Both the position numbers and the translations under genes were made by a program. 64,000 bases of DNA from an uncultured Bacillota bacterium (GTDB lineage Bacteria > Bacillota > Dethiobacteria > DTU022 > UBA8154), in assembly GCA_937973635.1 (NCBI GenBank), contig CALJJZ010000015.1, forward strand, positions 1-64,000. The letters run 5' to 3'. Of this stretch, positions 1-64,000 are shown one piece after another. Position 1 is the first letter of the stretch. The number at the start of each line of letters is the position of its first letter. The notes beneath the pieces were generated by a model that did not search any database, was not told the origin of the DNA, and saw only the letters and a program-made list of their open reading frames with translations.

Positions 1-750
1 TTGATTAAACCGGAATCTCTGATCGACATAAACGGGGTAATAGAGTTTCAGGGAATCTCCTACGAACCGGGTAAGGGCGCTGTGATCGGGGCGGCCACAA
101 AAATCTGTGCAATTGAGCATTCTGCAATGATCAGGGAAAAGTACTATGCTTTGCACCAGGCGGCGGGTGAACTGGGCTCAGTCCAGGTCAGGAGCATGGC
201 CACACTGGGAGGCAATAGCTGCCATGCTTCCCCGGCGGCGGAGACGCCGACGCCGCTGGTGGCGCTGGGGGCCAGTGTTGTCTTAAAAAGCGCCGCAGGG
301 GAGCGGCAAATGCCCCTGGAGGAGTTTATTCTGGGCAACCGCCAGACCGCCCTGGTCCCGGGCGAGCTGCTCACAGGATTTATCCTGCCCGAACCGGCGC
401 TCCGTTCTGCCAGCCGCTATGCCTATATCGGCCTGCGCGACGCCATGGAAATTGACGCCGTAAATATGGCCGTCAACCTGGTACTGGCAGATGACGGGCG
501 CACTATTAAAGACCTGAAACTGGTCATGGGTTCCGTTTCGCCCAGGCCGCTGGTTTCACAGGAAGTGCCGGCCCTGCTGGTAGGGCGGGAATTTGACCGT
601 ACATGGACAGAAAAGGCAGCGGCGGCAGCAGCGGGCGAAGCCAGGCCCATCTCCGATATCCGCGCCTCGGCGGAATACCGGCGGGAAATGGTGGCGGTAC
701 TGGCGCGCAGGTTGCTGCAGGAAGCGTTTGACGCCGCGCAGGAGGTGTAA
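1..750 (+). CDS. Molybdenum hydroxylase FAD-binding subunit (partial, N-terminus outside window)
   Basis: This is the FAD-binding (XdhB/CoxM-type) subunit of a xanthine dehydrogenase-family molybdenum hydroxylase. It passes electrons from the iron-sulfur subunit to its acceptor. The family FAD signature is visible at in-window residues 67-90 (TLGGN then ASPAAETPTPLVALGA). The reading frame is open at base 1, and the first N-terminal FAD loop of about 35-40 residues is missing, so the TTG at base 1 is an internal leucine codon and the gene runs off the left edge. It is followed 3 bp later by the [2Fe-2S] subunit and then the molybdopterin subunit, the usual small-subunit operon order. The family is certain; the substrate (purine, nicotinate or another heteroaromatic) cannot be read from this subunit. 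Confidence 0.93.
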   Translation: MIKPESLIDINGVIEFQGISYEPGKGAVIGAATKICAIEHSAMIREKYYALHQAAGELGSVQVRSMATLGGNSCHASPAAETPTPLVALGASVVLKSAAGERQMPLEEFILGNRQTALVPGELLTGFILPEPALRSASRYAYIGLRDAMEIDAVNMAVNLVLADDGRTIKDLKLVMGSVSPRPLVSQEVPALLVGREFDRTWTEKAAAAAAGEARPISDIRASAEYRREMVAVLARRLLQEAFDAAQEV

Positions 751-753
751 CCC

Positions 754-1242
754 ATGAAAAAACAGCTGATTCAACTGGAGATAAACAACCGCCTCTATGA
801 GGTGCCTGTAAACCCCAGGGACCTGCTCGTGGACGTAATCAGGAACAAAGTCGGCCTCACGGGGACGAAGAAAGGCTGCGGCCAGGGGGACTGCGGCGCC
901 TGTACCGTGCTCATCGACGGTGTGCCCGTCCTCTCTTGCATCACCCTGGCCATCGCCTGCCAGGGCAAAAAAATCACCACCATCGAAGGCCTTGCCGATG
1001 CCCAGGGCAACCTGCATCCCCTCCAACAGGCTTTCCTCGACCATGGCGCTGTACAGTGCGGTTTTTGTACGCCGGGCATGATCCTTACGGCCAAAGCCCT
1101 TTTAGACAGGAACCCCCGGCCCACCGAGCTCCAGATCAAAAGGGCCATTGCCGGCAATATCTGCCGCTGCACCGGTTACAAGAAAATTGTGGAAGCAATC
1201 GATGCTGCAGCCAAGGAAATCTCCACAGGAGGGGTGAAGTAA
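754..1242 (+). CDS. Molybdenum hydroxylase [2Fe-2S] subunit
   Basis: Iron-sulfur (XdhC/CoxS-type) subunit, 162 aa, the normal length. It carries two [2Fe-2S] clusters that relay electrons from the molybdenum centre to FAD. The plant-type ferredoxin cluster ligands are C42, C47, C50 and C62 (CGQGDCGAC). The second, all-helical domain has C102, C105, C137 and C139 (CGFCTPG and CRCTGY). The ATG at 754 follows AGGAGGTGTAACCC, a strong ribosome binding site. The stop codon abuts the ATG of the next gene, so the subunits are translationally coupled. No membrane or signal segment is seen, so the enzyme is cytoplasmic. Confidence 0.97.
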   Translation: MKKQLIQLEINNRLYEVPVNPRDLLVDVIRNKVGLTGTKKGCGQGDCGACTVLIDGVPVLSCITLAIACQGKKITTIEGLADAQGNLHPLQQAFLDHGAVQCGFCTPGMILTAKALLDRNPRPTELQIKRAIAGNICRCTGYKKIVEAIDAAAKEISTGGVK

Positions 1243-3567
1243 ATGAACAACAGGAAATTCACCCAGGTTGGTAGGAGTGTGCCCCGCGTTGACGGGCCGG
1301 CCAAAGTCAAAGGCGAGGCTATCTACACGGGCGATATGGTGCTGCCAGGGATGGCTTATGGCCGGATCAAACGCAGTCCCTATGCCCATGCCTTGATTAA
1401 AAAGATCGATTACAGCAAAGCCCTGGCCCTGCCCGGGGTGCTGGCCGTAATTACGGGAGAAGAGGCCCCCAATAAGTGGGGCATTGTCCCTCAGACGGCC
1501 AACGAAGTGGCCCTGGCTGTCGGCAAGGTGCGCTTCTGGGGCGAAGGCGTAGCCGCCGTGGCCGCCCTTGACGAAGAGACGGCGGAGGCGGCCCTGGAGC
1601 TGATCGAGGTAGAATATGAACCTCTGCCTGTGCTGCTGGACCCCTTTGAGTCCATGCGGCGGGCCGGTGAAGTGCGCATCCACGAAGATAAGCCTGACAA
1701 TATCCTGCACCAGGCCGAGCAGGTCTTTGGCGATCCGGATAAGGCCTTTGCAGAGTGTACTTATGTCCTGGAGAAGGAATTCCGCACCTCTTACGTCAAC
1801 CATGCCTTTTTGGAGCCCCATGCCGCCCTTGCCAGTTACGATGTGCAGAGCGGCAAGCTGCAGCTGTGGTCCAGCACCCAGGTGCCCCATTACCTGCACC
1901 GCCAGCTCTCCATTGTGCTGGAGATGCCCATGAGCAAGATCCGGGTTACCGTCCCCGCCGTGGGCGGTGGTTTTGGTGGCAAAGGAGAGGCCAGCTCCGC
2001 CGACTTTTGTGCTGCCCTCCTTTCACGCAAGATCGGCAGACCGGTGCGCGTGACCTTTGAGCGCAGCGAGGTTTTTGCCACGAACAAAGGCCGCCATCCC
2101 TGTTATATGAAGATGAAGATCGGTCTGGACAAAGACGGTTATATCCAGGCAGTGGACTTTGAAAACACCTTGGACGGCGGCGCCTATGCGGGCTGGGGCA
2201 TGGTGGTCATGTTCTATACTGCTTCCATGATCCACCTGCCCTATAAAGTGCCCAACGCCCGCGCCCGTGTGCGCAGGGTCTTTACAAACAAGCCTACTTG
2301 TGGCGCTATGCGTGGCCTGGGCGGCGTGCAGCCGCGCTTTGCCATGGAATGCCTGCTGGACGAGATGGCGGAGATGATCGGCATCAGCCCTTACGAGTTA
2401 AAGATGAAGAACGCCATTGAATCGGGCTACCGCAGCGTCAGCAACCTGCACGTCCCCCATGCGGAATACAAAAAATGCCTGCAGACAGCCGTGGAAAAAT
2501 CCGGCTACCTGGAAAAACACGGCAAACTGCCCTTCGGCAAAGGTATCGGCCTGGCTGGCGGCTACTACATTTCTGGTACGGCTTACACTCTCTACCAGGC
2601 CTATAAGCCCCATACCACCGTGCTCATCCGCGTGGACACGGAAGGGGGCGTGACCGTGCACTGCGCCGCCGCCGATATCGGACAGGGCTGCAATACGGTG
2701 ATGGCCCAGATGGCGGCAGAAGCCCTCGGCGTCCATTATGAAGACGTGCATGTCGTCTCTGGCGACACGGAGCTGGGCACTTTCGATCTGGGAAGCTTCG
2801 CCAGCCGCCTGACCTATGCTACCGGTGCTGCCATCCTGGAAGCGGCAGAGGAGATAAACCAAAAACTGAAAGAAGTCGCTGCCGGTATGGTAGGCTGCCG
2901 CGCCGACCAGCTGGAGATCAAGGACCGCCGCTTTACTTCCATCTTTGAGCCCAGGAAGACCATCGAATGGGAAAAGGTCGTAGACGTATATACAAACACT
3001 GTAGGGACTCTTACGGGCATCGGCCACTTCTCGCCGCCGCGCCTCAAAGGAATTGACTTAACGCGGGGCGTGCGGGTGCAGGGGGCCAATATCGGCCACT
3101 CGCCTACCTTTGGCTTTAGCTGCCAGATCTGGGAAGTGGACGTGGACCTGGAGACGGGTAAAATCCGCGCTCATAAGGTAACGGAAGCGGGGGACTGCGG
3201 CCAGCCGGTCAACCCCATGAGCGTGGACGGACAGGTGGAAGGCTCGATTATGTTTGCCCTGGGGCAGGCCCTCTACGAGGAGATGAAACTGGATGCCGAC
3301 GGGCGCATGCTCAACCCTTCGCTCCATGATTACAAGGTGCCTACGGCCATGGAGCTGCCCGAAATAGATACCACCATTGTGGAGAGCTACGACCCCACGG
3401 CTCCCTTTGGCGTCAAGGAGTCGGGCGAAGGCCCCGTGCAGCCCACCATCCCCGCCATTGTGAACGCCATCTACGATGCCATCGGCGTGAGGTTTACGGA
3501 ACTGCCCATTACCCCGGAAAAAGTGCTCCGGGCTTTAAAAGAAAAGAAAGAGAAGGAAAAGGTCTGA
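1243..3567 (+). CDS. Molybdenum hydroxylase molybdopterin-binding catalytic subunit
   Basis: Large (XdhA/CoxL-type) subunit, 774 aa, which binds the molybdenum cofactor and hydroxylates the substrate. Visible landmarks are the glycine-rich cofactor loop GGGFGGK at residues 241-247, the AFLEPHAAL segment near 188-196, the RGLGGVQPRF loop equivalent to the xanthine dehydrogenase FRGFGG region, and a late KESGEG segment that carries the family's catalytic glutamate. The CO dehydrogenase active-site signature (AYRCSFR) is absent, so it is a hydroxylase rather than an aerobic CODH. It is the last gene of the operon and is followed by a clear terminator. Xanthine, nicotinate or another N-heterocycle are all possible substrates. 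Confidence 0.95.
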   Translation: MNNRKFTQVGRSVPRVDGPAKVKGEAIYTGDMVLPGMAYGRIKRSPYAHALIKKIDYSKALALPGVLAVITGEEAPNKWGIVPQTANEVALAVGKVRFWGEGVAAVAALDEETAEAALELIEVEYEPLPVLLDPFESMRRAGEVRIHEDKPDNILHQAEQVFGDPDKAFAECTYVLEKEFRTSYVNHAFLEPHAALASYDVQSGKLQLWSSTQVPHYLHRQLSIVLEMPMSKIRVTVPAVGGGFGGKGEASSADFCAALLSRKIGRPVRVTFERSEVFATNKGRHPCYMKMKIGLDKDGYIQAVDFENTLDGGAYAGWGMVVMFYTASMIHLPYKVPNARARVRRVFTNKPTCGAMRGLGGVQPRFAMECLLDEMAEMIGISPYELKMKNAIESGYRSVSNLHVPHAEYKKCLQTAVEKSGYLEKHGKLPFGKGIGLAGGYYISGTAYTLYQAYKPHTTVLIRVDTEGGVTVHCAAADIGQGCNTVMAQMAAEALGVHYEDVHVVSGDTELGTFDLGSFASRLTYATGAAILEAAEEINQKLKEVAAGMVGCRADQLEIKDRRFTSIFEPRKTIEWEKVVDVYTNTVGTLTGIGHFSPPRLKGIDLTRGVRVQGANIGHSPTFGFSCQIWEVDVDLETGKIRAHKVTEAGDCGQPVNPMSVDGQVEGSIMFALGQALYEEMKLDADGRMLNPSLHDYKVPTAMELPEIDTTIVESYDPTAPFGVKESGEGPVQPTIPAIVNAIYDAIGVRFTELPITPEKVLRALKEKKEKEKV

Positions 3568-3635
3568 TCGGTAAACGCCGGCCCCCTTGCCCTGCTCTGC
3601 TCTGCAGGCAGCGGGCGGGGCAGAAGAGGTCTGCT

Positions 3636-3670
3636 AAACCGGGAGCGCGCACCTGCTCCCGGTTTATATT
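3636..3670 (+). terminator. Rho-independent terminator after molybdenum hydroxylase operon
   Basis: An 11-bp perfect GC-rich stem (3636-3646 pairs with 3655-3665) with an 8-nt loop is followed by ATATTTTTCT. It ends the hydroxylase operon. The rest of the 3568-3876 gap holds the sigma-54 promoter and 5' leader of the acyl-CoA dehydrogenase. Confidence 0.88.
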
Positions 3671-3798
3671 TTTCTATCTATCATGAGGGGAATAGTGTTT
3701 TCCTTCTTTACATAATTGTATAATATTTAGATACTTAATCCTGCAGGGAACTGTTTAAGGCCGAGGCCATGCCGCCACCTGGAGCTCCTGCAGGCATG

Positions 3799-3815
3799 TT
3801 GGCATAAATATTGCT
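3799..3815 (+). promoter_or_regulatory. Sigma-54 (-24/-12) promoter for acyl-CoA dehydrogenase
   Basis: The sequence TTGGCATAAATATTGCT matches the RpoN consensus. The invariant GG is at 3801-3802 and GC at 3813-3814, exactly 10 nt apart. The predicted transcript starts near 3826, about 50 nt before the start codon. It is almost identical to the elements at 15554, 41007 and (minus strand) 40723-40706. Confidence 0.82.
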
Positions 3816-3823
3816 TTATTCTC

Positions 3824-3859
3824 AAGCATGAACATACATACTTAATCATGAACATGCTT
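3824..3859 (+). repeat. Inverted repeat in the acyl-CoA dehydrogenase leader
   Basis: AAGCATG (3824-3830) and CATGCTT (3853-3859) form an inverted repeat that contains two direct copies of CATGAACAT (3827-3835 and 3847-3855). It lies between the predicted sigma-54 start site and the ribosome binding site (AAGGAGG, 3861-3867). It could be an operator or a leader hairpin. No regulator is identified. Confidence 0.5.
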
Positions 3860-3876
3860 TAAGGAGGTTGTCCAAG

Positions 3877-5031
3877 TTGCATTTTTACTTAACGGAGGAG
3901 CAGTTGGCCTACCAGAAAATGGCCCGTGAATTTGCGGACAAAGAGATTACCCCCTTTGCCCGGGAACTGGACGAAAAGGAGGAGTTCCCCTGGGAGATTT
4001 TAAAGAAACTCCATGCCCTGGGGCTCCATGATCTGGCCGTACCGGAGGAATACGGCGGACCGGGCATTGACAGCCTCTCCTACTCCCTGATTATTGAACA
4101 GCTGGCCCGGGGCTGCGCCGGGGTGGTGGTGACCTCCAGCGCCAACGGGAACTCCCTGGCCCTCTATCCCCTGCTGATCGGGGGGACGAAAGAACAAAAG
4201 GAGCGCTTCCTTCCGTCCATTACAAAGGGGGGAAAACTGGTTAGCTTTGCTCTCACCGAACCCAATGCTGGCTCAGATGCCGCTGCCATCGCCACAACAG
4301 CTCGCAGAGACGGCAAGCACTATATCCTCAACGGTTCCAAGTGCTTTATCACCAATGCCAGCTACGCCGCATACCATACTGTCTTTGCCCATGTTATTGA
4401 CGGCAGCGGCGCCAAAAAACCCTCCGTCTTTATGCTGGAATCAAGCATGCCGGGGGTAATCGTGGGGAAAAAAGAGAAGAAAATGGGGCTGCGCTGCTCC
4501 GATACGGCGGAATTATTCTTTGAAGATGTAAAAGTGCCCCAGGAAAACCTCATCGGCAAAGAAGGGGAGGGCCTCAGGCTGGCCATGAAAACCCTTGACC
4601 TGGCCAGGCCCAGCGTAGGCGCCATCTCTCTGGGTATCGCCCAGGCGGCGTATGAAGCAGCCCTCGCCTACTCCAAAACCCGCGTCCAGTTTGGCCGGCC
4701 CATCTGCAAAAACCAGGCCATCCAGTTTATGCTGGCAGATATGGCCACACAGATCGAAGCGGCCAGGCTCCTTGTTTATCAGGCTTCCTGGCTTAAAGAC
4801 AAGTTTTACCAGAAAGGGACTCCTTTTACGGAGAAAGCGGCCTTTGCCAAAGTATTTGCCAGCGATGTGGCCATGCAGGTGACCACCGATGCGGTGCAAA
4901 TATTCGGCGGCTACGGCTATACGCGGGACTACCTGGTGGAAAAATATATGCGGGACGCCAAGATTATGCAGATCTTTGAAGGCAGCAACCAGATCCAGAG
5001 GATCGTCATCGCCTCCAGAATTTTGGGCTAG
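3877..5031 (+). CDS. Acyl-CoA dehydrogenase
   Basis: FAD-dependent acyl-CoA dehydrogenase of about 384 aa (short/medium-chain family length), which introduces the alpha-beta double bond into an acyl-CoA and passes electrons to ETF. Family signatures are LTEPNAGSDAAAI, which binds FAD, and the C-terminal FEGSNQIQR with the usual catalytic glutamate. The TTG at 3877 is chosen as start because AAGGAGG at 3861-3867 sits 9 nt upstream; the in-frame TTG at 3868 touches the Shine-Dalgarno and is too close. It stands alone behind a sigma-54 promoter. No ETF genes are adjacent. The acyl chain preference is unknown; sharing a promoter type with the CoA-transferase/AOR/TRAP island suggests a shared pathway. 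Confidence 0.95.
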   Translation: MHFYLTEEQLAYQKMAREFADKEITPFARELDEKEEFPWEILKKLHALGLHDLAVPEEYGGPGIDSLSYSLIIEQLARGCAGVVVTSSANGNSLALYPLLIGGTKEQKERFLPSITKGGKLVSFALTEPNAGSDAAAIATTARRDGKHYILNGSKCFITNASYAAYHTVFAHVIDGSGAKKPSVFMLESSMPGVIVGKKEKKMGLRCSDTAELFFEDVKVPQENLIGKEGEGLRLAMKTLDLARPSVGAISLGIAQAAYEAALAYSKTRVQFGRPICKNQAIQFMLADMATQIEAARLLVYQASWLKDKFYQKGTPFTEKAAFAKVFASDVAMQVTTDAVQIFGGYGYTRDYLVEKYMRDAKIMQIFEGSNQIQRIVIASRILG

Positions 5032-5115
5032 AAAGATTGCCCAAACCGGCTCTTTGTGTTAAGATTTATACACAGCATCAAGCAAAGTTAAAAATTTTAC
5101 ATTAAAAAATTAAGC

Positions 5116-5315
5116 GGAAAAGGGTCGCCTACGTTAAATGGGAAAGGGGTTCAAAGCCCCTGCAGCCCCCGCTACTGTAAGCGGAGACGAGCCCTGCCAT
5201 GGCCACTGCCCGGCACTTAGCACAACTTGAGCAGTTATTTACAAGTATTGTTGAGTGCCAGGTGGGAAGGGGCAGGGGGAGGATGACCCGCAAGCCAGGA
5301 AACCAGCCCTTTGCC
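5116..5315 (+). promoter_or_regulatory. Cobalamin (AdoCbl) riboswitch
   Basis: The conserved B12 aptamer elements occur in order: AAATGGGAA (about 5136), GCAGCCCCCGCTACTGTAAG (about 5162-5180), GACGAGCCCTGCCATGGCCACTG, GGGAAGG, GATGACCCGCAAGCCAGG and AAACC. The closing P1 stem is AAAGGG (5119-5124) with CCCTTT (5307-5312). The variable arm around 5210-5260 is unusually long (GGCACTTAGCACAACTT pairs with the segment ending TTGAGTGCC). It lies upstream of btuF-btuC-btuD and is expected to shut down the operon when cobalamin is plentiful. Confidence 0.95.
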
Positions 5316-5376
5316 GGCTGATTTGCGTATATACCTTCGGAGGGGAGGTGTTGCTGCAGCGTTTCTTGTGGCAAAA

Positions 5377-5409
5377 ACCCTGCCTTGGAAAAAGGTGGGG
5401 TCGTTGTTT
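5377..5409 (+). terminator. Expression-platform terminator of the cobalamin riboswitch
   Basis: ACCCTGCCTT (5377-5386) pairs with AAGGTGGGGT (5392-5401), using two G-U pairs, around a GGAAA loop and followed by CGTTGTTTT. It lies 30 nt before the btuF ribosome binding site, in the right place for a riboswitch-controlled attenuator. The T-tract is imperfect, so translational control is also possible. Confidence 0.6.
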
Positions 5410-5439
5410 TAAGAGGGTATTATCTTTAGGAGGGTTAAA

Positions 5440-6393
5440 ATGTGCAGAAACGATAAAAATAAAACCCCGCTGCTCCTGTTGTTGCTGCTGTTGCTCCTTC
5501 TGCCGGCCGTAGGCGGCTGCGTGGCGGGGAAAGAACTTCAGGATGCCCGGGGTGCGGCGCAGGAAGAAGAGCCCTGGCCCCTTTTGCTGACCGACGATCT
5601 GGGGCGGGAGGTGGTGCTTGCAGGCAGACCGGAACGCCTCGTTTCCCTGGCGCCCAGCAATACGGAGATGCTTTTTGCCCTTGGCCTGGGGGAACGGGTT
5701 GTGGGCGTCAGTGAATATTGCAATTACCCTGAGGCTGCCCTGGCCATAGCCAAAGCAGGGACTTTTGCCGAGCCAAACTTGGAGCAGATTGTAGCCCTAC
5801 GGCCTGACCTGGTAGTGGCCGGACATTTTCATGAAGAAAAGCTGGCGCGCCTGGAGGAACTGGGAATCCCTGTCCTTGTCCTTAACCCCTCCAGCATAGA
5901 AGAGATCTATGCCGCCCTCGAACTCCTGGGCAGGGCGGCGCAGGTGGAGGAGAAGGCGCAGCAGCTGGTCGCGCAGCTGCAAACACGCCTCCAGGCGGTT
6001 AAAGATCGGCTGGCAAACCTGCCCGCAAAGAAAAGGGTCTATTACGAAGTATATGCCGATCCCCTCATGAGCGTGGGGCGCAACAGCGTGATCCATGAAA
6101 TTATCGAAAGCGCCGGGGGTGAGAATATTTTTGCCGACGTGGAGATGCCCTATCCCAAAGTAAGTGCCGAGGCCGTGGTGGACCGGGATCCCGAAGTAAT
6201 CATCTTCCCCAATTACCACGGAACGGAAGGGTTTCTGGCCAAGGAGATCCTGAGCCGTCCCGGCTGGGAGTCTATCAGGGCCATAAAAGAGGGACAGGTA
6301 GTGGGCGTAAGCCCGGACAAATTTTCCCGTCCTGGTCCCCGCGTGGTGGAAGCAGTGGAGGAGCTGGCGCTGATCCTCTACCCCGGGAGGTGA
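5440..6393 (+). CDS. btuF: Cobalamin ABC transporter substrate-binding lipoprotein
   Basis: Periplasmic-binding-protein-fold lipoprotein (317 aa) of the BtuF/FhuD family. It captures a corrinoid outside the cell and delivers it to the BtuCD importer. The N-terminus is a lipoprotein signal with an uninterrupted run of 11 leucines before the lipobox VGGC. The mature part shows the family segments LVSLAPSNTEMLFALGLGERVVGVSEYCNYP and GRNSVIHEIIESAGGENIF. The ATG at 5440 follows TTAGGAGGGTTAAA. A B12 riboswitch directly upstream makes cobalamin the most likely ligand rather than a siderophore. Its stop overlaps the region where btuC begins. Confidence 0.93.
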   Translation: MCRNDKNKTPLLLLLLLLLLLPAVGGCVAGKELQDARGAAQEEEPWPLLLTDDLGREVVLAGRPERLVSLAPSNTEMLFALGLGERVVGVSEYCNYPEAALAIAKAGTFAEPNLEQIVALRPDLVVAGHFHEEKLARLEELGIPVLVLNPSSIEEIYAALELLGRAAQVEEKAQQLVAQLQTRLQAVKDRLANLPAKKRVYYEVYADPLMSVGRNSVIHEIIESAGGENIFADVEMPYPKVSAEAVVDRDPEVIIFPNYHGTEGFLAKEILSRPGWESIRAIKEGQVVGVSPDKFSRPGPRVVEAVEELALILYPGR

Positions 6394-6401
6394 AGCAGGC
6401 T

Positions 6402-7478
6402 ATGAGCAGGGGACAGGCGTCCAGGCGGGAGATAATCATGGCCCATGGCTGGCAGAGGAGGCTCTTTTTGCTGGCCTTGCTGCTTCTGTTATTTTTTGCC
6501 GTCGTTTATTCCCTGGGCCTGGGCGCTGTCTCCCTGAACAGGCGCGAAATATTTTATATCCTGCTGGAGCGGCTGACGGGCAGTGTGCCCCCCGATGTAG
6601 CCATTTCTGCCACGAGCAGGGACATTATCCTCAACATCCGCCTGCCCCGCGTCCTGCAGGCGGCACTGGTGGGCGCTTCTTTGGCTGTGGCCGGCGCCAC
6701 GCTGCAGGGGCTGTTCCGCAACCCCCTGGCCGACCCTTATATCATCGGTGTTTCCTCGGGGGCGGCCCTGGGCGCCACTGTGGCCATTGTCTCCGGCCTG
6801 GCCCTGGGTTTTGGCGGTTTCGGTGCCGTGCCTCTCCTTGCTTTTGCCGGGGGGCTGCTGAGCATAGGGCTGGTTTACCAGCTTTCCCGCCAGGGAAATT
6901 CAGTGCCCATTATGACGCTGCTCCTGGCCGGCATTGCCGTAAGCGCCTTCCTCTCGGCTCTGGTTTCTTTGCTGATCTTTTTTTCCGGGGAAAGGATGCA
7001 CCAGGTTGTTTTCTGGATGATGGGAGGGCTTGGCGGGGCGCGCTGGGGCTACCTCAGGGTTATGCTCCCCTATGTGCTCCTTGGCTGCGGAACCATTTAT
7101 TTCTTTTACCGGGAGCTAAATGCCCTGCTCCTGGGCGAAGATACGGCCCATACCCTGGGCATCGACCCGGAAAGATTAAAAAAGATTTTTCTTGTTGCCG
7201 CTTCCCTGCTGGTTTCTGCCGCCGTCTCCACCAGCGGCATCATCGGTTTTGTCGGCCTTGTGGTTCCCCACATCGTGCGCCTGCTGGCCGGGCCGGAACA
7301 CCGCTTTCTCCTGCCCGCCTCGGCCCTGACCGGGGCGATCATGCTCATTGGCGCCGATACGCTGGCCCGCACGGTGATTGCGCCGGCAGAGCTCCCCGTG
7401 GGTATTATCACGGCCCTGCTGGGGGCGCCCTTTTTCCTTTATCTGCTGCGCCAGCGCAAGAAGATAAGGTATTTTTAA
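6402..7478 (+). CDS. btuC: Cobalamin ABC transporter permease (FecCD/BtuC family)
   Basis: Polytopic inner-membrane permease of the FecCD/BtuC family, about 358 aa with roughly nine to ten hydrophobic helices. Family landmarks are the LRLPRVLQAALVGASLAVAG-type segment, GLFRNPLADPYIIGVSSGAALGA, and GLVVPHIVRLLAGPEHR near the C-terminus, the loop that contacts the ATPase. Start choice is uncertain. A GTG at 6390 overlaps the btuF stop but has no spaced ribosome binding site, ATG 6402 follows GGGAGG by 11 nt, and ATG 6438 follows GGCGGGAGA by 5 nt. It forms the membrane channel of the cobalamin importer with its neighbours. Confidence 0.94.
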   Translation: MSRGQASRREIIMAHGWQRRLFLLALLLLLFFAVVYSLGLGAVSLNRREIFYILLERLTGSVPPDVAISATSRDIILNIRLPRVLQAALVGASLAVAGATLQGLFRNPLADPYIIGVSSGAALGATVAIVSGLALGFGGFGAVPLLAFAGGLLSIGLVYQLSRQGNSVPIMTLLLAGIAVSAFLSALVSLLIFFSGERMHQVVFWMMGGLGGARWGYLRVMLPYVLLGCGTIYFFYRELNALLLGEDTAHTLGIDPERLKKIFLVAASLLVSAAVSTSGIIGFVGLVVPHIVRLLAGPEHRFLLPASALTGAIMLIGADTLARTVIAPAELPVGIITALLGAPFFLYLLRQRKKIRYF

Positions 7479-7541
7479 AAGACAGAATTCTGACTACTTG
7501 AATTTTAGGAGGAAATTGCTGTTGGGGTAAAGCTGAAGGTA

Positions 7542-8813
7542 ATGGATCTTACAGTTGCCTACGGTGCTTATGCTGCCCTGGAGGGGGTTACTTTTGCCCT
7601 GGAAAAGGGTTCCCGCGTGGCTTTAATCGGTCCCAACGGCGCCGGCAAGTCCAGCCTGCTACGTACGATCAGCCGCCTGCTTAAGCCGAAGCAAGGTGTC
7701 CTTTACCTGGACGGCAGGGACCTGCAGAAGGTTCCCCTGGGGGAAATATCCCGCTCCATTGCCGTTGTGCCCCAGGATACGGCCATTGATTTTGATTTCT
7801 CCGTGGAAGAAGTGGTGGCTATGGGGCGTTATCCGCACCTGCAGCGTTTCCAGCAGGAAGGGCGCAAAGACCGGGAGATCATTGCCGCGGCCATGCAGCT
7901 GACGGGCATTGCCCACCTTGCTTCCCGCTCCGCCGTCAACCTCAGCGGCGGGGAGCGGCAGAGGGTCGTTATTGCCCGCGCCCTGGCCCAGGAACCGGAG
8001 GTGCTGCTGCTGGACGAGCCCACGGCCAACCTGGATTTGAACTATCAGGTGGAATTCCTGGAACTGGCCCACACCCTTAACCGGGAGAAGAACGTCACCA
8101 TTATTGCGGCCATTCACGACCTTAATCTGGCCGCCCAGTTTTTCGACACCTTTATCCTTTTAAATGAAGGCAAAATCCTCGCCCTGGGGCGGCCCGAGGA
8201 GGTATTGACGCCGCAAAATATCCGCACTGCCTACGGTATGGAAGCGGTGGTGCAGCGCAATCCCCTTCACGGCAAACTGCAGCTTACAGTGATGAAAGGA
8301 AACGGCAGCAGCACCGGCGAGGGCCGTGCCCCGGCAGGTATAACGGTTCATGTCATCGGCGGCGGGGAAGAAGCCGTACCCCTCCTTGACGCCCTTTTGC
8401 AGGCCGGATTTCGCCCTTCCATCGGCCCCCTTACGCAAGAGGACAGCGGCCACCGCTTTGCCGGATACCACAACCTTAAGGTTATTACCCTGCCGCCTTT
8501 TTCCCCGGTAACCGACGTTTACCATACCCGGCACCTTGAACTAATCAGGGAGGCCGACGTTGTGCTTGTTCCCCCTGTTCCCTTTGGGCCGGGAAACCTG
8601 CGCAACCTGGAGGCGGTTGAAGAAACCCTGTGCCCGGACAGGCTCGTGGCTTTGCTCGAAGAGACGCCTGTGGCCGCCAGGGATTACTGCGAGGGCAAAG
8701 CCCAGCTTCTTTATGCCCGTCTTCAGGAAAAGGGGGCGAAAGTTTTTACGGAGATAAAAGAGCTCCTTGCTTTCCTTGGTCGGCTGCAGGAGAGGGGCGG
8801 AAAGGCAAAGTAG
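7542..8813 (+). CDS. btuD: Cobalamin ABC transporter ATPase with C-terminal extra domain
   Basis: ATP-binding subunit of the importer fused to an extra domain, 423 aa against about 255 for the family. The ATPase part has Walker A GPNGAGKS (30-37), Q-loop VVPQD (75-79), signature LSGGE (134-138), Walker B LLLDEP (155-160) and switch histidine H192. Residues 267-423 form a separate alpha/beta domain (starting ITVHVIGGGEEAVPLL, with ADVVLVPPVPFGPGNL) that I do not recognise; it may be a regulatory or corrinoid-related sensor. The start is odd. The strong AGGAGG at 7507-7512 points to no in-frame ATG/GTG/TTG, and homologous sequence seems to begin upstream of ATG 7542, so CTG 7533 or ATT 7515 may initiate. 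Confidence 0.9.
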   Translation: MDLTVAYGAYAALEGVTFALEKGSRVALIGPNGAGKSSLLRTISRLLKPKQGVLYLDGRDLQKVPLGEISRSIAVVPQDTAIDFDFSVEEVVAMGRYPHLQRFQQEGRKDREIIAAAMQLTGIAHLASRSAVNLSGGERQRVVIARALAQEPEVLLLDEPTANLDLNYQVEFLELAHTLNREKNVTIIAAIHDLNLAAQFFDTFILLNEGKILALGRPEEVLTPQNIRTAYGMEAVVQRNPLHGKLQLTVMKGNGSSTGEGRAPAGITVHVIGGGEEAVPLLDALLQAGFRPSIGPLTQEDSGHRFAGYHNLKVITLPPFSPVTDVYHTRHLELIREADVVLVPPVPFGPGNLRNLEAVEETLCPDRLVALLEETPVAARDYCEGKAQLLYARLQEKGAKVFTEIKELLAFLGRLQERGGKAK

Positions 8814-8839
8814 AAAAAAACGTTCCCGGGGTGTAAAAA

Positions 8840-9499
8840 ATGCAGCAAAAAAAGGTATTTATTTCCTGGAGCGGCGGCAAAGACAGCTACCTTTCCCTGC
8901 TCAAAGCCAGAGCGGCGGGACTGGAGCCGGCCTACCTCCTGACCTATATCAATGGAGAGCAGGACTGCAGTATGTCCCACGGCTTGCCCCTGCCCCTTTT
9001 GCAAAAACAGGCCCGGGCCCTCGGCCTGCCTCACCTGGCCGAGCCTGTGACTTGGGAGAGCTACGCCGCAGGCTTCCACCGGGCTGTAACGGCCCTCAGA
9101 GAAAAAGGGCTCACTGGCGGTGTTTTTGGCGATATTAATCTCCCTGCACACCGCCAGTGGGTGGAAGAGGCCTGCGCCAGGGCGGGGGTAACGCCTTACC
9201 TTCCCCTCTGGGGCATGGCAGAGGAGGAAGTGCTGGAGACGCTGTTGGCGGCGGGCGCGGAGCTGCTGATTGTGGCTCTGCGCGCCGACCTGCTGGCGAA
9301 GAAATGGCTGGGCACGATCCTGGGGCGGGAATTTATACGCGAGCTCATGGCCGGGGGGATCTCTCCCTGCGGCGAAAAGGGAGAATACCACACCATGGCT
9401 GTCAGTGGCCCGCTGTTTAAGGAAAGGGTTGAAGTCAGCTTCAGGGGGACACGTCCAGATCCCGGCGGCCTAGTCCTTTTTTTGGATTATCTGCTATAA
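8840..9499 (+). CDS. ATP-PPase of the diphthine-ammonia ligase-like (COG2102) family
   Basis: Cytoplasmic protein (219 aa) of the adenine nucleotide alpha-hydrolase/PP-loop superfamily. The PP-loop SGGKDS is at residues 11-16, and the family segments GGVFGDI and GEYHTM are present. In archaea and eukaryotes the family amidates diphthine on EF-2; bacteria lack diphthamide, so the substrate here is something else. It is the last gene of the B12-riboswitch operon, 27 bp after the ATPase, so an ATP-dependent amidation or adenylation step in corrinoid salvage is a reasonable inference, not a demonstrated one. Confidence 0.85.
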   Translation: MQQKKVFISWSGGKDSYLSLLKARAAGLEPAYLLTYINGEQDCSMSHGLPLPLLQKQARALGLPHLAEPVTWESYAAGFHRAVTALREKGLTGGVFGDINLPAHRQWVEEACARAGVTPYLPLWGMAEEEVLETLLAAGAELLIVALRADLLAKKWLGTILGREFIRELMAGGISPCGEKGEYHTMAVSGPLFKERVEVSFRGTRPDPGGLVLFLDYLL

Positions 9500-9567
9500 C
9501 TGCTATAACTGTGGCTTTTTTTTATCTTTCCTGCCTTCTGCCCCCTTTTTCCTGCTTCAATGAAGTG

Positions 9568-9596
9568 TTGACAATTTATTTACCAAAAGTTTATAG
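9568..9596 (+). promoter_or_regulatory. Sigma-A type promoter upstream of acyltransferase-like gene
   Basis: TTGACA (9568-9573), 17-bp spacer, TTATAG (9591-9596). The -35 is perfect and the -10 is moderate. It lies about 60 bp before the start of the next gene. Confidence 0.6.
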
Positions 9597-9653
9597 GGGC
9601 GTTGCAATTCGCTGTTATGCTAGGAAAGGAGCCGGAGGCCAGTGTAAAGAGAT

Positions 9654-10769
9654 GTGTCGTTTATGGCTGCAGAAAAAACAAACTGTAACTCGCGCCAGGG
9701 GGAGATCGATGCTTTAAGGGGTCTGGCTGTTTTGCTCATGGTTTTCAGCCACGGCCTGCGCTGGGTCTACATCGGTAATCCTGCGACCCTGCTCCCCCTG
9801 GGCGGATTGCTTACTCCGGGTGACCTGGCCACGCCCATGTTCTATCTGGCTGCGGGCCTCTCCCTCTACCTTTCCATGCAGGGCGGCTTGCGCAAAAATC
9901 TTGATCTGCTGCTTTTACGCCAGCGTTTTACCGCCCGTTTGGGCAAGCTTTTTTTTATCGGCGTTTGTATGTCCCTGGTCTGGGGTGTGCTGCAGGCCCA
10001 GGCTGTTACCTTGTTGATCCTTGTCTGGCTTTTGCTTTCCCTGCCACCCCTGCAATCCCGGCGAGCGTTGCGCCTCTTTTTGCCCGGGCTCATTGTCCTG
10101 GCGCTGGGCCTGCACCTCCTTTGCCGGGAGCTTTGCCTTCCCCTTTTTTGGCACAGGCTGCTGGCAGACCAGTTTCCCCTTTTTGCCATTTTCGCCCTCA
10201 ATGCCACCGGGTTTTATCTTGCCACCTATCTTCGGCACCGGCATACCACTTTTATCTTTACAGCTATAGGTATCTTTTTGGGCCTTACGGCCGTGCTGCC
10301 GGGGCTGTGGCAGACGGCCCTGCAGCGCCAGGGCGCGCCCCTGCCCTTTTTGCTCCTGGGCACAGGGAGCAGTATCTTTTTGCTGGGAATTTTCCGTCTG
10401 AGCCCTGTCCAGAAAACTAAAATTTTCCGCTGTCTGCAGCAGGTAGGCAGCGATGCCCTCTTTATTTTTGTCTTTCATTATGCCGCCTTTTTCTTGCCCC
10501 TTTACCTGTTGGGCTTTACGGGCAAGCTCTCTGCCGCAGCGGCCCTTGCCTTTGCTCTCATGCTTTCCGCCGCCGTTATCCTGACGGCCTGGTGGCGCCG
10601 CCACAGTACTTTTACCATCTATGACCTGGTTGATTTAATCTTCCTTGCGCTGCAGACGGAGCTGCTCCAGCCGCTGGTCCGGGGAGCGGCCGGCTGCGGT
10701 GCCTATCTTTTTTCTGCTCTCACCTCCCGCACCTATCCCGGGATCACAGGCCTGCGGCGTCAGCTCTAA
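9654..10769 (+). CDS. Multi-pass membrane protein, DUF1624/acyltransferase-3-like
   Basis: Hydrophobic protein (371 aa) with about ten membrane segments. The N-terminal motif R-x-GEIDALRGLAVLLMVFSH (residues 15-33) is the hallmark of the heparan-alpha-glucosaminide N-acetyltransferase-like/DUF1624 and acyltransferase-3 membrane families, which move acyl groups across or onto cell-surface glycans. Start may be GTG 9654 or ATG 9663; neither has an ideal ribosome binding site. It has its own sigma-A promoter and no operon partner. The acceptor is unknown. Confidence 0.75.
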   Translation: MSFMAAEKTNCNSRQGEIDALRGLAVLLMVFSHGLRWVYIGNPATLLPLGGLLTPGDLATPMFYLAAGLSLYLSMQGGLRKNLDLLLLRQRFTARLGKLFFIGVCMSLVWGVLQAQAVTLLILVWLLLSLPPLQSRRALRLFLPGLIVLALGLHLLCRELCLPLFWHRLLADQFPLFAIFALNATGFYLATYLRHRHTTFIFTAIGIFLGLTAVLPGLWQTALQRQGAPLPFLLLGTGSSIFLLGIFRLSPVQKTKIFRCLQQVGSDALFIFVFHYAAFFLPLYLLGFTGKLSAAAALAFALMLSAAVILTAWWRRHSTFTIYDLVDLIFLALQTELLQPLVRGAAGCGAYLFSALTSRTYPGITGLRRQL

Positions 10770-10840
10770 CCTCAACCCTGAAAAAGTCATGCCCTATGCT
10801 GCAAAATGCCATTATCTGCCAGAGGTTATCCCCTTTTTGT

Positions 10841-10880
10841 GTTAGAATATAGAGGGCAAAGTTAGAATATAGAGGGCAAG
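10841..10880 (+). repeat. Two tandem 20-bp copies carrying -10-like elements
   Basis: The unit GTTAGAATATAGAGGGCAA(A/G) occurs twice head-to-tail (10841-10860 and 10861-10880), immediately before the response regulator. Each copy contains TAGAAT, a plausible -10 element. The repeat may therefore be a duplicated promoter or a pair of binding sites for the response regulator. Confidence 0.7.
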
Positions 10881-10901
10881 ACAGCGGAAAGGGGTGATCC
10901 C

Positions 10902-11612
10902 TTGCAGAGCGCACGCCAGGCCCTTGTGGTGGAAGACGACAATGATATCGGCGAACTGGTGCGTATTGTGCTGCGGGCGGAGGCTTTTGAGGTGGACCTG
11001 GCCCATGACGGGCAGGAAGGGCTGGATCTGGCCATGCAGAAACATTACCACCTTATTGTCCTGGATCTGATGCTGCCCAAGGTGGACGGCTGGGAAGTTT
11101 GCCGCCGTTTGCGGCAGCACCCGCAGACGCGCAGCACGCCCATGATCATGCTGACGGCCAAAGGTGAAGAGGCAGACAAGGTGCGCGGCCTGGAGGCAGG
11201 CGCCGACGACTATATCACTAAGCCCTTCCGGCCCCGGGAATTTCTGGCCAGGGTAAACGCCCTTTTGCGCCGCAGCGTGGACTATAACCAGCCGGTGGAG
11301 ATTTTACAGTTTGGCCGGCTGGAACTGCTGCCCCAGAGCTACCAGGTAAACGTGGGGACACAGCAGGTTTTACTGACACCGAAAGAATTTGAACTGCTGC
11401 TTTTGCTGGCCCGCCAGGCGGGACGTACCTTGAGGCGGGAACAGCTCCTGGAGAAAGTTTGGGACTATAATTATCCGGGCAGCACGCGCACGGTCGATGA
11501 GCATGTGAAAAGGATCAGGCAGAAGATTGCCCTGGCAGACCCGCACAGCACCTATATCCAGACGGTGTGGGGAGTGGGCTATAAATTCGAGGTGAAACAA
11601 AAAGATGTTTAA
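10902..11612 (+). CDS. OmpR/PhoB-family response regulator
   Basis: DNA-binding response regulator, 236 aa. The receiver domain (about 6-120) has acidic residues E11-D12-D13, phosphoacceptor D55 in LIVLDLMLP, T85 and K107 (ITKPF). The C-terminal winged-helix domain (about 135-232) contains LTPKEFELLLLLARQAGRTLRREQLLEKVW and the recognition region RTVDEHVKRIRQK, typical of OmpR/PhoB. The TTG start at 10902 is supported by AAAGGGG about 7 nt upstream. It overlaps the sensor kinase gene by 8 bp. The tandem repeat upstream suggests autoregulation. Confidence 0.96.
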   Translation: MQSARQALVVEDDNDIGELVRIVLRAEAFEVDLAHDGQEGLDLAMQKHYHLIVLDLMLPKVDGWEVCRRLRQHPQTRSTPMIMLTAKGEEADKVRGLEAGADDYITKPFRPREFLARVNALLRRSVDYNQPVEILQFGRLELLPQSYQVNVGTQQVLLTPKEFELLLLLARQAGRTLRREQLLEKVWDYNYPGSTRTVDEHVKRIRQKIALADPHSTYIQTVWGVGYKFEVKQKDV

Positions 11613-13149
11613 GTGGCGCCCCCCGGGCTTTTTTGGCAGGCTGCTGGCCGCTCATCTTATCGTTATTCTGATTACCCTGCTCTCTGTAGGTTTCTTTTTT
11701 TCTTACCTTGTAGAAAAGTATTTTTTAAGCGTTCATGAATGGGAGCTTACGGAGCAGGGAGAAAAGATCGCGGAGATGCTGGCCCTGGAGTTTCAAAAAG
11801 GCAACCATGAAGAAGTGATTAAGATGGCCAGGACGCTGGCCCTTTCCCTAGGGGTCAAGATCCGTGTCCTCGATAGTGGAAAAAAAGAGATTGTCAGTGC
11901 CATGCCCCCGGGGGCGGACAGCGATCCCGGTGTGGACCTGGAAGCGGGGGAGATCGATTACGTCCTGCAGGGAGACAACCTCTCCAAGAAGGTGTACGGT
12001 CCCGCCTCCCAGAGGCTGCTCGTGGCCATGCCCATCTATAAAGGTGAAGGGGAAGAAAAAAGCGGCGAATTTTTTCAGGCTGATCCCGGAGAGCCCGAGA
12101 TTATCGGCGCTGTGACGGTCAGCGCCCCTTTGAGTTCACTCCGGGCTACCGTGGCGCGCCTCAGCCGCCTGGTCCTTTACTCCTTTTTCTTTGCTTCCCT
12201 GGTAGCCGGTCTGCTGGCTTTTTCCCTCTCTAGAAAGATCTCCCGCCCTCTGCAGGCCATGACCCGGGCAGCTTACGAGATGGCCCGCGGCAATTTTCGC
12301 AGCCGTATCCAGGTGCCCCACGATACGGGAGAGATGGGGCAGCTGGCGGCAGCCTTCAACCAGGCCGTGGAAGAAGTGGAAAAAACGGTCCAGGAACAAA
12401 AGCGCCTGCAGGCTCTGCGCCAGAACCTTGTGGCCAACGTCTCCCACGAATTCCGTGCACCCCTAACCTCCATCCAGGGGTTTGTGGATGCCATGCTGGA
12501 GGGGTTTATCAAGGAGGAAGAGCGGGGAAAGTATCTCCAGGTTATCCTCGGCAACACCCTCCATTTAAACCGCCTGGTAAACGACCTCCTGGAGCTTGCC
12601 AGTATTGAGAGCGGCTATATCCAGCTGCGCCGGGAGGAGGTAATGCCGCGTCTGCTGGCGGAAAGGGCCCTGGATACAGTTTTGCCCCGGGCACGGGAGC
12701 AAGGCATCAACCTGGAATATGAACCGGGAGCGGAGCTGCCGGCGATTAAAGGTGACCAGGACCGCCTCTACCAGGTCCTGGTGAACCTTCTGGAGAACGC
12801 CATTGCCCATACCCCTGCCGGAGGACGGGTTAAGCTGGAGTGCCTCCTGGAACCGGATAAGGAAAATACTGCAAATGAAGGGGGCCAGGCGGACACTGAT
12901 GATCTCAGGGCAAGATCCAGGCTGGTTTTTAAGGTCAGGGACAACGGCCCGGGCATTCCGCCCGAAGAGCTCCCCTATATCTGGGAGAGGTTTTACAAAG
13001 TGGACAAGGCCCGCAACAGGGCAAACAGGGGCAAGGGCCTGGGCCTGGCCATTGTGCGGGAGCTGGTGCACCTACATCAGGGGGAGGTAAAAGTAGAGAG
13101 CACCCCGGGAGAAGGCAGCACGTTCTCTGTCATCCTACCCCTTAATTAA
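11605..13149 (+). CDS. Membrane sensor histidine kinase (PhoR/ResE-like)
   Basis: Sensor kinase, 514 aa, partner of the preceding regulator. Order of parts: membrane helix about 13-35, extracytoplasmic sensor region about 36-187, second membrane helix about 188-208, HAMP linker about 209-262, HisKA domain with phosphoacceptor H281 (NVSHEFRAPLTSIQGF), and the HATPase domain with the N box (NLLENAIAHT), G1 box (DNGPGIP) and G2 box (GKGLGLAIV). The 8-bp overlap with the regulator indicates coupled translation. The stimulus is not evident. Confidence 0.96.
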   Translation: MFKWRPPGFFGRLLAAHLIVILITLLSVGFFFSYLVEKYFLSVHEWELTEQGEKIAEMLALEFQKGNHEEVIKMARTLALSLGVKIRVLDSGKKEIVSAMPPGADSDPGVDLEAGEIDYVLQGDNLSKKVYGPASQRLLVAMPIYKGEGEEKSGEFFQADPGEPEIIGAVTVSAPLSSLRATVARLSRLVLYSFFFASLVAGLLAFSLSRKISRPLQAMTRAAYEMARGNFRSRIQVPHDTGEMGQLAAAFNQAVEEVEKTVQEQKRLQALRQNLVANVSHEFRAPLTSIQGFVDAMLEGFIKEEERGKYLQVILGNTLHLNRLVNDLLELASIESGYIQLRREEVMPRLLAERALDTVLPRAREQGINLEYEPGAELPAIKGDQDRLYQVLVNLLENAIAHTPAGGRVKLECLLEPDKENTANEGGQADTDDLRARSRLVFKVRDNGPGIPPEELPYIWERFYKVDKARNRANRGKGLGLAIVRELVHLHQGEVKVESTPGEGSTFSVILPLN

Positions 13150-13187
13150 AGACGCTTAAAGGCGACTTTTAAAAGATTTTTGTCTTC

Positions 13188-13216
13188 TTGACATAAGTCC
13201 AAAACACGGTTATAAT
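13188..13216 (+). promoter_or_regulatory. Perfect-consensus sigma-A promoter of NifX-like gene
   Basis: TTGACA (13188-13193), 17-bp spacer, TATAAT (13211-13216). Both hexamers match the consensus exactly. The upstream in-frame ATG at 13215 lies inside the -10 box, which rules it out as a start for the next gene. Confidence 0.9.
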
Positions 13217-13253
13217 GAACATAAATTCATTATTTGTTGGGGAGGTAAATACC

Positions 13254-13625
13254 ATGGAGACGCATCTATGCATACCTGCAATGGGTCCCGAAGGGCTGAG
13301 GGCACAGGTTTCGGAACATTTTGGCAGCGCACCTTATTTCACGCTCTATCATACTGCTTCACAGGAAACGCAGGTGGTGAAGAATATGCACCTGCACCAC
13401 AGCCACGGGGCCTGTCAGCCCCTGAGGGCGATAGCGGGGTTTAAAGTAGATGCTGTTGTCTGCGGTGGTATGGGCGCCCGGGCTCTTATGCTGCTGAACC
13501 AGGGCGGGATCAAAGTCTATCAGGGCAGAGCTGGAACGGTAAAGGATCTTCTAGAGGCCTACCACAAAGGCGACCTGGTCGAACTCACACCGTTAAATGC
13601 CTGCGGCCGGCACGGTTGCCAGTAA
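13254..13625 (+). CDS. NifX/NifB-family dinitrogenase iron-molybdenum cofactor-binding domain protein
   Basis: Small protein (123 aa) made of one NifX/NafY/NifB-C-terminal-like domain, an RNase H-like fold that binds metal clusters. Visible features are VSEHFGSAPYFTLY near the start, AVVCGGMGARALMLLNQGGIKVY in the middle, and a Cys/His-rich tail (NACGRHGCQ). GGGGAGG at 13239-13245 lies 8 nt before ATG 13254. No nitrogenase genes are nearby, and in such contexts the family is usually of unknown role in metal or cluster handling. Confidence 0.9.
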   Translation: METHLCIPAMGPEGLRAQVSEHFGSAPYFTLYHTASQETQVVKNMHLHHSHGACQPLRAIAGFKVDAVVCGGMGARALMLLNQGGIKVYQGRAGTVKDLLEAYHKGDLVELTPLNACGRHGCQ

Positions 13626-13662
13626 TAAGAGCTTGTTATTATGGATGGATATAATCCCTGCA

Positions 13663-13712
13663 GGGAGCAGCTGCGGTGGGATGGGGCACCGTTGTCTGCT
13701 CCCTTTATTTTT
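13663..13712. terminator. Terminator between NifX-like and MoaD-like convergent genes
   Basis: GGGAGCAG (13663-13670) pairs with CTGCTCCC (13696-13703), followed by TTTATTTTT on the plus strand. It serves the plus-strand NifX-like gene and abuts the end of the minus-strand MoaD-like gene. Confidence 0.75.
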
Positions 13713-13986
13713 CTCTGGCATCGTAAAAGCCCATGAGGAAGCGGTGGATGGTGGGGATGCCCGGTGGTACGAAAGCGACCCTGTCTCCGTCCCAGAGGGT
13801 GGTGGAGAGGGGGCGGACCAGGCCGTTGACGAAGACGACTTCTACGTCTGCGGCGGGTATGCGCAGCTCTTCCCGCAGCTGGTCTGCCGTCAGGGGGCGG
13901 GTGAGCTCCACCGCTTTGGGGAGATCCCAGCCCCTTTCCTTAAAGAGAAAATATAGCTTGCCGAAGGCCCTTACTTCTACGGTCAT
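13705..13986 (-). CDS. MoaD/ThiS-like ubiquitin-fold protein with extended C-terminus
   Basis: Protein of 93 aa with the beta-grasp MoaD/ThiS pattern (VEVRAFGKLYFLF..., VEVVFVNGLV, LWDGDRVAFVPP). MoaD and ThiS normally end in Gly-Gly, which carries the activated sulfur for molybdopterin or thiazole. Here the chain continues about 17 residues past VPPGIP and ends FYDAREK without Gly-Gly. It may be processed, may act in another way, or may belong to the MoaD-like proteins linked to tungsten enzymes. The start is supported by GGGGAGGG 7 nt upstream. It is monocistronic and divergent from the BenE-like transporter. Confidence 0.8.
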   Translation of the reverse strand: MTVEVRAFGKLYFLFKERGWDLPKAVELTRPLTADQLREELRIPAADVEVVFVNGLVRPLSTTLWDGDRVAFVPPGIPTIHRFLMGFYDAREK

Positions 13987-14136
13987 ATTTAACCCTCCCC
14001 TTTTTTGGCGTGGTCTAACAGCACTATTATTATCATCATATCAATACTGCAGGAATTTTCCAAGGAAATGCCAAAAAAAATATGCGGGATCTTTGTGCTT
14101 GAGCTATAATCTAGGCAGGGAAAGGGGTAGAGATGG

Positions 14137-15372
14137 TTGTTTGAAAAACCTGGTGATTTGGGCGCCGCCTTTAAAGGGCTGCCTGCCCATACGGAGCGCC
14201 ATATCCTTAGCAACACTTTTATCTCTTTTTTGTTTATGCATACCGGTCCTGTAGCCATCCTGCTCAGCGCAGCCCAGGCAGGGGGGCTACCCCAGAGAGA
14301 GATTATCTCCTGGTTTTTTGCGGGGTACGGTGTCGGTGGGATCATTACCATCGTCCTCTCGTTGCTCTACCGTCAGCCCTTTGCTGTAGCCTGGTCCCTA
14401 CCTGCAGCGGCCATTATGGGGACCTCTTTAACGCACCTTTCCTTTCCCCAGGTTGTAGGCGCTTACCTGGTTACAGGTCTGCTCATTACCCTGCTCGGCC
14501 TTACGGGGCTGACGCGCAAGGCCATGGATTTGATCCCCATCCCCATTGTCATGGGCATGGTTGCCGGGCTCTTTCTCCCCTTTTGCCTTAAATTGGTAAC
14601 GACTTTTACCCTTGACCCCCTGCTGGCCACGGTGACGGTGGCCGCCTTTTTGCTGGTAACTTCCGGGGTACTGTCGGTGCAGGCCGTGCCTCCCGTTTTA
14701 CTGGCGGCGGTAGCGGGGGTTCTCCTCTCCGCCTGGCGCGGCGATTTTTCCACGGCTGCCCTCTCTGTTTCCCTGACCCGGCCGTTTCTTTACCTGCCCG
14801 TATTCAACGCCGGGGTGCTGCTGGAACTGGTGCTGCCCCTTACCGTCTCCGTAATCGGTATCCATCACCCCCAGGGGATCGGCATTTTAAGGAGGGAAGG
14901 CTATGATCCCCCTGTAAACGTCATGACCCTGGCCTGCGGCCTGGGTTCCGTGGCCATGGGGCTGCTGGGCAGCGTGCCCGCCTGCATAACGGGGCCGGTC
15001 AACGCTTTGTTGAACACGGCCGGAGAAAAAAAAGCCAGGTATGCCGGCAGCTTTTACTTGGGTTGTTTAATGGTGTTGACGGCCCTTTTTGCGCCCCTGA
15101 CTATCGGCCTGGCCCTATTGATCCCCGTCAACCTCATTGCCCTGCTGGGCGGCCTGGCCCTGTTGAAAGTGCTCATGGATTCCTTCCAGAGCGCTTTCCA
15201 GGGCGACTTTATCATGGGGGCAGCCCTTTCCTTCCTGGTAACAGTTTCCAATATAACTGTTTTTAATATCGGCTCCGCCTTCTGGGGGTTGGCTGCCGGC
15301 TGCCTCATCTCTTATCTTGCCGAACACCAACGTTTCAGAGAGCATCTCTCTCGGCTGAAGCAAACCCCTTGA
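14137..15372 (+). CDS. BenE-family benzoate/proton symporter-like transporter
   Basis: Secondary transporter of 411 aa with about twelve hydrophobic helices, matching the BenE family: N-terminal FLFMHTGPVAILLSAAQAGGLP, AGYGVGGIITI, PIVMGMVAGLFLPF and a GPVNALLNTAGEKKARYAGSF segment near the C-terminal third. The family is named for benzoate:H+ symport, but the substrate here is unproven. The TTG start at 14137 follows AAAGGGG by 9 nt, and TATAAT at 14105-14110 may be its -10. It is a single gene between the MoaD-like gene and a long regulatory gap. Confidence 0.88.
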   Translation: MFEKPGDLGAAFKGLPAHTERHILSNTFISFLFMHTGPVAILLSAAQAGGLPQREIISWFFAGYGVGGIITIVLSLLYRQPFAVAWSLPAAAIMGTSLTHLSFPQVVGAYLVTGLLITLLGLTGLTRKAMDLIPIPIVMGMVAGLFLPFCLKLVTTFTLDPLLATVTVAAFLLVTSGVLSVQAVPPVLLAAVAGVLLSAWRGDFSTAALSVSLTRPFLYLPVFNAGVLLELVLPLTVSVIGIHHPQGIGILRREGYDPPVNVMTLACGLGSVAMGLLGSVPACITGPVNALLNTAGEKKARYAGSFYLGCLMVLTALFAPLTIGLALLIPVNLIALLGGLALLKVLMDSFQSAFQGDFIMGAALSFLVTVSNITVFNIGSAFWGLAAGCLISYLAEHQRFREHLSRLKQTP

Positions 15373-15510
15373 TGCAACTAAACATGGCGCCGCTTCCGTT
15401 TTGTCCAGGGGTGCCCACACTGTTACTTTAAGCCCTAAAATTGCTCCTGTTTTAAGCAAAAATGATACAGACTGCCGTTGTAGGCTAGAGCCAACCTCCA
15501 TCCAGGGCGG

Positions 15511-15534
15511 CAATTAAGGCCACAATTAAGGCCG
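15511..15534 (+). repeat. Tandem 12-bp repeat upstream of sigma-54 promoter
   Basis: CAATTAAGGCC(A/G) occurs twice in a row (15511-15522 and 15523-15534), about 20 bp upstream of the -24 element at 15554. It could bind an activator or bending protein. The rest of 15373-15553 shows no gene. Confidence 0.55.
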
Positions 15535-15553
15535 TGGACAAGACAGGTCAAAT

Positions 15554-15570
15554 TTGGCATAAAAATTGCA
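15554..15570 (+). promoter_or_regulatory. Sigma-54 (-24/-12) promoter of TRAP transporter 1
   Basis: TTGGCATAAAAATTGCA with GG at 15556-15557 and GC at 15568-15569, spaced by exactly 10 nt. Transcription would start near 15582, leaving a leader of about 315 nt before dctP. Confidence 0.8.
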
Positions 15571-15726
15571 AATAGCTTTATGACATAAATTTATGGTATA
15601 AATTAAAATAAACGAAGAAGAGGAAAAGCAGTATTTTTTATTGAATGTTGGTACAGTGACATAAAACATAAGCCACTTTTAAAAAGAGGATACCGCCGCC
15701 AGGTTTTTTGGCGAGAAGATCGTTGC

Positions 15727-15755
15727 TTGACAAAAGGGAATAGGTTGAATATTAT
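15727..15755 (+). promoter_or_regulatory. Sigma-A type promoter of TRAP transporter 1
   Basis: TTGACA (15727-15732), 17-bp spacer, TATTAT (15750-15755). Together with the sigma-54 element at 15554 it gives this operon two stacked promoters of different sigma classes. Nothing else is seen in the remainder of the gap to 15897 except the dctP ribosome binding site. Confidence 0.72.
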
Positions 15756-15897
15756 ATAAAACAAACGATTGTTAGAATATTTGCCGAAATATAGGAAATA
15801 CAGACTAATCTATAAAGGGGTGAGGCTTAAGGAGGAGAGACGCAAAGCGTTGTAGTATTTCCAGAAAAAAATTATACATGAGGGGAGATTTTAAAAA

Positions 15898-17007
15898 ATG
15901 AAAAGCAAAAAGAAAGCCTTGTTACCTGTGGTTGTGTTTGTTACTCTAATGCTGGTTGCTAGCATCTTCAGCGGTTGCGGGGGACAAACTGCACCTAAGA
16001 CTCCGGCCGCGCCGTCAACCCCGGCCGCGCCAGCGCCCGCTCCCGGTAAAACTTTTGAGTTTAGCCTGGCCCACATGTGGCCGGCAGGGCATCCCCACGA
16101 AGTGGAGTTTGCTCAGCCATGGGCAGCGGAGCTGTTTGAAAAAAGCGGTGGCAGGATCAAGATCGTTTCCTACCCCGGCGGGACCTTGTTGAGCGGCCCT
16201 GAAACTTACGAAGGCGTAGTGCAAGGCGTGGCCGATCTGGGCATGGGCGTATATGCCTACACGCGGGGACGCTTCCCCTTTATCGAAGCCTTCTTGCTGC
16301 CAGGTTTAAATGTTACCACCGCCAAGGGCAGCAGCCTGGCCGTGATGGAAGGCATCGCCAAATTTGACCCGGCAGAGCTCCACGATGTCTACCACCTTTT
16401 CACCTTTGCCGCCGGCGAAGGATACTTAATGTCAAAGAAGCTCATCAAATCCCTGGAGGATATCCAGGGCATGCAGATCGGGGGCACCGCCGGGCCGCGT
16501 GCTGAAGCTATCAGGGCCCTGGGAGCCACGGAGGTAATTCTGCCCATGCCCGAGTGGTACGAAGCCCTGGACCGGGGCATCATGGAAGCGGGTATCTGCC
16601 CCCTGGAGGCTCTGCAGGGTTTCAGGCTTGGTGAAGTGACGGCCGACTATATCCTAGCTACGCCCATGCTCTACAACCAGCTTTTCTTCTTTGTTATGAA
16701 CAAGGACGCTTGGGATTCTATGGATGCCGACTTGCAGAAGATCTTTACCGAGGTAACAGACAAGTACTACAATGAGATGATGGCGGGCCTCTTTGACGAT
16801 TTAGGACAGCGGGCCCTGAAGTTTACTGCTGAAGTAAAGGGCAAAGACCCCATTATCACCTACATGGACGCCGCGGAACAACAGAGGTGGACAGACAGGA
16901 TTAAGCCTATCCTGGACAAATATGCCGACGAGCTGACGGCAAAAGGCTTGCCCGGAAGGGAAATAGTGGATATGGCCGTCGAGTTGACTAATAAATACAG
17001 CAAATAA
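15898..17007 (+). CDS. dctP: TRAP transporter substrate-binding lipoprotein (DctP family), operon 1
   Basis: Extracytoplasmic solute receptor of 369 aa for a tripartite ATP-independent periplasmic transporter. It has a lipoprotein signal ending in the lipobox FSGC, then an Ala/Pro linker (about residues 31-49), then the DctP fold, with the expected segments FEFSLAHMWPAGHPHEVEF, IKIVSYPGGTLLSGPE and the GGTAGPRAEAIRALGA segment that normally carries the carboxylate-binding arginine. The ATG at 15898 follows GGGGAGATTTTAAAAA. It is the first gene of a dctP-dctQ-dctM operon. An organic acid ligand is typical; the identity is unknown. Confidence 0.94.
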   Translation: MKSKKKALLPVVVFVTLMLVASIFSGCGGQTAPKTPAAPSTPAAPAPAPGKTFEFSLAHMWPAGHPHEVEFAQPWAAELFEKSGGRIKIVSYPGGTLLSGPETYEGVVQGVADLGMGVYAYTRGRFPFIEAFLLPGLNVTTAKGSSLAVMEGIAKFDPAELHDVYHLFTFAAGEGYLMSKKLIKSLEDIQGMQIGGTAGPRAEAIRALGATEVILPMPEWYEALDRGIMEAGICPLEALQGFRLGEVTADYILATPMLYNQLFFFVMNKDAWDSMDADLQKIFTEVTDKYYNEMMAGLFDDLGQRALKFTAEVKGKDPIITYMDAAEQQRWTDRIKPILDKYADELTAKGLPGREIVDMAVELTNKYSK

Positions 17008-17030
17008 GCGCCCTTAAATTTGGCAGCTGA

Positions 17031-17062
17031 TTGGCACATGGAGCAGCTGCCCCATGTGCCAA
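17031..17062 (+). promoter_or_regulatory. Intercistronic hairpin between dctP and dctQ, operon 1
   Basis: A perfect 11-bp stem (TTGGCACATGG 17031-17041 with CCATGTGCCAA 17052-17062) with no T-tract after it. In TRAP operons such hairpins are thought to stabilise the dctP message or reduce read-through, giving more receptor than membrane subunits. Confidence 0.7.
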
Positions 17063-17121
17063 CCCTTTGCTGCTTGCCTGGGCATTGCCCGGGTATTATC
17101 CTTGCCGGAGGTGACCCTGGG

Positions 17122-17610
17122 TTGGAAAAATTTAGGAAATTTATCGAAGCCTTTTCTCTCAACCTTGACCGTTTGGGAAGGGTGGTCATCTTTTTGTTGA
17201 TGCTCTTGGTCGTAGCCAATGTCGCAAGTCGCCGCCTTTTCGCTTCTCCGGTGAGGGGAACCGTAGAGGGTGTGGAGTTCCTCACGGCCATGGCCATCGG
17301 CCTTTGCCTGGCATACTGCGCTGTCCAGGGCGGCCACGTGGCGGTAGGTTTTTTCACCGATAGGCTGCGGCCTAGAACACAGGCCGTGCTGGAAGTCTTT
17401 GTGAAATCCTTGTCCCTCGTCTTCCTCGTCCTGGCCTGCTGGCGCATCGTCATTTACGCCCAGCGGACAATTATCACAGGGCAACAGTCGCTAACCCTCA
17501 GCTTGCCCTACTATCCCTTTGTGCTGGTGATTGCTTTTGGCTTCTTCTGCTATGCCCTGGTGCTTGTGCTGGAGATCTTAGAAAATATTGGGAAGGCGGT
17601 GAAGAGTTGA
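17122..17610 (+). CDS. dctQ: TRAP transporter small permease (DctQ family), operon 1
   Basis: Small membrane subunit of about 162 aa with four helices, which links receptor and large permease. The frame is open from 17020, but that stretch contains the dctP-dctQ hairpin and has no ribosome binding site. TTG 17122, 7 nt after GGAGGTGA, gives the protein MEKFRKFIEAF... and the expected length. Family features are ANVASRRLFASPVRGTVEGVEFLTAMAIGLCLAYCAVQGGHVAVGFF. Its last codons overlap the TTG start of dctM. Confidence 0.9.
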   Translation: MEKFRKFIEAFSLNLDRLGRVVIFLLMLLVVANVASRRLFASPVRGTVEGVEFLTAMAIGLCLAYCAVQGGHVAVGFFTDRLRPRTQAVLEVFVKSLSLVFLVLACWRIVIYAQRTIITGQQSLTLSLPYYPFVLVIAFGFFCYALVLVLEILENIGKAVKS

Positions 17611-18911
17611 GCGCTGCTGCTGCCGGTTTCCTCGGCATCTTTATTTTTCTCATTTTAATGGTCTTAAAGATGCCCATCGCCCTGGCCATGGGTGTCGTGG
17701 GCTTTAGTGGTTTTGCTTACGTAGTGGGCCTCAATGCCGCTTTCCGCGTTATCTCCGCCGAGCTGTACAGCACCTTTGCCTCCTACTCCTTAAGTGTTAT
17801 TCCCATGTTTGTGCTCATGGGCTTCTTTGCCTACTACGCCGGCCTGGGGGCAAGGCTGTACGATTTTTCGTATAAAGCGGTGGGGCATTTAAGCGGCGGC
17901 CTGGCTATGAGCAGCGAGGTGGCCTGTGCCATTTTTGGCGCTGTCTGCGGTTCCAGCACCGCTACCACGGCCACCATCGGTTCCATCGCTATCCCCGAAA
18001 TGCAGAAATATAAATATGGAGACTCTCTGGCCACCGCCAGCATAGCCGCAGGCGGGGCTATTGGTATCCTTATACCGCCCAGCACTATTTTTGTGATCTA
18101 CGGTGTGGCCGCGGAACAGTCCATCGGGCGCCTCTTTCTGGCTGGCATTTTCCCGGGGATCTTGCTGACTGTGCTGTACATGCTTACGATCTATATTATC
18201 GCCAAACGCAACCCGGCCCTGGGGCCGCCCTCGGAGCGGCGCGCTAGCTTTAAAGAGGTAATAGGTTCCCTGCGAGGAGGCCTAATCGAGGTCATGATCG
18301 TTTTTATCATCTCCACGGGCGGCCTCTTCCTGGGTTGGTTTACGCCTACGGAGGCAGGGGGCGTGGGGGCGGCGGGCGTCCTTCTGGTTACGCTCCTTTC
18401 CAGGAAGATGACCTGGCGCGGCTTCAACCAGGCTCTGGCCGATACCACCCGCACTGCCGCCATGATCATGTTTCTGGTGGGCGGCGCCATTATCTTCACC
18501 CGGTTTATGGCGGTAAGTCGTATCCCCTTTGTCCTCGCCAGCTATATCGGAGAGCTGGTCCTGCCGCCTGTTTTGATCTTCTTTGTTATTTTGTTTGTCT
18601 ATTTTGTCCTAGGCACATTCATTGAGATGATCCCCCTCATCCTTTTGACCATCCCCATTTTTTTCCCGGTAGTGACGGGCACCCTGGGCTACGACCCAAT
18701 TTGGTTCGGCGTGATTATTGTAATGGTCTGCGCTGTAGGGGTGATTACGCCTCCTGTGGGGATCAACGTTTATGTGATTAAGGGTGTGGCCAAAAATGTG
18801 CCTCTGGAAGTAATCTTTAGCGGTGTCTGGCCGTTTATCGGCGCGGCCATTGTCTGTATTGCCCTTTTGGTCTTTTTCCCGCAGATTGCCCTGTTCTTGC
18901 CCAACCTGTAG
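17607..18911 (+). CDS. dctM: TRAP transporter large permease (DctM family), operon 1
   Basis: Large membrane subunit of 434 aa with about twelve helices, which moves solute using a sodium or proton gradient. Family landmarks are the AICGAVSGSS-like segment (CAIFGAVCGSSTATTATIGSIAIPEM), the GGAIGILIPPSTIFVIYG loop, WFTPTEAGGVGA, and VGVITPPVGINVYVIKG near the C-terminus. The TTG start overlaps the dctQ stop (TTGA), indicating coupled translation. It is the last gene of the operon and is followed by a terminator. Confidence 0.95.
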   Translation: MSAAAAGFLGIFIFLILMVLKMPIALAMGVVGFSGFAYVVGLNAAFRVISAELYSTFASYSLSVIPMFVLMGFFAYYAGLGARLYDFSYKAVGHLSGGLAMSSEVACAIFGAVCGSSTATTATIGSIAIPEMQKYKYGDSLATASIAAGGAIGILIPPSTIFVIYGVAAEQSIGRLFLAGIFPGILLTVLYMLTIYIIAKRNPALGPPSERRASFKEVIGSLRGGLIEVMIVFIISTGGLFLGWFTPTEAGGVGAAGVLLVTLLSRKMTWRGFNQALADTTRTAAMIMFLVGGAIIFTRFMAVSRIPFVLASYIGELVLPPVLIFFVILFVYFVLGTFIEMIPLILLTIPIFFPVVTGTLGYDPIWFGVIIVMVCAVGVITPPVGINVYVIKGVAKNVPLEVIFSGVWPFIGAAIVCIALLVFFPQIALFLPNL

Positions 18912-18919
18912 AGCGGTAA

Positions 18920-18966
18920 ACGCCTGCGGCAGATCGTTGTTTCGATCTGTGGCGTGTTTTAATTTT
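18920..18966 (+). terminator. Terminator after TRAP operon 1
   Basis: A bulged hairpin of about 18920-18955 (ACGCC...CAGATCG with CGATCTG...GGCGT, loop TTGTTT) is followed by GTTTTAATTTT. Confidence 0.78.
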
Positions 18967-18988
18967 CTTGACAGAAAGGAGACCCAGG

Positions 18989-19174
18989 ATGAAAACGGCA
19001 GAAATTGATCTTAAAACGCTGGGCACTTTGATCAGTGAAGTAAGGGAAAAAGTGGAGCGCATCATGGAGCTTTCAGGGGGCATGCAATGTGTCGATCGCA
19101 ACTGCGACCGTATCCTGGCGAGCCTAAAAATGCTTGAAATCAACATAAGTGACGTGCTTGAGTTTCTGGATTAA
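18989..19174 (+). CDS. Small conserved-type hypothetical protein (61 aa)
   Basis: Short helical, mostly coiled protein of 61 aa (begins MKTAEIDLKTLGTLISEV, ends LEINISDVLEFLD) with two cysteines, C34 and C39, in QCVDRNC. The ATG at 18989 follows AAAGGAGA by about 6 nt; longer in-frame starts have no ribosome binding site. It lies just after the TRAP terminator and before a DUF2294 gene. The family is not recognised. The charged amphipathic helices suggest a small dimeric or scaffold protein. Confidence 0.6.
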   Translation: MKTAEIDLKTLGTLISEVREKVERIMELSGGMQCVDRNCDRILASLKMLEINISDVLEFLD

Positions 19175-19218
19175 AAAGGTATTGATCTTTATTGTTCTTT
19201 GCTATATGATTACTCTTA

Positions 19219-19611
19219 ATGAAGCCAAATAACAAGCTAAAAGGGAGCAAAGGAAATAACGAGGCCTTTTCCAGGGGACAGATGGAAGACGAGATCACCA
19301 AGGCCATGGTCCAGTGGGAAAAGGAATACATGGGACGGGGGCCTACTGAGGCGAGGACGGATATCCTGCGGAACATGGTAATCGTGAACTTAAAAGGTAT
19401 CCTCTCCCAGGCAGAAAAGCACCTGGCAAACAACAGCGAAGGGATGATTCTGATCAAAAAATTGCGGCAACAATTGGTTGAGCAGAGGCGTTCTGAGCTG
19501 GAAGAAATGATTTATCGTATTACTTCTACCAAAGTTGTCAGCCTGCATACTGATTTAAGCACCCGTACGGGAGAACGTATCTTTGTCTTTGTCATGGAAA
19601 AAGAAATCTAA
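19219..19611 (+). CDS. DUF2294/MpsC-like protein
   Basis: Protein of up to 130 aa of the DUF2294 (MpsC-like) family. The diagnostic stretch is WEKEYMGRGPTEARTDILRNMVIVNLKGILSQAEKHLA followed by an MLIKKLRQQLVEQRRSELEE-like helix and a C-terminal strand (RIFVFVMEK). The start is uncertain: ATG 19219 has no ribosome binding site, while ATG 19282 follows AGGGGAC and gives the usual family length. MpsC in Staphylococcus belongs to a membrane-potential/CO2 system; in anaerobes the family often sits by redox genes, here next to formate dehydrogenase. The function is not assigned. Confidence 0.75.
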   Translation: MKPNNKLKGSKGNNEAFSRGQMEDEITKAMVQWEKEYMGRGPTEARTDILRNMVIVNLKGILSQAEKHLANNSEGMILIKKLRQQLVEQRRSELEEMIYRITSTKVVSLHTDLSTRTGERIFVFVMEKEI

Positions 19612-19664
19612 AAAACATGGCCTGTTGGAAGTCAATTAAAGGGTAAAGATATCGGTTAAGCTGA

Positions 19665-19710
19665 AATCCAACACCAGGCGAGCTGTAAGATCGCCGGTGT
19701 TGGATTTTTT
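19665..19710 (+). terminator. Strong terminator before formate dehydrogenase operon
   Basis: The left arm from 19665 (AATCCAACACC, then GGCGA) pairs with TCGCC then GGTGTTGGATT (to 19706), followed by a run of T to 19710. It separates the DUF2294 gene from the NuoE-like gene. Confidence 0.9.
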
Positions 19711-19755
19711 GTTGAGTACAGCTTCCAAGAACCCGGAAGGAGGTCGGTAAAACCT

Positions 19756-20289
19756 ATGGCAGAAACAGAAACAGCCATACAAAGCAAAGTGAACGCAGTA
19801 TTCTCGTCTTTCAAAGGGACGGAAAACGAGCTTCTCCCCCTTTTACAGCGGGTCCAGGAAGAGCTCGGCTACCTGCCCCAGGAGGCCATGCTGGAAGTCG
19901 CCCGCTTTATCCATGTGCCCGAGAGCAGGGTTTACAGTGCCGTATCCTTTTACAGCCAGTTCAGGTTAAAGCCTGCCGGCAGGAGACATATCACCGTCTG
20001 CCGGGGGACGGCATGCCATGTGCGGGGTGCTGAAAAAATACAGGAGACGCTGGAACGGGAGCTGGGCATCAAGGAGGGGGAGACCACGGCGGACCTGGAA
20101 TTCAGCCTGGAGGCCGTTGCCTGTGTCGGTTGCTGTGCCCTGGCTCCGTGTATAGTGATTAATGGTGAAAAGGTGCTGGGGCGCTTGACGCCGCAAAAGG
20201 TGCAAAGGGCGGTACAGAAAGTGAAGAAGGAGGAGGGAAGGCAGGATGCCCAAAAAGACCATCCTTGTGAGCCAGGGGACGTGCTGTAA
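19756..20289 (+). CDS. NuoE-like [2Fe-2S] subunit of NAD-linked formate dehydrogenase
   Basis: Thioredoxin-like [2Fe-2S] protein, 177 aa, of the NuoE/HndA/HydC family. The ligands C82, C87, C123 and C127 follow the expected C-x4-C and C-x3-C spacing (CRGTAC and CVGCC). It transfers electrons between the flavin subunit and the catalytic subunit. It starts at an ATG preceded by GGAAGGAGGTCGG. Its 3' end overlaps the next gene by 44 bp in another frame, an unusually long overlap that implies coupled translation. It is the first gene of the NuoE-NuoF-FdhA operon. Confidence 0.95.
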   Translation: MAETETAIQSKVNAVFSSFKGTENELLPLLQRVQEELGYLPQEAMLEVARFIHVPESRVYSAVSFYSQFRLKPAGRRHITVCRGTACHVRGAEKIQETLERELGIKEGETTADLEFSLEAVACVGCCALAPCIVINGEKVLGRLTPQKVQRAVQKVKKEEGRQDAQKDHPCEPGDVL

Positions 20290-22039
20290 GGCGGCAGGGT
20301 CGGAGCGGGTTTATGCGGCGCTGCAGGAGGAGCTAGCCAGATATGGTCTGGAGACGGAGGTTGAGCTCAAACAGCCGGGTTGTCACGGCTTCAGTCAGAT
20401 CGACCCCGTTGTGGTAATAGAACCGGAGGGCCTCCTCTTTGCCAGCGTACGGGAAGAAGATGTACCGGCCATTGTCCAGTCCTTGTTGCCAGGGCGCCGC
20501 CCGCCCGTCCACCTCTTTTATGTCGATCCCCAAAGCGGTCAGGTAATTCCTTATAGGGACGAAATACCTTTTTTTAAAGGGCAGCAGCGCCTGATCTTGC
20601 GCCATTGCGGCAGTATTGACCCGGAGAGGATCGACGATTACCTGCAGGCGGGCGGCTACCAGGCCCTGACCAGGGCCGTGCAGGAGTTGGCTCCCCTGGA
20701 GGTAATTGAGGAGATAGAAAGGTCGGGCTTGCGCGGGCTCGGCGGAGGCGGTTTTGCCACCGGCAACAAATGGAGGCTTTGCTACCAATCTCCGGCGACG
20801 ATGAAATACGTGGTTTGCAACGGGGACGAGGGGGATCCCGGCTCTTTTCAGGACCGTTCCCTGCTGGAAGGGGATCCCCACGCCGTCCTCGAGGGGTTGT
20901 TACTGGCCGGTTATGCGGTGGGAGCTTGCCAGGGATATATCTATGTGCGTGCTGAGTACCCCCTGGCGATCAAAAGGCTGCGCACCGCCCTAGAGCAGGC
21001 CAGGCAGCACGGCTTTGTGGGCCTCCGTATCCTCGGCAGCAACTTTTCCTTTGGGGTAGAGATCTTCCAAGGTGCAGGAGCCTTTGTCTGCGGCGAAGAA
21101 ACGGCCCTGCTCCAATCCCTTAGCGGTAGAAGGGGGATGCCCTATATGCGGCCCCCTTACCCGGTGGTGGCGGGACTCAACGGGCAGCCTACGTTAATTA
21201 ATAACGTCAAAACGCTGGCAGCCGTACCCTGGATTATCAAGCATGGCGCCGGAAAGTTTGCGGCGTGGGGGACGCAAGGGAGTAAAGGCACGGCCGTGTT
21301 TTCTCTCTCCGGCAAGGTAAAAAATTGCGGGCTGGTGGAGGTCCCTATGGGCGTCTCCCTGCGGGAGGTCATCTTTGACCTGGGGGGCGGCATCGCCGCA
21401 GGGAAAGCTTTTAAGGCGGTGCAGACAGGCGGGCCTTCAGGAGGCTGCCTGCCGGCGGAACTGCTGGAGACGACGGTGGATTTTGATACACTTAGAACGG
21501 CTGGTTCAATTATGGGTTCTGGCGGCATGGTGGTCATGGATGAGAGCACCTGCATGGTGGATACAGCACGTTTTTTCCTCTCGTTCTGCTTGAAGGAACT
21601 GTGCGGGCAATGCGTCCCCTGCCGCCTGGGAACGCGGCAGATGTTTGAGATCCTGAATAGGATTACGGCGGGTAAAGGCCGCTACGCAGACCTTGAGCTG
21701 CTTTTTGAGCTGGGGGAGATGGTTTCCCGCGGTTCTCTCTGCGGGCTGGGCAGAACTGTCCCCAACCCTGTTCTTACTACGCTGCGCTATTTCAGAGACG
21801 AGTATGAGGCCCATATCCTGGAGAAGAAATGCCCGGCCCGTGTCTGCAGGGAGCTGGTCACTTACAGCATCGACGGGCAAAAATGCACCGGCTGTTCCCG
21901 TTGTCTCGTTGTCTGCCCGGTGGGGGCGATCAGCGGCACCAAAAAAAAGGCCCACGTCATTGACCGGGCAAAATGCCTTAGCTGCGGCAGTTGTCTGGCC
22001 ACCTGCAGCGGCCGTCATGATGCCGTAATCTGCACCTAG
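20246..22039 (+). CDS. NuoF-like NADH/FMN-binding subunit with C-terminal 2[4Fe-4S] domain
   Basis: Flavoprotein of 597 aa of the NuoF/HydB/HndC type, the NAD(H) site of the complex. Order: N-terminal thioredoxin-like [2Fe-2S] domain (about 1-115, GTCCKAAGSE and PGCHG), NADH/FMN domain (RGLGGGGFATGNKW and NGDEGDPGSFQDRSLLEGDPH), SLBB-like region, [4Fe-4S] motif (CGQCVPCRLGT), and a bacterial ferredoxin tail (CTGCSRCLVVCP and CLSCGSCLATC). The extra N- and C-terminal cluster domains are typical of electron-bifurcating or NAD-linked hydrogenases and formate dehydrogenases rather than respiratory complex I. Confidence 0.96.
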   Translation: MPKKTILVSQGTCCKAAGSERVYAALQEELARYGLETEVELKQPGCHGFSQIDPVVVIEPEGLLFASVREEDVPAIVQSLLPGRRPPVHLFYVDPQSGQVIPYRDEIPFFKGQQRLILRHCGSIDPERIDDYLQAGGYQALTRAVQELAPLEVIEEIERSGLRGLGGGGFATGNKWRLCYQSPATMKYVVCNGDEGDPGSFQDRSLLEGDPHAVLEGLLLAGYAVGACQGYIYVRAEYPLAIKRLRTALEQARQHGFVGLRILGSNFSFGVEIFQGAGAFVCGEETALLQSLSGRRGMPYMRPPYPVVAGLNGQPTLINNVKTLAAVPWIIKHGAGKFAAWGTQGSKGTAVFSLSGKVKNCGLVEVPMGVSLREVIFDLGGGIAAGKAFKAVQTGGPSGGCLPAELLETTVDFDTLRTAGSIMGSGGMVVMDESTCMVDTARFFLSFCLKELCGQCVPCRLGTRQMFEILNRITAGKGRYADLELLFELGEMVSRGSLCGLGRTVPNPVLTTLRYFRDEYEAHILEKKCPARVCRELVTYSIDGQKCTGCSRCLVVCPVGAISGTKKKAHVIDRAKCLSCGSCLATCSGRHDAVICT

Positions 22040-22071
22040 CACTACTTCAGGGAAAAAGGAGGTCCGGCGTA

Positions 22072-24795
22072 TTGACACAGGTAAATTTAACCATTGACCA
22101 GCTGGATGTTATGGCCGAGGAAGGGACAACCATCTTGCAGGCCGCCCTCGCAAATAATATTTATATTCCCCACCTCTGCTCTCACCCCGAGTTAAGACCG
22201 GCAGGCATTTGCCGTCTCTGCCTCGTGGAGGTAGAAGGCCAGCTCCTTGTTTCTTGTTCTACCGCCGTTGCCGAGGGGATGGTCGTGCAGACGGCGACCC
22301 TGGAGGTGGAAAAAATCCGGCGCCTGGCGGTGGAGCTCATGGTGGCCGAACATGAGCGGACGTGCCTTAGCTGCGGCAAAAACAACGACTGCAAGCTGCA
22401 AGAAATCTGCCGTTTTGTAGGAGTTGACGAAAAGAGGCTTGCCTCTTTGCAACCTGCCGAACGCAAACTGGTGGACAGCTCCCATCCTTTTATCACCAAA
22501 GACGAAAGTAAATGTGTCCTCTGCGGCATCTGCGTGCGCACATGCAGGGAGATCCAGGGAGCGGAGGCCATTGATTTTATCTCCAGAGGTTATGCTACAA
22601 AGATCGGCACTTTTGGCGCTAGGCCTCTGCAGGAATCCAACTGTGAGGCCTGCGGGGAATGTGTGATCCGCTGTCCTGTAGGCGCCCTTTTGCCCCGGGG
22701 GTTTGCCCGGCCGAGCCGGGAGGTGGAGACAATCTGCCCTTTTTGTGGCACTGGCTGCGGCCTTTTCCTGGGCGTACGGGGCGATAGGATCGTCAGCGTC
22801 CGGGGCAACCCCGGACATACGACCAACAGGGGCAGACTCTGCGTCAAGGGGCGTTTTGGCTGGACTTTTGTCCATAGCCAGGAGCGCTTGAAAACGCCCC
22901 TGATCAAAAGAAAAGGGCGCCTGGAGGAAGCAAGCTGGGAGGAGGCGCTGGAGCTTGTGACCGCTAAGCTGGGCCGCTACCGAGGGGAAGAGGTCGGCGT
23001 CTTTGCCAGCGCCAAGACTACCAACGAAGAGATCTACCTCACCAGCAAGTTCGCCCGGGTGGTTCTTAAGACCAACAATATCGCCAATGTAGCCCACCTC
23101 TGCCATGCCAATACGGTAAGGGGCCTCCTGCCCGTTACGGGTAGTGCGGGCATGACAGTGCCGGTCTGGCAGATCAAGGAGGCGGCGTGCCTTTTTGTCA
23201 CAGGCTGCAACCCTACAGAAGCACACCCCATCATTGGCCTGGAGATCCGCCAAGCGGTGCGCAGTGGGGCTAAGCTGATTATTGCCAATCCCCGTGAGAT
23301 CCCCCTTTGCCGCCTGCCCCACCTGCGCCTGCCCCTTAGGCCGGGCACAGATCTGGCCTTGCTCCTGGGTATAGCCAAAACAATCCTGGAGGAGAAGCTC
23401 CTGGACGAGGCCTTTATTGCCGAGCGCACCCTTAATTTCGACACTTTTAAGGCTTCCCTGGAAAAATTCAGCCTGGCAGAGGCCGAAGCCGTAAGCGGTG
23501 TCCCGGCGGAGCGGATCCGGGAGGCGGCCCGCCTTTATGCCACTTCCAAGCCGGCCCTCATCTTCTGGTCCATGGGCATCACGCAGCATTCCCACGGCCA
23601 TAAAAATGTATGGGCCTTGGCCCACCTGGCCATGATGACGGGCAATTACGGCAAAGCGGGGGCCGGCGTGGCGCCGCTCCGGGGGCACAATAACGTGCAG
23701 GGTGCCACCGACATGGGCGCTACCCCGGCCTGGTACCCGGGCTACCAGCTCTGTCCCGGCTATGAGCTCTATCCCCGTTTTGGCAAGTTTGCTTCCAGCA
23801 AGGAAAAGTTTGAAGCGGCCTGGGGCTGTGAGCTGCCGGAAACGCCGGGCCTATCTACGGTCAAACAGTTTAACCCCCGGGCCAGGGGTTGGGGCGGTCC
23901 TGAAATGTGGGACCTACCGCAAAAGATAAAGGCCTGGTATATCATCGGGACCGACCTTGTAAACAGTGTGGCCGGATCCCATGGCGTAAGGCAAAACCTG
24001 GAGGCAGCGGAATTCGTCGTGGTCCAGGATATCTTTTTAACGGAGACGGCCAAACTGGCCCATGTGGTGTTGCCTGCTGCCAGCTTTGCGGAAAAAGACG
24101 GGACTTTTACGGCTACTGACCGCAGGGTGCAACGGATACGCCGGGCTGTGACTCCACCTGGCCTGGCTTGGCCCGATTGGCGTATTATCTGCGAGCTGGC
24201 AGGACGTATGGGCTACGGCGATAAATTTGCTTACCAAGACCCGGCCCAGATCATGGAAGAGATCGCCTCCGTGGTGCCTCTCTACGGCGGCATCAGCTAT
24301 GGGCGCCTGGAAAAAGAAGAGCTACGCTGGCCCTGCTACGGACAGGAACACGGAGGGACCCCTGTTTTACACGTGGACAGATTCCTACGGGTGGAAAAGG
24401 GAGAATTTTGGCCCCTTGAGTACGAGCTATCTCCGGAGCTGCCAGACGAAGAGTACCCCCTAGTAATGACCACAGGGCGGCTCCTGCCCCATTTCCATTA
24501 CAATATGACCGCTAAAGTGGAGGGGATAGAGGCCCTAGGCGGAAAAGACTTTGTGGAGATTAACGAGGAGGATGCTGCTGCCTTGCAGCTTAAAAGCGGT
24601 GACATGGTCAGGCTTGTTTCCCGCCGCGGCAGTTTGCTGAGCAGGGCAAAAGTAAGTAAAGCTATCCTGCCGGGGGTCGTTTTTAAGCCGATCCATAAGG
24701 GTGCGGTGAACCTTTTGACCTCTGCCGATTTTATTGACCCCATGGGCACCACGCCTAATACCAAAGTCTGCCCCGTCAGGTTGGAGAAAGCCTGA
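22072..24795 (+). CDS. fdhA: Formate dehydrogenase catalytic subunit, cysteine form, with NuoG-like N-terminus
   Basis: Catalytic subunit of 907 aa. The N-terminal NuoG-like part has a [2Fe-2S] site (C36, C47, C50, C62), a His-Cys cluster region (H94, C98, C101, C107) and two [4Fe-4S] clusters (C148/C151/C154/C158 and C191/C194/C197/C201). The molybdopterin part starts with C222, C225, C229 and C257. The metal ligand is Cys344, in AHLCHANTV, at the position that is selenocysteine in many formate dehydrogenases; the codon is TGC, so no selenium is needed. The TTG start at 22072 follows AAAGGAGGT. With NuoE and NuoF it forms a soluble NAD-linked, possibly bifurcating, formate dehydrogenase/CO2 reductase holding Mo or W. 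Confidence 0.94.
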   Translation: MTQVNLTIDQLDVMAEEGTTILQAALANNIYIPHLCSHPELRPAGICRLCLVEVEGQLLVSCSTAVAEGMVVQTATLEVEKIRRLAVELMVAEHERTCLSCGKNNDCKLQEICRFVGVDEKRLASLQPAERKLVDSSHPFITKDESKCVLCGICVRTCREIQGAEAIDFISRGYATKIGTFGARPLQESNCEACGECVIRCPVGALLPRGFARPSREVETICPFCGTGCGLFLGVRGDRIVSVRGNPGHTTNRGRLCVKGRFGWTFVHSQERLKTPLIKRKGRLEEASWEEALELVTAKLGRYRGEEVGVFASAKTTNEEIYLTSKFARVVLKTNNIANVAHLCHANTVRGLLPVTGSAGMTVPVWQIKEAACLFVTGCNPTEAHPIIGLEIRQAVRSGAKLIIANPREIPLCRLPHLRLPLRPGTDLALLLGIAKTILEEKLLDEAFIAERTLNFDTFKASLEKFSLAEAEAVSGVPAERIREAARLYATSKPALIFWSMGITQHSHGHKNVWALAHLAMMTGNYGKAGAGVAPLRGHNNVQGATDMGATPAWYPGYQLCPGYELYPRFGKFASSKEKFEAAWGCELPETPGLSTVKQFNPRARGWGGPEMWDLPQKIKAWYIIGTDLVNSVAGSHGVRQNLEAAEFVVVQDIFLTETAKLAHVVLPAASFAEKDGTFTATDRRVQRIRRAVTPPGLAWPDWRIICELAGRMGYGDKFAYQDPAQIMEEIASVVPLYGGISYGRLEKEELRWPCYGQEHGGTPVLHVDRFLRVEKGEFWPLEYELSPELPDEEYPLVMTTGRLLPHFHYNMTAKVEGIEALGGKDFVEINEEDAAALQLKSGDMVRLVSRRGSLLSRAKVSKAILPGVVFKPIHKGAVNLLTSADFIDPMGTTPNTKVCPVRLEKA

Positions 24796-24830
24796 AGGGC
24801 TGCATTCATTTTAGGTGGCCAAGGGGAAAA

Positions 24831-24860
24831 ACACGCCCGCACAGAAGCGGGCGTGTCGTG
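24831..24860. terminator. Bidirectional terminator between fdhA and spore coat genes
   Basis: A perfect 10-bp stem (ACACGCCCGC 24831-24840 with GCGGGCGTGT 24847-24856). T-rich sequence follows on the plus strand (CGTGTTTTC) and a run of T on the minus strand, so it can end both convergent transcripts. Confidence 0.88.
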
Positions 24861-24881
24861 TTTTCTCTCCCTAACATGTTT

Positions 24882-25151
24882 TTAGACGTGGGCCGTGGCC
24901 GTAAAGATGGACCTTACCTGCTGGATGTCCTGCTGGCTTGCCTGCTGGGCAGGTTTATAGAAGCCTTTTTGTTCGGCAGCCTGGTAGAGCTGGTACTGGA
25001 ATTGTTCATCAGCGTTCCTGATCTGCTGCAGGGTTTGTCTTAAATTTTGATCCGAGCTCTGAGTAATGCACATGGCATAAGTGGTAAGGCTGGAGTTAAC
25101 CATGGAGAGGGTGTCGTTGACCATATCTTTGTCCTGCATAGTATGCTGCAT
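24882..25151 (-). CDS. CotF-family spore coat protein
   Basis: Small helical protein of 89 aa of the CotF/spore coat family, with a four-helix ferritin-like pattern (DMVNDTLSMVNSSLTTYAMCITQSSDQNLRQTLQQIRNADEQFQYQLYQAAEQKGFYKPAQQAS). It is a structural part of the spore coat made in the mother cell. It is directly downstream of a second CotF-like gene on the same strand and ends at a shared bidirectional terminator. No sporulation sigma promoter was confidently located. Confidence 0.9.
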   Translation of the reverse strand: MQHTMQDKDMVNDTLSMVNSSLTTYAMCITQSSDQNLRQTLQQIRNADEQFQYQLYQAAEQKGFYKPAQQASQQDIQQVRSIFTATAHV

Positions 25152-25167
25152 GACTTTTCACGCTCCT

Positions 25168-25350
25168 TTAGCTCAAAAATGAGAGTAGTTTATTTTTGGT
25201 TTGCCGCGCTGACTGGGCAGACTGCTGGAACATCTGCTTCAACTGGGGGTCGGAGCACTGCTGGGCATAGTGGTCCAGCTTGTTGGCACATGTTTCATGG
25301 GACCCGATGAGGTGCCTTAAATTTTGCAATTCTTGCTGGTTGAGGTTCAC
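25168..25350 (-). CDS. Short CotF-like spore coat protein
   Basis: Protein of 60 aa (MNLNQQELQNLRHLIGSHETCANKLDHYAQQCSDPQLKQMFQQSAQ...) with the helix pattern of the N-terminal half of CotF proteins. The start is preceded by AAGGAGGGAACAAGG. It lies 16 bp upstream of the longer CotF gene in the same direction, so the two are probably co-transcribed and expressed during sporulation, as such pairs are in other clostridia. Confidence 0.82.
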   Translation of the reverse strand: MNLNQQELQNLRHLIGSHETCANKLDHYAQQCSDPQLKQMFQQSAQSARQTKNKLLSFLS

Positions 25351-25542
25351 CTTGTTCCCTCCTTTATCCTTTGTTTAAATATATTTTGGCTTTACTATTT
25401 TTTCACCCCGGCGCAAGATTATACTGGAGATTAGAGGTAAAGGGACTGGTATATTTTAAAAGTTTATCTTTCTCCAGCAGGATTTGTTAAAGCCATATAG
25501 AAATTATCTTAAAATAGCAAATTTATGGAAGGAGCAAACGGG

Positions 25543-25704
25543 ATGAAAAGTTATGCTTGCGAATTGTGCGATTATGTTTATGATCCAGCCAAGGGAGATC
25601 CTGACAACGGGGTACCTCCGGGGACGGCTTTTGAAGACCTCCCCGAAAGCTGGCTTTGCCCCATCTGCGGCGCGGAGAAAAGCGAGTTCCAGGCTGTAGA
25701 ATAA
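25543..25704 (+). CDS. Rubredoxin
   Basis: Complete rubredoxin of 53 aa. The single iron is held by four cysteines in the pairs CELC (C6, C9) and CPIC (C39, C42), with the family core [27 protein letters not shown]. The ATG at 25543 follows GGAAGGAGCAAACGGG. It transfers one electron in the cytoplasm, usually to oxygen- or peroxide-detoxifying enzymes in anaerobes. It is a single gene bounded by a terminator. Confidence 0.97.
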
Positions 25705-25736
25705 GCAAAAAGACGATTTGGGTGTGTGGTAAAAAA

Positions 25737-25760
25737 GGGGTCCTCTGGACCCTCATTTTT
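25737..25760 (+). terminator. Terminator after rubredoxin
   Basis: GGGTCC (25738-25743) pairs with GGACCC (25747-25752) around a TCT loop, followed by TCATTTTTT. Confidence 0.8.
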
Positions 25761-25897
25761 TACTGCCTCCCTTTTACGCCAGCAGGAATGTGATTGAATA
25801 TTGTGGAAGTATAAAGTAATTTTTCTTAAGCAGGGCTCTGCTATGGCGATAGCGATGCTTTTATTTATTTTAAAAGGCAAAGGAGTCGAAGAGGAAG

Positions 25898-26203
25898 ATG
25901 CATTATGAACACCAGGCCGATTGCGGGAAGATTATTTTACCGGAGGTTGTGGACTTGCTCAACGTTCCGGAATTTAAAAAAGCGCTGCATGCCCTCTTTG
26001 AAGAGGGCTGCAATGTGATTAATGTGGACTGCACCCACCTGGAGATGATCGACAGCGCGGGCCTGGGCAGCCTCGTCCTTTTCCAGAAAAAGTTAAAGGA
26101 ACGGGGCGGGGAGATCAGGCTGGTCAACGTGAAAAACGAGTATATTAAGCACCTTTTTAATATGATCGACCTGCAGCGGGTGATTAGCATCCAGGCGATC
26201 TAA
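25898..26203 (+). CDS. STAS-domain anti-sigma factor antagonist (phosphorylatable)
   Basis: Single STAS domain of 101 aa, like SpoIIAA/RsbV. The conserved phosphorylation site is S53 in MIDSAGLGSL. In partner switching the unphosphorylated form binds a kinase/anti-sigma protein. The ATG at 25898 follows AGAGGAAG. It is the first gene of a four-gene module with a diverged STAS paralogue and two SpoIIE-type phosphatases, and it shares their strand with short spacers (12 and about 50 bp). Confidence 0.93.
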   Translation: MHYEHQADCGKIILPEVVDLLNVPEFKKALHALFEEGCNVINVDCTHLEMIDSAGLGSLVLFQKKLKERGGEIRLVNVKNEYIKHLFNMIDLQRVISIQAI

Positions 26204-26215
26204 AGGGGTAGGCGC

Positions 26216-26533
26216 ATGAGGACAGAAAAAATTGACGCACAGACCGCCTTTCTTCATCTGGCCAGGAAAGTCGAAGCAGAAGACGCCACAGCGCTGAAAA
26301 AGGTCCTGCATGGCCTTTACGAAGACGGGACCAAGCTCGTCCAGGTAAATTTCGCTGAAACAGAGCGGCTGCACAAAGCCTGCCTGGGGCCCCTGCTCTT
26401 GTATCATAAAAAGCTTCAGGACCGGGGCGGGGAAATAAAATTCATCAACGTGGCTGCCCCCTACCTCAAGCACCTCTTTGCTATGCTCAACCTCTACAGC
26501 GTGATCAGCATTGAAGAGGTCGACCTCAATTAA
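26216..26533 (+). CDS. Diverged STAS-domain paralogue lacking the phospho-serine
   Basis: Protein of 105 aa that aligns along its length with the preceding STAS protein (shared KKL-x-RGGEI-x-x-x-NV and YxKHLFxMxxLxxVISI). The D-S pair of the phosphorylation loop is replaced by H53-K54 (ERLHKACLGPL), so it cannot be switched by serine phosphorylation in the usual way. It probably arose by duplication and may be a constitutive partner or a structural subunit. The spacer to the upstream gene is 12 bp with AAAGGGGTAGGCGC before ATG. Confidence 0.85.
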   Translation: MRTEKIDAQTAFLHLARKVEAEDATALKKVLHGLYEDGTKLVQVNFAETERLHKACLGPLLLYHKKLQDRGGEIKFINVAAPYLKHLFAMLNLYSVISIEEVDLN

Positions 26534-26562
26534 GCGTTCTGCTTAAGCCTAAAGGAGTAGCC

Positions 26563-26586
26563 ATGGACGGGAGCGATGTGTTTTGA
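26563..26586 (+). CDS. Possible 7-codon leader peptide
   Basis: ATG at 26563 preceded by a strong AAAGGAG (5 nt spacer) encodes only MDGSDVF before TGA. The stop TTTTGA overlaps the TTG start of the downstream phosphatase (26583). It may feed ribosomes to the weaker TTG start (translational coupling). It is short, so it may be chance. Confidence 0.35.
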   Translation: MDGSDVF

Positions 26587-28721
26587 CAACCGCCAAGGAG
26601 AGGTTTAAGTATATTGCCGATTTTTTTCCCCTGCCCCTTGCCCTTATCGATGAGCAGGGGCGCTATGAGTACATTAACCCCGTGTTTACGGAGGTTTTTG
26701 GCTACACCCTTGCCCAGCTTTCCACCAAAGAGCGTTGGTTTGAGCTGGCCTACCCAGACCCTCTTTACCGGCAAGAGATCCTCCGGTTGTGGGCAAAAGA
26801 CATGGAGCAGAACAGCCGGGAAGTGGTCGTTCCCCGCGTGCTGCAGGTGACCTGTGGGGATAAAAGTGTAAAGGAGATATTCTTCCGCACTGTGCGTATG
26901 GACAACGGGAAAATCCTGCAGATCTGCGAAGACGTTACCGCGCGCCGGCGGGCGGAAAAAGAGCTGCAGGAGAGCGAGGAGAGGGCCAGGCGGCAGCTGG
27001 ACGCCGTTACTAGGCTAGTTCTTGACGAAGCTGTGGTCAGCGGCCGGGTGGTGGAAGCGCTGCAGCGCATCACCAGGGAGCTGTCAGCGGCCACCGCTGT
27101 GGAGCGGGCCAGTATCTGGCTCCTTTCCAAGGACAAAAAAGAGCTAAAGTGCCTCTCCCTCTACGAGGCAAGCAAAGGCAGGCACACCGACGGCGGGACG
27201 TTGCAGACAGCTGCCTTTCCCCGCTACTTTGCCGCCCTCAGCTTTGAAAGCAGGATCTATGCGGAAGACGCCCAGGCAGACCCGCGCACCAGGGAGCTGG
27301 CTGCAAGCTACCTTATTCCCCTGGGGATCACCTCTTTGCTGGACGCGGGGGTTATCATGGACGGCGAGCTGGTCGGTGTAGTAAGCCTGGAGCATACAGG
27401 CAGCGTGCGCAGGTGGCACCCCGACGAAGAAGCCTTTGCTAGCACGGCGGCCTCCCTCGTCGCTCAGCTCTTCGCCAGTACGGCCAGGAGAGAGGCCGAG
27501 CAGCTGCTGGCTGAATATATAGAGGAACTGGAGGGGCTCTACCGCCAATTGGACGAAGAGCTGGAAAAGGCCCTGCGTGTTCACGAGCGGATCATGCCCC
27601 AAGCTCTGCCCGCCTTGCGAGGGCTTTCTTTTGCCGCCCATTACCAGCCGGCCCGCAAGCTCGGCGGCGACTTCTACGATATACTGGAAAAAGAAGGGAA
27701 GGTAGTCTTTTACCTTTCCGATGTCTCCGGCCACGGCCTCGACGGTGCCATGCTCAGTATGTTTGTCAGGCATACGGTCAAGAACTATGTTCATCTTACC
27801 CCTGCTTCCCACCTTGCCCCGAGCAAAATACTGCGCCACCTGGCCGCAGAATTTAGAGAGGAGAACTTCCCGGAAGAACTGTATCTCTGCATCTTCCTGG
27901 TAGTGCTGGATCTTAAGGGAGGGGAGCTGAGCTGCTGTGGGGCTGGCTTCCAGGAAGCACCCCTAGCGCTGCTGGGCAACGGGGAGAAAAAAAGCCTGGT
28001 TACGCGGGGCCTCTTTGTCACTTCCTACCTCCCCCTCGACCTCCTCACCTATAATGAAGTGTCGCTACCTCTAACCCCGGGGACAACGCTTTTTTTTCAT
28101 ACAGACGGCCTCACGGAACAGAGCGTCTCCGGTGACTACTACAGAGAGAGGCTGGCTCAGGTTTTCTATGCCCATGCGGCTTTGCCGCCCGGTCTTATCG
28201 CTGCCGCCGTAAATGAAGATTTCCGCCATTTCAACGGCGGTTCCCTGCAGGGCAAAGACGACATTACTTTCCTCGTCCTGCAGGTCGACCGCCTGGGAAC
28301 GCAAAAACGGTTCCTAAAATTAAAGAGCGATTTCCATGAGCTTAACCGCCTGCGGCAGCAGGCCGAAGCCATTATTATAGAGGACAGCCTGGCCGCCCAG
28401 ACCTTCCTGGGAAGTCTGCACGAGCTGGTGGCCAATGCCATAGAGCACGGCAACTGTTTCGACCCAGGTAAGGCCGTCTTTGTGGAGCTGGTGTCAGGAG
28501 ACGGCTACCTTTACGCTTCTGTCCGGGACGAGGGAGAGGGTTTCAACTGGAGCGCCCGTCTGGAGCGCCCCCTGGAGATGGTAGGCAGCGAGGAGCGGGG
28601 CCGTGGCATAGCTATGGTGCGTCTTTTATGTGACCTGACCTATAACGTAAAAGGCAACACGGCCATGTTGCTGGTAAGGACTGATACCTACCCCCGGGCT
28701 GAGCAGCAGCCTTTTGCCTGA
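26583..28721 (+). CDS. PAS-GAF-SpoIIE phosphatase with C-terminal HATPase (partner-switching regulator)
   Basis: Cytoplasmic multidomain protein of 712 aa. Order: PAS (about 10-125), short coil, GAF (about 140-305), coiled coil (305-340), PP2C/SpoIIE phosphatase (345-575; metal-binding GGDFYD 361-366 and SDVSGHGLDGA 379-389), and a SpoIIAB/RsbW-like HATPase (about 580-705; ELVANAIEHGN). It thus holds both a serine kinase/anti-sigma-like module and a phosphatase in one chain, with two sensor domains. The likely target is the STAS protein encoded upstream. The TTG start at 26583 overlaps a mini-ORF stop. No sigma factor gene is adjacent. Confidence 0.93.
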   Translation: MTTAKERFKYIADFFPLPLALIDEQGRYEYINPVFTEVFGYTLAQLSTKERWFELAYPDPLYRQEILRLWAKDMEQNSREVVVPRVLQVTCGDKSVKEIFFRTVRMDNGKILQICEDVTARRRAEKELQESEERARRQLDAVTRLVLDEAVVSGRVVEALQRITRELSAATAVERASIWLLSKDKKELKCLSLYEASKGRHTDGGTLQTAAFPRYFAALSFESRIYAEDAQADPRTRELAASYLIPLGITSLLDAGVIMDGELVGVVSLEHTGSVRRWHPDEEAFASTAASLVAQLFASTARREAEQLLAEYIEELEGLYRQLDEELEKALRVHERIMPQALPALRGLSFAAHYQPARKLGGDFYDILEKEGKVVFYLSDVSGHGLDGAMLSMFVRHTVKNYVHLTPASHLAPSKILRHLAAEFREENFPEELYLCIFLVVLDLKGGELSCCGAGFQEAPLALLGNGEKKSLVTRGLFVTSYLPLDLLTYNEVSLPLTPGTTLFFHTDGLTEQSVSGDYYRERLAQVFYAHAALPPGLIAAAVNEDFRHFNGGSLQGKDDITFLVLQVDRLGTQKRFLKLKSDFHELNRLRQQAEAIIIEDSLAAQTFLGSLHELVANAIEHGNCFDPGKAVFVELVSGDGYLYASVRDEGEGFNWSARLERPLEMVGSEERGRGIAMVRLLCDLTYNVKGNTAMLLVRTDTYPRAEQQPFA

Positions 28722-28739
28722 ACGAAAGGAAGGGCACTT

Positions 28740-30506
28740 TTGTTTATCTCTTTCATCCAGAATATCTCCCTTTTAATCTCCTTAAGCGTCGTCCATACGC
28801 AGGTCATCCGCCGCTGGCAGCGAGGGACCCTGGCCTCCCATTTCCTTTCGGGGCTGCTCTTTGGTACAGTTGGTGTCCTGGGCATGGCCACGGCCATCGT
28901 GCTTATGCCCGGTGTCATCTTCGACGGGCGCTCCATCATCCTCAGCCTGGCCGGGCTCCTTGGCGGGCCCCTTACCGCCGTCATTGCTGCAGCTTTTTGC
29001 GCCCTCTATAGGCTCCAGCTCGGCGGCCCGGGGATGTGGGTGGGGCTGAGCGTCATCTTCCAGTCTACGGCCTTTGGCGTGCTTTTTTATTATCTGCGAC
29101 ACCGTTACCCGGGGTTGCTTTCTCCCCTGCCCCTTTTTGTCTTCGGGCTCCTGGTCAACCTGACCATGCTGTTGCTGTTTTTTAAAATACCAGAGCTCTC
29201 CCCTGAGACGATCATTAGCCATCTGGCGGGGCCGATCCTCCTTTTTTATCCCTTGGCTACGGTGCTGCTCGGCCTTTTATTCCTGGACCAGGAAAAGCAC
29301 CTGCTTAACGAAGAAAAACTGGCGGTAAGCGAAGAGCGTTTCCGCGCCATCAGTGAGCTGGCCCTTGACGCAATCCTTGTCATTGACGCTGCTGGGGCTA
29401 TCGTCTATTTTAGCCCTGCCGCAGAGAAGATGTTCGGCTATAGCGCCGACGAGGCGATAGGCAAGGACGCGCATTGCCTACTTTTGCCCGAAAGGCACCG
29501 GCGGGACTATATAGAGGTTTTTACGCAGTTTAAAGAGACGGGACAGGGTAAGGCCATCGGCAGGGTCCTGGAGCTAACGGCCAAGCACAAAAACGGGCAG
29601 GAGCTGCCCATAGAGATCGCCGTTTCGCCCATGGTGATACAGGGAAAAATCTGGACTTCAGCAATTATCAGGGATATTAGGGGGCGTAAGGAGGTGGAAC
29701 GAAAGCTTGCCGACTACACTTTAGAACTAGAGGAGCTCTACCGCCGGCTGGGCGAAGAGGTCAACAAAGCCCGCCAGGTCCACGAACGCATCCTACCGAA
29801 GTCTTTTCCTGTGATTCCGGGGCTTTCTTTTGCTGCCCATTATCAGCCGGCAGAGGTGCTGGGCGGCGATTTTTACGACGTGCTCCCCGTCGGCGGCAAA
29901 CTCGCCTTCTACCTTTCCGACGTCTCCGGCCACGGCTTAGACGGCGCCATGCTCAGCGTCTTTGTCAAACACACGGTCAAGAGCTACGTCTCTTCTCTCC
30001 AGCCAGAAAAGATCGCCCCTGCCGCTGTCCTGCGCCACCTGGCTGAGCACTTCTGTGAGGAAAACTACCCTGAAGACTTATATATCTGCATCTTTTTGGC
30101 CGTGCTGGACTTGAGCAGCCTTACACTTAGCTATTGCGGTGCCGGCTTCCAGGAGCCCCTCCTGGTACTGCTGGGCAGTGGGGAGAAGCTGGAACTCAGG
30201 AGCAGGGGCATGTTTATGACCTCTTTTTTGCCCCTGGAAGTACTACTCCTGGAGGAGAAAAGCATAGCCCTAGATCCAGGTGCTACCCTTTTTTGTGCTA
30301 CCGACGGTCTTGCGGAGCAGGGTAAAGGGGGGACTTATTACGGTAGGAGGGTGCAGGAGGTCTTTTTTAGGAATGCCCACCTGCCGGCCCACCTGGTGGC
30401 TCAGGCGGTGGTGGAAGATTTCCGCCGCTTTAATGGCGGCTCTCTACGGGGTAAGGACGATATTACTTTCCTGGTGTTGCAGCTGGATCCGGCAGGGGGA
30501 GGTTAA
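28740..30506 (+). CDS. Membrane 5TM-LYT/PAS sensor with SpoIIE-type phosphatase
   Basis: Membrane-bound phosphatase, 588 aa. The N-terminal 180 residues form five to six helices of the LytS/YhcK 5TM receptor type (SGLLFGTVGVLGMATAIVLMPGVIFDGRSIILSLAGLLGGPLTAVIAA). A PAS domain follows (about 198-320), then a coiled linker and a SpoIIE phosphatase closely similar to the preceding protein (GGDFYDVL, DVSGHGLDGAMLS). Unlike its neighbour it has no HATPase. The TTG start at 28740 follows AAAGGAAGGG. It gives the STAS module an envelope-facing input; both phosphatases may compete for the same STAS substrate. Confidence 0.92.
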   Translation: MFISFIQNISLLISLSVVHTQVIRRWQRGTLASHFLSGLLFGTVGVLGMATAIVLMPGVIFDGRSIILSLAGLLGGPLTAVIAAAFCALYRLQLGGPGMWVGLSVIFQSTAFGVLFYYLRHRYPGLLSPLPLFVFGLLVNLTMLLLFFKIPELSPETIISHLAGPILLFYPLATVLLGLLFLDQEKHLLNEEKLAVSEERFRAISELALDAILVIDAAGAIVYFSPAAEKMFGYSADEAIGKDAHCLLLPERHRRDYIEVFTQFKETGQGKAIGRVLELTAKHKNGQELPIEIAVSPMVIQGKIWTSAIIRDIRGRKEVERKLADYTLELEELYRRLGEEVNKARQVHERILPKSFPVIPGLSFAAHYQPAEVLGGDFYDVLPVGGKLAFYLSDVSGHGLDGAMLSVFVKHTVKSYVSSLQPEKIAPAAVLRHLAEHFCEENYPEDLYICIFLAVLDLSSLTLSYCGAGFQEPLLVLLGSGEKLELRSRGMFMTSFLPLEVLLLEEKSIALDPGATLFCATDGLAEQGKGGTYYGRRVQEVFFRNAHLPAHLVAQAVVEDFRRFNGGSLRGKDDITFLVLQLDPAGGG

Positions 30507-30555
30507 AAGGGTTAAAGCTTAAGGACTTTATATTTAGAGCAGGAGTGGTTTTCTT

Positions 30556-30627
30556 ATGGGAGCGGCAGAAGATAAATATTGCAGGCTCTTTGCGGAGCTG
30601 CCCCCGGAGCGACGATCATCAATTTAA
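30556..30627 (+). pseudogene. Possible remnant ORF (23 codons)
   Basis: ATG 30556, 10 nt after AGGAG, encodes MGAAEDKYCRLFAELPPERR plus three residues before TAA. It reads like the N-terminus of a longer helical protein and lies in the 487-bp gap between the phosphatase and the NEW3 gene. It may be a truncated gene. Confidence 0.3.
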
Positions 30628-30650
30628 TCAGATGAATTGGTAAACATTCA

Positions 30651-30705
30651 GCAGGCAGGAACGCCGAGAATTTTTTTAAAAAAAAATGCCTGCGTTTGTT
30701 ATTTT
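30651..30705 (+). terminator. Terminator of the partner-switching operon
   Basis: GCAGGCA (30651-30657) pairs with TGCCTGC (30687-30693). The loop itself contains T7 and A9 runs that can extend the structure, and GTTTGTTATTTT follows. Downstream, 30706-30926 shows only a small inverted repeat (GCACTC 30786-30791 with GAGTGC 30801-30806). Confidence 0.6.
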
Positions 30706-30926
30706 GCCTTATTCTTTCCTTGGCACCTTTCCCGGGGGATAGGGGGGCTTGCTTCCTTATAAAGGACTGGTGTATGCTAGGTTTAGCACTCACGGTCAGG
30801 GAGTGCCAGGAGCACTTTCTTTGCCGGACAGTTAAATACGGCCCTTTTTCCTGTATCGCCGGGGGATAGCCTGTGTTTGACTGGAAAGCAGTTTTATCTC
30901 CTGTTGGTGGCTGGATGGAGTTTTAT

Positions 30927-30956
30927 ACCCCCGTGCGGGGTCTTTTGTTTTTTCTG
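30927..30956 (+). terminator. Weak terminator/attenuator before NEW3-domain gene
   Basis: ACCCC (30927-30931) pairs with GGGGT (30937-30941), followed by CTTTTGTTTTTT. It lies in the leader just before the ribosome binding site of the NEW3 gene and may attenuate it. Confidence 0.4.
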
Positions 30957-30993
30957 GAATAAAAACAATAAAAAACATAAGGAGGTAATGCCT

Positions 30994-32181
30994 GTGGCCT
31001 TGAGGAAACACAGTAAAAGGAGGGCCGGAGCTGCCGTCTTTATTTGCTGTATCTTCATCTTCTTGCTTATGCTTTTGCCGGCTTTTGCCCGGGCTCAGAG
31101 CCAGCCAGTTTATCTCTCTACACCTTTCCCGGGGATTGCAGCCCTACCGGGAGAGAGGATCAACTTTCTCGTCAATGCAAACAACGAGACGGACGCAGGG
31201 AAAACGGTGACCCTATCGCTGGCAGAAGCGCCGGCAGGCTGGTCTGCCCTGATCAAGGGCCGGGGCTCAGAAGTGCACAAGGTTTTTGTCCAGGCCCATG
31301 GCCAGGAGCGTTTGGACCTGGAAGTATCGGTGCCGGACGACGTTGGGCCGGGAGATTACCGTCTCCTTCTGGAAGGGGAGGCAGATACAGGAAAGTTTTT
31401 CCTACCGGTGAGCATACGCATCAAGGAGAGAGGAGAGCCGGCAGTTAGGCTTACGACTGACTATCCCGTGCTGCAGGGCCCGGCCGGAGCAGAGTTCAAA
31501 TACAGAGTCAGCCTAATCAACGACAGTACCCATGAACAGATGTTCAGCCTCATTGCCGATGTGCCTGCAGGCTGGTCTGCTGTTTTCCAGCCCTCTCACA
31601 GGAGCGAGCAGATAGCGTCCATCAGCCTAGACGCAGGGGCCACCCAGGGGCTTGACCTTATCCTTAAGTCCCCCCGCCTGATTGCCGCAGGCGAGCATCC
31701 CATCAACATCAGGGCGGTGGGGAGCCTTGCCGCTGCTTCTCTGGAGCTGAAAGCAGTAATTACGGGAACTTATGAGCTGAACCTGACTACGCCCACGGGT
31801 AGGCTTAGCGCCAGGGCCAGGGCGGGAGAGGAGACCCCTCTTGTTCTGCTGCTGGAAAACCGGGGTAGCTCCGCCCTGAGAAACATAAGCCTAGCGGCAA
31901 CTTTGCCTCCTAATTGGCAGGTTTCTTTTGAACCGGAAGAACTGGACCTGCTCCAGGCAGGGCAGAGCGTGGAAGTTACGGCGCGGCTGCGGCCGGACGC
32001 TAAAGCCATTGCCGGTGATTACGTGGCTACCTTCAGGGCTAGGTCCGACGAAACATCCGTAAGCCGTGATTTCAGACTAACCATCCTAACGCCGACGCTC
32101 TGGGGCGTTGTCGGTGTGGGCGCAGTCCTGGCGGCCTTGGGAGGGATTTTTGTGGTATTTAAGCTCTATGGGCGGCGATAA
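30994..32181 (+). CDS. Secreted, membrane-anchored NEW3-domain protein
   Basis: Envelope protein of about 395 aa. It has an N-terminal membrane/signal segment (AAVFICCIFIFLLMLLPAFARAQ), then three Ig-like NEW3 repeats, each with an 'L-P/A-G-x-x' start and a P-x-GW-x-A/V core (PAGWSALIKG, PAGWSAVFQ, PPNWQVSFEP), and a C-terminal membrane helix followed by KLYGRR. GTG 30994 is chosen because AAGGAGG ends 8 nt upstream; ATG 30988 is too close and longer starts cross an attenuator-like hairpin. The following ABC ATPase and ABC-2 permease begin 2 and 5 bp after the preceding stops, a combination (COG1470 protein plus NosFY-like ABC pair) found in many Firmicutes. The exported substrate is unknown. 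Confidence 0.85.
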   Translation: MALRKHSKRRAGAAVFICCIFIFLLMLLPAFARAQSQPVYLSTPFPGIAALPGERINFLVNANNETDAGKTVTLSLAEAPAGWSALIKGRGSEVHKVFVQAHGQERLDLEVSVPDDVGPGDYRLLLEGEADTGKFFLPVSIRIKERGEPAVRLTTDYPVLQGPAGAEFKYRVSLINDSTHEQMFSLIADVPAGWSAVFQPSHRSEQIASISLDAGATQGLDLILKSPRLIAAGEHPINIRAVGSLAAASLELKAVITGTYELNLTTPTGRLSARARAGEETPLVLLLENRGSSALRNISLAATLPPNWQVSFEPEELDLLQAGQSVEVTARLRPDAKAIAGDYVATFRARSDETSVSRDFRLTILTPTLWGVVGVGAVLAALGGIFVVFKLYGRR

Positions 32182-32183
32182 GT

Positions 32184-33119
32184 ATGGAGAAGGAAAGGGT
32201 TATTGTCACGGAAAACTTGAGCAAACGTTATGGCGATTTTACAGCGGTGCATAACCTTTCTCTGGAAATCGGCCGGGGCGAAATCTTCGGGCTCCTGGGC
32301 CCCAACGGTGCAGGGAAGACGACGACGATCCTCATGCTCCTGGGGCTGACGGAGCCTACAGGCGGCAGAGTGGAAGTCCTGGGCTTTGACCCCACGAGAG
32401 AGCCCCTGCAGGTCAAGAGCGCGGTGGGGTATCTCCCCGAGCGCGTGGGTTTCTATGACCACTTGACAGGTAAAGAAAACCTTCTTTACCTTGCAGCTTT
32501 AAATAATCTAAGCAAAGAAGAAGCAACGGCGCGCATGGAGCGGTTGGGGGCCCAGGTGGGTCTTTCAGAGGCACTGGAGCGGAAAGTGGGGGAGTACTCC
32601 CACGGAATGAGGCAGCGCCTGGGGCTGGCCTCTTGCCTGCTCAAATCCCCCAGCGTGATTATCCTCGATGAGCCTACGATAGGCATTGACCCCAAGGGGA
32701 CGCGAGAGCTATTAGAATTAATTACCAGTTTAAAGGAAACAGGGATGACAGTTTTATTATCCTCCCACTTGCTGCAGCAGGTGCAGCAGATCTGTGACCG
32801 GGTGGCCATTTTTGTCCGGGGGAGGGTCGTGGCCGAAGGGCCGATTGAGACCCTGGGACGGCAGGTCATGGCTGACCAGCCCTTTGTTATTGAGGTGCAG
32901 TGCCTTGAAGGCAACGGGAGGCTGCAGGAATATTTGCCAGGTCTAGACGGTATAGACGCCTGCGAGGAAGTTGAGGGTAAGTTGCTCCTTACCTGCAGCG
33001 AAGATAAGCGGGTAGAGATTGCTGCTGCCGTGTACCGGCTGGGTCTTTCTTTGATGCACCTAAGGCTGCGGGGCTATGACCTTGAAGATATTTACCAGAA
33101 ATATTTCAAGGAGGCGTAG
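32184..33119 (+). CDS. ABC transporter ATPase (CcmA/NosF-like)
   Basis: ATP-binding subunit, 311 aa. Walker A GPNGAGKTT (about 37-45), signature YSHGMRQRLGLA, Walker B VIILDEPTIGIDP, switch H in SSHLLQQV. The C-terminal 80 residues are the usual regulatory extension of ABC-2 exporters (EVQCLEGNGRLQEYL...). It starts 2 bp after the NEW3 gene and is followed 5 bp later by its permease, so the three are co-translated. Probably powers an exporter or an envelope-maintenance function. Confidence 0.94.
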   Translation: MEKERVIVTENLSKRYGDFTAVHNLSLEIGRGEIFGLLGPNGAGKTTTILMLLGLTEPTGGRVEVLGFDPTREPLQVKSAVGYLPERVGFYDHLTGKENLLYLAALNNLSKEEATARMERLGAQVGLSEALERKVGEYSHGMRQRLGLASCLLKSPSVIILDEPTIGIDPKGTRELLELITSLKETGMTVLLSSHLLQQVQQICDRVAIFVRGRVVAEGPIETLGRQVMADQPFVIEVQCLEGNGRLQEYLPGLDGIDACEEVEGKLLLTCSEDKRVEIAAAVYRLGLSLMHLRLRGYDLEDIYQKYFKEA

Positions 33120-33124
33120 GGTTT

Positions 33125-34168
33125 ATGGCAGCTGAAGCCCTAAAAATCCTGGGAAAAGTAAAAGCAAAGGCGGGCGGCCTGGTGCTGCGCCCCTGGGGCA
33201 GCGCGCCAGGCCGCGCCGCGGGTTCGCGTGCTCTGTGGACAATCGTACACAAGGAGCTGGGGGATCATTTCACTAGTTTCCGTTTCTATATTATGTTTTT
33301 GCTCATCGGCATAACCTGTGTGGCTGCAGTTTATACCGCGGCCATGACCATCAGAGGAACAGTGGCGGCGCTGCCGGAGCTGGATTTCGTTTTTCTCTGG
33401 CTTTTTACTACGTCGGGCAACGAGCTGCCGCCCTTTACGAGCTTCATTGGCTTCCTAGCCCCCCTGCTGGGGATAGCCCTCGGTTTTGACGCCATCAACC
33501 ACGAACAGAACAGGGGCACGCTGAGCTTTGTGCTGGCGCAGCCAGTGCACCGGGATGCCCTCATTAACGGCAAATTTTTGGCCGCCCTGCTCACAATTTC
33601 CCTCTTGCTGGCGGCCCTTTACCTGCTGATCGGGGGACTGGGCCTTGTGCTCATCGGCGTGCCTCCCCTTACGGAAGAAGTGCTGCGTATCTTCTTCTAC
33701 CTGCTGCTTACCATGGTCTATGTGGCTTTCTGGCTCAGCGTTGCTGTCCTCTGCTCCATCTTGTTCCGGCAACCGGCAACCTCCGCCCTCGCCTGCATCG
33801 GCCTGTGGCTCTTTTTCAATATTTTTTATCCTCTTCTGGCAGGGTTGCTCACCAACGCCCTGGTACCGCTGGCAGCTGACGCCACAACCCTGGAGCAGCT
33901 GCGGCACCAGCAGCTGCAGACAGTGTTGCTCCGCTTTTCTCCGACCACCCTTTACTTTGAGGCGTCAGGCATGCTCCTGGCCCCTTACCAGCGGGTGCTA
34001 GGGCCTGTACTAAGGGAACAACTGGAAGGGGCTATCCACGGCGCCCTCCCCTTCGGACAGAGCCTGGCCCTGATCTGGCCCCACTTCGTAGGCCTTTTTG
34101 CCCTAACCCTGGCCGTCTTTGCCGTCTCTTATGTTATCTTTATGCGCAGGGAAATAAGGGCCTTTTAA
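33125..34168 (+). CDS. ABC-2 type permease (NosY-like)
   Basis: Membrane subunit of 347 aa with six or more helices and a long N-terminal cytoplasmic stretch (about 40 residues, basic). Family features include the segment GFDAINHEQNRGTLSFVLAQPVHRDALINGKFLAALLTIS, diagnostic of ABC-2/NosY permeases. It pairs with the preceding ATPase. A large extracytoplasmic loop lies between the helices near residues 235-315. It is the last gene of the operon, ahead of a bidirectional hairpin. Confidence 0.92.
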   Translation: MAAEALKILGKVKAKAGGLVLRPWGSAPGRAAGSRALWTIVHKELGDHFTSFRFYIMFLLIGITCVAAVYTAAMTIRGTVAALPELDFVFLWLFTTSGNELPPFTSFIGFLAPLLGIALGFDAINHEQNRGTLSFVLAQPVHRDALINGKFLAALLTISLLLAALYLLIGGLGLVLIGVPPLTEEVLRIFFYLLLTMVYVAFWLSVAVLCSILFRQPATSALACIGLWLFFNIFYPLLAGLLTNALVPLAADATTLEQLRHQQLQTVLLRFSPTTLYFEASGMLLAPYQRVLGPVLREQLEGAIHGALPFGQSLALIWPHFVGLFALTLAVFAVSYVIFMRREIRAF

Positions 34169-34184
34169 CCTGGCAGCTCTAGCA

Positions 34185-34220
34185 GAGCAGGCGGCAGGGG
34201 ACTACCCCTGCCGCCTGCTC
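34185..34220. terminator. Bidirectional hairpin between convergent genes
   Basis: A perfect 16-bp stem (34185-34200 with 34205-34220, loop ACTA) separates the ABC permease from the CoA-transferase gene. There is little T-tract on either side, but the strength and position fit a convergent terminator. Confidence 0.75.
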
Positions 34221-34224
34221 CCTG

Positions 34225-35082
34225 TCATCTGCCATTGGCGCACTTGAGGATCAAATTTACGTAAGCATCTATTCCGGCACGGGCAATTTTTTCCCGTTCG
34301 GCGGCGCCCCCCATAATCAAATTAGCAGGATCTATGGACCTTAATGCTTGCAGTTCCTCTTCTGTGGGATAAGGCGCGGTCTTTAAGTTGTCAGCTACCT
34401 TAAGTTCCCATCCTACGGAGCCTTTAACCTCCTCCAGCGTTATCCCGGGATAAAGGGTATCCAGGTACATTTCCCTTGTTTCAGCATGATAGTAGAATAA
34501 AGCCTTATCTGTAACCACCGCAGAGGGTCCGTGGCCTAAAAGCCCTGCTTTTTGGCGCGCGCTGGGGCTCCCGTCTAAAAAGCCCGGGGTAGTGAGGTGA
34601 TCCACCTTTTCCACAAAACGGTGCTTCTCCAGCCTCATCATAACTACCACACGCCCTGCCGAGGAGCCGATATCGTTGCCTCCTCCGCTGCCAGGCAGGC
34701 GGACCAGGGGGGTATAGTAATCTTTGGCTCCGAAAATGGCGGTGGTGTTCAAGTTGCCAAAGCGGTCGATCTGGGCGGCGCCTAGTACCCCCACGTCATA
34801 AAAACCGCATTGCAGGTCAGCGAATACCCGCCACTCGGAAGTAAGGCTTAAAGCATAATCAGCGGCAGAAGAATCTCCCACATTAAAATCCATCCTAAAT
34901 TTTTCAGGACCGATGCAGCCGGATTCATAAACTATGCTTAAATTGGGCGCATGGAAGCGCTTGGCTAGTATGCCTGCAATCAAAGGTATGCCGATGCCCA
35001 CAAAGGCGATCTCCCAGTCCTTAAACTCTTTGCAGGTCATAATGGCCATCATCTCTGAAGGTGTATAGCTGTGTTCCTCCAT
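34225..35082 (-). CDS. CoA-transferase subunit B (glutaconate CoA-transferase family)
   Basis: Beta subunit of a family I CoA-transferase, about 285 aa, nearest in pattern to glutaconate CoA-transferase GctB. The catalytic glutamate is expected in the visible VYESGCIG segment. Other family stretches are AAQIDRFGNLNTTAIF and GSGGGNDIGSSAGRVVVMM. ATG 35082 follows AAGGTGG by 8 nt; an in-frame GTG lies at 35094. The alpha subunit gene is directly upstream. With AOR and the aminotransferase upstream, the enzyme probably activates a dicarboxylic or short-chain acid to its CoA thioester. Confidence 0.9.
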   Translation of the reverse strand: MEEHSYTPSEMMAIMTCKEFKDWEIAFVGIGIPLIAGILAKRFHAPNLSIVYESGCIGPEKFRMDFNVGDSSAADYALSLTSEWRVFADLQCGFYDVGVLGAAQIDRFGNLNTTAIFGAKDYYTPLVRLPGSGGGNDIGSSAGRVVVMMRLEKHRFVEKVDHLTTPGFLDGSPSARQKAGLLGHGPSAVVTDKALFYYHAETREMYLDTLYPGITLEEVKGSVGWELKVADNLKTAPYPTEEELQALRSIDPANLIMGGAAEREKIARAGIDAYVNLILKCANGR

Positions 35083-35127
35083 TTTAAAAACCACCTTACC
35101 CCTTTTTTCTTGTACAAAACCTGGCTG

Positions 35128-36069
35128 CTAGATGCGAATGAGGTTGAATTGGCGTTCCAGATATTGTAACTGCTGCAACCGCGGCCACCCCACTTTGTTG
35201 CAGTAATCCCAGTGGTTTTTACACCCATATATATAGTCATCTAGCCATCGTAAAAAACCATCACGGGTGTTGCTGGCCTGGTGATATTGACTACAGAAGA
35301 GCACATCGTAGGCGTAATAGCCGTAGCAGGACTGGGGATGGCAGCCGTAGGGCACCCGGACCACCGCATCGACGCAATAATAAGGGATCACGGTTAAATT
35401 AGCGTTTCTCCTAATCTCCTCAGTAGAAACAATCTCTTCACAGGTGATGATGGTGTGCCGGGCGGCCCGGGCCTTGTTTTCATCGTTGCCGAGGAAGCCC
35501 CAGATCTGGGCGTTGCCCATAACATCTGCGCGCTGGGCATGGATAATAGCCACCTCCGGCCTGGCAGCAGGCACTAGGGCTACGGGCTCCCCGGCAAAAG
35601 GGTCGTTTATTACTTTTATTTTTCCATTATACCTAAGAATATCTGAAGCCAACATGGAACGCGTAGCCATAAAGGGCACGTTTAAAGCTCCTGCTAAAAA
35701 ACGCATACTCACAGCGGCATTGGACCAATCCTCAATTTCTAAATGCACAGGAACCCCTTGCTCTACAGACCGGCGAATATTGGGAGCTAACCCGATAGCA
35801 CCGTACCCCAGGTAAGCTCCTTCCCACCTTTTTACACAGCCTGCCCCCACCAAAAGATCCATCACATCTGTCTTGCTGTCATCTATAACGACAAGGTCCT
35901 TGCGGCCCTGCCGGATAATTTCATGGGCAGCCGCTACACAGTCACGCCCGATAAAACCCCCGAAGGTAATGGAGGAGCTGTCGCGGATGTACTTCTTGAC
36001 AGCTTCCTCCAAGGTCATCTCTTTGCTGGCGCTAATTTTACTGTTACCATTGCCCCTTTGCATCGCCAT
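35128..36069 (-). CDS. CoA-transferase subunit A (glutaconate CoA-transferase family)
   Basis: Alpha subunit, about 313 aa, of the same CoA-transferase. Recognisable parts are MTLEEAVKKYIRDSSSITFGGF, the GAYLGYGAIGLAPNIRRSVEQG segment, and a GctA-like C-terminus with several Tyr/Trp (YYAYDVLFCSQYHQAS). The start is uncertain. ATG 36069 lies 15 nt after GGAGG, and ATG 36123 overlaps the AOR gene by 23 bp with GGGGAGAAG just before it. The close fit behind AOR indicates one operon. Confidence 0.88.
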   Translation of the reverse strand: MAMQRGNGNSKISASKEMTLEEAVKKYIRDSSSITFGGFIGRDCVAAAHEIIRQGRKDLVVIDDSKTDVMDLLVGAGCVKRWEGAYLGYGAIGLAPNIRRSVEQGVPVHLEIEDWSNAAVSMRFLAGALNVPFMATRSMLASDILRYNGKIKVINDPFAGEPVALVPAARPEVAIIHAQRADVMGNAQIWGFLGNDENKARAARHTIITCEEIVSTEEIRRNANLTVIPYYCVDAVVRVPYGCHPQSCYGYYAYDVLFCSQYHQASNTRDGFLRWLDDYIYGCKNHWDYCNKVGWPRLQQLQYLERQFNLIRI

Positions 36070-36100
36070 CTTTTTCTCTGCTAACCTCCTGGGCAGTAAA

Positions 36101-37864
36101 CTATTTTTGGAGAGGGATACCATCTTCTCCCCAATTTCTCAGGCGGTAATACTCCTTTAACATGAAATTTAACTCTTCTCTCTTTATAACTTGTTTCCCC
36201 TCTGCATCCAGCGGTTCATTGAAAAATCTGGAGGGCAATGTGTCGTCTTTACTGGTGATCCCTGCTTTTATATTGAAGATGCGCGCTTGACTGATAATAT
36301 TGTTGGCCAGACTGGCAAGCTCTTTTTTCTCCAATTCTATTCCTGTTGTAGCTTTAATTACTGTAGCAATATCCTCCCAAGGAACCAGATCACGGAAGAA
36401 ACGGCAAAAGATCAGGGAATCGAAGAGAGCCATACGGTCTTCAAAATCAATTAAAAGCTCAGCTTTTCCTTCGATTTTGTCAGGAGGAATAAGCCCGCTT
36501 AATTCTGCTTTATAGAATGTTGTCCTTAAGTGACATGCTCCCCGGTCGGAGACAGCATAAGACAAGCCCATACCTTTTAAAATTCGCGGGTCATAGCCAG
36601 CAGGCTCTAAACCTTTTACATGGATCGCCTCATCTTCCATACCAAACTCCCTGGAAGCTGTCCTAATGCCTTCAGCCAGAAGATCCCCTAAATTTTGCCT
36701 TTCACCGATATCCTTGACGAGCTGGGCAATTTGCTCAACATTGCCATATTGGGGGGCGCTGCTGAGTTTCCCTTGCGTCCCTGCTTCTATAGCCAAGGCG
36801 ATGAGGTTCCCTGTGCTGATGGTATCTATCCCCAGCCGATCGCACAGATCATTAAGGTAGATAATCTCTTCGATTTCTTTTATACAGCAGAGGCCGCCAA
36901 AGGAGTAAATTGTTTCATATTCCGGCCCTTCAATTTTAAGCCCTTTATGACGCCCTTTAATTACTTCGCTCATCTTTCCGCAGGCCATAAAACATTTATA
37001 ACAAGCCCTTGATTTGACATGAAGATTTTTCTTCATGCCTTCAGCGCTTATATCAGGCCAGTTTTCAAAAGTGCCGCGATGCCAGTACCTGGTAGGGAAG
37101 GAGTTCACATTGTTAAGGAGTGCTACCATTACTGGAGTCCCAAACTCGTAATATACCTTCACAGCAGAGTCGCTTCTAGCTTTTTCCTTTAGTCTTTGGA
37201 TGTATGCTGTTAAAAGCTTAGGATCGGCGAGGGGAGCCCTGGATCTACCGCTGAAAACAATGCCTTTGACTTTTTTGGAACCCATAACTGCACCTAGCCC
37301 TGTTCTTCCTGCAGAGCGCCAATTATTATTTTTTATACAGGCAAATTTTACTAATTTTTCCCCTGCAGGACCAATGACAAGGGCCTGGGCCTTCTTTTTG
37401 TTTGCTCTTTCTTTAATCAATTTTTCAGCTTGATAAGTTTCCATCCCCCAGAGTTCATCTGCATCATAGAAGGTAACACCTTCTTCATCAATATCAAGGA
37501 AAACAGGTTTTTCTGCACTTTTTTCTAAGATGACAGCGTCAAACCCTGTTCGCTTCATTAAAGGTGCAATATGCCCTCCGGAATAAGATTCGGCATAAAT
37601 ACCTGTTAAAGGTGATTTAGAGAAAACCCCATAACGAGATGCCGCAGGTATGTCGGTATCACAGGCTGGACCGGTTGTAAGAATTACCTTGTTTCCTGGC
37701 GAAAAAGGATCGACCTGGGGGTCTACTTCTTGCAAAAGCAAAGCCGTACCCAGGCCTTTACCTCCTATTACAGCATTTAATAAGCTTGCGCTTAACTCTT
37801 CAATATAAAACTTTTTTTCTTCAAGGTTGATCCTCAAAAGCTTTCCAAAGCTTCCATATAGCAA
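36101..37864 (-). CDS. aor: Aldehyde:ferredoxin oxidoreductase (tungsten)
   Basis: Tungstopterin enzyme of 587 aa that oxidises an aldehyde to its acid and reduces ferredoxin. The N-terminal domain has the AOR pattern (GGKGLGTALLLQEVDP, TGPACDTDIPAASRYGVFSKSPLTG, ESYSGGH). The cubane ligands are C-x2-C-x3-C in ACYKCFMACG plus a late cysteine (probably the FCRFF segment). The pterin segment SDRGACHLRTTF is present. The TTG start at 37864 follows AGGAGG by 9 nt. It lies between glutamate dehydrogenase and the CoA-transferase genes, which suggests it handles a semialdehyde formed by the upstream aminotransferase. Confidence 0.94.
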   Translation of the reverse strand: MLYGSFGKLLRINLEEKKFYIEELSASLLNAVIGGKGLGTALLLQEVDPQVDPFSPGNKVILTTGPACDTDIPAASRYGVFSKSPLTGIYAESYSGGHIAPLMKRTGFDAVILEKSAEKPVFLDIDEEGVTFYDADELWGMETYQAEKLIKERANKKKAQALVIGPAGEKLVKFACIKNNNWRSAGRTGLGAVMGSKKVKGIVFSGRSRAPLADPKLLTAYIQRLKEKARSDSAVKVYYEFGTPVMVALLNNVNSFPTRYWHRGTFENWPDISAEGMKKNLHVKSRACYKCFMACGKMSEVIKGRHKGLKIEGPEYETIYSFGGLCCIKEIEEIIYLNDLCDRLGIDTISTGNLIALAIEAGTQGKLSSAPQYGNVEQIAQLVKDIGERQNLGDLLAEGIRTASREFGMEDEAIHVKGLEPAGYDPRILKGMGLSYAVSDRGACHLRTTFYKAELSGLIPPDKIEGKAELLIDFEDRMALFDSLIFCRFFRDLVPWEDIATVIKATTGIELEKKELASLANNIISQARIFNIKAGITSKDDTLPSRFFNEPLDAEGKQVIKREELNFMLKEYYRLRNWGEDGIPLQK

Positions 37865-37910
37865 AGGGATATGCCTCCTAGCAATGTTTTTTGGGGTAAA
37901 TATAATAACC

Positions 37911-37940
37911 CCCCATGCCCTTTTTTTAGGAGGGCATGGG
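37911..37940 (-). terminator. Hairpin between glutamate dehydrogenase and AOR genes
   Basis: CCCATGCCCT (37912-37921) pairs with AGGGCATGGG (37931-37940). Flanking C- and G-runs can lengthen the stem. On the minus strand it is followed by a G-run then TTATTATATTT. It may be a partial terminator that lowers expression of downstream AOR and CoA-transferase genes. Confidence 0.6.
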
Positions 37941-37966
37941 TGGGGGGTAAAAAGTATTAAAAGAAC

Positions 37967-39238
37967 CTATTTAATCCAGCCCCGGACTCTCATAGCTTCA
38001 GCCAAGCGCTGCAAAGCGTACATAAAAGCTGCCTCCCGCATGGTGACCCCGTTGCTGCATTGATTGCACTGGTAATCATAGAGATAAGCAAAGGCCTCTA
38101 CTACCTTCTGCTGCAGGCGTTTTTCAATCTCTTCCTCGGGCCAGTAGTAGCGGTAATTGTTTTGGACCCATTCAAAGTAAGAAACGATGACGCCCCCACT
38201 GTTAGCTAAAATATCGGGGACTACTAATACTTTTTTTTCTTTTAGGACTTCATCGGCTTCTGGCGTAGTAGGTCCGTTTGCACCTTCTACGATAATTTTT
38301 GCTTTAATTATCTGGGCTACTTCACGGGTAATCTGGTTCTCCAGGGCAGCGGGGATAATTATATCACAGTCAACAGCAAATATTTCCTTTGCTTTGATGG
38401 CTTCACAACGGGAAAAGTCTTTAACAGAACCAGTTTGCCTTTTGTGTTCAAGCAAGGCATCAGGTTCAAGGCCTTTGGGATTAAAAACTCCACCTGTGGA
38501 GTCTGTAACAGCTACAAGCTTGGCCCCCTGTTCAACTAAAAATTTTGCCGTATAAAAACCGACGTTCCCATACCCCTGGACAGCAAAGGCGGCTCCTTGC
38601 AAAGGCACTCCCATCACCTTTGCGGCTTCTATGGTAGCATGTATCACGCCGCGGGAAGTTGCCGTTTCCCTACCGACGCAACCGCCCATGTCCAGGGGCT
38701 TTCCTGTTATTACCCCAAAATCATTATACTGCTTTATTTGGCAATACTCATCAGCCATCCAGGCCATAACCTGCGCGTTGGTATTAACATCGGGGGCAGG
38801 GATGTCTTTTTCCGGCCCTAAAACGGGCGCCATGGCACGAATGTATTGACGGCTGAGGCGTTCCAACTCCTGCTTGGAGATTTTACGGGGGTCACAGGCT
38901 ACGGCGCCTTTCCCCCCACCAAAGGGAACCCTTACTACGGCACATTTAAAAGTCATCCAGATAGAGAGGGCTGCCACTTCATCTCTATCAACTTCGGGGT
39001 GGAAGCGGATGCCTCCTTTATAGGGCCCCATGACGTTGTTATGCTGAGAACGGTAGGCAAGGAAAGTTTGCAGGGAGCCGTCATCCATTTCAAGAGGGAT
39101 GGCTGCTTCCACCAGGCGATCGGGAGCTTTCAGCCGCTCATAGACAGATAAAGGTAACCCCAGTTGCTCCACCCCGTGTTTAATGCGCTCCTTAGCTATT
39201 TCATAGGTGTTTCTCTTTTCTGTTGTTGACATCTCCAA
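37967..39238 (-). CDS. gdhA: Glutamate dehydrogenase
   Basis: NAD(P)-dependent glutamate dehydrogenase, 423 aa, interconverting glutamate and 2-oxoglutarate plus ammonia. Signatures are GPYKGGIRFHPEV (substrate lysine region), PFGGGKGAVACDP with the catalytic lysine, DIPAPDVNTNAQVMAWMADEY, and the nucleotide-binding GYGNVGF. The length and PAPDVNT favour glutamate over leucine dehydrogenase. TTG 39238 is 7 nt after AGGAGG. The next gene upstream is an aminotransferase, so it probably regenerates 2-oxoglutarate consumed as amino acceptor. A TATAAT-like element upstream may give it its own promoter. Confidence 0.95.
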   Translation of the reverse strand: MEMSTTEKRNTYEIAKERIKHGVEQLGLPLSVYERLKAPDRLVEAAIPLEMDDGSLQTFLAYRSQHNNVMGPYKGGIRFHPEVDRDEVAALSIWMTFKCAVVRVPFGGGKGAVACDPRKISKQELERLSRQYIRAMAPVLGPEKDIPAPDVNTNAQVMAWMADEYCQIKQYNDFGVITGKPLDMGGCVGRETATSRGVIHATIEAAKVMGVPLQGAAFAVQGYGNVGFYTAKFLVEQGAKLVAVTDSTGGVFNPKGLEPDALLEHKRQTGSVKDFSRCEAIKAKEIFAVDCDIIIPAALENQITREVAQIIKAKIIVEGANGPTTPEADEVLKEKKVLVVPDILANSGGVIVSYFEWVQNNYRYYWPEEEIEKRLQQKVVEAFAYLYDYQCNQCSNGVTMREAAFMYALQRLAEAMRVRGWIK

Positions 39239-39310
39239 AATGCCACCTCCTGATTTTTTCTAATTATAACAATTATACACGAATTTACTTTATTATCCTA
39301 AGTTTATCTT

Positions 39311-40660
39311 TTAGCTTACCCTGCTGCCTACTTTAGCTACGGCCTTTTCGAGAATATCCAGCCCCGTGGCAAGCTGCTCCGCGGTTATAACCAGCGGGAC
39401 AAGAAGCCTGATTACATTGCCAAAAATACCGGCGGAGAGAGTTATAAGCCCATTTTTATAACATTCTTGCACAATCATCTTTGTCTCATCAGGCGCAGGC
39501 TCTTTGGTCTTAGGATCCCTTACCAGTTCCATGGCAACCATTGCTCCCACCCCCCTTACATCACCGATTAAGCTATACCTTTCTTGCATCTGGCGGAGGC
39601 GGGAAACAATTTCCCCTCCCACATCTACAGATCTTGTACAAATATCTTCTCTCTCAATTATCTCTAAAACCTTTAGGGCCGCTTCGCAGGCGATAGGGTT
39701 GCCACTATATGTCCCCCCAATTTCACCGGGATCCGGGGCGTCCATTACTTCGGCCCTGCCAATAACGCCGCTTAAGGGCAGCCCCCCAGCTATAGACTTA
39801 GCTACCGTAATTAAATCTGCGGCAACCCCACTGTGTTCCAGAGCGAACATTTTGCCAGTCCGCCCAAAGGCTGTCTGGATCTCATCAGCAAGGAGCAGGA
39901 TGTTGTGTTTATCACAAATTTCGCGTATTACTTTAAAATATCCGGGAGGTGGGACGATAAAACCACCTTCACCTTGTACAGGCTCTACTATAATCGCTGC
40001 AATATTTTCCGCAGGGCATTCGGTAACAAAAAATTTCTCTAGGTAGTAAGCACAGGCAAGATTGCACTCTGGGTAGGTCAGGCCAAAGCGGCAGCGATAG
40101 CAATACGGGGAAGGTAATTTGTAAATTTCTGGGGCAAAGGGGCCATAGCCGAATTTATAGGGACGAACCTTTGAAGTAAGGGTCATAGTCAATAATGTTC
40201 TTCCGTGAAAGCCGCATTCCAGGGAAACAATGGCATTTTTTTTAGAAAAGCGGCGAGCAAATTTAACTGCATTTTCCACAGCTTCTGCGCCGCTGTTAAA
40301 AAAAGCTGCCTTTTTGGGAAAATCTCCCGGAGCGAGCTTGTTGAGCTGTTCTGCAAGTTTAATATAAGACTCATACATAATTACTAAAAAGCAGGTATGG
40401 GAAAATTTTTCTGCCTGTTTTTTTATTACCTCAACGATTTCAGGGTGGGAATGACCGAGATTTAAGGTGCTTATACCGCTAGAAAAATCAATGTAGACAT
40501 TGTCATCGAGATCCTTTACCAGGGCGCCTTTCCCTTCTTTAATTAAAAAAGGAACTAGGTTGGAGACACCACGGGAGATGTTTTTTTCTTTTATCTCCTG
40601 ATATTTTGCAGAAAGGGGACCAGGGATCCCTGTCTTCAAAGAAAGATTTCCTTCTTGCAT
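39311..40660 (-). CDS. Class III aminotransferase (4-aminobutyrate aminotransferase-like)
   Basis: PLP-dependent omega-aminotransferase of 449 aa, GabT-like. Visible landmarks are the SGAEAVENAVKFAR loop, ECGFHGRT, EPVQGEGGF, LLLADEIQTAFGRTGKMFA with the PLP-ring aspartate, and the Schiff-base lysine in TVAKSIAGGLPLSGV. A cysteine-containing insert (PYCYRCRFGLTYPECNLACAYY) is unusual for GabT and could bind a metal. ATG 40660 follows AGGAGG by 8 nt. A sigma-54 promoter lies about 50 bp upstream. The likely product is an omega-semialdehyde (for example succinate or glutarate semialdehyde), fitting the downstream AOR. Confidence 0.92.
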   Translation of the reverse strand: MQEGNLSLKTGIPGPLSAKYQEIKEKNISRGVSNLVPFLIKEGKGALVKDLDDNVYIDFSSGISTLNLGHSHPEIVEVIKKQAEKFSHTCFLVIMYESYIKLAEQLNKLAPGDFPKKAAFFNSGAEAVENAVKFARRFSKKNAIVSLECGFHGRTLLTMTLTSKVRPYKFGYGPFAPEIYKLPSPYCYRCRFGLTYPECNLACAYYLEKFFVTECPAENIAAIIVEPVQGEGGFIVPPPGYFKVIREICDKHNILLLADEIQTAFGRTGKMFALEHSGVAADLITVAKSIAGGLPLSGVIGRAEVMDAPDPGEIGGTYSGNPIACEAALKVLEIIEREDICTRSVDVGGEIVSRLRQMQERYSLIGDVRGVGAMVAMELVRDPKTKEPAPDETKMIVQECYKNGLITLSAGIFGNVIRLLVPLVITAEQLATGLDILEKAVAKVGSRVS

Positions 40661-40705
40661 AATTTTTGCCTCCTGTTTTTACTTTTCTACTTCCAGTCAA
40701 CATAC

Positions 40706-40723
40706 TTGCAATTAATATGCCAA
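40706..40723 (-). promoter_or_regulatory. Sigma-54 promoter of aminotransferase operon
   Basis: On the minus strand TTGGCATATTAATTGCAA, with GG (plus positions 40720-40721) and GC (40708-40709) 10 nt apart. The start site would be near 40697, about 37 nt before the start codon. It is divergent from the equivalent element at 41007. Confidence 0.8.
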
Positions 40724-40790
40724 AAAAATTATTTAAAGCTATAATTAATGTAGTGTTATCATCGTACTTCCCAGAAATGCCGCAAAATGA

Positions 40791-40909
40791 TGCATTATTG
40801 CATTGGAGTGGGGGGAAATTTATCTTTCTGGAGCCTTTTCTTAGTAAGGTAATTTTAAACCGGCTAATGCATGTTTGCATTGGGTTGACACGTTTATGCA
40901 TTTCTGCAT
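40791..40909. promoter_or_regulatory. Three TGCAT-N3-TGCAT sites between divergent sigma-54 promoters
   Basis: Copies at 40791-40803, 40868-40880 and 40897-40909 have the form TGCAT-TAT/GTT/TTC-TGCAT. The last two lie 29 bp apart and are bounded by the inverted repeat CTAATGCA...TGCATTAG (40864-40911). They sit about 80-200 bp upstream of both promoters, the usual distance for enhancer-type activator sites. The adjacent sigma-54 activator gene (44215) is the obvious candidate to bind them. No gene is present in 40661-41178. Confidence 0.72.
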
Positions 40910-41006
40910 TAGTTTAATTAATTCTAGAAAAGGAACTTCAGGCGCGCAAAAGCGATGTTTTCAGGCAGTAAAAACACGTTTCCCCTTTGGCGGGTTTTTA
41001 AAAAGA

Positions 41007-41024
41007 TTTGGCATAAATATTGCA
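41007..41024 (+). promoter_or_regulatory. Sigma-54 promoter of TRAP transporter 2
   Basis: TTTGGCATAAATATTGCA with GG at 41010-41011 and GC at 41022-41023, 10 nt apart. It shares TTGGCATAAATATTGC with the acyl-CoA dehydrogenase promoter at 3799. The predicted start is near 41035, about 145 nt before dctP. Confidence 0.82.
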
Positions 41025-41178
41025 GCATTTAAAAGTAAAGGCTTGAAACAGTGCTTCAGCTAGGGGGAAATTTTAGTAAAAGGGGGTTTAGTTGGGATAA
41101 GACATTTTTAGAGGCTTAACAATTGGCGCTGTATATTTGGTATTAGAATTTTAACCAAATGGAGAAGGGGGTAAAGCT

Positions 41179-42264
41179 TTGAAGCGTTTGTTAACATTTT
41201 TATTTGTGGTGCTTATGCTAACTGGGCTCATTTTTATTTGCGCCGGTTGCGGTCAAAATGGTGATAGCGGCAGGGAGGGAAAAGCGGCAGATGGTGCAAA
41301 AATAATTACCTGGCGGCTTCAGAGCGCTTATGGAGAGTCAGATCTGGAATACATGGCCTTTAAACCTTTTGTCGAAGCCGTGAAGGAGAAAACCGGGGGC
41401 AGGCTAATCATAAATACTTTCCCTGGAGGGACCATCGTCCCTGAAGAAGAGCAACTTGAAGCCTGTGCCCTGGGCGCTGTAGATGCTGCCCATGCCTTGG
41501 GAGGCTATTGGAGAGGGAAGATCCCCGTTGGGGATGTAGATTTAGGCTTGCCTGGACAATATCTTGGCTTTCGCACCCTAGATAAGCTAAATGATCTCCT
41601 CTATGAATTTGAAGACGGCGGGTTAGCTGCAATTTTGCGCGAAGCTTATGAAAAACAGGGCAATGTCTTTTATCTTGGTTCTCATTCCTTTCATAGTTAC
41701 CCAGTGATAATTTCAACTGTCCCCATAGCTACTATTGAGGACTTTAAAGGGCTGATCATCAGGGCTACGGGGTCTTATGCAGACTTATTTAATGAACTGG
41801 GAGCTTCGGCAACCTTTGTTCCGGGAGGAGAAATTTATACAGCGTTACAACTGGGCACCCTTGACGCCGCCACATGGAGCGTAGAAGGGTTTTTGGGTTA
41901 CAGCTGGTACGAAGTTGCTCCTTATATTATGACTCCCTGCATCTCGGATCATAATGTCAGCCATATTTTGATAAATCTCAATGCGTGGCGCAGCCTTCCC
42001 GATGATTTTAAAGAAATAGTCTTAGAAGCTTACCGTGAGGTTTACATGCCTAAAGTATTTGAGCTTTATGAAGCTGAATGGGAAAAAATAATTGAAAAAC
42101 AAGGCGAACTGCATTATAAAATTATTGAAATACCTGAAGAGACTATCTGGGAAATAAGAAAGATAGCCAGGGAAAAGGTATGGCCTAAAATTGCACAAAA
42201 AGACGATTATACCAGAAGAGCTGTAGAGCTTGTAGAAAGATGGCATAACCTTAATGCCCCTTAA
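41179..42264 (+). CDS. dctP: TRAP transporter substrate-binding lipoprotein (DctP family), operon 2
   Basis: Solute receptor of 361 aa with a lipoprotein signal ending in the lipobox CAGC. The DctP fold shows WRLQSAYGESDLEYMAFKPFVEAVKEKTGGRLIINTFPGG, ending in the typical F-P-G-G, and FKGLIIRATGSYADLFNELGA carrying the expected ligand arginine. The TTG at 41179 follows GGAGAAGGGGGTAAAGC. It is the first gene of the operon behind a sigma-54 promoter and faces away from the aminotransferase/AOR operon, so its ligand is probably the substrate of that pathway. Confidence 0.93.
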   Translation: MKRLLTFLFVVLMLTGLIFICAGCGQNGDSGREGKAADGAKIITWRLQSAYGESDLEYMAFKPFVEAVKEKTGGRLIINTFPGGTIVPEEEQLEACALGAVDAAHALGGYWRGKIPVGDVDLGLPGQYLGFRTLDKLNDLLYEFEDGGLAAILREAYEKQGNVFYLGSHSFHSYPVIISTVPIATIEDFKGLIIRATGSYADLFNELGASATFVPGGEIYTALQLGTLDAATWSVEGFLGYSWYEVAPYIMTPCISDHNVSHILINLNAWRSLPDDFKEIVLEAYREVYMPKVFELYEAEWEKIIEKQGELHYKIIEIPEETIWEIRKIAREKVWPKIAQKDDYTRRAVELVERWHNLNAP

Positions 42265-42298
42265 TAAAAAGCCCCGCATTTTCTAAGAAACTAGAAAA

Positions 42299-42334
42299 AC
42301 ATTAAGGGAGAAAAACCCTCTTCTCCCTTAATGT
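42299..42334 (+). promoter_or_regulatory. Intercistronic hairpin between dctP and dctQ, operon 2
   Basis: A perfect 13-bp stem (42299-42311 with 42322-42334, loop AAAACCCTCT) without a T-tract. It occupies the same position as the hairpin in TRAP operon 1, although the sequence differs. Confidence 0.75.
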
Positions 42335-42396
42335 CATCATATCACCATGGGGATAACCATTTTCATGGGCAAATTTTAGGAAGGAAGATGGGTGAT

Positions 42397-42909
42397 ATGC
42401 AAAAAATTGGAAAGATAATCGACTCCGTTAATGAAAATATTGGAAGATTTGTTAGTTATTTTTTGCTCTTGCTCATGTTTGTGATCTTAACCCATGTCCT
42501 CTCGCGATATATCTTGGGAAGGCCCACCATTTGGTCCTGGGATACCAACAGATATTTTTTTGGCGCGATTGTTTTACTCGGAGGCGGCTATCATATTCTT
42601 CGCAAACAAGTAATCACCGTAGACGTCCTTTATAACCATTTTCCTGCCAAAATGAAAGCAATGGCGGATATGCTTTCATTTTTAGCCATATTAATTTTTT
42701 GTGCAGTTATTGTATGGAAAGGAGCAGAGTCGGCCTGGTCTTCCTTTTTAATAAGGGAGAAATCAAGCAGTGTTTTTGCTCCGCCCCTTTATCCTCTGCG
42801 CATGCTTTTGCCGGTAGGAGCATTTTTAATCTTGCTCCAAGCTGCCAAGCAGATTATTGATGAGTTAGGCGCGATCTTTTTCAAAAGGAGGGATAAAGAT
42901 GGGAATTGA
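42397..42909 (+). CDS. dctQ: TRAP transporter small permease (DctQ family), operon 2
   Basis: Four-helix small membrane subunit, about 170 aa. Family features are the first helix (FVSYFLLLLMFVILTHVLSRYILGRPTIWSWDTNRYFFGAIVLLGGGYHILRKQVITVDVLYNHF). The frame is open from 42331, but that lies in the dctP-dctQ hairpin. ATG 42397 (or 42388) follows AGGAAGGA and is preferred. The gene overlaps dctM by 11 bp. Confidence 0.88.
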   Translation: MQKIGKIIDSVNENIGRFVSYFLLLLMFVILTHVLSRYILGRPTIWSWDTNRYFFGAIVLLGGGYHILRKQVITVDVLYNHFPAKMKAMADMLSFLAILIFCAVIVWKGAESAWSSFLIREKSSSVFAPPLYPLRMLLPVGAFLILLQAAKQIIDELGAIFFKRRDKDGN

Positions 42910-44206
42910 ACTTACTACGCTGGTTTTATTCCTCTCTCTTTTCTTTTTATTGCTTATAGGGACCCCCGTTGCCTTCGCTTTGGGATGTGTTTCAGTAATT
43001 TTCACTATTTTTTTATGGGGCCCCCAGGGCCTTGCCAATATTCCCCTGGTCATAATGAACCAGCTTAGTCCTACCCTTTTGGCTTTGCCGTTATTTTTGT
43101 TAATGGCTGCTGTCCTGGAACGTTCAGGTATAGCGGATGATCTTTATGAAGCGATCTATCGCTGGACGGGATTTTTGCCAGGGGGGCTAGCTATAGGGAC
43201 AGTATTTATTTGTACTATTTTTGCCGCCATGTCAGGCGTGAGCGGGGCAGCAACGGTAGCGATGGGTTTAGTCGCTATCCCCTCCATGCTCAAACGCAAT
43301 TACAGCAAGCACCTGGCTGTTGGCTGTGTTGCTGCGGGTGGAGTGCTGGGGATTGTCATTCCTCCCAGCGTGATTATGATCCTTTATGCCTCTGTCGTGA
43401 AAGTATCGGTGGGGAATCTTTTTTTTGCCGGGATCGTGCCCGGCATTATTGTTGCTGCCCTGCATATTTTATATATAGGCTTAAGAAGCGCACGAAACCC
43501 CAACTATGGACCTCCCTTGCCGCCAGAAGAAAAATTTAGTTTAAAAGAAAAAGTCGGGGCCCTTAAGCGGCTGCTCCTCCCAGGGCTTATTGTCCTCTCA
43601 GTGCTTGGCGTAATCTATACGGGGATTGCCACCCCTACGGAGGCGGCGGGAATCGGAGCTTTTGGTGCTTTTATTTCTGCTGCTCTCCATAGAAGGTTAA
43701 ATGCTAAGTTGATGAATGAATCCTTGCAAAGCACCCTTGCCATAACTTGCATGATTATGTGGGTGGTGGCAGCAGCTTCTATTTTTAACTCCCTTTATGT
43801 TGCTATTGGCGGGCGAGATCTCCTGATAAATTTAATAACCGGCTTAGAAGTAAGCCCCTGGTTTATTTTAATTGGCATGCAGCTTTCCCTTTTCTTTTTA
43901 GGTATGATTATGGACGATTACGCCATTTTAATGCTGGCAGCCCCCATCTATGCGCCCATAGTGGAGGCTTTGGGTTTTAATCCTATCTGGTTTGGCGTCC
44001 TTTTTATTCTCAATATGCAAATGGCTTATTTAACGCCGCCTTTTGGTTTTAACCTTTTTTATTTAAAGGGTGTGGTGCCTAAAGGCATAACCATGGGCGA
44101 TATTTATGTTTCCGTTATTCCTTTTGTTATCATGCAGGCCCTGGGGCTGGCGCTGGTTATGGCCTTCCCTGCATTAGCCACGTGGCTTCCGGGTTTTCTA
44201 AGGTAA
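42899..44206 (+). CDS. dctM: TRAP transporter large permease (DctM family), operon 2
   Basis: Twelve-helix permease of 435 aa. Landmarks are TIFAAMSGVSGAATVAMGLVAIPSM, GGVLGIVIPPSVIMILYA, GIATPTEAAGIGAFG and MAYLTPPFGFNLFYLKG. The ATG at 42899 follows AAAGGAGGGATAAAG. It closes TRAP operon 2, 8 bp before the end of the convergent regulator gene. The small and large subunits differ clearly from operon 1, so the two transporters are old paralogues rather than a recent duplication. Confidence 0.95.
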   Translation: MGIELTTLVLFLSLFFLLLIGTPVAFALGCVSVIFTIFLWGPQGLANIPLVIMNQLSPTLLALPLFLLMAAVLERSGIADDLYEAIYRWTGFLPGGLAIGTVFICTIFAAMSGVSGAATVAMGLVAIPSMLKRNYSKHLAVGCVAAGGVLGIVIPPSVIMILYASVVKVSVGNLFFAGIVPGIIVAALHILYIGLRSARNPNYGPPLPPEEKFSLKEKVGALKRLLLPGLIVLSVLGVIYTGIATPTEAAGIGAFGAFISAALHRRLNAKLMNESLQSTLAITCMIMWVVAAASIFNSLYVAIGGRDLLINLITGLEVSPWFILIGMQLSLFFLGMIMDDYAILMLAAPIYAPIVEALGFNPIWFGVLFILNMQMAYLTPPFGFNLFYLKGVVPKGITMGDIYVSVIPFVIMQALGLALVMAFPALATWLPGFLR

Positions 44207-44214
44207 CCTCTTGT

Positions 44215-45972
44215 TTATTGCTGGATGTTGTACTTTTTTATTTTCCGGGCCACCGTGGATTGGTTGACTTTTAAAATTTCCGCAACTTTATAGGTGCTCT
44301 TATGTTGCCGGTAAAGCTTTTCTAATATTTTCCTTTCAAAGTCTTTTTTGATGCTTTGAAAAGAAAGGGTGTTGTCCAAGTCAGAAAAATTATTAAAAGT
44401 GTCTACATTAAACATCTCAAAAAGATGATGTAGCCCGATGAGATCCCCAGTAGTTACAATAAAAAGCCGCTCTATTATATTTTTAAGCTCGCGAATATTC
44501 CCCGGCCAGTTATAGTTTTGCAAATAATCCAGGGTTTCAGGGCTTAAAACTTTATTTTTCTTGTACTTCTGGTTAAAAGCCTCCAGACTGGCTTCAACCA
44601 GAGGGACAATATCGTCTTTTCTTTTCCTTAAAGGAGGTATTTCAATGGGTATAACATTGAGGCGATAAAATAGATCTCCCCTAAAAGTGCCTTCTTTTAC
44701 CATGGCAGCTAGATCGCGGTTTGTAGCAGCGATAAAGCGGACATCTAAGATAATTTCTTTATAGCCTCCCACGCGTGTAATGGCACTTTCTTGGAGAAGA
44801 TGCAGCAGTTTTACTTGTAGATTGTAAGGAAGATCCCCAATTTCATCCAGAAAAACTGTGCCTTTATTGGCTATTTCAATTTTACCTATTTTGCCTTTAC
44901 TCCCGGCGCCAGTAAAAGCCCCACTCTCATAGCCAAACAGTTCAGTTTCCAAAAGGTTTTCAGGGATAGCGCCGCAATTAATAGTCACAAAAAGGTTTTT
45001 TTGGCGAGGACTATTATTATGGATAAAACGGGCTAAAAGTCCTTTACCTACCCCTGTCTCTCCCAATAATAAAACCGGCGCATCGACCTCAGCCACTTTC
45101 CTGGCATAATTTAGCACTCGCACCATGGAATTGCTTTTAGCAATAATATTTCCAAACTTTAAAAAGTCCATTTCTTTATTGATCAGTTCTTGATAATAAT
45201 GTTCTTTGAGAGTTTCTAATTCCTCTAATTGGGTTTTTAATCTATTTAATTTAGCTGTATCACGGGCATTAATGATAACATGACAAATAGAACCATCTTC
45301 ATTAAAAAGAGGAGTCCCGGTGACTAGCACTTTAGATTTATTGCCATATTCCTGAAAAATACTGACTTGCCTTTTTTGCTCCAAAACCATTCTGGTGACA
45401 GAAGGCTTAAAAATACCTTCTTTTTCTAATTCTCTGACATTTTTACCTAAAACCTCATCCCTATTAATGCCAGTATTTTCCTCAAAGGCCTTATTTACCA
45501 TTAAAGTATTTCCTTGGCCATCGGTAACATATATTTCATCAGAAGAAAAATTGATTATTTTTTTGAGGATATTCACCTCTGCGTTAAGGGCTAGAGTTTG
45601 TTCTTTTAAGTGCTTTAAAACCTTTAACAAAGAAGAAAAATCTAAAATACCGGTATAGCGATCAGGCTCTTCATAGACCAAAAAAACATACTCGCTTTTT
45701 TCCCCTGAACCTTTTGCTATAATTTCTTCCAAAACCTCCAAAGAGCTATTTTCTTTGACCAAGCCATGGAAGTGCTGTAAAAATTTTTTAACTGGCACAG
45801 AGTGCTCTGATGTTTCCAACTTTTGCCTGCAAACATATCCTTTTATCTGCTCCCCATTTTTTAATATACCGTAATCTAAATTATTTTCTTTTAATATACG
45901 CAGCGCTTCCTGGGAGGTAATGTTTTCCTTTAAAGTTATAAAGCGGTGCAGGGCCAAACCACCGGCTTTCAT
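44215..45972 (-). CDS. Sigma-54-dependent activator with CBS-like, PAS and AAA+ domains
   Basis: Enhancer-binding activator of about 585 aa. Order: CBS-like pair (about 5-125, FITLKENITSQEALRILKENNLDYGILKNGEQIKGYV), PAS (about 140-250), linker coil, AAA+ domain (about 275-505; Walker A GETGVGKG, the sigma-54 contact loop ESGAFTGA, Walker B TVFLDEIGD, arginine-rich RGDLFYRLNV), and a C-terminal Fis-like helix-turn-helix (STYKVAEILKVNQSTVARKIKKY). ATG 45972 is about 8 nt after AAGAGG. No receiver domain, so it senses a ligand directly. It lies next to TRAP operon 2 and probably drives the divergent sigma-54 promoters at 40.7 and 41.0 kb. Confidence 0.95.
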   Translation of the reverse strand: MKAGGLALHRFITLKENITSQEALRILKENNLDYGILKNGEQIKGYVCRQKLETSEHSVPVKKFLQHFHGLVKENSSLEVLEEIIAKGSGEKSEYVFLVYEEPDRYTGILDFSSLLKVLKHLKEQTLALNAEVNILKKIINFSSDEIYVTDGQGNTLMVNKAFEENTGINRDEVLGKNVRELEKEGIFKPSVTRMVLEQKRQVSIFQEYGNKSKVLVTGTPLFNEDGSICHVIINARDTAKLNRLKTQLEELETLKEHYYQELINKEMDFLKFGNIIAKSNSMVRVLNYARKVAEVDAPVLLLGETGVGKGLLARFIHNNSPRQKNLFVTINCGAIPENLLETELFGYESGAFTGAGSKGKIGKIEIANKGTVFLDEIGDLPYNLQVKLLHLLQESAITRVGGYKEIILDVRFIAATNRDLAAMVKEGTFRGDLFYRLNVIPIEIPPLRKRKDDIVPLVEASLEAFNQKYKKNKVLSPETLDYLQNYNWPGNIRELKNIIERLFIVTTGDLIGLHHLFEMFNVDTFNNFSDLDNTLSFQSIKKDFERKILEKLYRQHKSTYKVAEILKVNQSTVARKIKKYNIQQ

Positions 45973-46101
45973 CACCATCACCTCTTAATTTTCTTTAAAA
46001 ATCTTATGGAGAAAAAATGTTTCGGTATTTTAGTGTTGCTAGTACAGTACAACAAATTTTTTTTTGCTATGTCAAGGGGCTAAAAATTGCAACGTCAAGG
46101 C

Positions 46102-46130
46102 TTGACTAAATATGTCTATTTTTGTAAAAT
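46102..46130 (+). promoter_or_regulatory. Sigma-A type promoter of the DivIVA-like gene
   Basis: TTGACT (46102-46107), 17-bp spacer, TAAAAT (46125-46130). It excludes the upstream in-frame ATG at 46112 as the start. Confidence 0.65.
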
Positions 46131-46222
46131 TATTTCATAATTATTATAGAATAGAATTTATCATAAAACTAGTTAAGCCCGGCAGGTTCTTTCGAGCAAA
46201 ATATTGTAGAGGAGGCGCGAAG

Positions 46223-46720
46223 ATGAGAAAAAGCTTCAGAAAATCTCTTTTTGGCTTTAAACCAGCTGAGGTGGAAAGTGAGCTTAAGCAGCTAAGCAGC
46301 GAATACCAGAGCACACTGGCAGCCCTTCAGCTTGAGGTTGAAAAAAAGCAAGAAGAGTTAAAAAAAGCGGAAGAAGAAGTCTACGAGCTGAAGAAGAAGA
46401 TAAATGAATATGTTGCCAGGGAACATATGATTGCTGATGTTTTCCTGGAAGCGCAAAAAAAGGCCACGCAAATTGAAGAAGAAGCGCGGGAAACCGCCAG
46501 AAGATTGATCGAAGAAACGGAGAGCGAGCTAAGAAAAAAAAACCAGGAACTGGTGGGCCTCAGGGAAAAGGTAGCTCACTTTAAAGAAGAATTTAAAAAG
46601 GTTTTGGATAAGTACAGGTTTTCTCTGGAAACGGTGGCCCCAGAGCATTTAAGCGGAGATCTTCTTTCTTATCCCAAGCTTGTTGACAATAAAAACAAAG
46701 AAAGAAGCACTTTGCCTTAA
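46223..46720 (+). CDS. DivIVA-like coiled-coil protein
   Basis: Protein of 165 aa. The N-terminal FRKSLFGFKPAEVESELKQLSSEY resembles the DivIVA lipid-binding segment (F-x-G/Y then E-V-x-x-x-L), followed by a long charged coiled coil (about 25-140) and a short tail. DivIVA proteins bind curved membrane at poles and septa and recruit cell-wall or polymer machinery. ATG 46223 follows GAGGAGG by 7 nt. It precedes the exosortase-G-type cluster on the same strand and may position it. The downstream 1151-aa protein also begins with a coiled coil. Confidence 0.75.
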   Translation: MRKSFRKSLFGFKPAEVESELKQLSSEYQSTLAALQLEVEKKQEELKKAEEEVYELKKKINEYVAREHMIADVFLEAQKKATQIEEEARETARRLIEETESELRKKNQELVGLREKVAHFKEEFKKVLDKYRFSLETVAPEHLSGDLLSYPKLVDNKNKERSTLP

Positions 46721-46755
46721 AGAACCGCCCCCCGCTGCAAGATAGGGGTTAATGC

Positions 46756-46786
46756 ACAATGCACTACGTAGGGTTTAATGCATTGT
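46756..46786 (+). repeat. Inverted repeat upstream of the 6-PTPS-related gene
   Basis: ACAATGCA (46756-46763) and TGCATTGT (46779-46786) form an 8-bp perfect inverted repeat 15 nt apart. It could be an operator or a leader hairpin. A second dyad (AGGGTTG... with ...CAACCCT) follows around 46805-46840. Confidence 0.5.
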
Positions 46787-46948
46787 CTGGAAAATTGTTA
46801 TCCCAGGGTTGTTGCCAAGTGAGCAAGGTCTTGCAACCCTAAGGAAGGAAAGGTTTATATCTTTAACAAAGATAGGAGAAAAGAAAGTACTTGGCTGCGA
46901 TATGAGGCCCAGGAAAATGAGGCCCAGGAAAGAAAACTGCGTGAAGAG

Positions 46949-49900
46949 TTGCAGGGCTTAAACACAAAGCTAGAAGAATACAAGCAGCAGGCTTCCGAGT
47001 TAAGGGCGCTGGCTGCGGCAAGAGGTTCTTCTTTTCTCCATGTCCAGGCCGCCCTTGCCCAAAGCCTTAAGGCGGCAAGGGAAGTGGAAGGCCATGCCCA
47101 GGCTGAGGCCCAGCGCATCCTCTCTGAAGCCGAAGCCGTTGTTGCTGCAAAAAAAATAGAATTGCAGCTTGTAGAGGAGGAAATCGCCCGGTTAAACAAC
47201 GAGCTTTCTTCCCTGGAGCAGCGATCAAATAAGGTTTCCGCAGCGCAAAATAAACGAGCAGCGGTGGAGGAAGCGGGACAAGATTTAAGAATTTCCGGCA
47301 AGGGAGAAGAGATTGTTTGTTCCCCCGGCAGGGGGGAGCCCTTTGCTGAAGCCAAGGCTTACTCCATCCAGTTGTTTACCTTCCTTAACGCCAGCCATTA
47401 TGTTGCCTTTGCCGAGAAAGCTGGCCCGATCCACAGTCACTCTTGGCAGATACGCTTAAAGGTGGATATTCCCTCCTCCGAGAGTGAAACGATACCATTT
47501 ACCACCCTCACAGAATGTATCAACTCTGTTTTTACAGCATATGAGGGCAAAGTGCTGAATGAACTCCGCCCTTTTAACATTCTTCAACCCACGACAGAGA
47601 ATATGGCAATGTACTTTTACAACCGCCTGGAAGATGCGCTTGCCGAGCTAAAATTGGGCTTGGACAGTATTAGTCTGTGGGAGACGCCTTTGCGGGGGAT
47701 AGAAGTAAGCAAACGCAACAATGCCTTTGACCTCCTGCTGGGAAGCAGCAAGGAAAATGTAGAAAATTTAGCTTACCGCGGGGAAATTGCCGCGGCTACC
47801 GAAAAAGGTTTAGGCGCTGCTGTGGGTGTTGGGGGAAAAGGGGAAAGCGTCCCTGCAAAGCGGCCTGGCCCAAAAAGGCCGGAGTATATTGCCTACCGCT
47901 ACGCTTTGCACCATTATGCCGCTGCTGCACTGATAATTAACCTTGTCGCTTTCCTTGCTTATTACCCGGCGATCATGTCTCCCTTCGGGTTTCATTATCC
48001 CTGGGGTTCTGATGCTTGGGGGCACCTGTTCAAAGCAGAGTTCCTTTACGAACAGATCCTTAAAGGTAACTATTTCCCCCAATTTACGGAGTATTGGTAC
48101 AACGGGGTCCAACCTTTTCGCTATTGGGCACCTCTTCCTTATTATTTTTTGGCCCTGCTGCGTTCATTCAGCGCTGACATTTTTATGGCAGGAAATTACT
48201 TTATTTTCGGTTGTGCTCTTGGAGGAGGCCTGGCGTGGCTCTTTTTCGCCAACCGCCTAGGGCTTTTAGCGGCAACCCTGGGAGGCGTTATCTGGAGCGT
48301 TTGGCTCGATAACGTGCGGATTGCCTTCTCCGAGGGGAATCTCCCCCGCGTCCTGGCTGCTGCTTTGCTACCCCTTTTGTTTGCTTTCTTTTTAAAAATA
48401 ATGGAGGAGGGAAGATCTTTTCCCAGTGTTGTTATTTTTGTCGCCCTTTTGCACGGGGTTATCCTCGCCCATGCCATGTTTGGAGCGATTTTTGCTATCT
48501 CCCTGGGGCTTTTCGCCTTTTTCCTTTGGTTCTTGGGTGGCTGCGGGCTAAGTGGTTTTTTGCGGGGGCTTTTAGCCATTGTCCTAGGGGTCCTTTCCAG
48601 TGGATGGTGGCTACTGCCGGCCCTTGTGGGCGGCATTACCGGCATCAATGCTGGAGCGGTAAAAGCCTATGTGGCCGAAAATCTCATTCCCGCAGCGATA
48701 GCGCTAGACCCCTTTTATCGTTTTGCTAACCGGGAGGCTTTTTACTGGGGGATCAGCATTATTTTTGCCCTAACTTTTATTGCCTTGAACTGGCGGGCAA
48801 AACCGCCCTGGGCCAAAAGCCTGGCCCTTTGTGGATTAATCTTAATAGCCTTTACTTTTCCTTCGTTGCGGTTTTTATACGTCCTTTTTCCTTTAAGCCA
48901 CCTGCTGTGGCCGTATTACTTTAGCGGCTTTGCAGCGTTCTCCATTATTGCGTCCAGCCTGGCCTTTTACCCAGCCCCAAAATGGGCCTTTCCTTTGCGC
49001 TTTTCTTTTACCAAAGCGGGGCCTGTTATTGTTGTTATTATCCTTGCAACGGCATTTCTCCTTGACTCCTTTTTCTCTGTGCGTCTGCTTGCCCATACTT
49101 CTACGCGAGCCCCTAATAAATTGATCGCGAGCGCAGAGCTTTTACAGGCTGCCCCGGGCTGGCGTGTAGCAACCATAGATTTAAGCAAGCTCGGCTCCGC
49201 TCCTTCCTACCTTTTGGCAGAACAAGCAGGCCGGGAACAAGTATTTGGGTGGGCCTGGCAGGGGGCTGCCACCTCCCCCAATATCATGCTCATAAACACG
49301 GGTTTGCAATTCCAGTATTATCCTTTTTTGTTTCGCTCCTGTGTCCTTTTGGGGGCGACCGATTTGCTTGTGAAAGACGATGTAATCAAAAACCCCCAGA
49401 CTTTTGCCCTTGAAGCGGAAAAAGCTGGGTACAGTCATATCGTAACAATAGACGGGGTTAGCATCTGGCGCGCCGCTATGGAGACACCCTACTTGGTGGA
49501 GGTGCGGGATGAATTCCTAGCCATCGGTGAACATGCTCCCACGGTAGCTTTGCTGTTTCCCCGTGTAGAGATGGGCGTTTCTACTTATCTTGACAGTTAT
49601 GACCTCGAAAGGCTAAAAAAGTACAGCGGTATTATCCTGTACGGGGCAAAATGGTCCTCCAAGACAAAAGCGGAACAGGCCATTCTGGATTATGCCGCTT
49701 CTGGAGGAGAGGTGTTTGTCGAGCTTACCGGGATGCGGGAAGATGTACTGGCCAAGCAGCCGGAGTTTTTGGGGGTTTACGGTGAGCCGGTTGCTCTGCG
49801 GGGCCAGCTGGAACTTGTGGGACGGGAAGGCGAAGCTTACCTGTTGGAGCCTTTCTTTCTCGGGGATACCGGGATTTGGCAAGCTTGGGTACTGCAGGGG

Positions 49901-50404
49901 TTGGAGGAAGTAGAGCTTGAATTCACATATTTTGGCATGAGCGCACCTGTTTACGGGAGCAGGCTGGTAGAGGGTAGGAAAATCTACTTTTTGGGTGGCA
50001 ACCTGCCCTACCATGCCTTTTTAACAAAGGACGCGTTGGCCCTGGAGCTCCTGCAAGATATTTTCGCCGTAAGGGCGGGATATGCTCCTGTTTCTTTGAT
50101 CCCGCTGCGCGATTACCAGGCTAGCGAGGGCGGTTATGTCATGTCTTGTAGCGTAGAGAACGAAGTTGATGTGGTCGTCCCCGTCGCCGCCCTTGAAGGG
50201 ACGAAGGTAAAACTAAACGGGAGGCTCTGGCCTTACGAAGTTTATGAAAACCTGCTGAGGCTGAAGATCCCCGCTGGCGATCATGAAATTATAATCTATC
50301 TAGAAAGACCGCCTATCTACCGCTGGGGAGCAGCCCTATCCCTGCTTTCCCTTTTGTTTCTGGGCTGCGGCTTTTTTTACCTTCGCAAGAGAAAGGGGGG
50401 GTAG
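46949..50404 (+). CDS. 6-PTPS-related membrane protein with coiled-coil N-terminus
   Basis: Large membrane protein of at least 1151 aa. Order: coiled coil (1-115), 6-pyruvoyl-tetrahydropterin synthase-related domain (about 138-260; zinc-type histidines H150, H162, H164, PTTENMAMYFYNRL, SLWETP), then a long polytopic region from about 325 (GFHYPWGSDAWGHLFKAEFL, then about 12 helices) and a C-terminal extracytoplasmic domain ending in a last helix. The usual PTPS catalytic Cys four residues before the HxH is Ala158, so enzyme activity is doubtful. This matches the 6-PTPS-related domain family found beside exosortase-G genes. TTG 46949 has no ribosome binding site and the frame is open back to 46823 with coil-like sequence, so the true start may lie upstream at a rare codon. 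Confidence 0.85.
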   Translation: MQGLNTKLEEYKQQASELRALAAARGSSFLHVQAALAQSLKAAREVEGHAQAEAQRILSEAEAVVAAKKIELQLVEEEIARLNNELSSLEQRSNKVSAAQNKRAAVEEAGQDLRISGKGEEIVCSPGRGEPFAEAKAYSIQLFTFLNASHYVAFAEKAGPIHSHSWQIRLKVDIPSSESETIPFTTLTECINSVFTAYEGKVLNELRPFNILQPTTENMAMYFYNRLEDALAELKLGLDSISLWETPLRGIEVSKRNNAFDLLLGSSKENVENLAYRGEIAAATEKGLGAAVGVGGKGESVPAKRPGPKRPEYIAYRYALHHYAAAALIINLVAFLAYYPAIMSPFGFHYPWGSDAWGHLFKAEFLYEQILKGNYFPQFTEYWYNGVQPFRYWAPLPYYFLALLRSFSADIFMAGNYFIFGCALGGGLAWLFFANRLGLLAATLGGVIWSVWLDNVRIAFSEGNLPRVLAAALLPLLFAFFLKIMEEGRSFPSVVIFVALLHGVILAHAMFGAIFAISLGLFAFFLWFLGGCGLSGFLRGLLAIVLGVLSSGWWLLPALVGGITGINAGAVKAYVAENLIPAAIALDPFYRFANREAFYWGISIIFALTFIALNWRAKPPWAKSLALCGLILIAFTFPSLRFLYVLFPLSHLLWPYYFSGFAAFSIIASSLAFYPAPKWAFPLRFSFTKAGPVIVVIILATAFLLDSFFSVRLLAHTSTRAPNKLIASAELLQAAPGWRVATIDLSKLGSAPSYLLAEQAGREQVFGWAWQGAATSPNIMLINTGLQFQYYPFLFRSCVLLGATDLLVKDDVIKNPQTFALEAEKAGYSHIVTIDGVSIWRAAMETPYLVEVRDEFLAIGEHAPTVALLFPRVEMGVSTYLDSYDLERLKKYSGIILYGAKWSSKTKAEQAILDYAASGGEVFVELTGMREDVLAKQPEFLGVYGEPVALRGQLELVGREGEAYLLEPFFLGDTGIWQAWVLQGLEEVELEFTYFGMSAPVYGSRLVEGRKIYFLGGNLPYHAFLTKDALALELLQDIFAVRAGYAPVSLIPLRDYQASEGGYVMSCSVENEVDVVVPVAALEGTKVKLNGRLWPYEVYENLLRLKIPAGDHEIIIYLERPPIYRWGAALSLLSLLFLGCGFFYLRKRKGG

Positions 50405-50412
50405 GATCTTTT

Positions 50413-51615
50413 ATGCGCCTTTTTTATTTTTTCATCACGGCAATATGTGTGGCACTAATATTACTGTGGCCCCCGGGGTCTTTATTCCTGCCAAAAATCC
50501 AACTGGACGGGGAATTTGACGACTGGAAAGGGCGCGCTTTTTACCACCACGCCGGCGACTTTAAAGCCGGCCCTTTTAAAAACAGGAAGCTTAAAGCGAT
50601 TTCCTGGGGGACCAATGAAAATGAAAGGCTCCTCTATTTTATGGTAGAGCTGCGCAAGCCAGTTGAGGAAGGATGCAGCTACCTGTGCAGGCTTAATTTG
50701 GATCTTAACGATAACGGCAGCTACCATGACGCTGTTGACAAGTTTGCGCAAATATTGTATGAGCCGGCTTATGATATAGGGAATGTGCTTGTAGAGCTGT
50801 ACTCTTCAAAGGGGGAGCTCCTTTCTACTTACGCAGGGGCCTGGGGAGAAGGTGCCATGGTAGGCGGCAGCCGCTTTGAGTTCAGCATTCCCATGGCCGA
50901 CCTCCATCTCTACCCCGCCCAGCATCTCAGGTTTTATTTTTCCACTCTTGTTCTTCCAGGCGACCGCATCCCCCGGGAAGGCGACATTCAGTGGAAACCG
51001 TTTCCAGTTGTCGTCAGAAGCAGGATAAGGATAACTTTTCTGGCCCTGTGCTGGTTGGCAGGTTCATTTATATTATACCGGCACCGTATCTGGCTTTTTT
51101 ACTACATATGGAGCGCGGTGGGCTTTACTTTCCTATTTATCCTGCTTTTCCGTGGTTCGCTGTTGGAATACCGTATTGAGCAGCTGACCGGACTGGCTCT
51201 CCACTATTTAATGCGTTATTTTGATATTATCAGCTTTGTTTTTGATAAAGCGCCCGGCACAATGCTATTGTTTGTTAAGGCCGATGAAAGCTGGACCACG
51301 CTGGACATAGATATTGAAAGCTCAGGCCTCCTAGAGATCGGCGTTTTTTTAGGGTTAATCCTTTTTTATCCTGCCTACAGGCTTTCCCAAAAGGTCCTTT
51401 ATGCCTTGGTAGGGGTTCTGGCCCTGCTTTCTTTTAACATGGTGCGCTTGATGATCATTGTTGCCCTTATCTATAACTTTGGCAGAAATTTTAACTTTCT
51501 GGCCCATACTCTGTTCGGGCGCATTATCTTTTTCATTTTTATGGCTTTAACTTACTGGTATCTTATGACGCGTCCCACCTTGGTAAAAGTCAAGGAGATG
51601 GTTGAAAATGCCTGA
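50413..51615 (+). CDS. Exosortase-like (XrtG-type) membrane protein with N-terminal CBM9-like domain
   Basis: Protein of 400 aa. After a signal-anchor helix there is an extracytoplasmic domain (about 28-200; IQLDGEFDDWKG, LNLDLNDNGSYHDAVDKF) resembling CBM9/DOMON sugar- or haem-binding folds. The C-terminal half (about 205-385) is polytopic and follows the exosortase layout: the ESSGLLE segment (302-308), R345 in FNMVRLMIIV, and H365 in AHTLFGR. Exosortases cleave and transfer sorted proteins using a Cys in a C-S-G motif; here that position is Ser303. It overlaps the glycosyltransferase gene by 8 bp and follows the 6-PTPS-related gene, the arrangement known for exosortase G in Firmicutes. Confidence 0.8.
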   Translation: MRLFYFFITAICVALILLWPPGSLFLPKIQLDGEFDDWKGRAFYHHAGDFKAGPFKNRKLKAISWGTNENERLLYFMVELRKPVEEGCSYLCRLNLDLNDNGSYHDAVDKFAQILYEPAYDIGNVLVELYSSKGELLSTYAGAWGEGAMVGGSRFEFSIPMADLHLYPAQHLRFYFSTLVLPGDRIPREGDIQWKPFPVVVRSRIRITFLALCWLAGSFILYRHRIWLFYYIWSAVGFTFLFILLFRGSLLEYRIEQLTGLALHYLMRYFDIISFVFDKAPGTMLLFVKADESWTTLDIDIESSGLLEIGVFLGLILFYPAYRLSQKVLYALVGVLALLSFNMVRLMIIVALIYNFGRNFNFLAHTLFGRIIFFIFMALTYWYLMTRPTLVKVKEMVENA

Positions 51616-52999
51616 GGTTTTATGGGATATCTCCCTTCGTCTTATACTTTCCTGGGGCATCTGGCTCCTTGCCCCGCTCCTGGTGGATGTCTCCGCGGCA
51701 GTAAACTGTTTTTGGGGCCTCTATGCCCATCGGAGAAGGGAAAAATATAGCCTGCCACTGAGCTACGCGCTGCATCAGCCGTTTATAACCGTTGTTGTCC
51801 CTGTTTACAACTCCGAGAAAACGCTTCTTAAATGTCTTGAATCAATTTATTTGCAGCAATACCCCAAAGATAAAATCCAGGTTATCTGTGTCAACAACGG
51901 CAGTCAGGACAACAGTTTTGAAGTTTTTCAGCGCTTTCATTTTGCCCACCCCGAAATTAGTACCATCTGGATCTCCCTTGATAGGCCCAGCAAATCAATC
52001 GCCCTAAACGCGGGGGTTTATTCAGCCCAGGGCACTTATATTATCAACTTGGACTCCGATGCCTGGTTGGAAGGGCAAGCCCTTATGAAGGTAGCGCAGG
52101 CTTTTGAAGAAGACAGCACCCTGGCTGCCGCCACAGGTTATATCAGGGTAGATAAAGAACTAGGGAAAGGTTTTACCTTCATGGATGTGCTTAACTACTG
52201 TGAAGTCATAGAGTATATGCTCGCCTTTAATATTGGCCGCCGTCATCAGGACATTAAAAACACACTATTTACCCTTTCTGGTGCCTTCTCTATGTTCCGG
52301 CGGGACGTGCTTATGCAGTCATTCTTGTACCAGGAACGCACCGTCTCTGAAGATACCGACCTGACTTTTCAGATCAAAAAAGTCTTTTCCAAGAAGAAGT
52401 ACCGCGTGGGGGCTATTTTAGACGCCGTTGCTTACGTTGAACCGGTCCGTTCCCTTGCCGCCTTATACGCCCAAAGGGCGCGCTGGCAGAGGGGAGAGAT
52501 AGAAACGATAGCCGTCCATACGGCGGGAGGTAAGGGCCCCACCATAAGCTTACGGGATTACTTGGGCCGTATGTTCTTTACTGATCATACGCTGGCCTTA
52601 ACCAGGCTCAGCTGGACATTTTTAATCTTTTTCCTTTATATTTTGGGCTATGCCTTGCAAACCGTATTTTTCTTCATAGCCGTACTTTTTTTCTGCTATT
52701 TTCTTTTGGATGCCCTCAACCTCTTTGTGTACTCCAGGAACAGCCCCACAGAATTCAGAGAAGACTTAAAAAAAATTTGGTGGATAGTTTTTTTCCTCCC
52801 TTTTTTCCGCTATCTTGTTTACTGGTTCCGGCTGGCCGGGATAATCCTGGTTTTAACGGAAGCCAAAACCTGGAGAGTAGAAAACCCCTTTACCCAGCTC
52901 AAGGACGTTTTTAGGGGATATCATCTTTCGTTGAAAACGCTCTTTGCTTTTCCGGGAAAGTCTAAAATAAACAAAGGCAGAAAACGGGTTGTAAACTAA
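51608..52999 (+). CDS. Family 2 glycosyltransferase (exosortase-G-associated type)
   Basis: Membrane glycosyltransferase of about 463 aa. One N-terminal helix, a GT-A catalytic domain (VVVPVYNSEKTLLKCLESI, the DxD-like NLDSDAW, EDTDL, and the processive-type QRARWQRGE motif), then three or four C-terminal helices. The Q-x-x-RW motif is shared with cellulose/chitin/hyaluronan synthases, so it probably polymerises or adds sugar on the cytoplasmic face. ATG 51608 is 9 nt after AAGGAG and overlaps the exosortase-like gene. It corresponds to the glycosyltransferase family described next to XrtG. Confidence 0.92.
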   Translation: MPEVLWDISLRLILSWGIWLLAPLLVDVSAAVNCFWGLYAHRRREKYSLPLSYALHQPFITVVVPVYNSEKTLLKCLESIYLQQYPKDKIQVICVNNGSQDNSFEVFQRFHFAHPEISTIWISLDRPSKSIALNAGVYSAQGTYIINLDSDAWLEGQALMKVAQAFEEDSTLAAATGYIRVDKELGKGFTFMDVLNYCEVIEYMLAFNIGRRHQDIKNTLFTLSGAFSMFRRDVLMQSFLYQERTVSEDTDLTFQIKKVFSKKKYRVGAILDAVAYVEPVRSLAALYAQRARWQRGEIETIAVHTAGGKGPTISLRDYLGRMFFTDHTLALTRLSWTFLIFFLYILGYALQTVFFFIAVLFFCYFLLDALNLFVYSRNSPTEFREDLKKIWWIVFFLPFFRYLVYWFRLAGIILVLTEAKTWRVENPFTQLKDVFRGYHLSLKTLFAFPGKSKINKGRKRVVN

Positions 53000-53020
53000 C
53001 CTATCAAAGGGGTGCTAATA

Positions 53021-53794
53021 TTGTCAGAGAGGCTTGTTGCCATCATTTTACCCATGTATAACGAGGAGCTGTCTGTCCCGGCGCTGCGCAGCATGTTTGG
53101 GGGCGGCATCTCATTGCCGGCGGGGTGGGATTACCGCATCATGGTCATTAATGACGGGAGCACCGATGGGACACTGCTGCAAGCCCTGGGGTGGGCAAAG
53201 GCTGATTCCAGGGTTACTGTCCTGTCTCATACAGAAAATAAAGGCTTGGGACAGGCTATCTTGACAGGTTTTTATGAGGCCATCAGGATGTATGCTTCGG
53301 TTATCGTGACCATGGATGCCGATGCCACCCATCCCGGTGAGCTCATCGGCCCTCTGCTAGAAGCGCTCCTGGACGGGGCAGAGATGGCCATTGCCTCCCG
53401 TTTTGCCAAAGGCGGCAGGCAGCTAGGGGTCCCCTTTTTCCGCCGCCTTTTAAGTTTTGGCGCCAGGAAATACTACAGTCTCATCTTTCCCCTGGCCGGT
53501 GTAAGGGATTATACTATTAATTTCCGGGCTTATAAGATAGAGCTGATCAAAAATGCTTGCCACAGAGTTGATGGCTCTTTGCTGGTCTCTGGTACCTTTA
53601 CGGCTACGGTTGAGATTTTGTTAAAACTGGCAACCCTTTGCCGGAAAATAAAGGAGGTCCCTCTGGTGCTGCAGTACGGCCGCAAGAAAAGCCGTAGTAA
53701 ACTTGGGATTGCAGCCACCATACGGGACAGCCTCAAGCTGTGCCTGCTCCCAAAAGAAAAGTGCCTGCTGGGGAGAGGACTACGCCTTTCTTAA
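53021..53794 (+). CDS. Family 2 glycosyltransferase (dolichyl-phosphate mannosyltransferase-like)
   Basis: Cytosolic-face GT-A enzyme of about 257 aa resembling DPM1/polyprenol-phosphate glycosyltransferases: IILPMYNEE, VINDGSTDGT, the catalytic TMDADATHPGE and RDYTINFRAYKIELI. It would load a sugar onto an undecaprenyl-phosphate carrier. TTG 53021 is 8 nt after AAAGGGG; an in-frame GTG at 53012 overlaps the ribosome binding site. It lies in the exosortase-G cluster; the following small DMT protein may flip the lipid-linked sugar. Confidence 0.92.
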   Translation: MSERLVAIILPMYNEELSVPALRSMFGGGISLPAGWDYRIMVINDGSTDGTLLQALGWAKADSRVTVLSHTENKGLGQAILTGFYEAIRMYASVIVTMDADATHPGELIGPLLEALLDGAEMAIASRFAKGGRQLGVPFFRRLLSFGARKYYSLIFPLAGVRDYTINFRAYKIELIKNACHRVDGSLLVSGTFTATVEILLKLATLCRKIKEVPLVLQYGRKKSRSKLGIAATIRDSLKLCLLPKEKCLLGRGLRLS

Positions 53795-53863
53795 CATAAA
53801 GGCAGGTTTAAAAATAATTCTGCTTATGTACGTTATTATTAAAACGGAGGGGGTTAACACAAA

Positions 53864-54229
53864 TTGAAGCCTAGTCTGGTGTTATTATTTATATCCATTT
53901 CCCTGGGGGCAACGGGCCAAATTTTCCTGAAATACGCAACAGGGCGGATGGGCGAAGTTAACCTGAAGTGGTCAGCGCTTCCCTTTACGCTTTTAACTAT
54001 TTTCCGCAACCCTTGGACAATAACAGGCCTTTGTTTTTTTGTTACAAGTATGGTCTTGTGGATCAAAGTAATCTCAACCATGGAATTAAGCAAAGCTTAT
54101 CCCAGCATCAGTTTGTCTTATATTATTGTCTTTGTGTTTTCTGTCTTGCTTTTTAAGGAAACAGTTACGCTGACAAAGGTTATGGGCATACTCCTCGTTA
54201 GCATCGGTGTTTTTTTCCTGCACCAGTAA
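53864..54229 (+). CDS. Small four-helix DMT/EamA-type membrane protein
   Basis: Protein of 121 aa with four membrane helices, SMR/ArnE-like (GATGQIFLKYATGRMG near the start, WIKVISTMELSKAYPSISLSYIIVFVFSVLLFKETVT, GILLVSIGVFFL). Small DMT proteins include multidrug pumps and flippases of undecaprenyl-phosphate sugars such as ArnE/ArnF. The DPM1-like gene just upstream favours a lipid-linked sugar flippase. The TTG start at 53864 follows GGAGGGGG at a rather long spacing. It closes the cluster. Confidence 0.82.
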   Translation: MKPSLVLLFISISLGATGQIFLKYATGRMGEVNLKWSALPFTLLTIFRNPWTITGLCFFVTSMVLWIKVISTMELSKAYPSISLSYIIVFVFSVLLFKETVTLTKVMGILLVSIGVFFLHQ

Positions 54230-54404
54230 AGCCATTACTCCAAGGGGCAGAAGAGGCTTTCTTCTACTTTTCTTGCACTACGGGAAAAATCTAGAAAAAA
54301 TCTCTCCGGTGCGGAAAAGAAATCTTTGATTATAAAAAAACTCTTCTTGGGCCTGCTCCTGTAATGGGGTTCCTCCCAGAATTCCCAGCTGTAAAGCGGT
54401 AGTT

Positions 54405-54863
54405 CTAAGACAAAACCTCTTCCCGAAGTTCCGCCGAACGGTTGTGTTCATGGAAAGCCTGGTAAAAAAGGGGATCCAGGAGCGTATAGAGGCGTATAGT
54501 ATTGGCATTGAGGTCGGCTATCTGCTCCAGCCAGCTCTGGTATATATCTTTGTCCATAGGGAACTGGGTAAAGTGCTTTCCCGGCAGGGCAGTACCGATG
54601 TTTATCCCCTTTACGATGAGAGGATTCCACTGGCTGTCATGGTATATCTCAAAGAAACGCTCCTTTGTGCGCGCAACGAGCCTGGTATCGCCGGTGACGG
54701 CAATTTCCGGCAAAGAATACGCCTGCTGTCGCGAGGTACAGCCGTTTAGGAAAGGGGCGAAAAGGGTAAAAAAGAGAAGAAAGATAAGCAAAAACGCGGC
54801 ATAAACGGGGATACCTGGGACATAGTTGTGGAAATCACTTTTTGGCAGAAAGAATTTATCCAT
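54405..54863 (-). pseudogene. Truncated membrane-anchored TIM-barrel-like protein
   Basis: An N-terminal fragment of 152 aa with a signal-anchor helix (VYAAFLLIFLLFFTLFAPFLNGC), then WNPLIVKGINIGTALPGKHFTQFPMDKDIYQSWLEQIADLNANTIRLYTLLDPLFYQAFHEHNR. This is the start of a glycoside-hydrolase-like barrel (the GIN-IG and NTIRLYT strands) that in complete proteins runs for several hundred residues. The frame stops at 54405, and codable sequence in other frames persists only briefly downstream. I read it as a decayed gene, possibly once part of the polysaccharide locus. Confidence 0.55.
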
Positions 54864-55021
54864 CTACGGCCTCTTGTCTCCCTAGGAGCTAAATGGCTTC
54901 CTTGTTTCTAAAGAATTATGGCAATAATTCTACTGCAGCGTCCATAATACCTCCCTGCGGTCAAAAAAAGCCACCCTAATTTTATAGCCATCGCTTGTAA
55001 TTTTTTAAAAGGATTACCCAA

Positions 55022-55402
55022 GTGTGCCGCTTGCGGCGAGGTGCCGGCGGCGGCCAAGGGCATCGCGGGAGAAAGCGGGCTTTTTTGCTAGACTTACCGG
55101 TCAAAGACAATTTGAATAAAATTTTGGCCACGGCGGGAATAGTAGGCCATTTAAAGGAAGCTTACCTAACCTATGCTCGTCCCTTAGAAACAGATGCTGA
55201 TTTTGCAAAGCTAGAGCCATTTTTGGATTTGGTAAAAGACACCGACCAGGACATTATCATTATTTGCCCACGCGGCGGTAGCGGAGCTACCAGGCCTTTC
55301 GATTATTTCAAAGAACGGGGCATTGCCCCTGAGCGTATGCTGATTCTACAAGGTGGCCAGGAAGCATACAACAAAGCATATCCCGATGATGTATCTCATT
55401 AA
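55022..55402 (+). pseudogene. Rhodanese-like domain protein, N-terminally disrupted
   Basis: The frame ends in a clear rhodanese C-terminal half: DIIIICPRGGSGATRPFDYFKERGIAPERMLILQGGQEAYNKAYP, with the active-site loop cysteine in CPRGGSGA. The first 25 codons are Gly/Arg-rich and do not look like protein of this family. A different frame over the same bases reads a zinc-ribbon-like KCAACGEVPAAAKGIAGESG before a stop. The gene therefore looks frameshifted or fused to debris; TTG 55112 is another possible start. Confidence 0.55.
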
Positions 55403-55426
55403 GGTTAAAGGCTAAACATAAGCACA

Positions 55427-55462
55427 AAGGAGGCTGCTGGGCATTTCACCAGCAGCCTCCTT
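55427..55462. terminator. Strong hairpin between rhodanese-like gene and M-box element
   Basis: A perfect 14-bp stem (55427-55440 with 55449-55462, loop GCATTTCA). Plus-strand flank is GATGCTATTTTATTTT. Minus-strand flank is TGTGCTTATG after three T. It can end the rhodanese transcript and also the transcript from the M-box on the opposite strand. Confidence 0.75.
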
Positions 55463-55599
55463 GATGCTATTTTATTTTAGTGTCATACACATAGCACGTA
55501 GGCGGCGACACTATACGCGCCAATACTGTCCTTACGTCTCTGCTACCAAGATACTCCAGCTTATGGCGCTGACTGTCCTTTCCAGGTCATAAACAAGCA

Positions 55600-55762
55600 G
55601 CGCTGTCCGACCCCTCTTCCGGGCTTTGGCACTAAGCAACGTAGACCCTGCGGTCAGCTGCCTTAGGTAGACCTTAATCCGATCTTGCCTGTTCTACCCA
55701 TTGGCGTCTCTAGACATTTCTGGGCAGCAGCCTTTGTTCACTTAGGAGCCTCACCTAACAAG
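55600..55762 (-). promoter_or_regulatory. M-box (ykoK) magnesium riboswitch without a downstream gene
   Basis: Read on the minus strand, the M-box core appears in order: TTAGGTGAGGCTCCTAAG (55758-55741), GCTGCTGCCCAGAAATGTC, AGACGCCAATGGGT, AACAGG, then TTAAGGT, GCAGCTGACCGC and AGTGCCAAAGC (near 55627). This is the Mg2+-sensing aptamer that normally controls mgtE/mgtA. Here about 115 nt of further structured sequence follows (GTGTC...GACAC near 55483-55512), then a terminator hairpin at 55462-55427, and no magnesium transporter lies beyond. It appears to be an orphan leader. Confidence 0.92.
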
Positions 55763-55791
55763 TCCATCTTTAGTTTTTAAGCACAAAAGGA

Positions 55792-55820
55792 ATTATACTC
55801 AGGTCCTTTTTCCCTGTTAA
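55792..55820 (-). promoter_or_regulatory. Sigma-A type promoter of the M-box transcript
   Basis: On the minus strand TTAACA (55820-55815), 17-bp spacer, TATAAT (55797-55792). Its start site would be about 25 nt before the M-box core, so the riboswitch is probably still transcribed. Confidence 0.78.
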
Positions 55821-55921
55821 GGGATAGTTTTTGGGTCAAAAATTCTATTCCCCCAGGGTAAATATCCGAAGGCGTCTCGTCGCGCTGCCGCTTGCCTTGA
55901 CAAGATCAAAGTACAGGAGTA

Positions 55922-55950
55922 AAATATGGTTATGCATATAAGCATATATT
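55922..55950 (+). promoter_or_regulatory. Candidate ArsR-family operator upstream of DGC-domain gene
   Basis: The AT-rich dyad TATGCATATAAGCATA (55931-55946) lies in a longer AT stretch just before the ribosome binding site. ArsR/SmtB repressors bind such AT-rich interrupted palindromes near promoters, and the second gene of this operon is an ArsR regulator. Confidence 0.5.
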
Positions 55951-55965
55951 AGAGGAGGAAGAAAA

Positions 55966-56334
55966 ATGAAGGTCGGGATTTTGCCTTGCCAAGGTGCCTG
56001 CAACGTTGGGATGATGACCAATAAGGTGGCGCTGCACTTTGTGGATAACAAAACTGTGAATATGGTTTGTCCGTTAGGTTTGCCCCTCGGTATTGAAAAC
56101 ATTATTAAAATGGCAGCAGCTAACGATAAACACATTGCCTTAAACGGGTGCTCCGTAAAGTGCTCCTCCAAGTCTCTAGAGGCAGCCGGGTTTAACGAGT
56201 ACGAGGAACTTGCCCTTACCGAAGATTTTAAAATAGAGAAAAATAAAAATTTTCATGACGAAACCAATATGGACAAAATAAAAGAAGAAGTGGAGGCCAT
56301 TATCGCCCGGTTAGCTGCACAAGAAAGGGATTGA
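55966..56334 (+). CDS. DGC-domain putative zinc-binding protein
   Basis: Protein of 122 aa of the DGC (putative zinc-binding) family. It has PCQGACNVGMMTNKVALHFV, MVCPLGLPLG and ALNGCSVKCSSKSLEAAGFNEYEEL, giving conserved cysteines C8, C12, C35, C62 and C66. The family often neighbours ArsR regulators and arsenite or redox genes. The ATG at 55966 follows AGAGGAGGAAGAAAA. The ArsR gene begins 2 bp after its stop, so they are co-translated and probably metal- or metalloid-responsive. Confidence 0.88.
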   Translation: MKVGILPCQGACNVGMMTNKVALHFVDNKTVNMVCPLGLPLGIENIIKMAAANDKHIALNGCSVKCSSKSLEAAGFNEYEELALTEDFKIEKNKNFHDETNMDKIKEEVEAIIARLAAQERD

Positions 56335-56335
56335 G

Positions 56336-56680
56336 ATGAACAAATTGGTCAGTTTCTTAAAGATTATTGCTGATGAAACCAGGTTAAGGATACTCTCGTT
56401 GTTGCTGGAGCAAGAGTTGTGCGTGTGTGAAATATGCGCAGTGCTTGCAATTTCCCAACCAAAGGCTTCCCGGCACCTTGCTAGGATGCGCGAAGCAGGC
56501 TTCGTCAAAGATGTTCGCCAGGGTCAATGGGTGTTTTATTATGCCAATTTTGATGATGAAGTGCAAAAGGAGATCATGCAGACGATCAATAATAAAAGGC
56601 ATTATTATCTGCAGCTGAATCAAGATTTAAAGAATTTAGCCCTTAAAGCAGCTGAAGACAGTTTTTGCAAAAGGAGTTGA
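56336..56680 (+). CDS. ArsR-family metal/metalloid-responsive repressor
   Basis: Winged-helix repressor of 114 aa. The helix-turn-helix is ISQPKASRHLARMREAGFVKDVRQGQWVFYY. The C-V-C-x-x-C motif (ELCVCEIC) lies in the helix that in ArsR binds As(III)/Sb(III). It would release DNA on metalloid binding. It is co-transcribed with the DGC protein. A similar AT-rich dyad lies before the ArsP-like permease operon at 61.9 kb, which it may also control. Confidence 0.93.
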   Translation: MNKLVSFLKIIADETRLRILSLLLEQELCVCEICAVLAISQPKASRHLARMREAGFVKDVRQGQWVFYYANFDDEVQKEIMQTINNKRHYYLQLNQDLKNLALKAAEDSFCKRS

Positions 56681-56883
56681 GCTTAATTGAGGCAATTACA
56701 GGAATTAGCGTCACCAGTAAGTGATTTGCTTTAGCTTCAATGCTAACAGCAAAGGCTAAAGAAGCTTTCAACGCCTTTAACGCTGGCTTCAAGGAAAAAG
56801 GAAAGTTGCTTTACCAGGGGAAATATTCTAGCCATGCTGTGCGGTTTAGGGCAATGCCTGCACAAAGAGAGGGGAAAGAAAAA

Positions 56884-58029
56884 GTGGCAATCTACCTTGA
56901 CAATGCGGCCACGACTTACCCGAAACCAGAAGCCGTTTATAAGGCGATCGACCATTACCTGCGCCACATTGGTGCCAGCGCGGGCCGTGGTGCCTACCGG
57001 CGTGCTCTTGAGGCTGACGGCCTTGTCTTTAAAACCCGGAAGCTCTTGGGGCGCCTCTTTAACATCGCGGACGTCTCTAACATTATCTTTACCTCCAACG
57101 TTACAGAATCCTTGAACTTGGCCTTAAAAGGATTTCTGCGGGAGGGAGACCACGTGGTCACCTCTCATCTGGAACATAATTCCATGTGGCGGCCCTTAAA
57201 AGTGTTGGAAAAAGAAAGGAATATACGGATTACTGTACTCCCCTCGCCAGAGGGCAAAGCCCTGGACCCAGAGCAATTGGAGCGTACTATACTCCCGGGA
57301 ACGCGCCTGGTCGCCTTAACCCATGCCTCTAACGTTACAGGGACGCTCATGCCCCTTAAAGAGGTGGGAGAGATCTGCCGTCGTTATCACGTGCCCCTCT
57401 TGGTAGACACGGCCCAGACAGCAGGGGTCTTCCCCCTAGACATCAAGGAGCTAAAGATCGACCTTTTGGCTTTTACCGGACACAAGGGCCTTTTAGGCCC
57501 CACGGGCACCGGCGGCCTTTATATTGCCCCTGGTCTGGAGATAAAACCCTGGAAAGAAGGCGGTACCGGCGGGGCCTCCCTGCTGGAGCACCAGCCTGAA
57601 GATCTGCCGGACCGCTTTGAGGCGGGCACCTTAAATGTTGCCGGGATCGTCGGTCTAGGTGCGGCGGTGGAATTTATTTTAGAAAAGGGCGTGGGGCAGA
57701 TCCGGGAACATGAGAAGGCGTTAACCGCTTATGCCTTGGAGCAGCTGTGCCAGGTGCCGGGCTTAACCTTATACGGCCCGTTAAATGCTGAAGAGCGCGT
57801 CGGCGTATTTAGTATAAACCTGGAAGACATTGCTCCTGAAGAGCTAGCTTACGTCCTAGATGAAGCTTACGGCATTATGGTGCGCGCCGGTCTGCATTGT
57901 GCACCTCAGGCCCACCGCTGCATCGGGACAGTACAAAGGGGGACGGTACGGATTAGCCCGGGATACTTTAATACCAAAGAGGAGATAGAGGCCCTATCCG
58001 TGGCGCTCAAGGAAATTATTTCACACTGA
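56884..58029 (+). CDS. Cysteine desulfurase-family aminotransferase class V protein
   Basis: PLP enzyme of 381 aa of the cysteine desulfurase-like subgroup. It shows YLDNAATTYPKPEAVYKAI, SHLEHNSMWRPL, VDTAQTAGVFPLDI, the PLP lysine in FTGHKGLLGPTGTGGLY, and the catalytic-Cys loop RAGLHCAPQAHRCIGT. GTG 56884 is preferred: GAGAGGGGAAAG lies upstream and it gives the family length. The frame continues to ATG 56740, but that would add 48 residues without family similarity. It is followed by two small genes that may share its transcript. Likely role: sulfur mobilisation for clusters, thiolation or selenium. Confidence 0.92.
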   Translation: MAIYLDNAATTYPKPEAVYKAIDHYLRHIGASAGRGAYRRALEADGLVFKTRKLLGRLFNIADVSNIIFTSNVTESLNLALKGFLREGDHVVTSHLEHNSMWRPLKVLEKERNIRITVLPSPEGKALDPEQLERTILPGTRLVALTHASNVTGTLMPLKEVGEICRRYHVPLLVDTAQTAGVFPLDIKELKIDLLAFTGHKGLLGPTGTGGLYIAPGLEIKPWKEGGTGGASLLEHQPEDLPDRFEAGTLNVAGIVGLGAAVEFILEKGVGQIREHEKALTAYALEQLCQVPGLTLYGPLNAEERVGVFSINLEDIAPEELAYVLDEAYGIMVRAGLHCAPQAHRCIGTVQRGTVRISPGYFNTKEEIEALSVALKEIISH

Positions 58030-58047
58030 CGAGGGGAGTAAGGGAGC

Positions 58048-58221
58048 ATGAGTAAAATCTTCTTTGTGCTTAGCGAGGAAGATCTGGTCAAGCTGGAAAG
58101 TATTTGTATCGACAAAGACCCCGATGAGGCTCTACACTTCGTGCTTAAAAAAATTGCCCCCCAGGTAAAAAAGCCTCTCCCCTGTCTGGCCGGGCAGCTG
58201 CTGCGGGTGGACAGGAGGTAA
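58048..58221 (+). CDS. Small hypothetical protein (57 aa)
   Basis: Encodes MSKIFFVLSEEDLVKLESIC..., 57 aa, with two cysteines (C20, C46) and no recognised family. ATG 58048 follows GAGGGGAG by 9 nt. It sits 18 bp after the desulfurase gene and 6 bp before the iron-sulfur protein gene, which is preceded by AGGAGG within this gene's last codons. The tight packing argues that it is real and part of the same operon. Confidence 0.7.
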   Translation: MSKIFFVLSEEDLVKLESICIDKDPDEALHFVLKKIAPQVKKPLPCLAGQLLRVDRR

Positions 58222-58227
58222 GCGCCC

Positions 58228-58752
58228 ATGTTTTTGCGGAAAGTCGAGATCACCTATGTTTCTCCCTGCCTGGCCGACCCACAGAAAATCCGCCTTAAGG
58301 CCGAGCTTTCCGATGATATTACAGAGGTAATGCCTTATTTAAACGCAACTGTTAAGGCTGCCATTTACAACCACGAAGCCCCAAATTTGACCTTGTCCAA
58401 GGAGTTTCGCCTGATTACCCTTTATCCTAGAGAGCTAACCATGATCAAAGCGTTGAACACCACCGATGCTTGGCAAGTTATTGACTGGCTGCAGGAGCTG
58501 ATCAACGATACCTACGCCCGACGCAGCGAGATCGCACCGGATTACAGGCGTAAACGCCGCCCTCATCCGCTGCAACTTTATTCATGGTTACCGCGTCTTA
58601 ACTGCAAGAAATGTGGCGAGCAACACTGCCTGGCCTTTGCCGCCCTGTTGTTCAGCGGGCAACAGGAATTAAAAAACTGTGAACCCCTTTTTAGCCACAA
58701 CTACCGTGAGCAGCGGGAAGTGCTGCTGGAGTTGGCCAAGGCCTTGAGATAA
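58228..58752 (+). CDS. Putative [4Fe-4S] cluster protein
   Basis: Protein of 174 aa. The C-terminal part has C126-x2-C129-x4-C134-x16-C151 (LNCKKCGEQHCLAFAALLFSG...NC), the CoFeS/ACS-type [4Fe-4S] motif also found in corrinoid iron-sulfur proteins and RnfB. The N-terminal 110 residues (EITYVSPCLADPQKIRLKAELSDDITEVMPYLNATVKAAIYN) are typical of a small clostridial family of unknown role. It lies downstream of the cysteine desulfurase-like gene and may receive sulfur or carry electrons. Confidence 0.82.
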   Translation: MFLRKVEITYVSPCLADPQKIRLKAELSDDITEVMPYLNATVKAAIYNHEAPNLTLSKEFRLITLYPRELTMIKALNTTDAWQVIDWLQELINDTYARRSEIAPDYRRKRRPHPLQLYSWLPRLNCKKCGEQHCLAFAALLFSGQQELKNCEPLFSHNYREQREVLLELAKALR

Positions 58753-58876
58753 TAGCTGGAAAGCAGGAGCCGGGCTGTGTTTAACAGCCTCGGTTTAAAA
58801 AGGGCGGAGGTTTTAGTTTATAGTTGGAGGGTTAGGTTAGGGGCGCTTAAAAGTTTAGTTTAAAGGAGGCAAGGAA

Positions 58877-59098
58877 ATGCCTGCATGCACTGAGTGCGGT
58901 TTGTTGGAAAAGAAAAGCAGCAGTTTTTACTGCCACCGCTTTGAAAAAGAAATTAACCCTCAAGCATTAGGCGCGGCCGAGGATTGCCTTTACTTCTGTC
59001 GACCAATCTATGAAGAAGGGGAACCCCTTACTCCCCGGCAACATCTGCTTATGCAAAACAAAGATTTTAAAAGCAAGAAAATGAGGGGCCCTGTGTAA
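58877..59098 (+). CDS. Small Cys-rich hypothetical protein (73 aa)
   Basis: 73 aa with C4-x2-C7 (CTEC), C19 (YCH), C37 and C41 (CLYFC), a pattern able to bind zinc or an iron-sulfur cluster. ATG 58877 follows AAAGGAGGCAAGGAA. Not assigned to a named family. Its stop codon lies in an 11-bp tandem duplication. It belongs to a run of small Cys-rich proteins in this region. Confidence 0.65.
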   Translation: MPACTECGLLEKKSSSFYCHRFEKEINPQALGAAEDCLYFCRPIYEEGEPLTPRQHLLMQNKDFKSKKMRGPV

Positions 59099-59111
59099 TC
59101 CCTGTGTAATC
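59090..59111 (+). repeat. 11-bp tandem duplication spanning a stop codon
   Basis: CCTGTGTAATC occurs twice in a row (59090-59100 and 59101-59111). The first copy contains the TAA of the 73-aa gene. A small hairpin (AACAGCC 59191-59197 with GGCTGTT 59205-59211) follows in the gap to 59331, which has no gene. Confidence 0.6.
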
Positions 59112-59331
59112 TTCATGGGGAAAGGGAGCCTTTACCCATCCTGACGCAACTATGACCCCCTTCCCCTTCCCCTTCCTTATTTTTTATCATAACAGCCTTT
59201 CTGGGGCTGTTTATGGTTCAACCTTACAGTGCAGGTTTTATGCGACAAAACGCAAGGTTACAAAGGGCCAGCCATTGCGGGAAACGGGCACTACAGATGG
59301 GGCAAGCAAAACGTCCCTGTGCCACATGGGG

Positions 59332-59559
59332 TTAATCTTTTCCCTTCATCATGTTCATAAACATCCCCATCATTTTAGGCATATCCATTTTGCCAGCATT
59401 CATGGCCTGCATACAGACGGGCATCATTTCCTGCATAAACTTTTCCTGGTTTTCCAGGAAGATATTGCAGATTTCGGGCATAATCGCCTGGATAAAATGC
59501 ATTTTTTCTTCAGCTGTGCAGCCAGCAAATTCCGCTTTTAGCTTTTCTAGTTTCTCCAC
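59332..59559 (-). CDS. Small Met-rich hypothetical protein (75 aa)
   Basis: 75 aa (starts MEKLEKLKAEFAGCTAEEKM) with about a dozen methionines, many in the tail (MMPVCMQAMNAGKMDMPKMMGMFMNMM). Three cysteines. Met-rich tails can bind soft metals such as Cu(I) or As(III), but function is not shown. The GTG start is 8 nt after AGGAGGT. It is the last of five minus-strand genes headed by the ArsP-like permease. Confidence 0.65.
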   Translation of the reverse strand: MEKLEKLKAEFAGCTAEEKMHFIQAIMPEICNIFLENQEKFMQEMMPVCMQAMNAGKMDMPKMMGMFMNMMKGKD

Positions 59560-59633
59560 TTTAATTTACCTCCTTCTTTTATTTTTTATTTTTTTTACCT
59601 ATTCCGGCACCCGCCGAAAAAGAGCTAAATGGC

Positions 59634-59852
59634 TCACCCCAGGCCCCCGTGGTAGCCCACCGTAACCTTATCTCCCTCTACCAGGACAGGAACCCGGTCT
59701 GCCCCGTATTTTGCTTTTATCTCTTCAAGGGCTTCCCGGTCAAAGGTAAGGTTTATTTCTACAAAATCAGCGCCTTTTCCCTTAAGCTCTTCCACCAGCC
59801 TGGCAGCATAAGGACAACCTTCCTTGGTATAGAGAAGGATCTTTTGTTCCAC
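59634..59852 (-). CDS. Glutaredoxin-like protein with CPYA motif
   Basis: Thioredoxin-fold protein of 72 aa. The redox motif C13-P-Y-A16 has only one cysteine, like monothiol glutaredoxins. DRVPVLVEGDKVTVGYHGG gives the cis-proline (VPV) and the C-terminal G-G. GTG start 7 nt after GGAGG. It may reduce mixed disulfides or hold a metal. Part of the permease operon. Confidence 0.88.
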   Translation of the reverse strand: MEQKILLYTKEGCPYAARLVEELKGKGADFVEINLTFDREALEEIKAKYGADRVPVLVEGDKVTVGYHGGLG

Positions 59853-59958
59853 CCTGATGCCTCCCTTATTTTTTTAAGCGAAAATATGGCCGCAAAAGCT
59901 TTTGCTTGTCAAAAAACAACATGGGACGGTATTGAGAGGTATTAGCATCTGTTAACAC

Positions 59959-60171
59959 TCAGCAGCAGCTGCCTCCCGGCTGCGGGCCGCAGCAACCGCC
60001 TGCCGGGGGGGACCCCTGTTTAATTACGGTCATGTTGCCAAAAAACTGTACCATCTTGCTACTGCCACAGGCAGGGCAGAGGGGCTGCAAACCTTTTTCC
60101 TTTTCTACTAGCGTGGCCTGCACTTCCGCTTTTTTCTGGCAGTCCAGGCAGACATAATCATAGACAGGCAT
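59959..60171 (-). CDS. FmdB-family zinc-ribbon protein with Cys-rich tail
   Basis: 70 aa. The N-terminal MPVYDYVCLDC and CPACGSSKMVQFF match the FmdB/CxxC-CxxC small zinc-ribbon family. The tail GGCCGPQPGGSCC carries four more cysteines and may bind a metal or metalloid. The ATG follows AAAGGAGAGATGACGAT. It lies 17 bp downstream of the thioredoxin-like gene. Confidence 0.88.
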   Translation of the reverse strand: MPVYDYVCLDCQKKAEVQATLVEKEKGLQPLCPACGSSKMVQFFGNMTVIKQGSPPAGGCCGPQPGGSCC

Positions 60172-60188
60172 ATCGTCATCTCTCCTTT

Positions 60189-60536
60189 TTACAGTTTCAT
60201 CTTTTCTTTAATGGCATTAACTGCCTCTTGGGGGCTGGGGCTGCCCATACTAACGATTTCACCGTGCAGCGCAATGATGGGAAGGGCCTGGGCGCCGAAA
60301 GAGGCGAGTAGCTGGCGTACGGTCTGCCCTGCGGGCTGCTCTTCTACAGATCTCCTGTCAGCAGTGTTGATTACCTGGACCTTAGCGGCTAGTTCAGCTT
60401 CCAGCGTTTTTTTAAGCGCTGCGATCTCTTCCTCCCTTTGCCCAACAGGGGCGCAGCAGGAAGACTCCGGACCACAGGGGTATTCTAAAGGCAACATAAA
60501 AATACTGACCTGCAGGGGTTCATTTTCTGCAAACAT
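60189..60536 (-). CDS. Cys-rich thioredoxin-like protein, ArsD-like
   Basis: 115 aa with a predicted thioredoxin-like fold (VSIFMLPLEYP..., AALKKTLEAELAAKVQVINTAD..., QALPIIALHGEIVSMGSPS with cis-Pro). The Cys cluster CGPESSCCAPVG sits where the redox motif would be, comparable to the vicinal cysteines of the metallochaperone ArsD. It lies 3 bp after the permease stop. It could hand arsenical or another soft metal to the permease; this is inference from context. Confidence 0.68.
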   Translation of the reverse strand: MFAENEPLQVSIFMLPLEYPCGPESSCCAPVGQREEEIAALKKTLEAELAAKVQVINTADRRSVEEQPAGQTVRQLLASFGAQALPIIALHGEIVSMGSPSPQEAVNAIKEKMKL

Positions 60537-60539
60537 CTT

Positions 60540-61880
60540 CTAAATTATTCCTCCTCTGAAGAGATTAAACAGCACTCCGGCTAACACACAGCCGATAAAG
60601 CTTACTGCTACATAAAGGACGATTATTTTTTTGCGGAAAACAGCTGAGAGCATGACAATAGCAGGCAAGGAAAGCCCCGGCCCTCCCAGCAAATAAGCCA
60701 GCGTAGCCCCTGCTCCCATCCCTTTATGGACTAACGCCAGCGCTGTAGGAACCTCCACGTAGGTGCACACATAGGCCAGGACAGCGACTAGAGAGGCGAG
60801 GAGCACCGAGTCCAAACGCTGGCCGCCTACCAGGTTCACCACCACCTCTGTAGGGATGAGCACCTTAATCGCCCCGGCGATGAGCACTGCCAGTAACAGG
60901 TAGTAGTTCAGCTGCAGAAAGAAATCCCAGCCTGTCTGGAGAGCCTTAATAGCTTTTTCCCTGAAAGTTTCCTGGCCCGATCCTTCCGGCAGCACAAAAC
61001 AGGCCGCCGTCCCTCCGACATGGGCTGCGGCAGCTGCAGGGGGCAGAAACCAGCGCCCTTCTTCATCGCGGTCGAGGACTCCCGCTTCGCCTAGGCGCAT
61101 GAGCTCCTCCTCTTCGCCAGGAGCAAGCTCCTCTGTCGTTTTGCGGGACGGGTTCCCGGAAAGCTTCATGGCAACGCGGAAGGCCAGCTGTTGCAGCTCA
61201 GGAGGAAGGGCCGGAGTAATGCCTGTTTTAATAAAGCGCCGCAAAAAGCGCTGCCGCTGCTGCATGGAAGAGATAACCATCCCCACAGTCAGGGCGATGA
61301 AAAAGGTACCTAGAATGCGGCCGATAGCCAAAGGCACCCCCAGCACCGTAGCTGTAATGAAAACAGCAGGGATATTGAGCATGGGTGCGGCAATGAGAAA
61401 GGCCATCGTCGGCCCCAGAGGGATGCCGGCCTTGACCATGCCTGCCAGCACCGGCACGATCCCGCAGGAGCAGATGGGTATGACCGCACCTGCTGTAGCA
61501 GCTAGCAAGCTGGCTTTTAAGCCCCCGAACCCCATTTTCCGCTTAACCTCCTCCCAGGGGACAAAGGCTACCAAGATCCCCGCCAGGAACATGCCGATCA
61601 CCCAGTACTGGAACAGCTCCACCAGGACAGCAGAACCTTTTAGATAAATAAAAGCGAGGACCAAGGGTATATTCCAGGAAAGGGGCGTTTCTATGGCGGC
61701 AAAACGCGCTTCTTCTCCTGTAATTCCCGGGGGCTGCAGCAGGCCATACCTAAAGAGGGCGGAAAAGGAAAGGCCATTTATATAAACAAAGAGAAGTGCC
61801 GATAAGTATGCCGCAGCTACCAAAACAATGTAAAGATATTCTTTCCTGCTAGGCTTTCTAAACAACTTAGACAAGGCCAT
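60540..61880 (-). CDS. ArsP/DUF318-type permease
   Basis: Membrane permease of 446 aa with about eight to ten helices in two halves separated by a cytoplasmic loop (about 205-320). The family signature is GAVIPICSCGIVPVLAGMVKAGIPLGPTMAFLIAAPMLNIPAV; the C-S-C-G-x-x-P motif is shared by the organoarsenical exporter ArsP and related permeases. The second half repeats the pattern (TYVEVPTALALVHKGMGAGATLAYLLGGPGLSLPAIVML). ATG 61880 follows GGGGGAGG by 9 nt. It heads a five-gene operon with thiol/metal-binding proteins. Confidence 0.88.
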   Translation of the reverse strand: MALSKLFRKPSRKEYLYIVLVAAAYLSALLFVYINGLSFSALFRYGLLQPPGITGEEARFAAIETPLSWNIPLVLAFIYLKGSAVLVELFQYWVIGMFLAGILVAFVPWEEVKRKMGFGGLKASLLAATAGAVIPICSCGIVPVLAGMVKAGIPLGPTMAFLIAAPMLNIPAVFITATVLGVPLAIGRILGTFFIALTVGMVISSMQQRQRFLRRFIKTGITPALPPELQQLAFRVAMKLSGNPSRKTTEELAPGEEEELMRLGEAGVLDRDEEGRWFLPPAAAAAHVGGTAACFVLPEGSGQETFREKAIKALQTGWDFFLQLNYYLLLAVLIAGAIKVLIPTEVVVNLVGGQRLDSVLLASLVAVLAYVCTYVEVPTALALVHKGMGAGATLAYLLGGPGLSLPAIVMLSAVFRKKIIVLYVAVSFIGCVLAGVLFNLFRGGII

Positions 61881-61894
61881 CTGCCAGAGCCTCC

Positions 61895-61932
61895 CCCATA
61901 TGTATATATGCGCTACTTTGTATATATAATAG
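61895..61932 (-). promoter_or_regulatory. AT-rich dyad upstream of ArsP-like operon (candidate ArsR operator)
   Basis: The stretch contains CATATG, TATATATGCGC and TATATATAATAG. On the minus strand it shares GCATATA with the candidate operator at 55931-55946. It lies just upstream of the permease ribosome binding site. The match is short and AT-rich, so the call is weak. Confidence 0.3.
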
Positions 61933-62009
61933 CAAAGGACAAAACCGGCGTCAAGCCTCTTTAAGCAGGACCCGCGATTAGAAAGCGATAAGGAATTTTA
62001 AAAAGAAGA

Positions 62010-64000
62010 TTATTTTTCCTCCCACACCTCTATTTGCGCCCCCAGCTGCTGCAGCGTCTCCTTCACTTTGCTGTCCAGGGTGGTGCGGTCAAAGCCTCCC
62101 TCGGAACGGGCTTTGATCTCCAGGGTAACATCGGGATCCGCCCCGGAACTCTTCAGAGGTAGGATGACGCCGGCAATAATCTGGGAGAGCTTATCCCAGG
62201 GGACACCTGCTTTTATCTCAATCTCCCTTACACCCTGCGGCGGCAGGGTTGTCGTCCCAGGAGTATAACCGGAGCCCTCTTTCCTCCCATTTGCAGGCGG
62301 CCGACCTTCGCCTTCGGTACTCGTCCCAGTACTGACGCCGGGCAATTCAGTTGTGGCTTTTCTTTCTGCTTCAGACATCTTCTCTTTCTCGGCCTCTTCA
62401 GGCCTTAAGATAATATCCTCGCCGGTTACTTCGAAAGGAGCCTCGCCGAAATAGAGCCGCTTGCCCTGGCGCAAGCCCAAAAGGCTGTTGGCCGCCCCCT
62501 GTCTAAGGGTTCCGTAGAAGACGGCCTCGCTTTCCAGACAGGGGAGGCCGGGCGTCTTTAAAAAGAGGTCGTAGCAGTCGGCGGCCCTCTTCTCTTTTTC
62601 GTCCTTGCCAAAGGCTTTGTCCAGCAGTAATTTCGGCGATATCTTGGCCAGGATACGCTCCTCGTCTTTAAGGAACTGGTAGGTGCGCCCGGCCAGGGTA
62701 AGGGTTTCACCAGCGGCAGGCAAACCCATATCCCGCCAGTATATTTCCCCGTTCCCGTACCAGCCTACGTAGCGGTAGGCGTTTACCACCTGGAAGGGCA
62801 TATCCTTGGCCGCCTGGGAAAGCTTGGTCTTTAGCTCCTCTTTAGCCAGGGACGTCAAGTGTATAGACAGGTCGGCGTCGATCTCCCGCAGCGCCAACAA
62901 CCGCCTGAGCAGCCTTTCCAGCGTGATGTAATAGCCGGGGTCTACCGCCAGGAAGAAAAGGGAGTTCATATAAACCCGGGGCGAGGCCCCGGCCCTTTGG
63001 GCCAGCTCCAGGGCGAGGGTAGGCAGATCCTTCTGCCCGAAACGGTACGCCGGGTTTATGATCGCCAGTTTCAGGCGCTTGTTATCGGGGATATCCCCCC
63101 CTTTTTCGGGCCAGAGGAATACAGAGAGGAGGGGTGAGCCTTTAGAGAGCTTCTCCAGGTGGCCCCGCAGCTCTTCAATAATCTGTTCCCGCTCCACAGC
63201 CTCTTCTTTGTCGACGATGACCCTGTTCAGGTTGGGCTGATTCTTGAAGCTATAAAAGCGCCTCTCGGCGTGCAAGTACCAGAGGGAGTCCTCCAGTTTG
63301 CTGACAGCGTCGCCCACAATGGTCGGAGGCATCCCTTCCCGCAGCAGGGAGACCCTGAGCCAGGGCAGGCTCACGCCTCTGCGCTCGCCGCCGCTGAAAG
63401 AGTAGAGGAAGACAGAGGTGGCCAGCCCTTTAGCGATGCCATATCTCTCGTATTCGCTGCCCATCTCCTGGTCGATGCGGCTGGCCTTGCCGGTAATGTC
63501 TGAAGCGATGATGCTGTCGTACTCGTTGCCGATATGCTTGATGAACTCTCTTCTGAGCTCCTGGCTCGCTAAATTAACTAGGGAAGAGTGGATGAGGGGG
63601 GAGGGCACTTTTCTTTCGTACAGGTCCCCTACAACCCGGGCGAGGAGCCGGAGCACCCCCCTGGTGCGCTGGAAGGTGGGGAAGGAACCCCAGCGCTCGT
63701 ATAAGACATCGATAAGATCGGGATGGAAAGGGTAGGCTTTCTCCATCTTCTCCCGGTAGGAGAGCTCCCTGATTTCGCCCGGCGCATCGCTCCCCAGCTC
63801 CTGGTAGAGCTTAAAATAGGCCTCTGCCACCTGCCTGTGCACACCTTTATCACCGCAGTCGTCCAGCAGCCGCTTGCGGATGACCTCGTAGATCTCTACC
63901 CCTTCTACGGGGACGTAGATGCTTTCCACCCGTCCGGAGACCTTCTGGATCTGGGAGAGGGCCTTTTCCGCTTCCTCGTCGTACTGCTCCAAGATGCTGG
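62010..64000 (-). CDS. DUF499-family ATPase, C-terminal part (runs off window)
   Basis: The frame is open to the right edge, so this is the last 660-odd residues of a larger protein, and the TTG at 63992 is internal. Family patterns of DUF499 are visible: YPFHPDLIDVLYERWGSFPTFQRTRGVLRLLARVVGDLYER and LPWLRVSLLREGMPPTIVGDAVSKLEDSLWYLH. The Walker motifs would lie in the missing N-terminal part. A Thr/Gly-rich linker and a short C-terminal alpha/beta domain end the chain. DUF499 proteins occur with DUF1156 methyltransferases and helicases in anti-phage loci, so a defence island may start here. Confidence 0.85.
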   Translation of the reverse strand, partial: SILEQYDEEAEKALSQIQKVSGRVESIYVPVEGVEIYEVIRKRLLDDCGDKGVHRQVAEAYFKLYQELGSDAPGEIRELSYREKMEKAYPFHPDLIDVLYERWGSFPTFQRTRGVLRLLARVVGDLYERKVPSPLIHSSLVNLASQELRREFIKHIGNEYDSIIASDITGKASRIDQEMGSEYERYGIAKGLATSVFLYSFSGGERRGVSLPWLRVSLLREGMPPTIVGDAVSKLEDSLWYLHAERRFYSFKNQPNLNRVIVDKEEAVEREQIIEELRGHLEKLSKGSPLLSVFLWPEKGGDIPDNKRLKLAIINPAYRFGQKDLPTLALELAQRAGASPRVYMNSLFFLAVDPGYYITLERLLRRLLALREIDADLSIHLTSLAKEELKTKLSQAAKDMPFQVVNAYRYVGWYGNGEIYWRDMGLPAAGETLTLAGRTYQFLKDEERILAKISPKLLLDKAFGKDEKEKRAADCYDLFLKTPGLPCLESEAVFYGTLRQGAANSLLGLRQGKRLYFGEAPFEVTGEDIILRPEEAEKEKMSEAERKATTELPGVSTGTSTEGEGRPPANGRKEGSGYTPGTTTLPPQGVREIEIKAGVPWDKLSQIIAGVILPLKSSGADPDVTLEIKARSEGGFDRTTLDSKVKETLQQLGAQIEVWEEK

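Follow-up and report, generated by a model that had tools for sequence, protein, structure and literature searches.

A target-exosortase fusion without the catalytic cysteine at an XrtG-type locus of an uncultured Bacillota bacterium

The XrtG/Firmicu-CTERM systems are the closest described relatives of the locus studied here; in L. plantarum, such a system pairs a Firmicu-CTERM protein with an exosortase and two transferases (PMC12854382). Two other described systems are relevant to its individual parts. In the archaeosortase ArtA, Cys173 was reported to be critical (PMC9263693), and in Streptomyces, DivIVA is functionally linked to the surface beta-glucan synthase CslA (PMC13432765). Among the open-access papers searched, one mentioned the XrtG system and none described an exosortase that is fused or lacks its Cys. 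Here we describe a locus within a 64,000-nucleotide stretch of DNA from an uncultured Bacillota bacterium (contig CALJJZ010000015.1, positions 1 to 64,000; hereafter, the window) in which an XrtG-type exosortase core is joined to a target domain. A natural fusion of this kind points to a cognate target-enzyme pair without experiment, and it bears on the unsettled role of XrtG.

Gene content and predicted glycan machinery

Analyses of positions 46223-54229 of the window identified six open reading frames, all present on the plus strand. The gaps between the genes from 46949 onward are 8, -14, 12 and 69 bases, and the DivIVA-like gene is set apart from the one that follows by 228 bases. The first gene (46223-46720, with its ATG at 46223) encodes a DivIVA-like coiled-coil protein of 165 residues, which scored above the gathering threshold of PF05103 (43.9 versus 28 bits, E = 2.9e-11).

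The second gene (46949-50404) encodes a large membrane protein consisting of a cytoplasmic coiled coil, a PTPS-like domain (residues 144-254) and a membrane part (residues 390-1022) that matched PF10131 with 491 bits. The protein also passed the TIGR03112 cut-off (75.8 versus 69.35 bits). As the frame is open upstream of 46949, its true start is unsure. A low-confidence model of residues 290-1151 (pLDDT 53.6) had ten Foldseek matches to PDB structures with E < 1e-3, all of them GT-C proteins (AftD, AftA, OST, PglB, DPY19 and ArnT), and judged by this model the membrane protein is of the GT-C fold. As regards the zinc histidines and catalytic cysteine of 6-PTPS/QueD enzymes, the PTPS-like domain keeps three His residues and has no Cys at the presumed QueD position. 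The coiled coil and the PTPS-like domain should be on the inner face of the membrane.

The third gene (50413-51615), which encodes the fusion, is considered below. It overlaps the fourth (51602-52999), which encodes an XrtG-associated, processive-type GT2 with a QRARW motif that fell marginally under the TIGR03111 cut-off (359.9 versus 363.95 bits) and matched PgaC with 124 bits. The fifth gene (53012-53794) encodes a DPM1-like GT2, a predicted polyprenyl-phosphate sugar synthase, whose best solved relative is the dolichol-P-mannose synthase 5mlz (E = 3.4e-24); both GT2 proteins of the locus matched PF00535. The sixth (53864-54229) encodes a small SMR/EamA protein resembling the ArnE/ArnF flippases, which scored 65.2 bits (E = 6.9e-18) against the ArnF model, under its cut-off of 99 bits. 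The sugar donors of GT-C enzymes are lipid-linked and are used on the outer face, which agrees with the DPM1-like synthase and SMR protein encoded here. By family membership, the DPM1-like transferase and the ArnF-like protein fit a lipid-linked sugar route.

The sequence-only reading of this DNA had proposed six collinear genes forming a polymer-assembly locus with a lipid-sugar synthase and flippase branch. All six genes proved to be real and assignable to families, with synteny maintained in related Bacillota. A putative role in glycan assembly is supported, and the DPM1-like synthase, the ArnF-like SMR protein and the GT-C transferase support the proposed branch.

On the minus strand at 54405-54863 lies a 152-residue N-terminal gene remnant, 79% identical by blastp over 106 residues to the product of L009:228-2792 in genome G005; the latter has 854 residues and no Pfam or NCBIfam match. 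A sigma-54-dependent activator, PrdR-like with a score below cut-off, is encoded on the minus strand at 44215-45981 and points away from the operon.

A target domain fused to an exosortase core

The protein encoded at 50413-51615 has 400 residues and two domains. Its first part (50413-51030), delimited by hhalign and by model strands, comprises an anchor and a secreted beta-sandwich (residues ~28-200). The second part (51031-51615) is an XrtG-type exosortase core (residues 205-398), which stands alone in other loci as a protein of about 195-240 residues. The score against TIGR03110 was below the cut-off (91.4 versus 102.75 bits), a value that the fused relatives straddle, some above and some below; TIGR04178 was matched with 49.9 bits.

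The front part of about 200 residues has counterparts in two other arrangements. In G343, G510, G511 and other genomes it is a separate protein encoded just upstream of xrtG, and in G154, G168, G134 and G246 it makes up the C-terminal end of the GT-C protein. The target domain is thus shuffled, being separate (L029, L077, L078, L083), at the GT-C C terminus (L026, L032, L033, L034) or fused to the exosortase. When profiles of nine fused N-domains and eight separate targets were aligned with hhalign, the probability was 100 (E = 2.1e-56, 39% identity). The separate targets in turn matched the XrtG-locus targets of G257 and G569, tail included (probability 95.6, E = 1e-8), and the G257 target is above the cut-off of the Firmicu-CTERM model TIGR04145 (116 versus 50 bits). 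Taken directly, the window N-domain scored 14.1 bits against TIGR04145 (E = 0.033), too weak alone for membership, and its tie to that family runs through the intermediate separate targets. By this chain of sequence matches, the window ectodomain is homologous to a Firmicu-CTERM-type target.

The two kinds of protein differ where the target ends. Separate targets close with GDIQWSPIPI, then a helix, then basic residues, whereas in the fused proteins GDIQWxPFPV leads straight into the first exosortase helix, and the target helix and basic tail are gone. In the window, the beta-sandwich ends in GDIQWKPFPVV. An AxA signal-peptidase site is present in most separate targets and absent from most fused proteins, and the N-terminal anchor of the window fusion looks uncleaved. 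A model of moderate confidence (pLDDT 69.7) showed a helix at the N terminus, then a beta-rich domain (residues 42-194, with strands mostly at pLDDT 75-91) and, from residue 204, a helical core. Foldseek gave no confident PDB match for this model. CBM9 and other named carbohydrate-binding folds were considered for the ectodomain and rejected (no notable Pfam match, no PDB sequence match better than chance and a best Foldseek E of 0.017), and because no named fold matched we term it only a beta-sandwich.

Targets of this family appear to be dedicated to one enzyme. A profile of the separate targets had one match, at the xrt locus, in 21 of 25 genomes. Two matches were found in G005 (a broken copy), G499 (a second locus) and G520 (a contig-end fragment), and the target of G257, missed by this profile, was found at the locus with TIGR04145. 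All targets lie at the xrt locus except the G520 fragment. In the genome of the window, the separate-target profile and TIGR04145 detected only the fused copy, with no tailed target and no TIGR04145 match. A fusion would be expected to take the place of just such a dedicated one-to-one pair of target and enzyme.

Where the unfused relatives have the catalytic Cys, the window exosortase has Ser303, in a triad with Arg345 and His365. The Cys of the E-C-S-G motif is replaced in all 16 fused loci, by Ser in six and by Asn in ten, and all 13 of the unfused loci from Bacillota have it. The 16 loci, from 14 genomes, comprise an initial 14, the broken copy L008 and that of G718, which was fetched after the Ser/Asn pattern had been noted and fits it; the Chloroflexota locus L043 was left out of the motif reading, as this stretch is masked. 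A Chloroflexi XrtG locus (L042:6210-8239) is unfused and has a separate tailed target, yet carries Ser at the same site. The codons are AGY or AAY in the fused loci, TGY in the unfused Bacillota and TCG in L042, and this difference between the fused loci and L042 suggests that the Cys was lost twice independently. Around the site, all 26 proteins in the alignment share Glu302, Ser304, Asn342, Arg345, His365 and Arg370. The dN/dS of the exosortase core was 0.08-0.21 for close fused pairs, by which measure the fused core is under purifying selection.

The sequence-only reading had seen in this locus the XrtG trio of exosortase, GT2 and PTPS-related protein. It was right as to the type of locus, and the 50413 protein did not turn out to belong to an unrelated family; that this protein is a two-domain fusion lacking the catalytic Cys had been missed. 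The further expectation that the exosortase sorts proteins by their C-terminal tails was not borne out, with Ser at the nucleophile site, the target fused in front of the enzyme and no further member of the target family found in the genome.

Distribution and evolution of the fused locus

G005, G009 and G004 carry the gene set in collinear arrangement, so the six genes are not separated in these related genomes, and it is partly collinear in Peptococcaceae BRH_c4b and several other Bacillota. No SMR gene was called at the G009 locus, and the last two genes are in swapped order in G004. The DivIVA, PTPS, exosortase and GT2 genes occur together in Peptococcaceae BRH_c4b, in the single-contig genome G053 and in others. 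In G005, the whole locus is present twice on one contig (L008 and L009 on G005:C21), the copies being about 17 kb apart and one of them broken by stops and frame shifts. Downstream of the G009 locus, a 913-residue protein (L010:10262-13003) matched the AftB-type arabinofuranosyltransferase model NF041481 with E = 1e-56, below cut-off, and from this match is apparently another GT-C enzyme. The exosortase is rare. Counting the query genomes, it was found in 4 of 40 relatives, 4 of the 98 genomes of the class, 13 of the 399 genomes of the phylum sample and 13 of the 54 in family f21; extending the search to three orders (those of G168, G114 and G257) and to the class of G154 added little.

A DivIVA-like partner had been claimed from the window alone, and such a gene does travel with the fused variant of the locus. 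Among loci with readable upstream DNA, it adjoins 10 of 11 fused loci (the window, L009, L010, L011, L041, L028, L031, L073, L074 and L081, the exception being L113) versus none of nine unfused ones (L077, L026, L032, L033, L034, L025, L082, L083 and L042). In an alignment of 10 locus relatives, the start of the DivIVA-like protein, GFKPxEV, is conserved. An obligate partnership was rejected, as there is no such gene beside the fused locus of G718.

To count the origins of the fusion we relied on the GT2 tree, because the exosortase tree gave weak support (61/78) for a single origin. In the GT2 phylogeny, the fused loci form one clade with support of 100/99, or 98/99 with G718 added; Cys is found outside this clade and both Ser and Asn inside it. 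On this tree the fusion is a single event, as is the Cys loss in that lineage, with switching between Ser and Asn within the clade. Since the fusion arose once, its link with Cys loss counts as one evolutionary event rather than 16. Given L042, which is unfused and has Ser, the loss of Cys may have come first and the fusion afterwards.

Proposed function and comparison with known systems

We consider it probable that the locus is a derived form of XrtG locus, where a non-cutting pseudo-exosortase holds its own fused ectodomain beside a surface-glycan synthase. A single dedicated sorting target would have become the N-terminal part of its own exosortase, the target's C-terminal anchor (membrane helix and basic tail) being replaced, just after GDIQWxPxP, by the first exosortase helix, and the nucleophile would have been lost. 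The retained Arg, His and pocket would hold the motif or another ligand, and the beta-sandwich ectodomain would stay at the membrane next to the glycan machinery. In that machinery, the QxxRW GT2 would make the main chain, the DPM1-like enzyme would make a polyprenyl-phosphate sugar, the SMR protein would flip it and the GT-C protein would transfer the sugar outside. The complex may be positioned by two elements, the GT-C coiled coil and the neighbouring DivIVA-like protein. More tentatively, and with somewhat more doubt than belief, we speculate that proteolysis was abandoned, with genetic fusion reaching the outcome that XrtG normally gets by cutting and re-anchoring its target.

It is unlikely that the protein is instead an active exosortase, using Ser303 as its nucleophile to cut and transfer either the fused domain or an unrecognised substrate. 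The kept Arg and His are consistent with activity, and L042, with its Ser and intact tailed target, indicates that Ser might still work; however, Asn occupies the site in ten fused loci, no second target of the family was found in the window genome and Cys is ancestral on the GT2 tree. We give little credence to a fusion that processes itself by a single cut after GDIQWxPFP, with the ectodomain released or re-anchored. That motif persists immediately ahead of the first helix of the exosortase, and Asn and Ser are able to drive self-cleavage in other systems, but two different residues occur at the site, the target has lost its membrane anchor and tail, and most of the N-terminal segments are without a signal-peptidase site. 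A functionless relict in decay, or an annotation or assembly artefact, to which the broken copy in G005 and the lost nucleophile might point, is scarcely credible against 16 fused loci in 14 genomes, including the single-contig G053, a dN/dS well below 1 and kept synteny.

The fused variant belongs to a group of anaerobic bacteria, and its exosortase is probably a holder rather than a cutter. If this is correct, XrtG would serve to bring one ectodomain to a glycan synthase, and an exosortase core could act as a scaffold that binds without catalysis. That the fused lineage has lost the nucleophile hints at the purpose of the XrtG reaction. Annotation pipelines may label such Cys-less fused proteins as XrtG, as several pass the TIGR03110 cut-off.

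The window locus resembles the Streptomyces DivIVA/CslA pairing in having a DivIVA-type protein with a putative surface glycan synthase, a parallel rather than a proof; its synthase is of another family and the link is one of gene neighbourhood. The 46949 membrane protein shares its fold with the GT-C transferases AftD, AftA, ArnT and PglB and differs from them in carrying a cytoplasmic coiled coil and a PTPS-like domain. Kinship with ArtA is distant, at the level of the exosortase/archaeosortase superfamily (the TIGR04178 match), and whereas ArtA needs its Cys (PMC9263693), the window lineage has Ser or Asn. The nearest system is that of XrtG and Firmicu-CTERM (TIGR03110, TIGR03111, TIGR03112 and TIGR04145), with which the window locus shares the exosortase core and the GT2, PTPS-related and adjacent target-domain families, and from which it departs in that the target is fused, its tail and the catalytic Cys are lost, and a DivIVA-like gene and an N-terminal coiled coil have been added.
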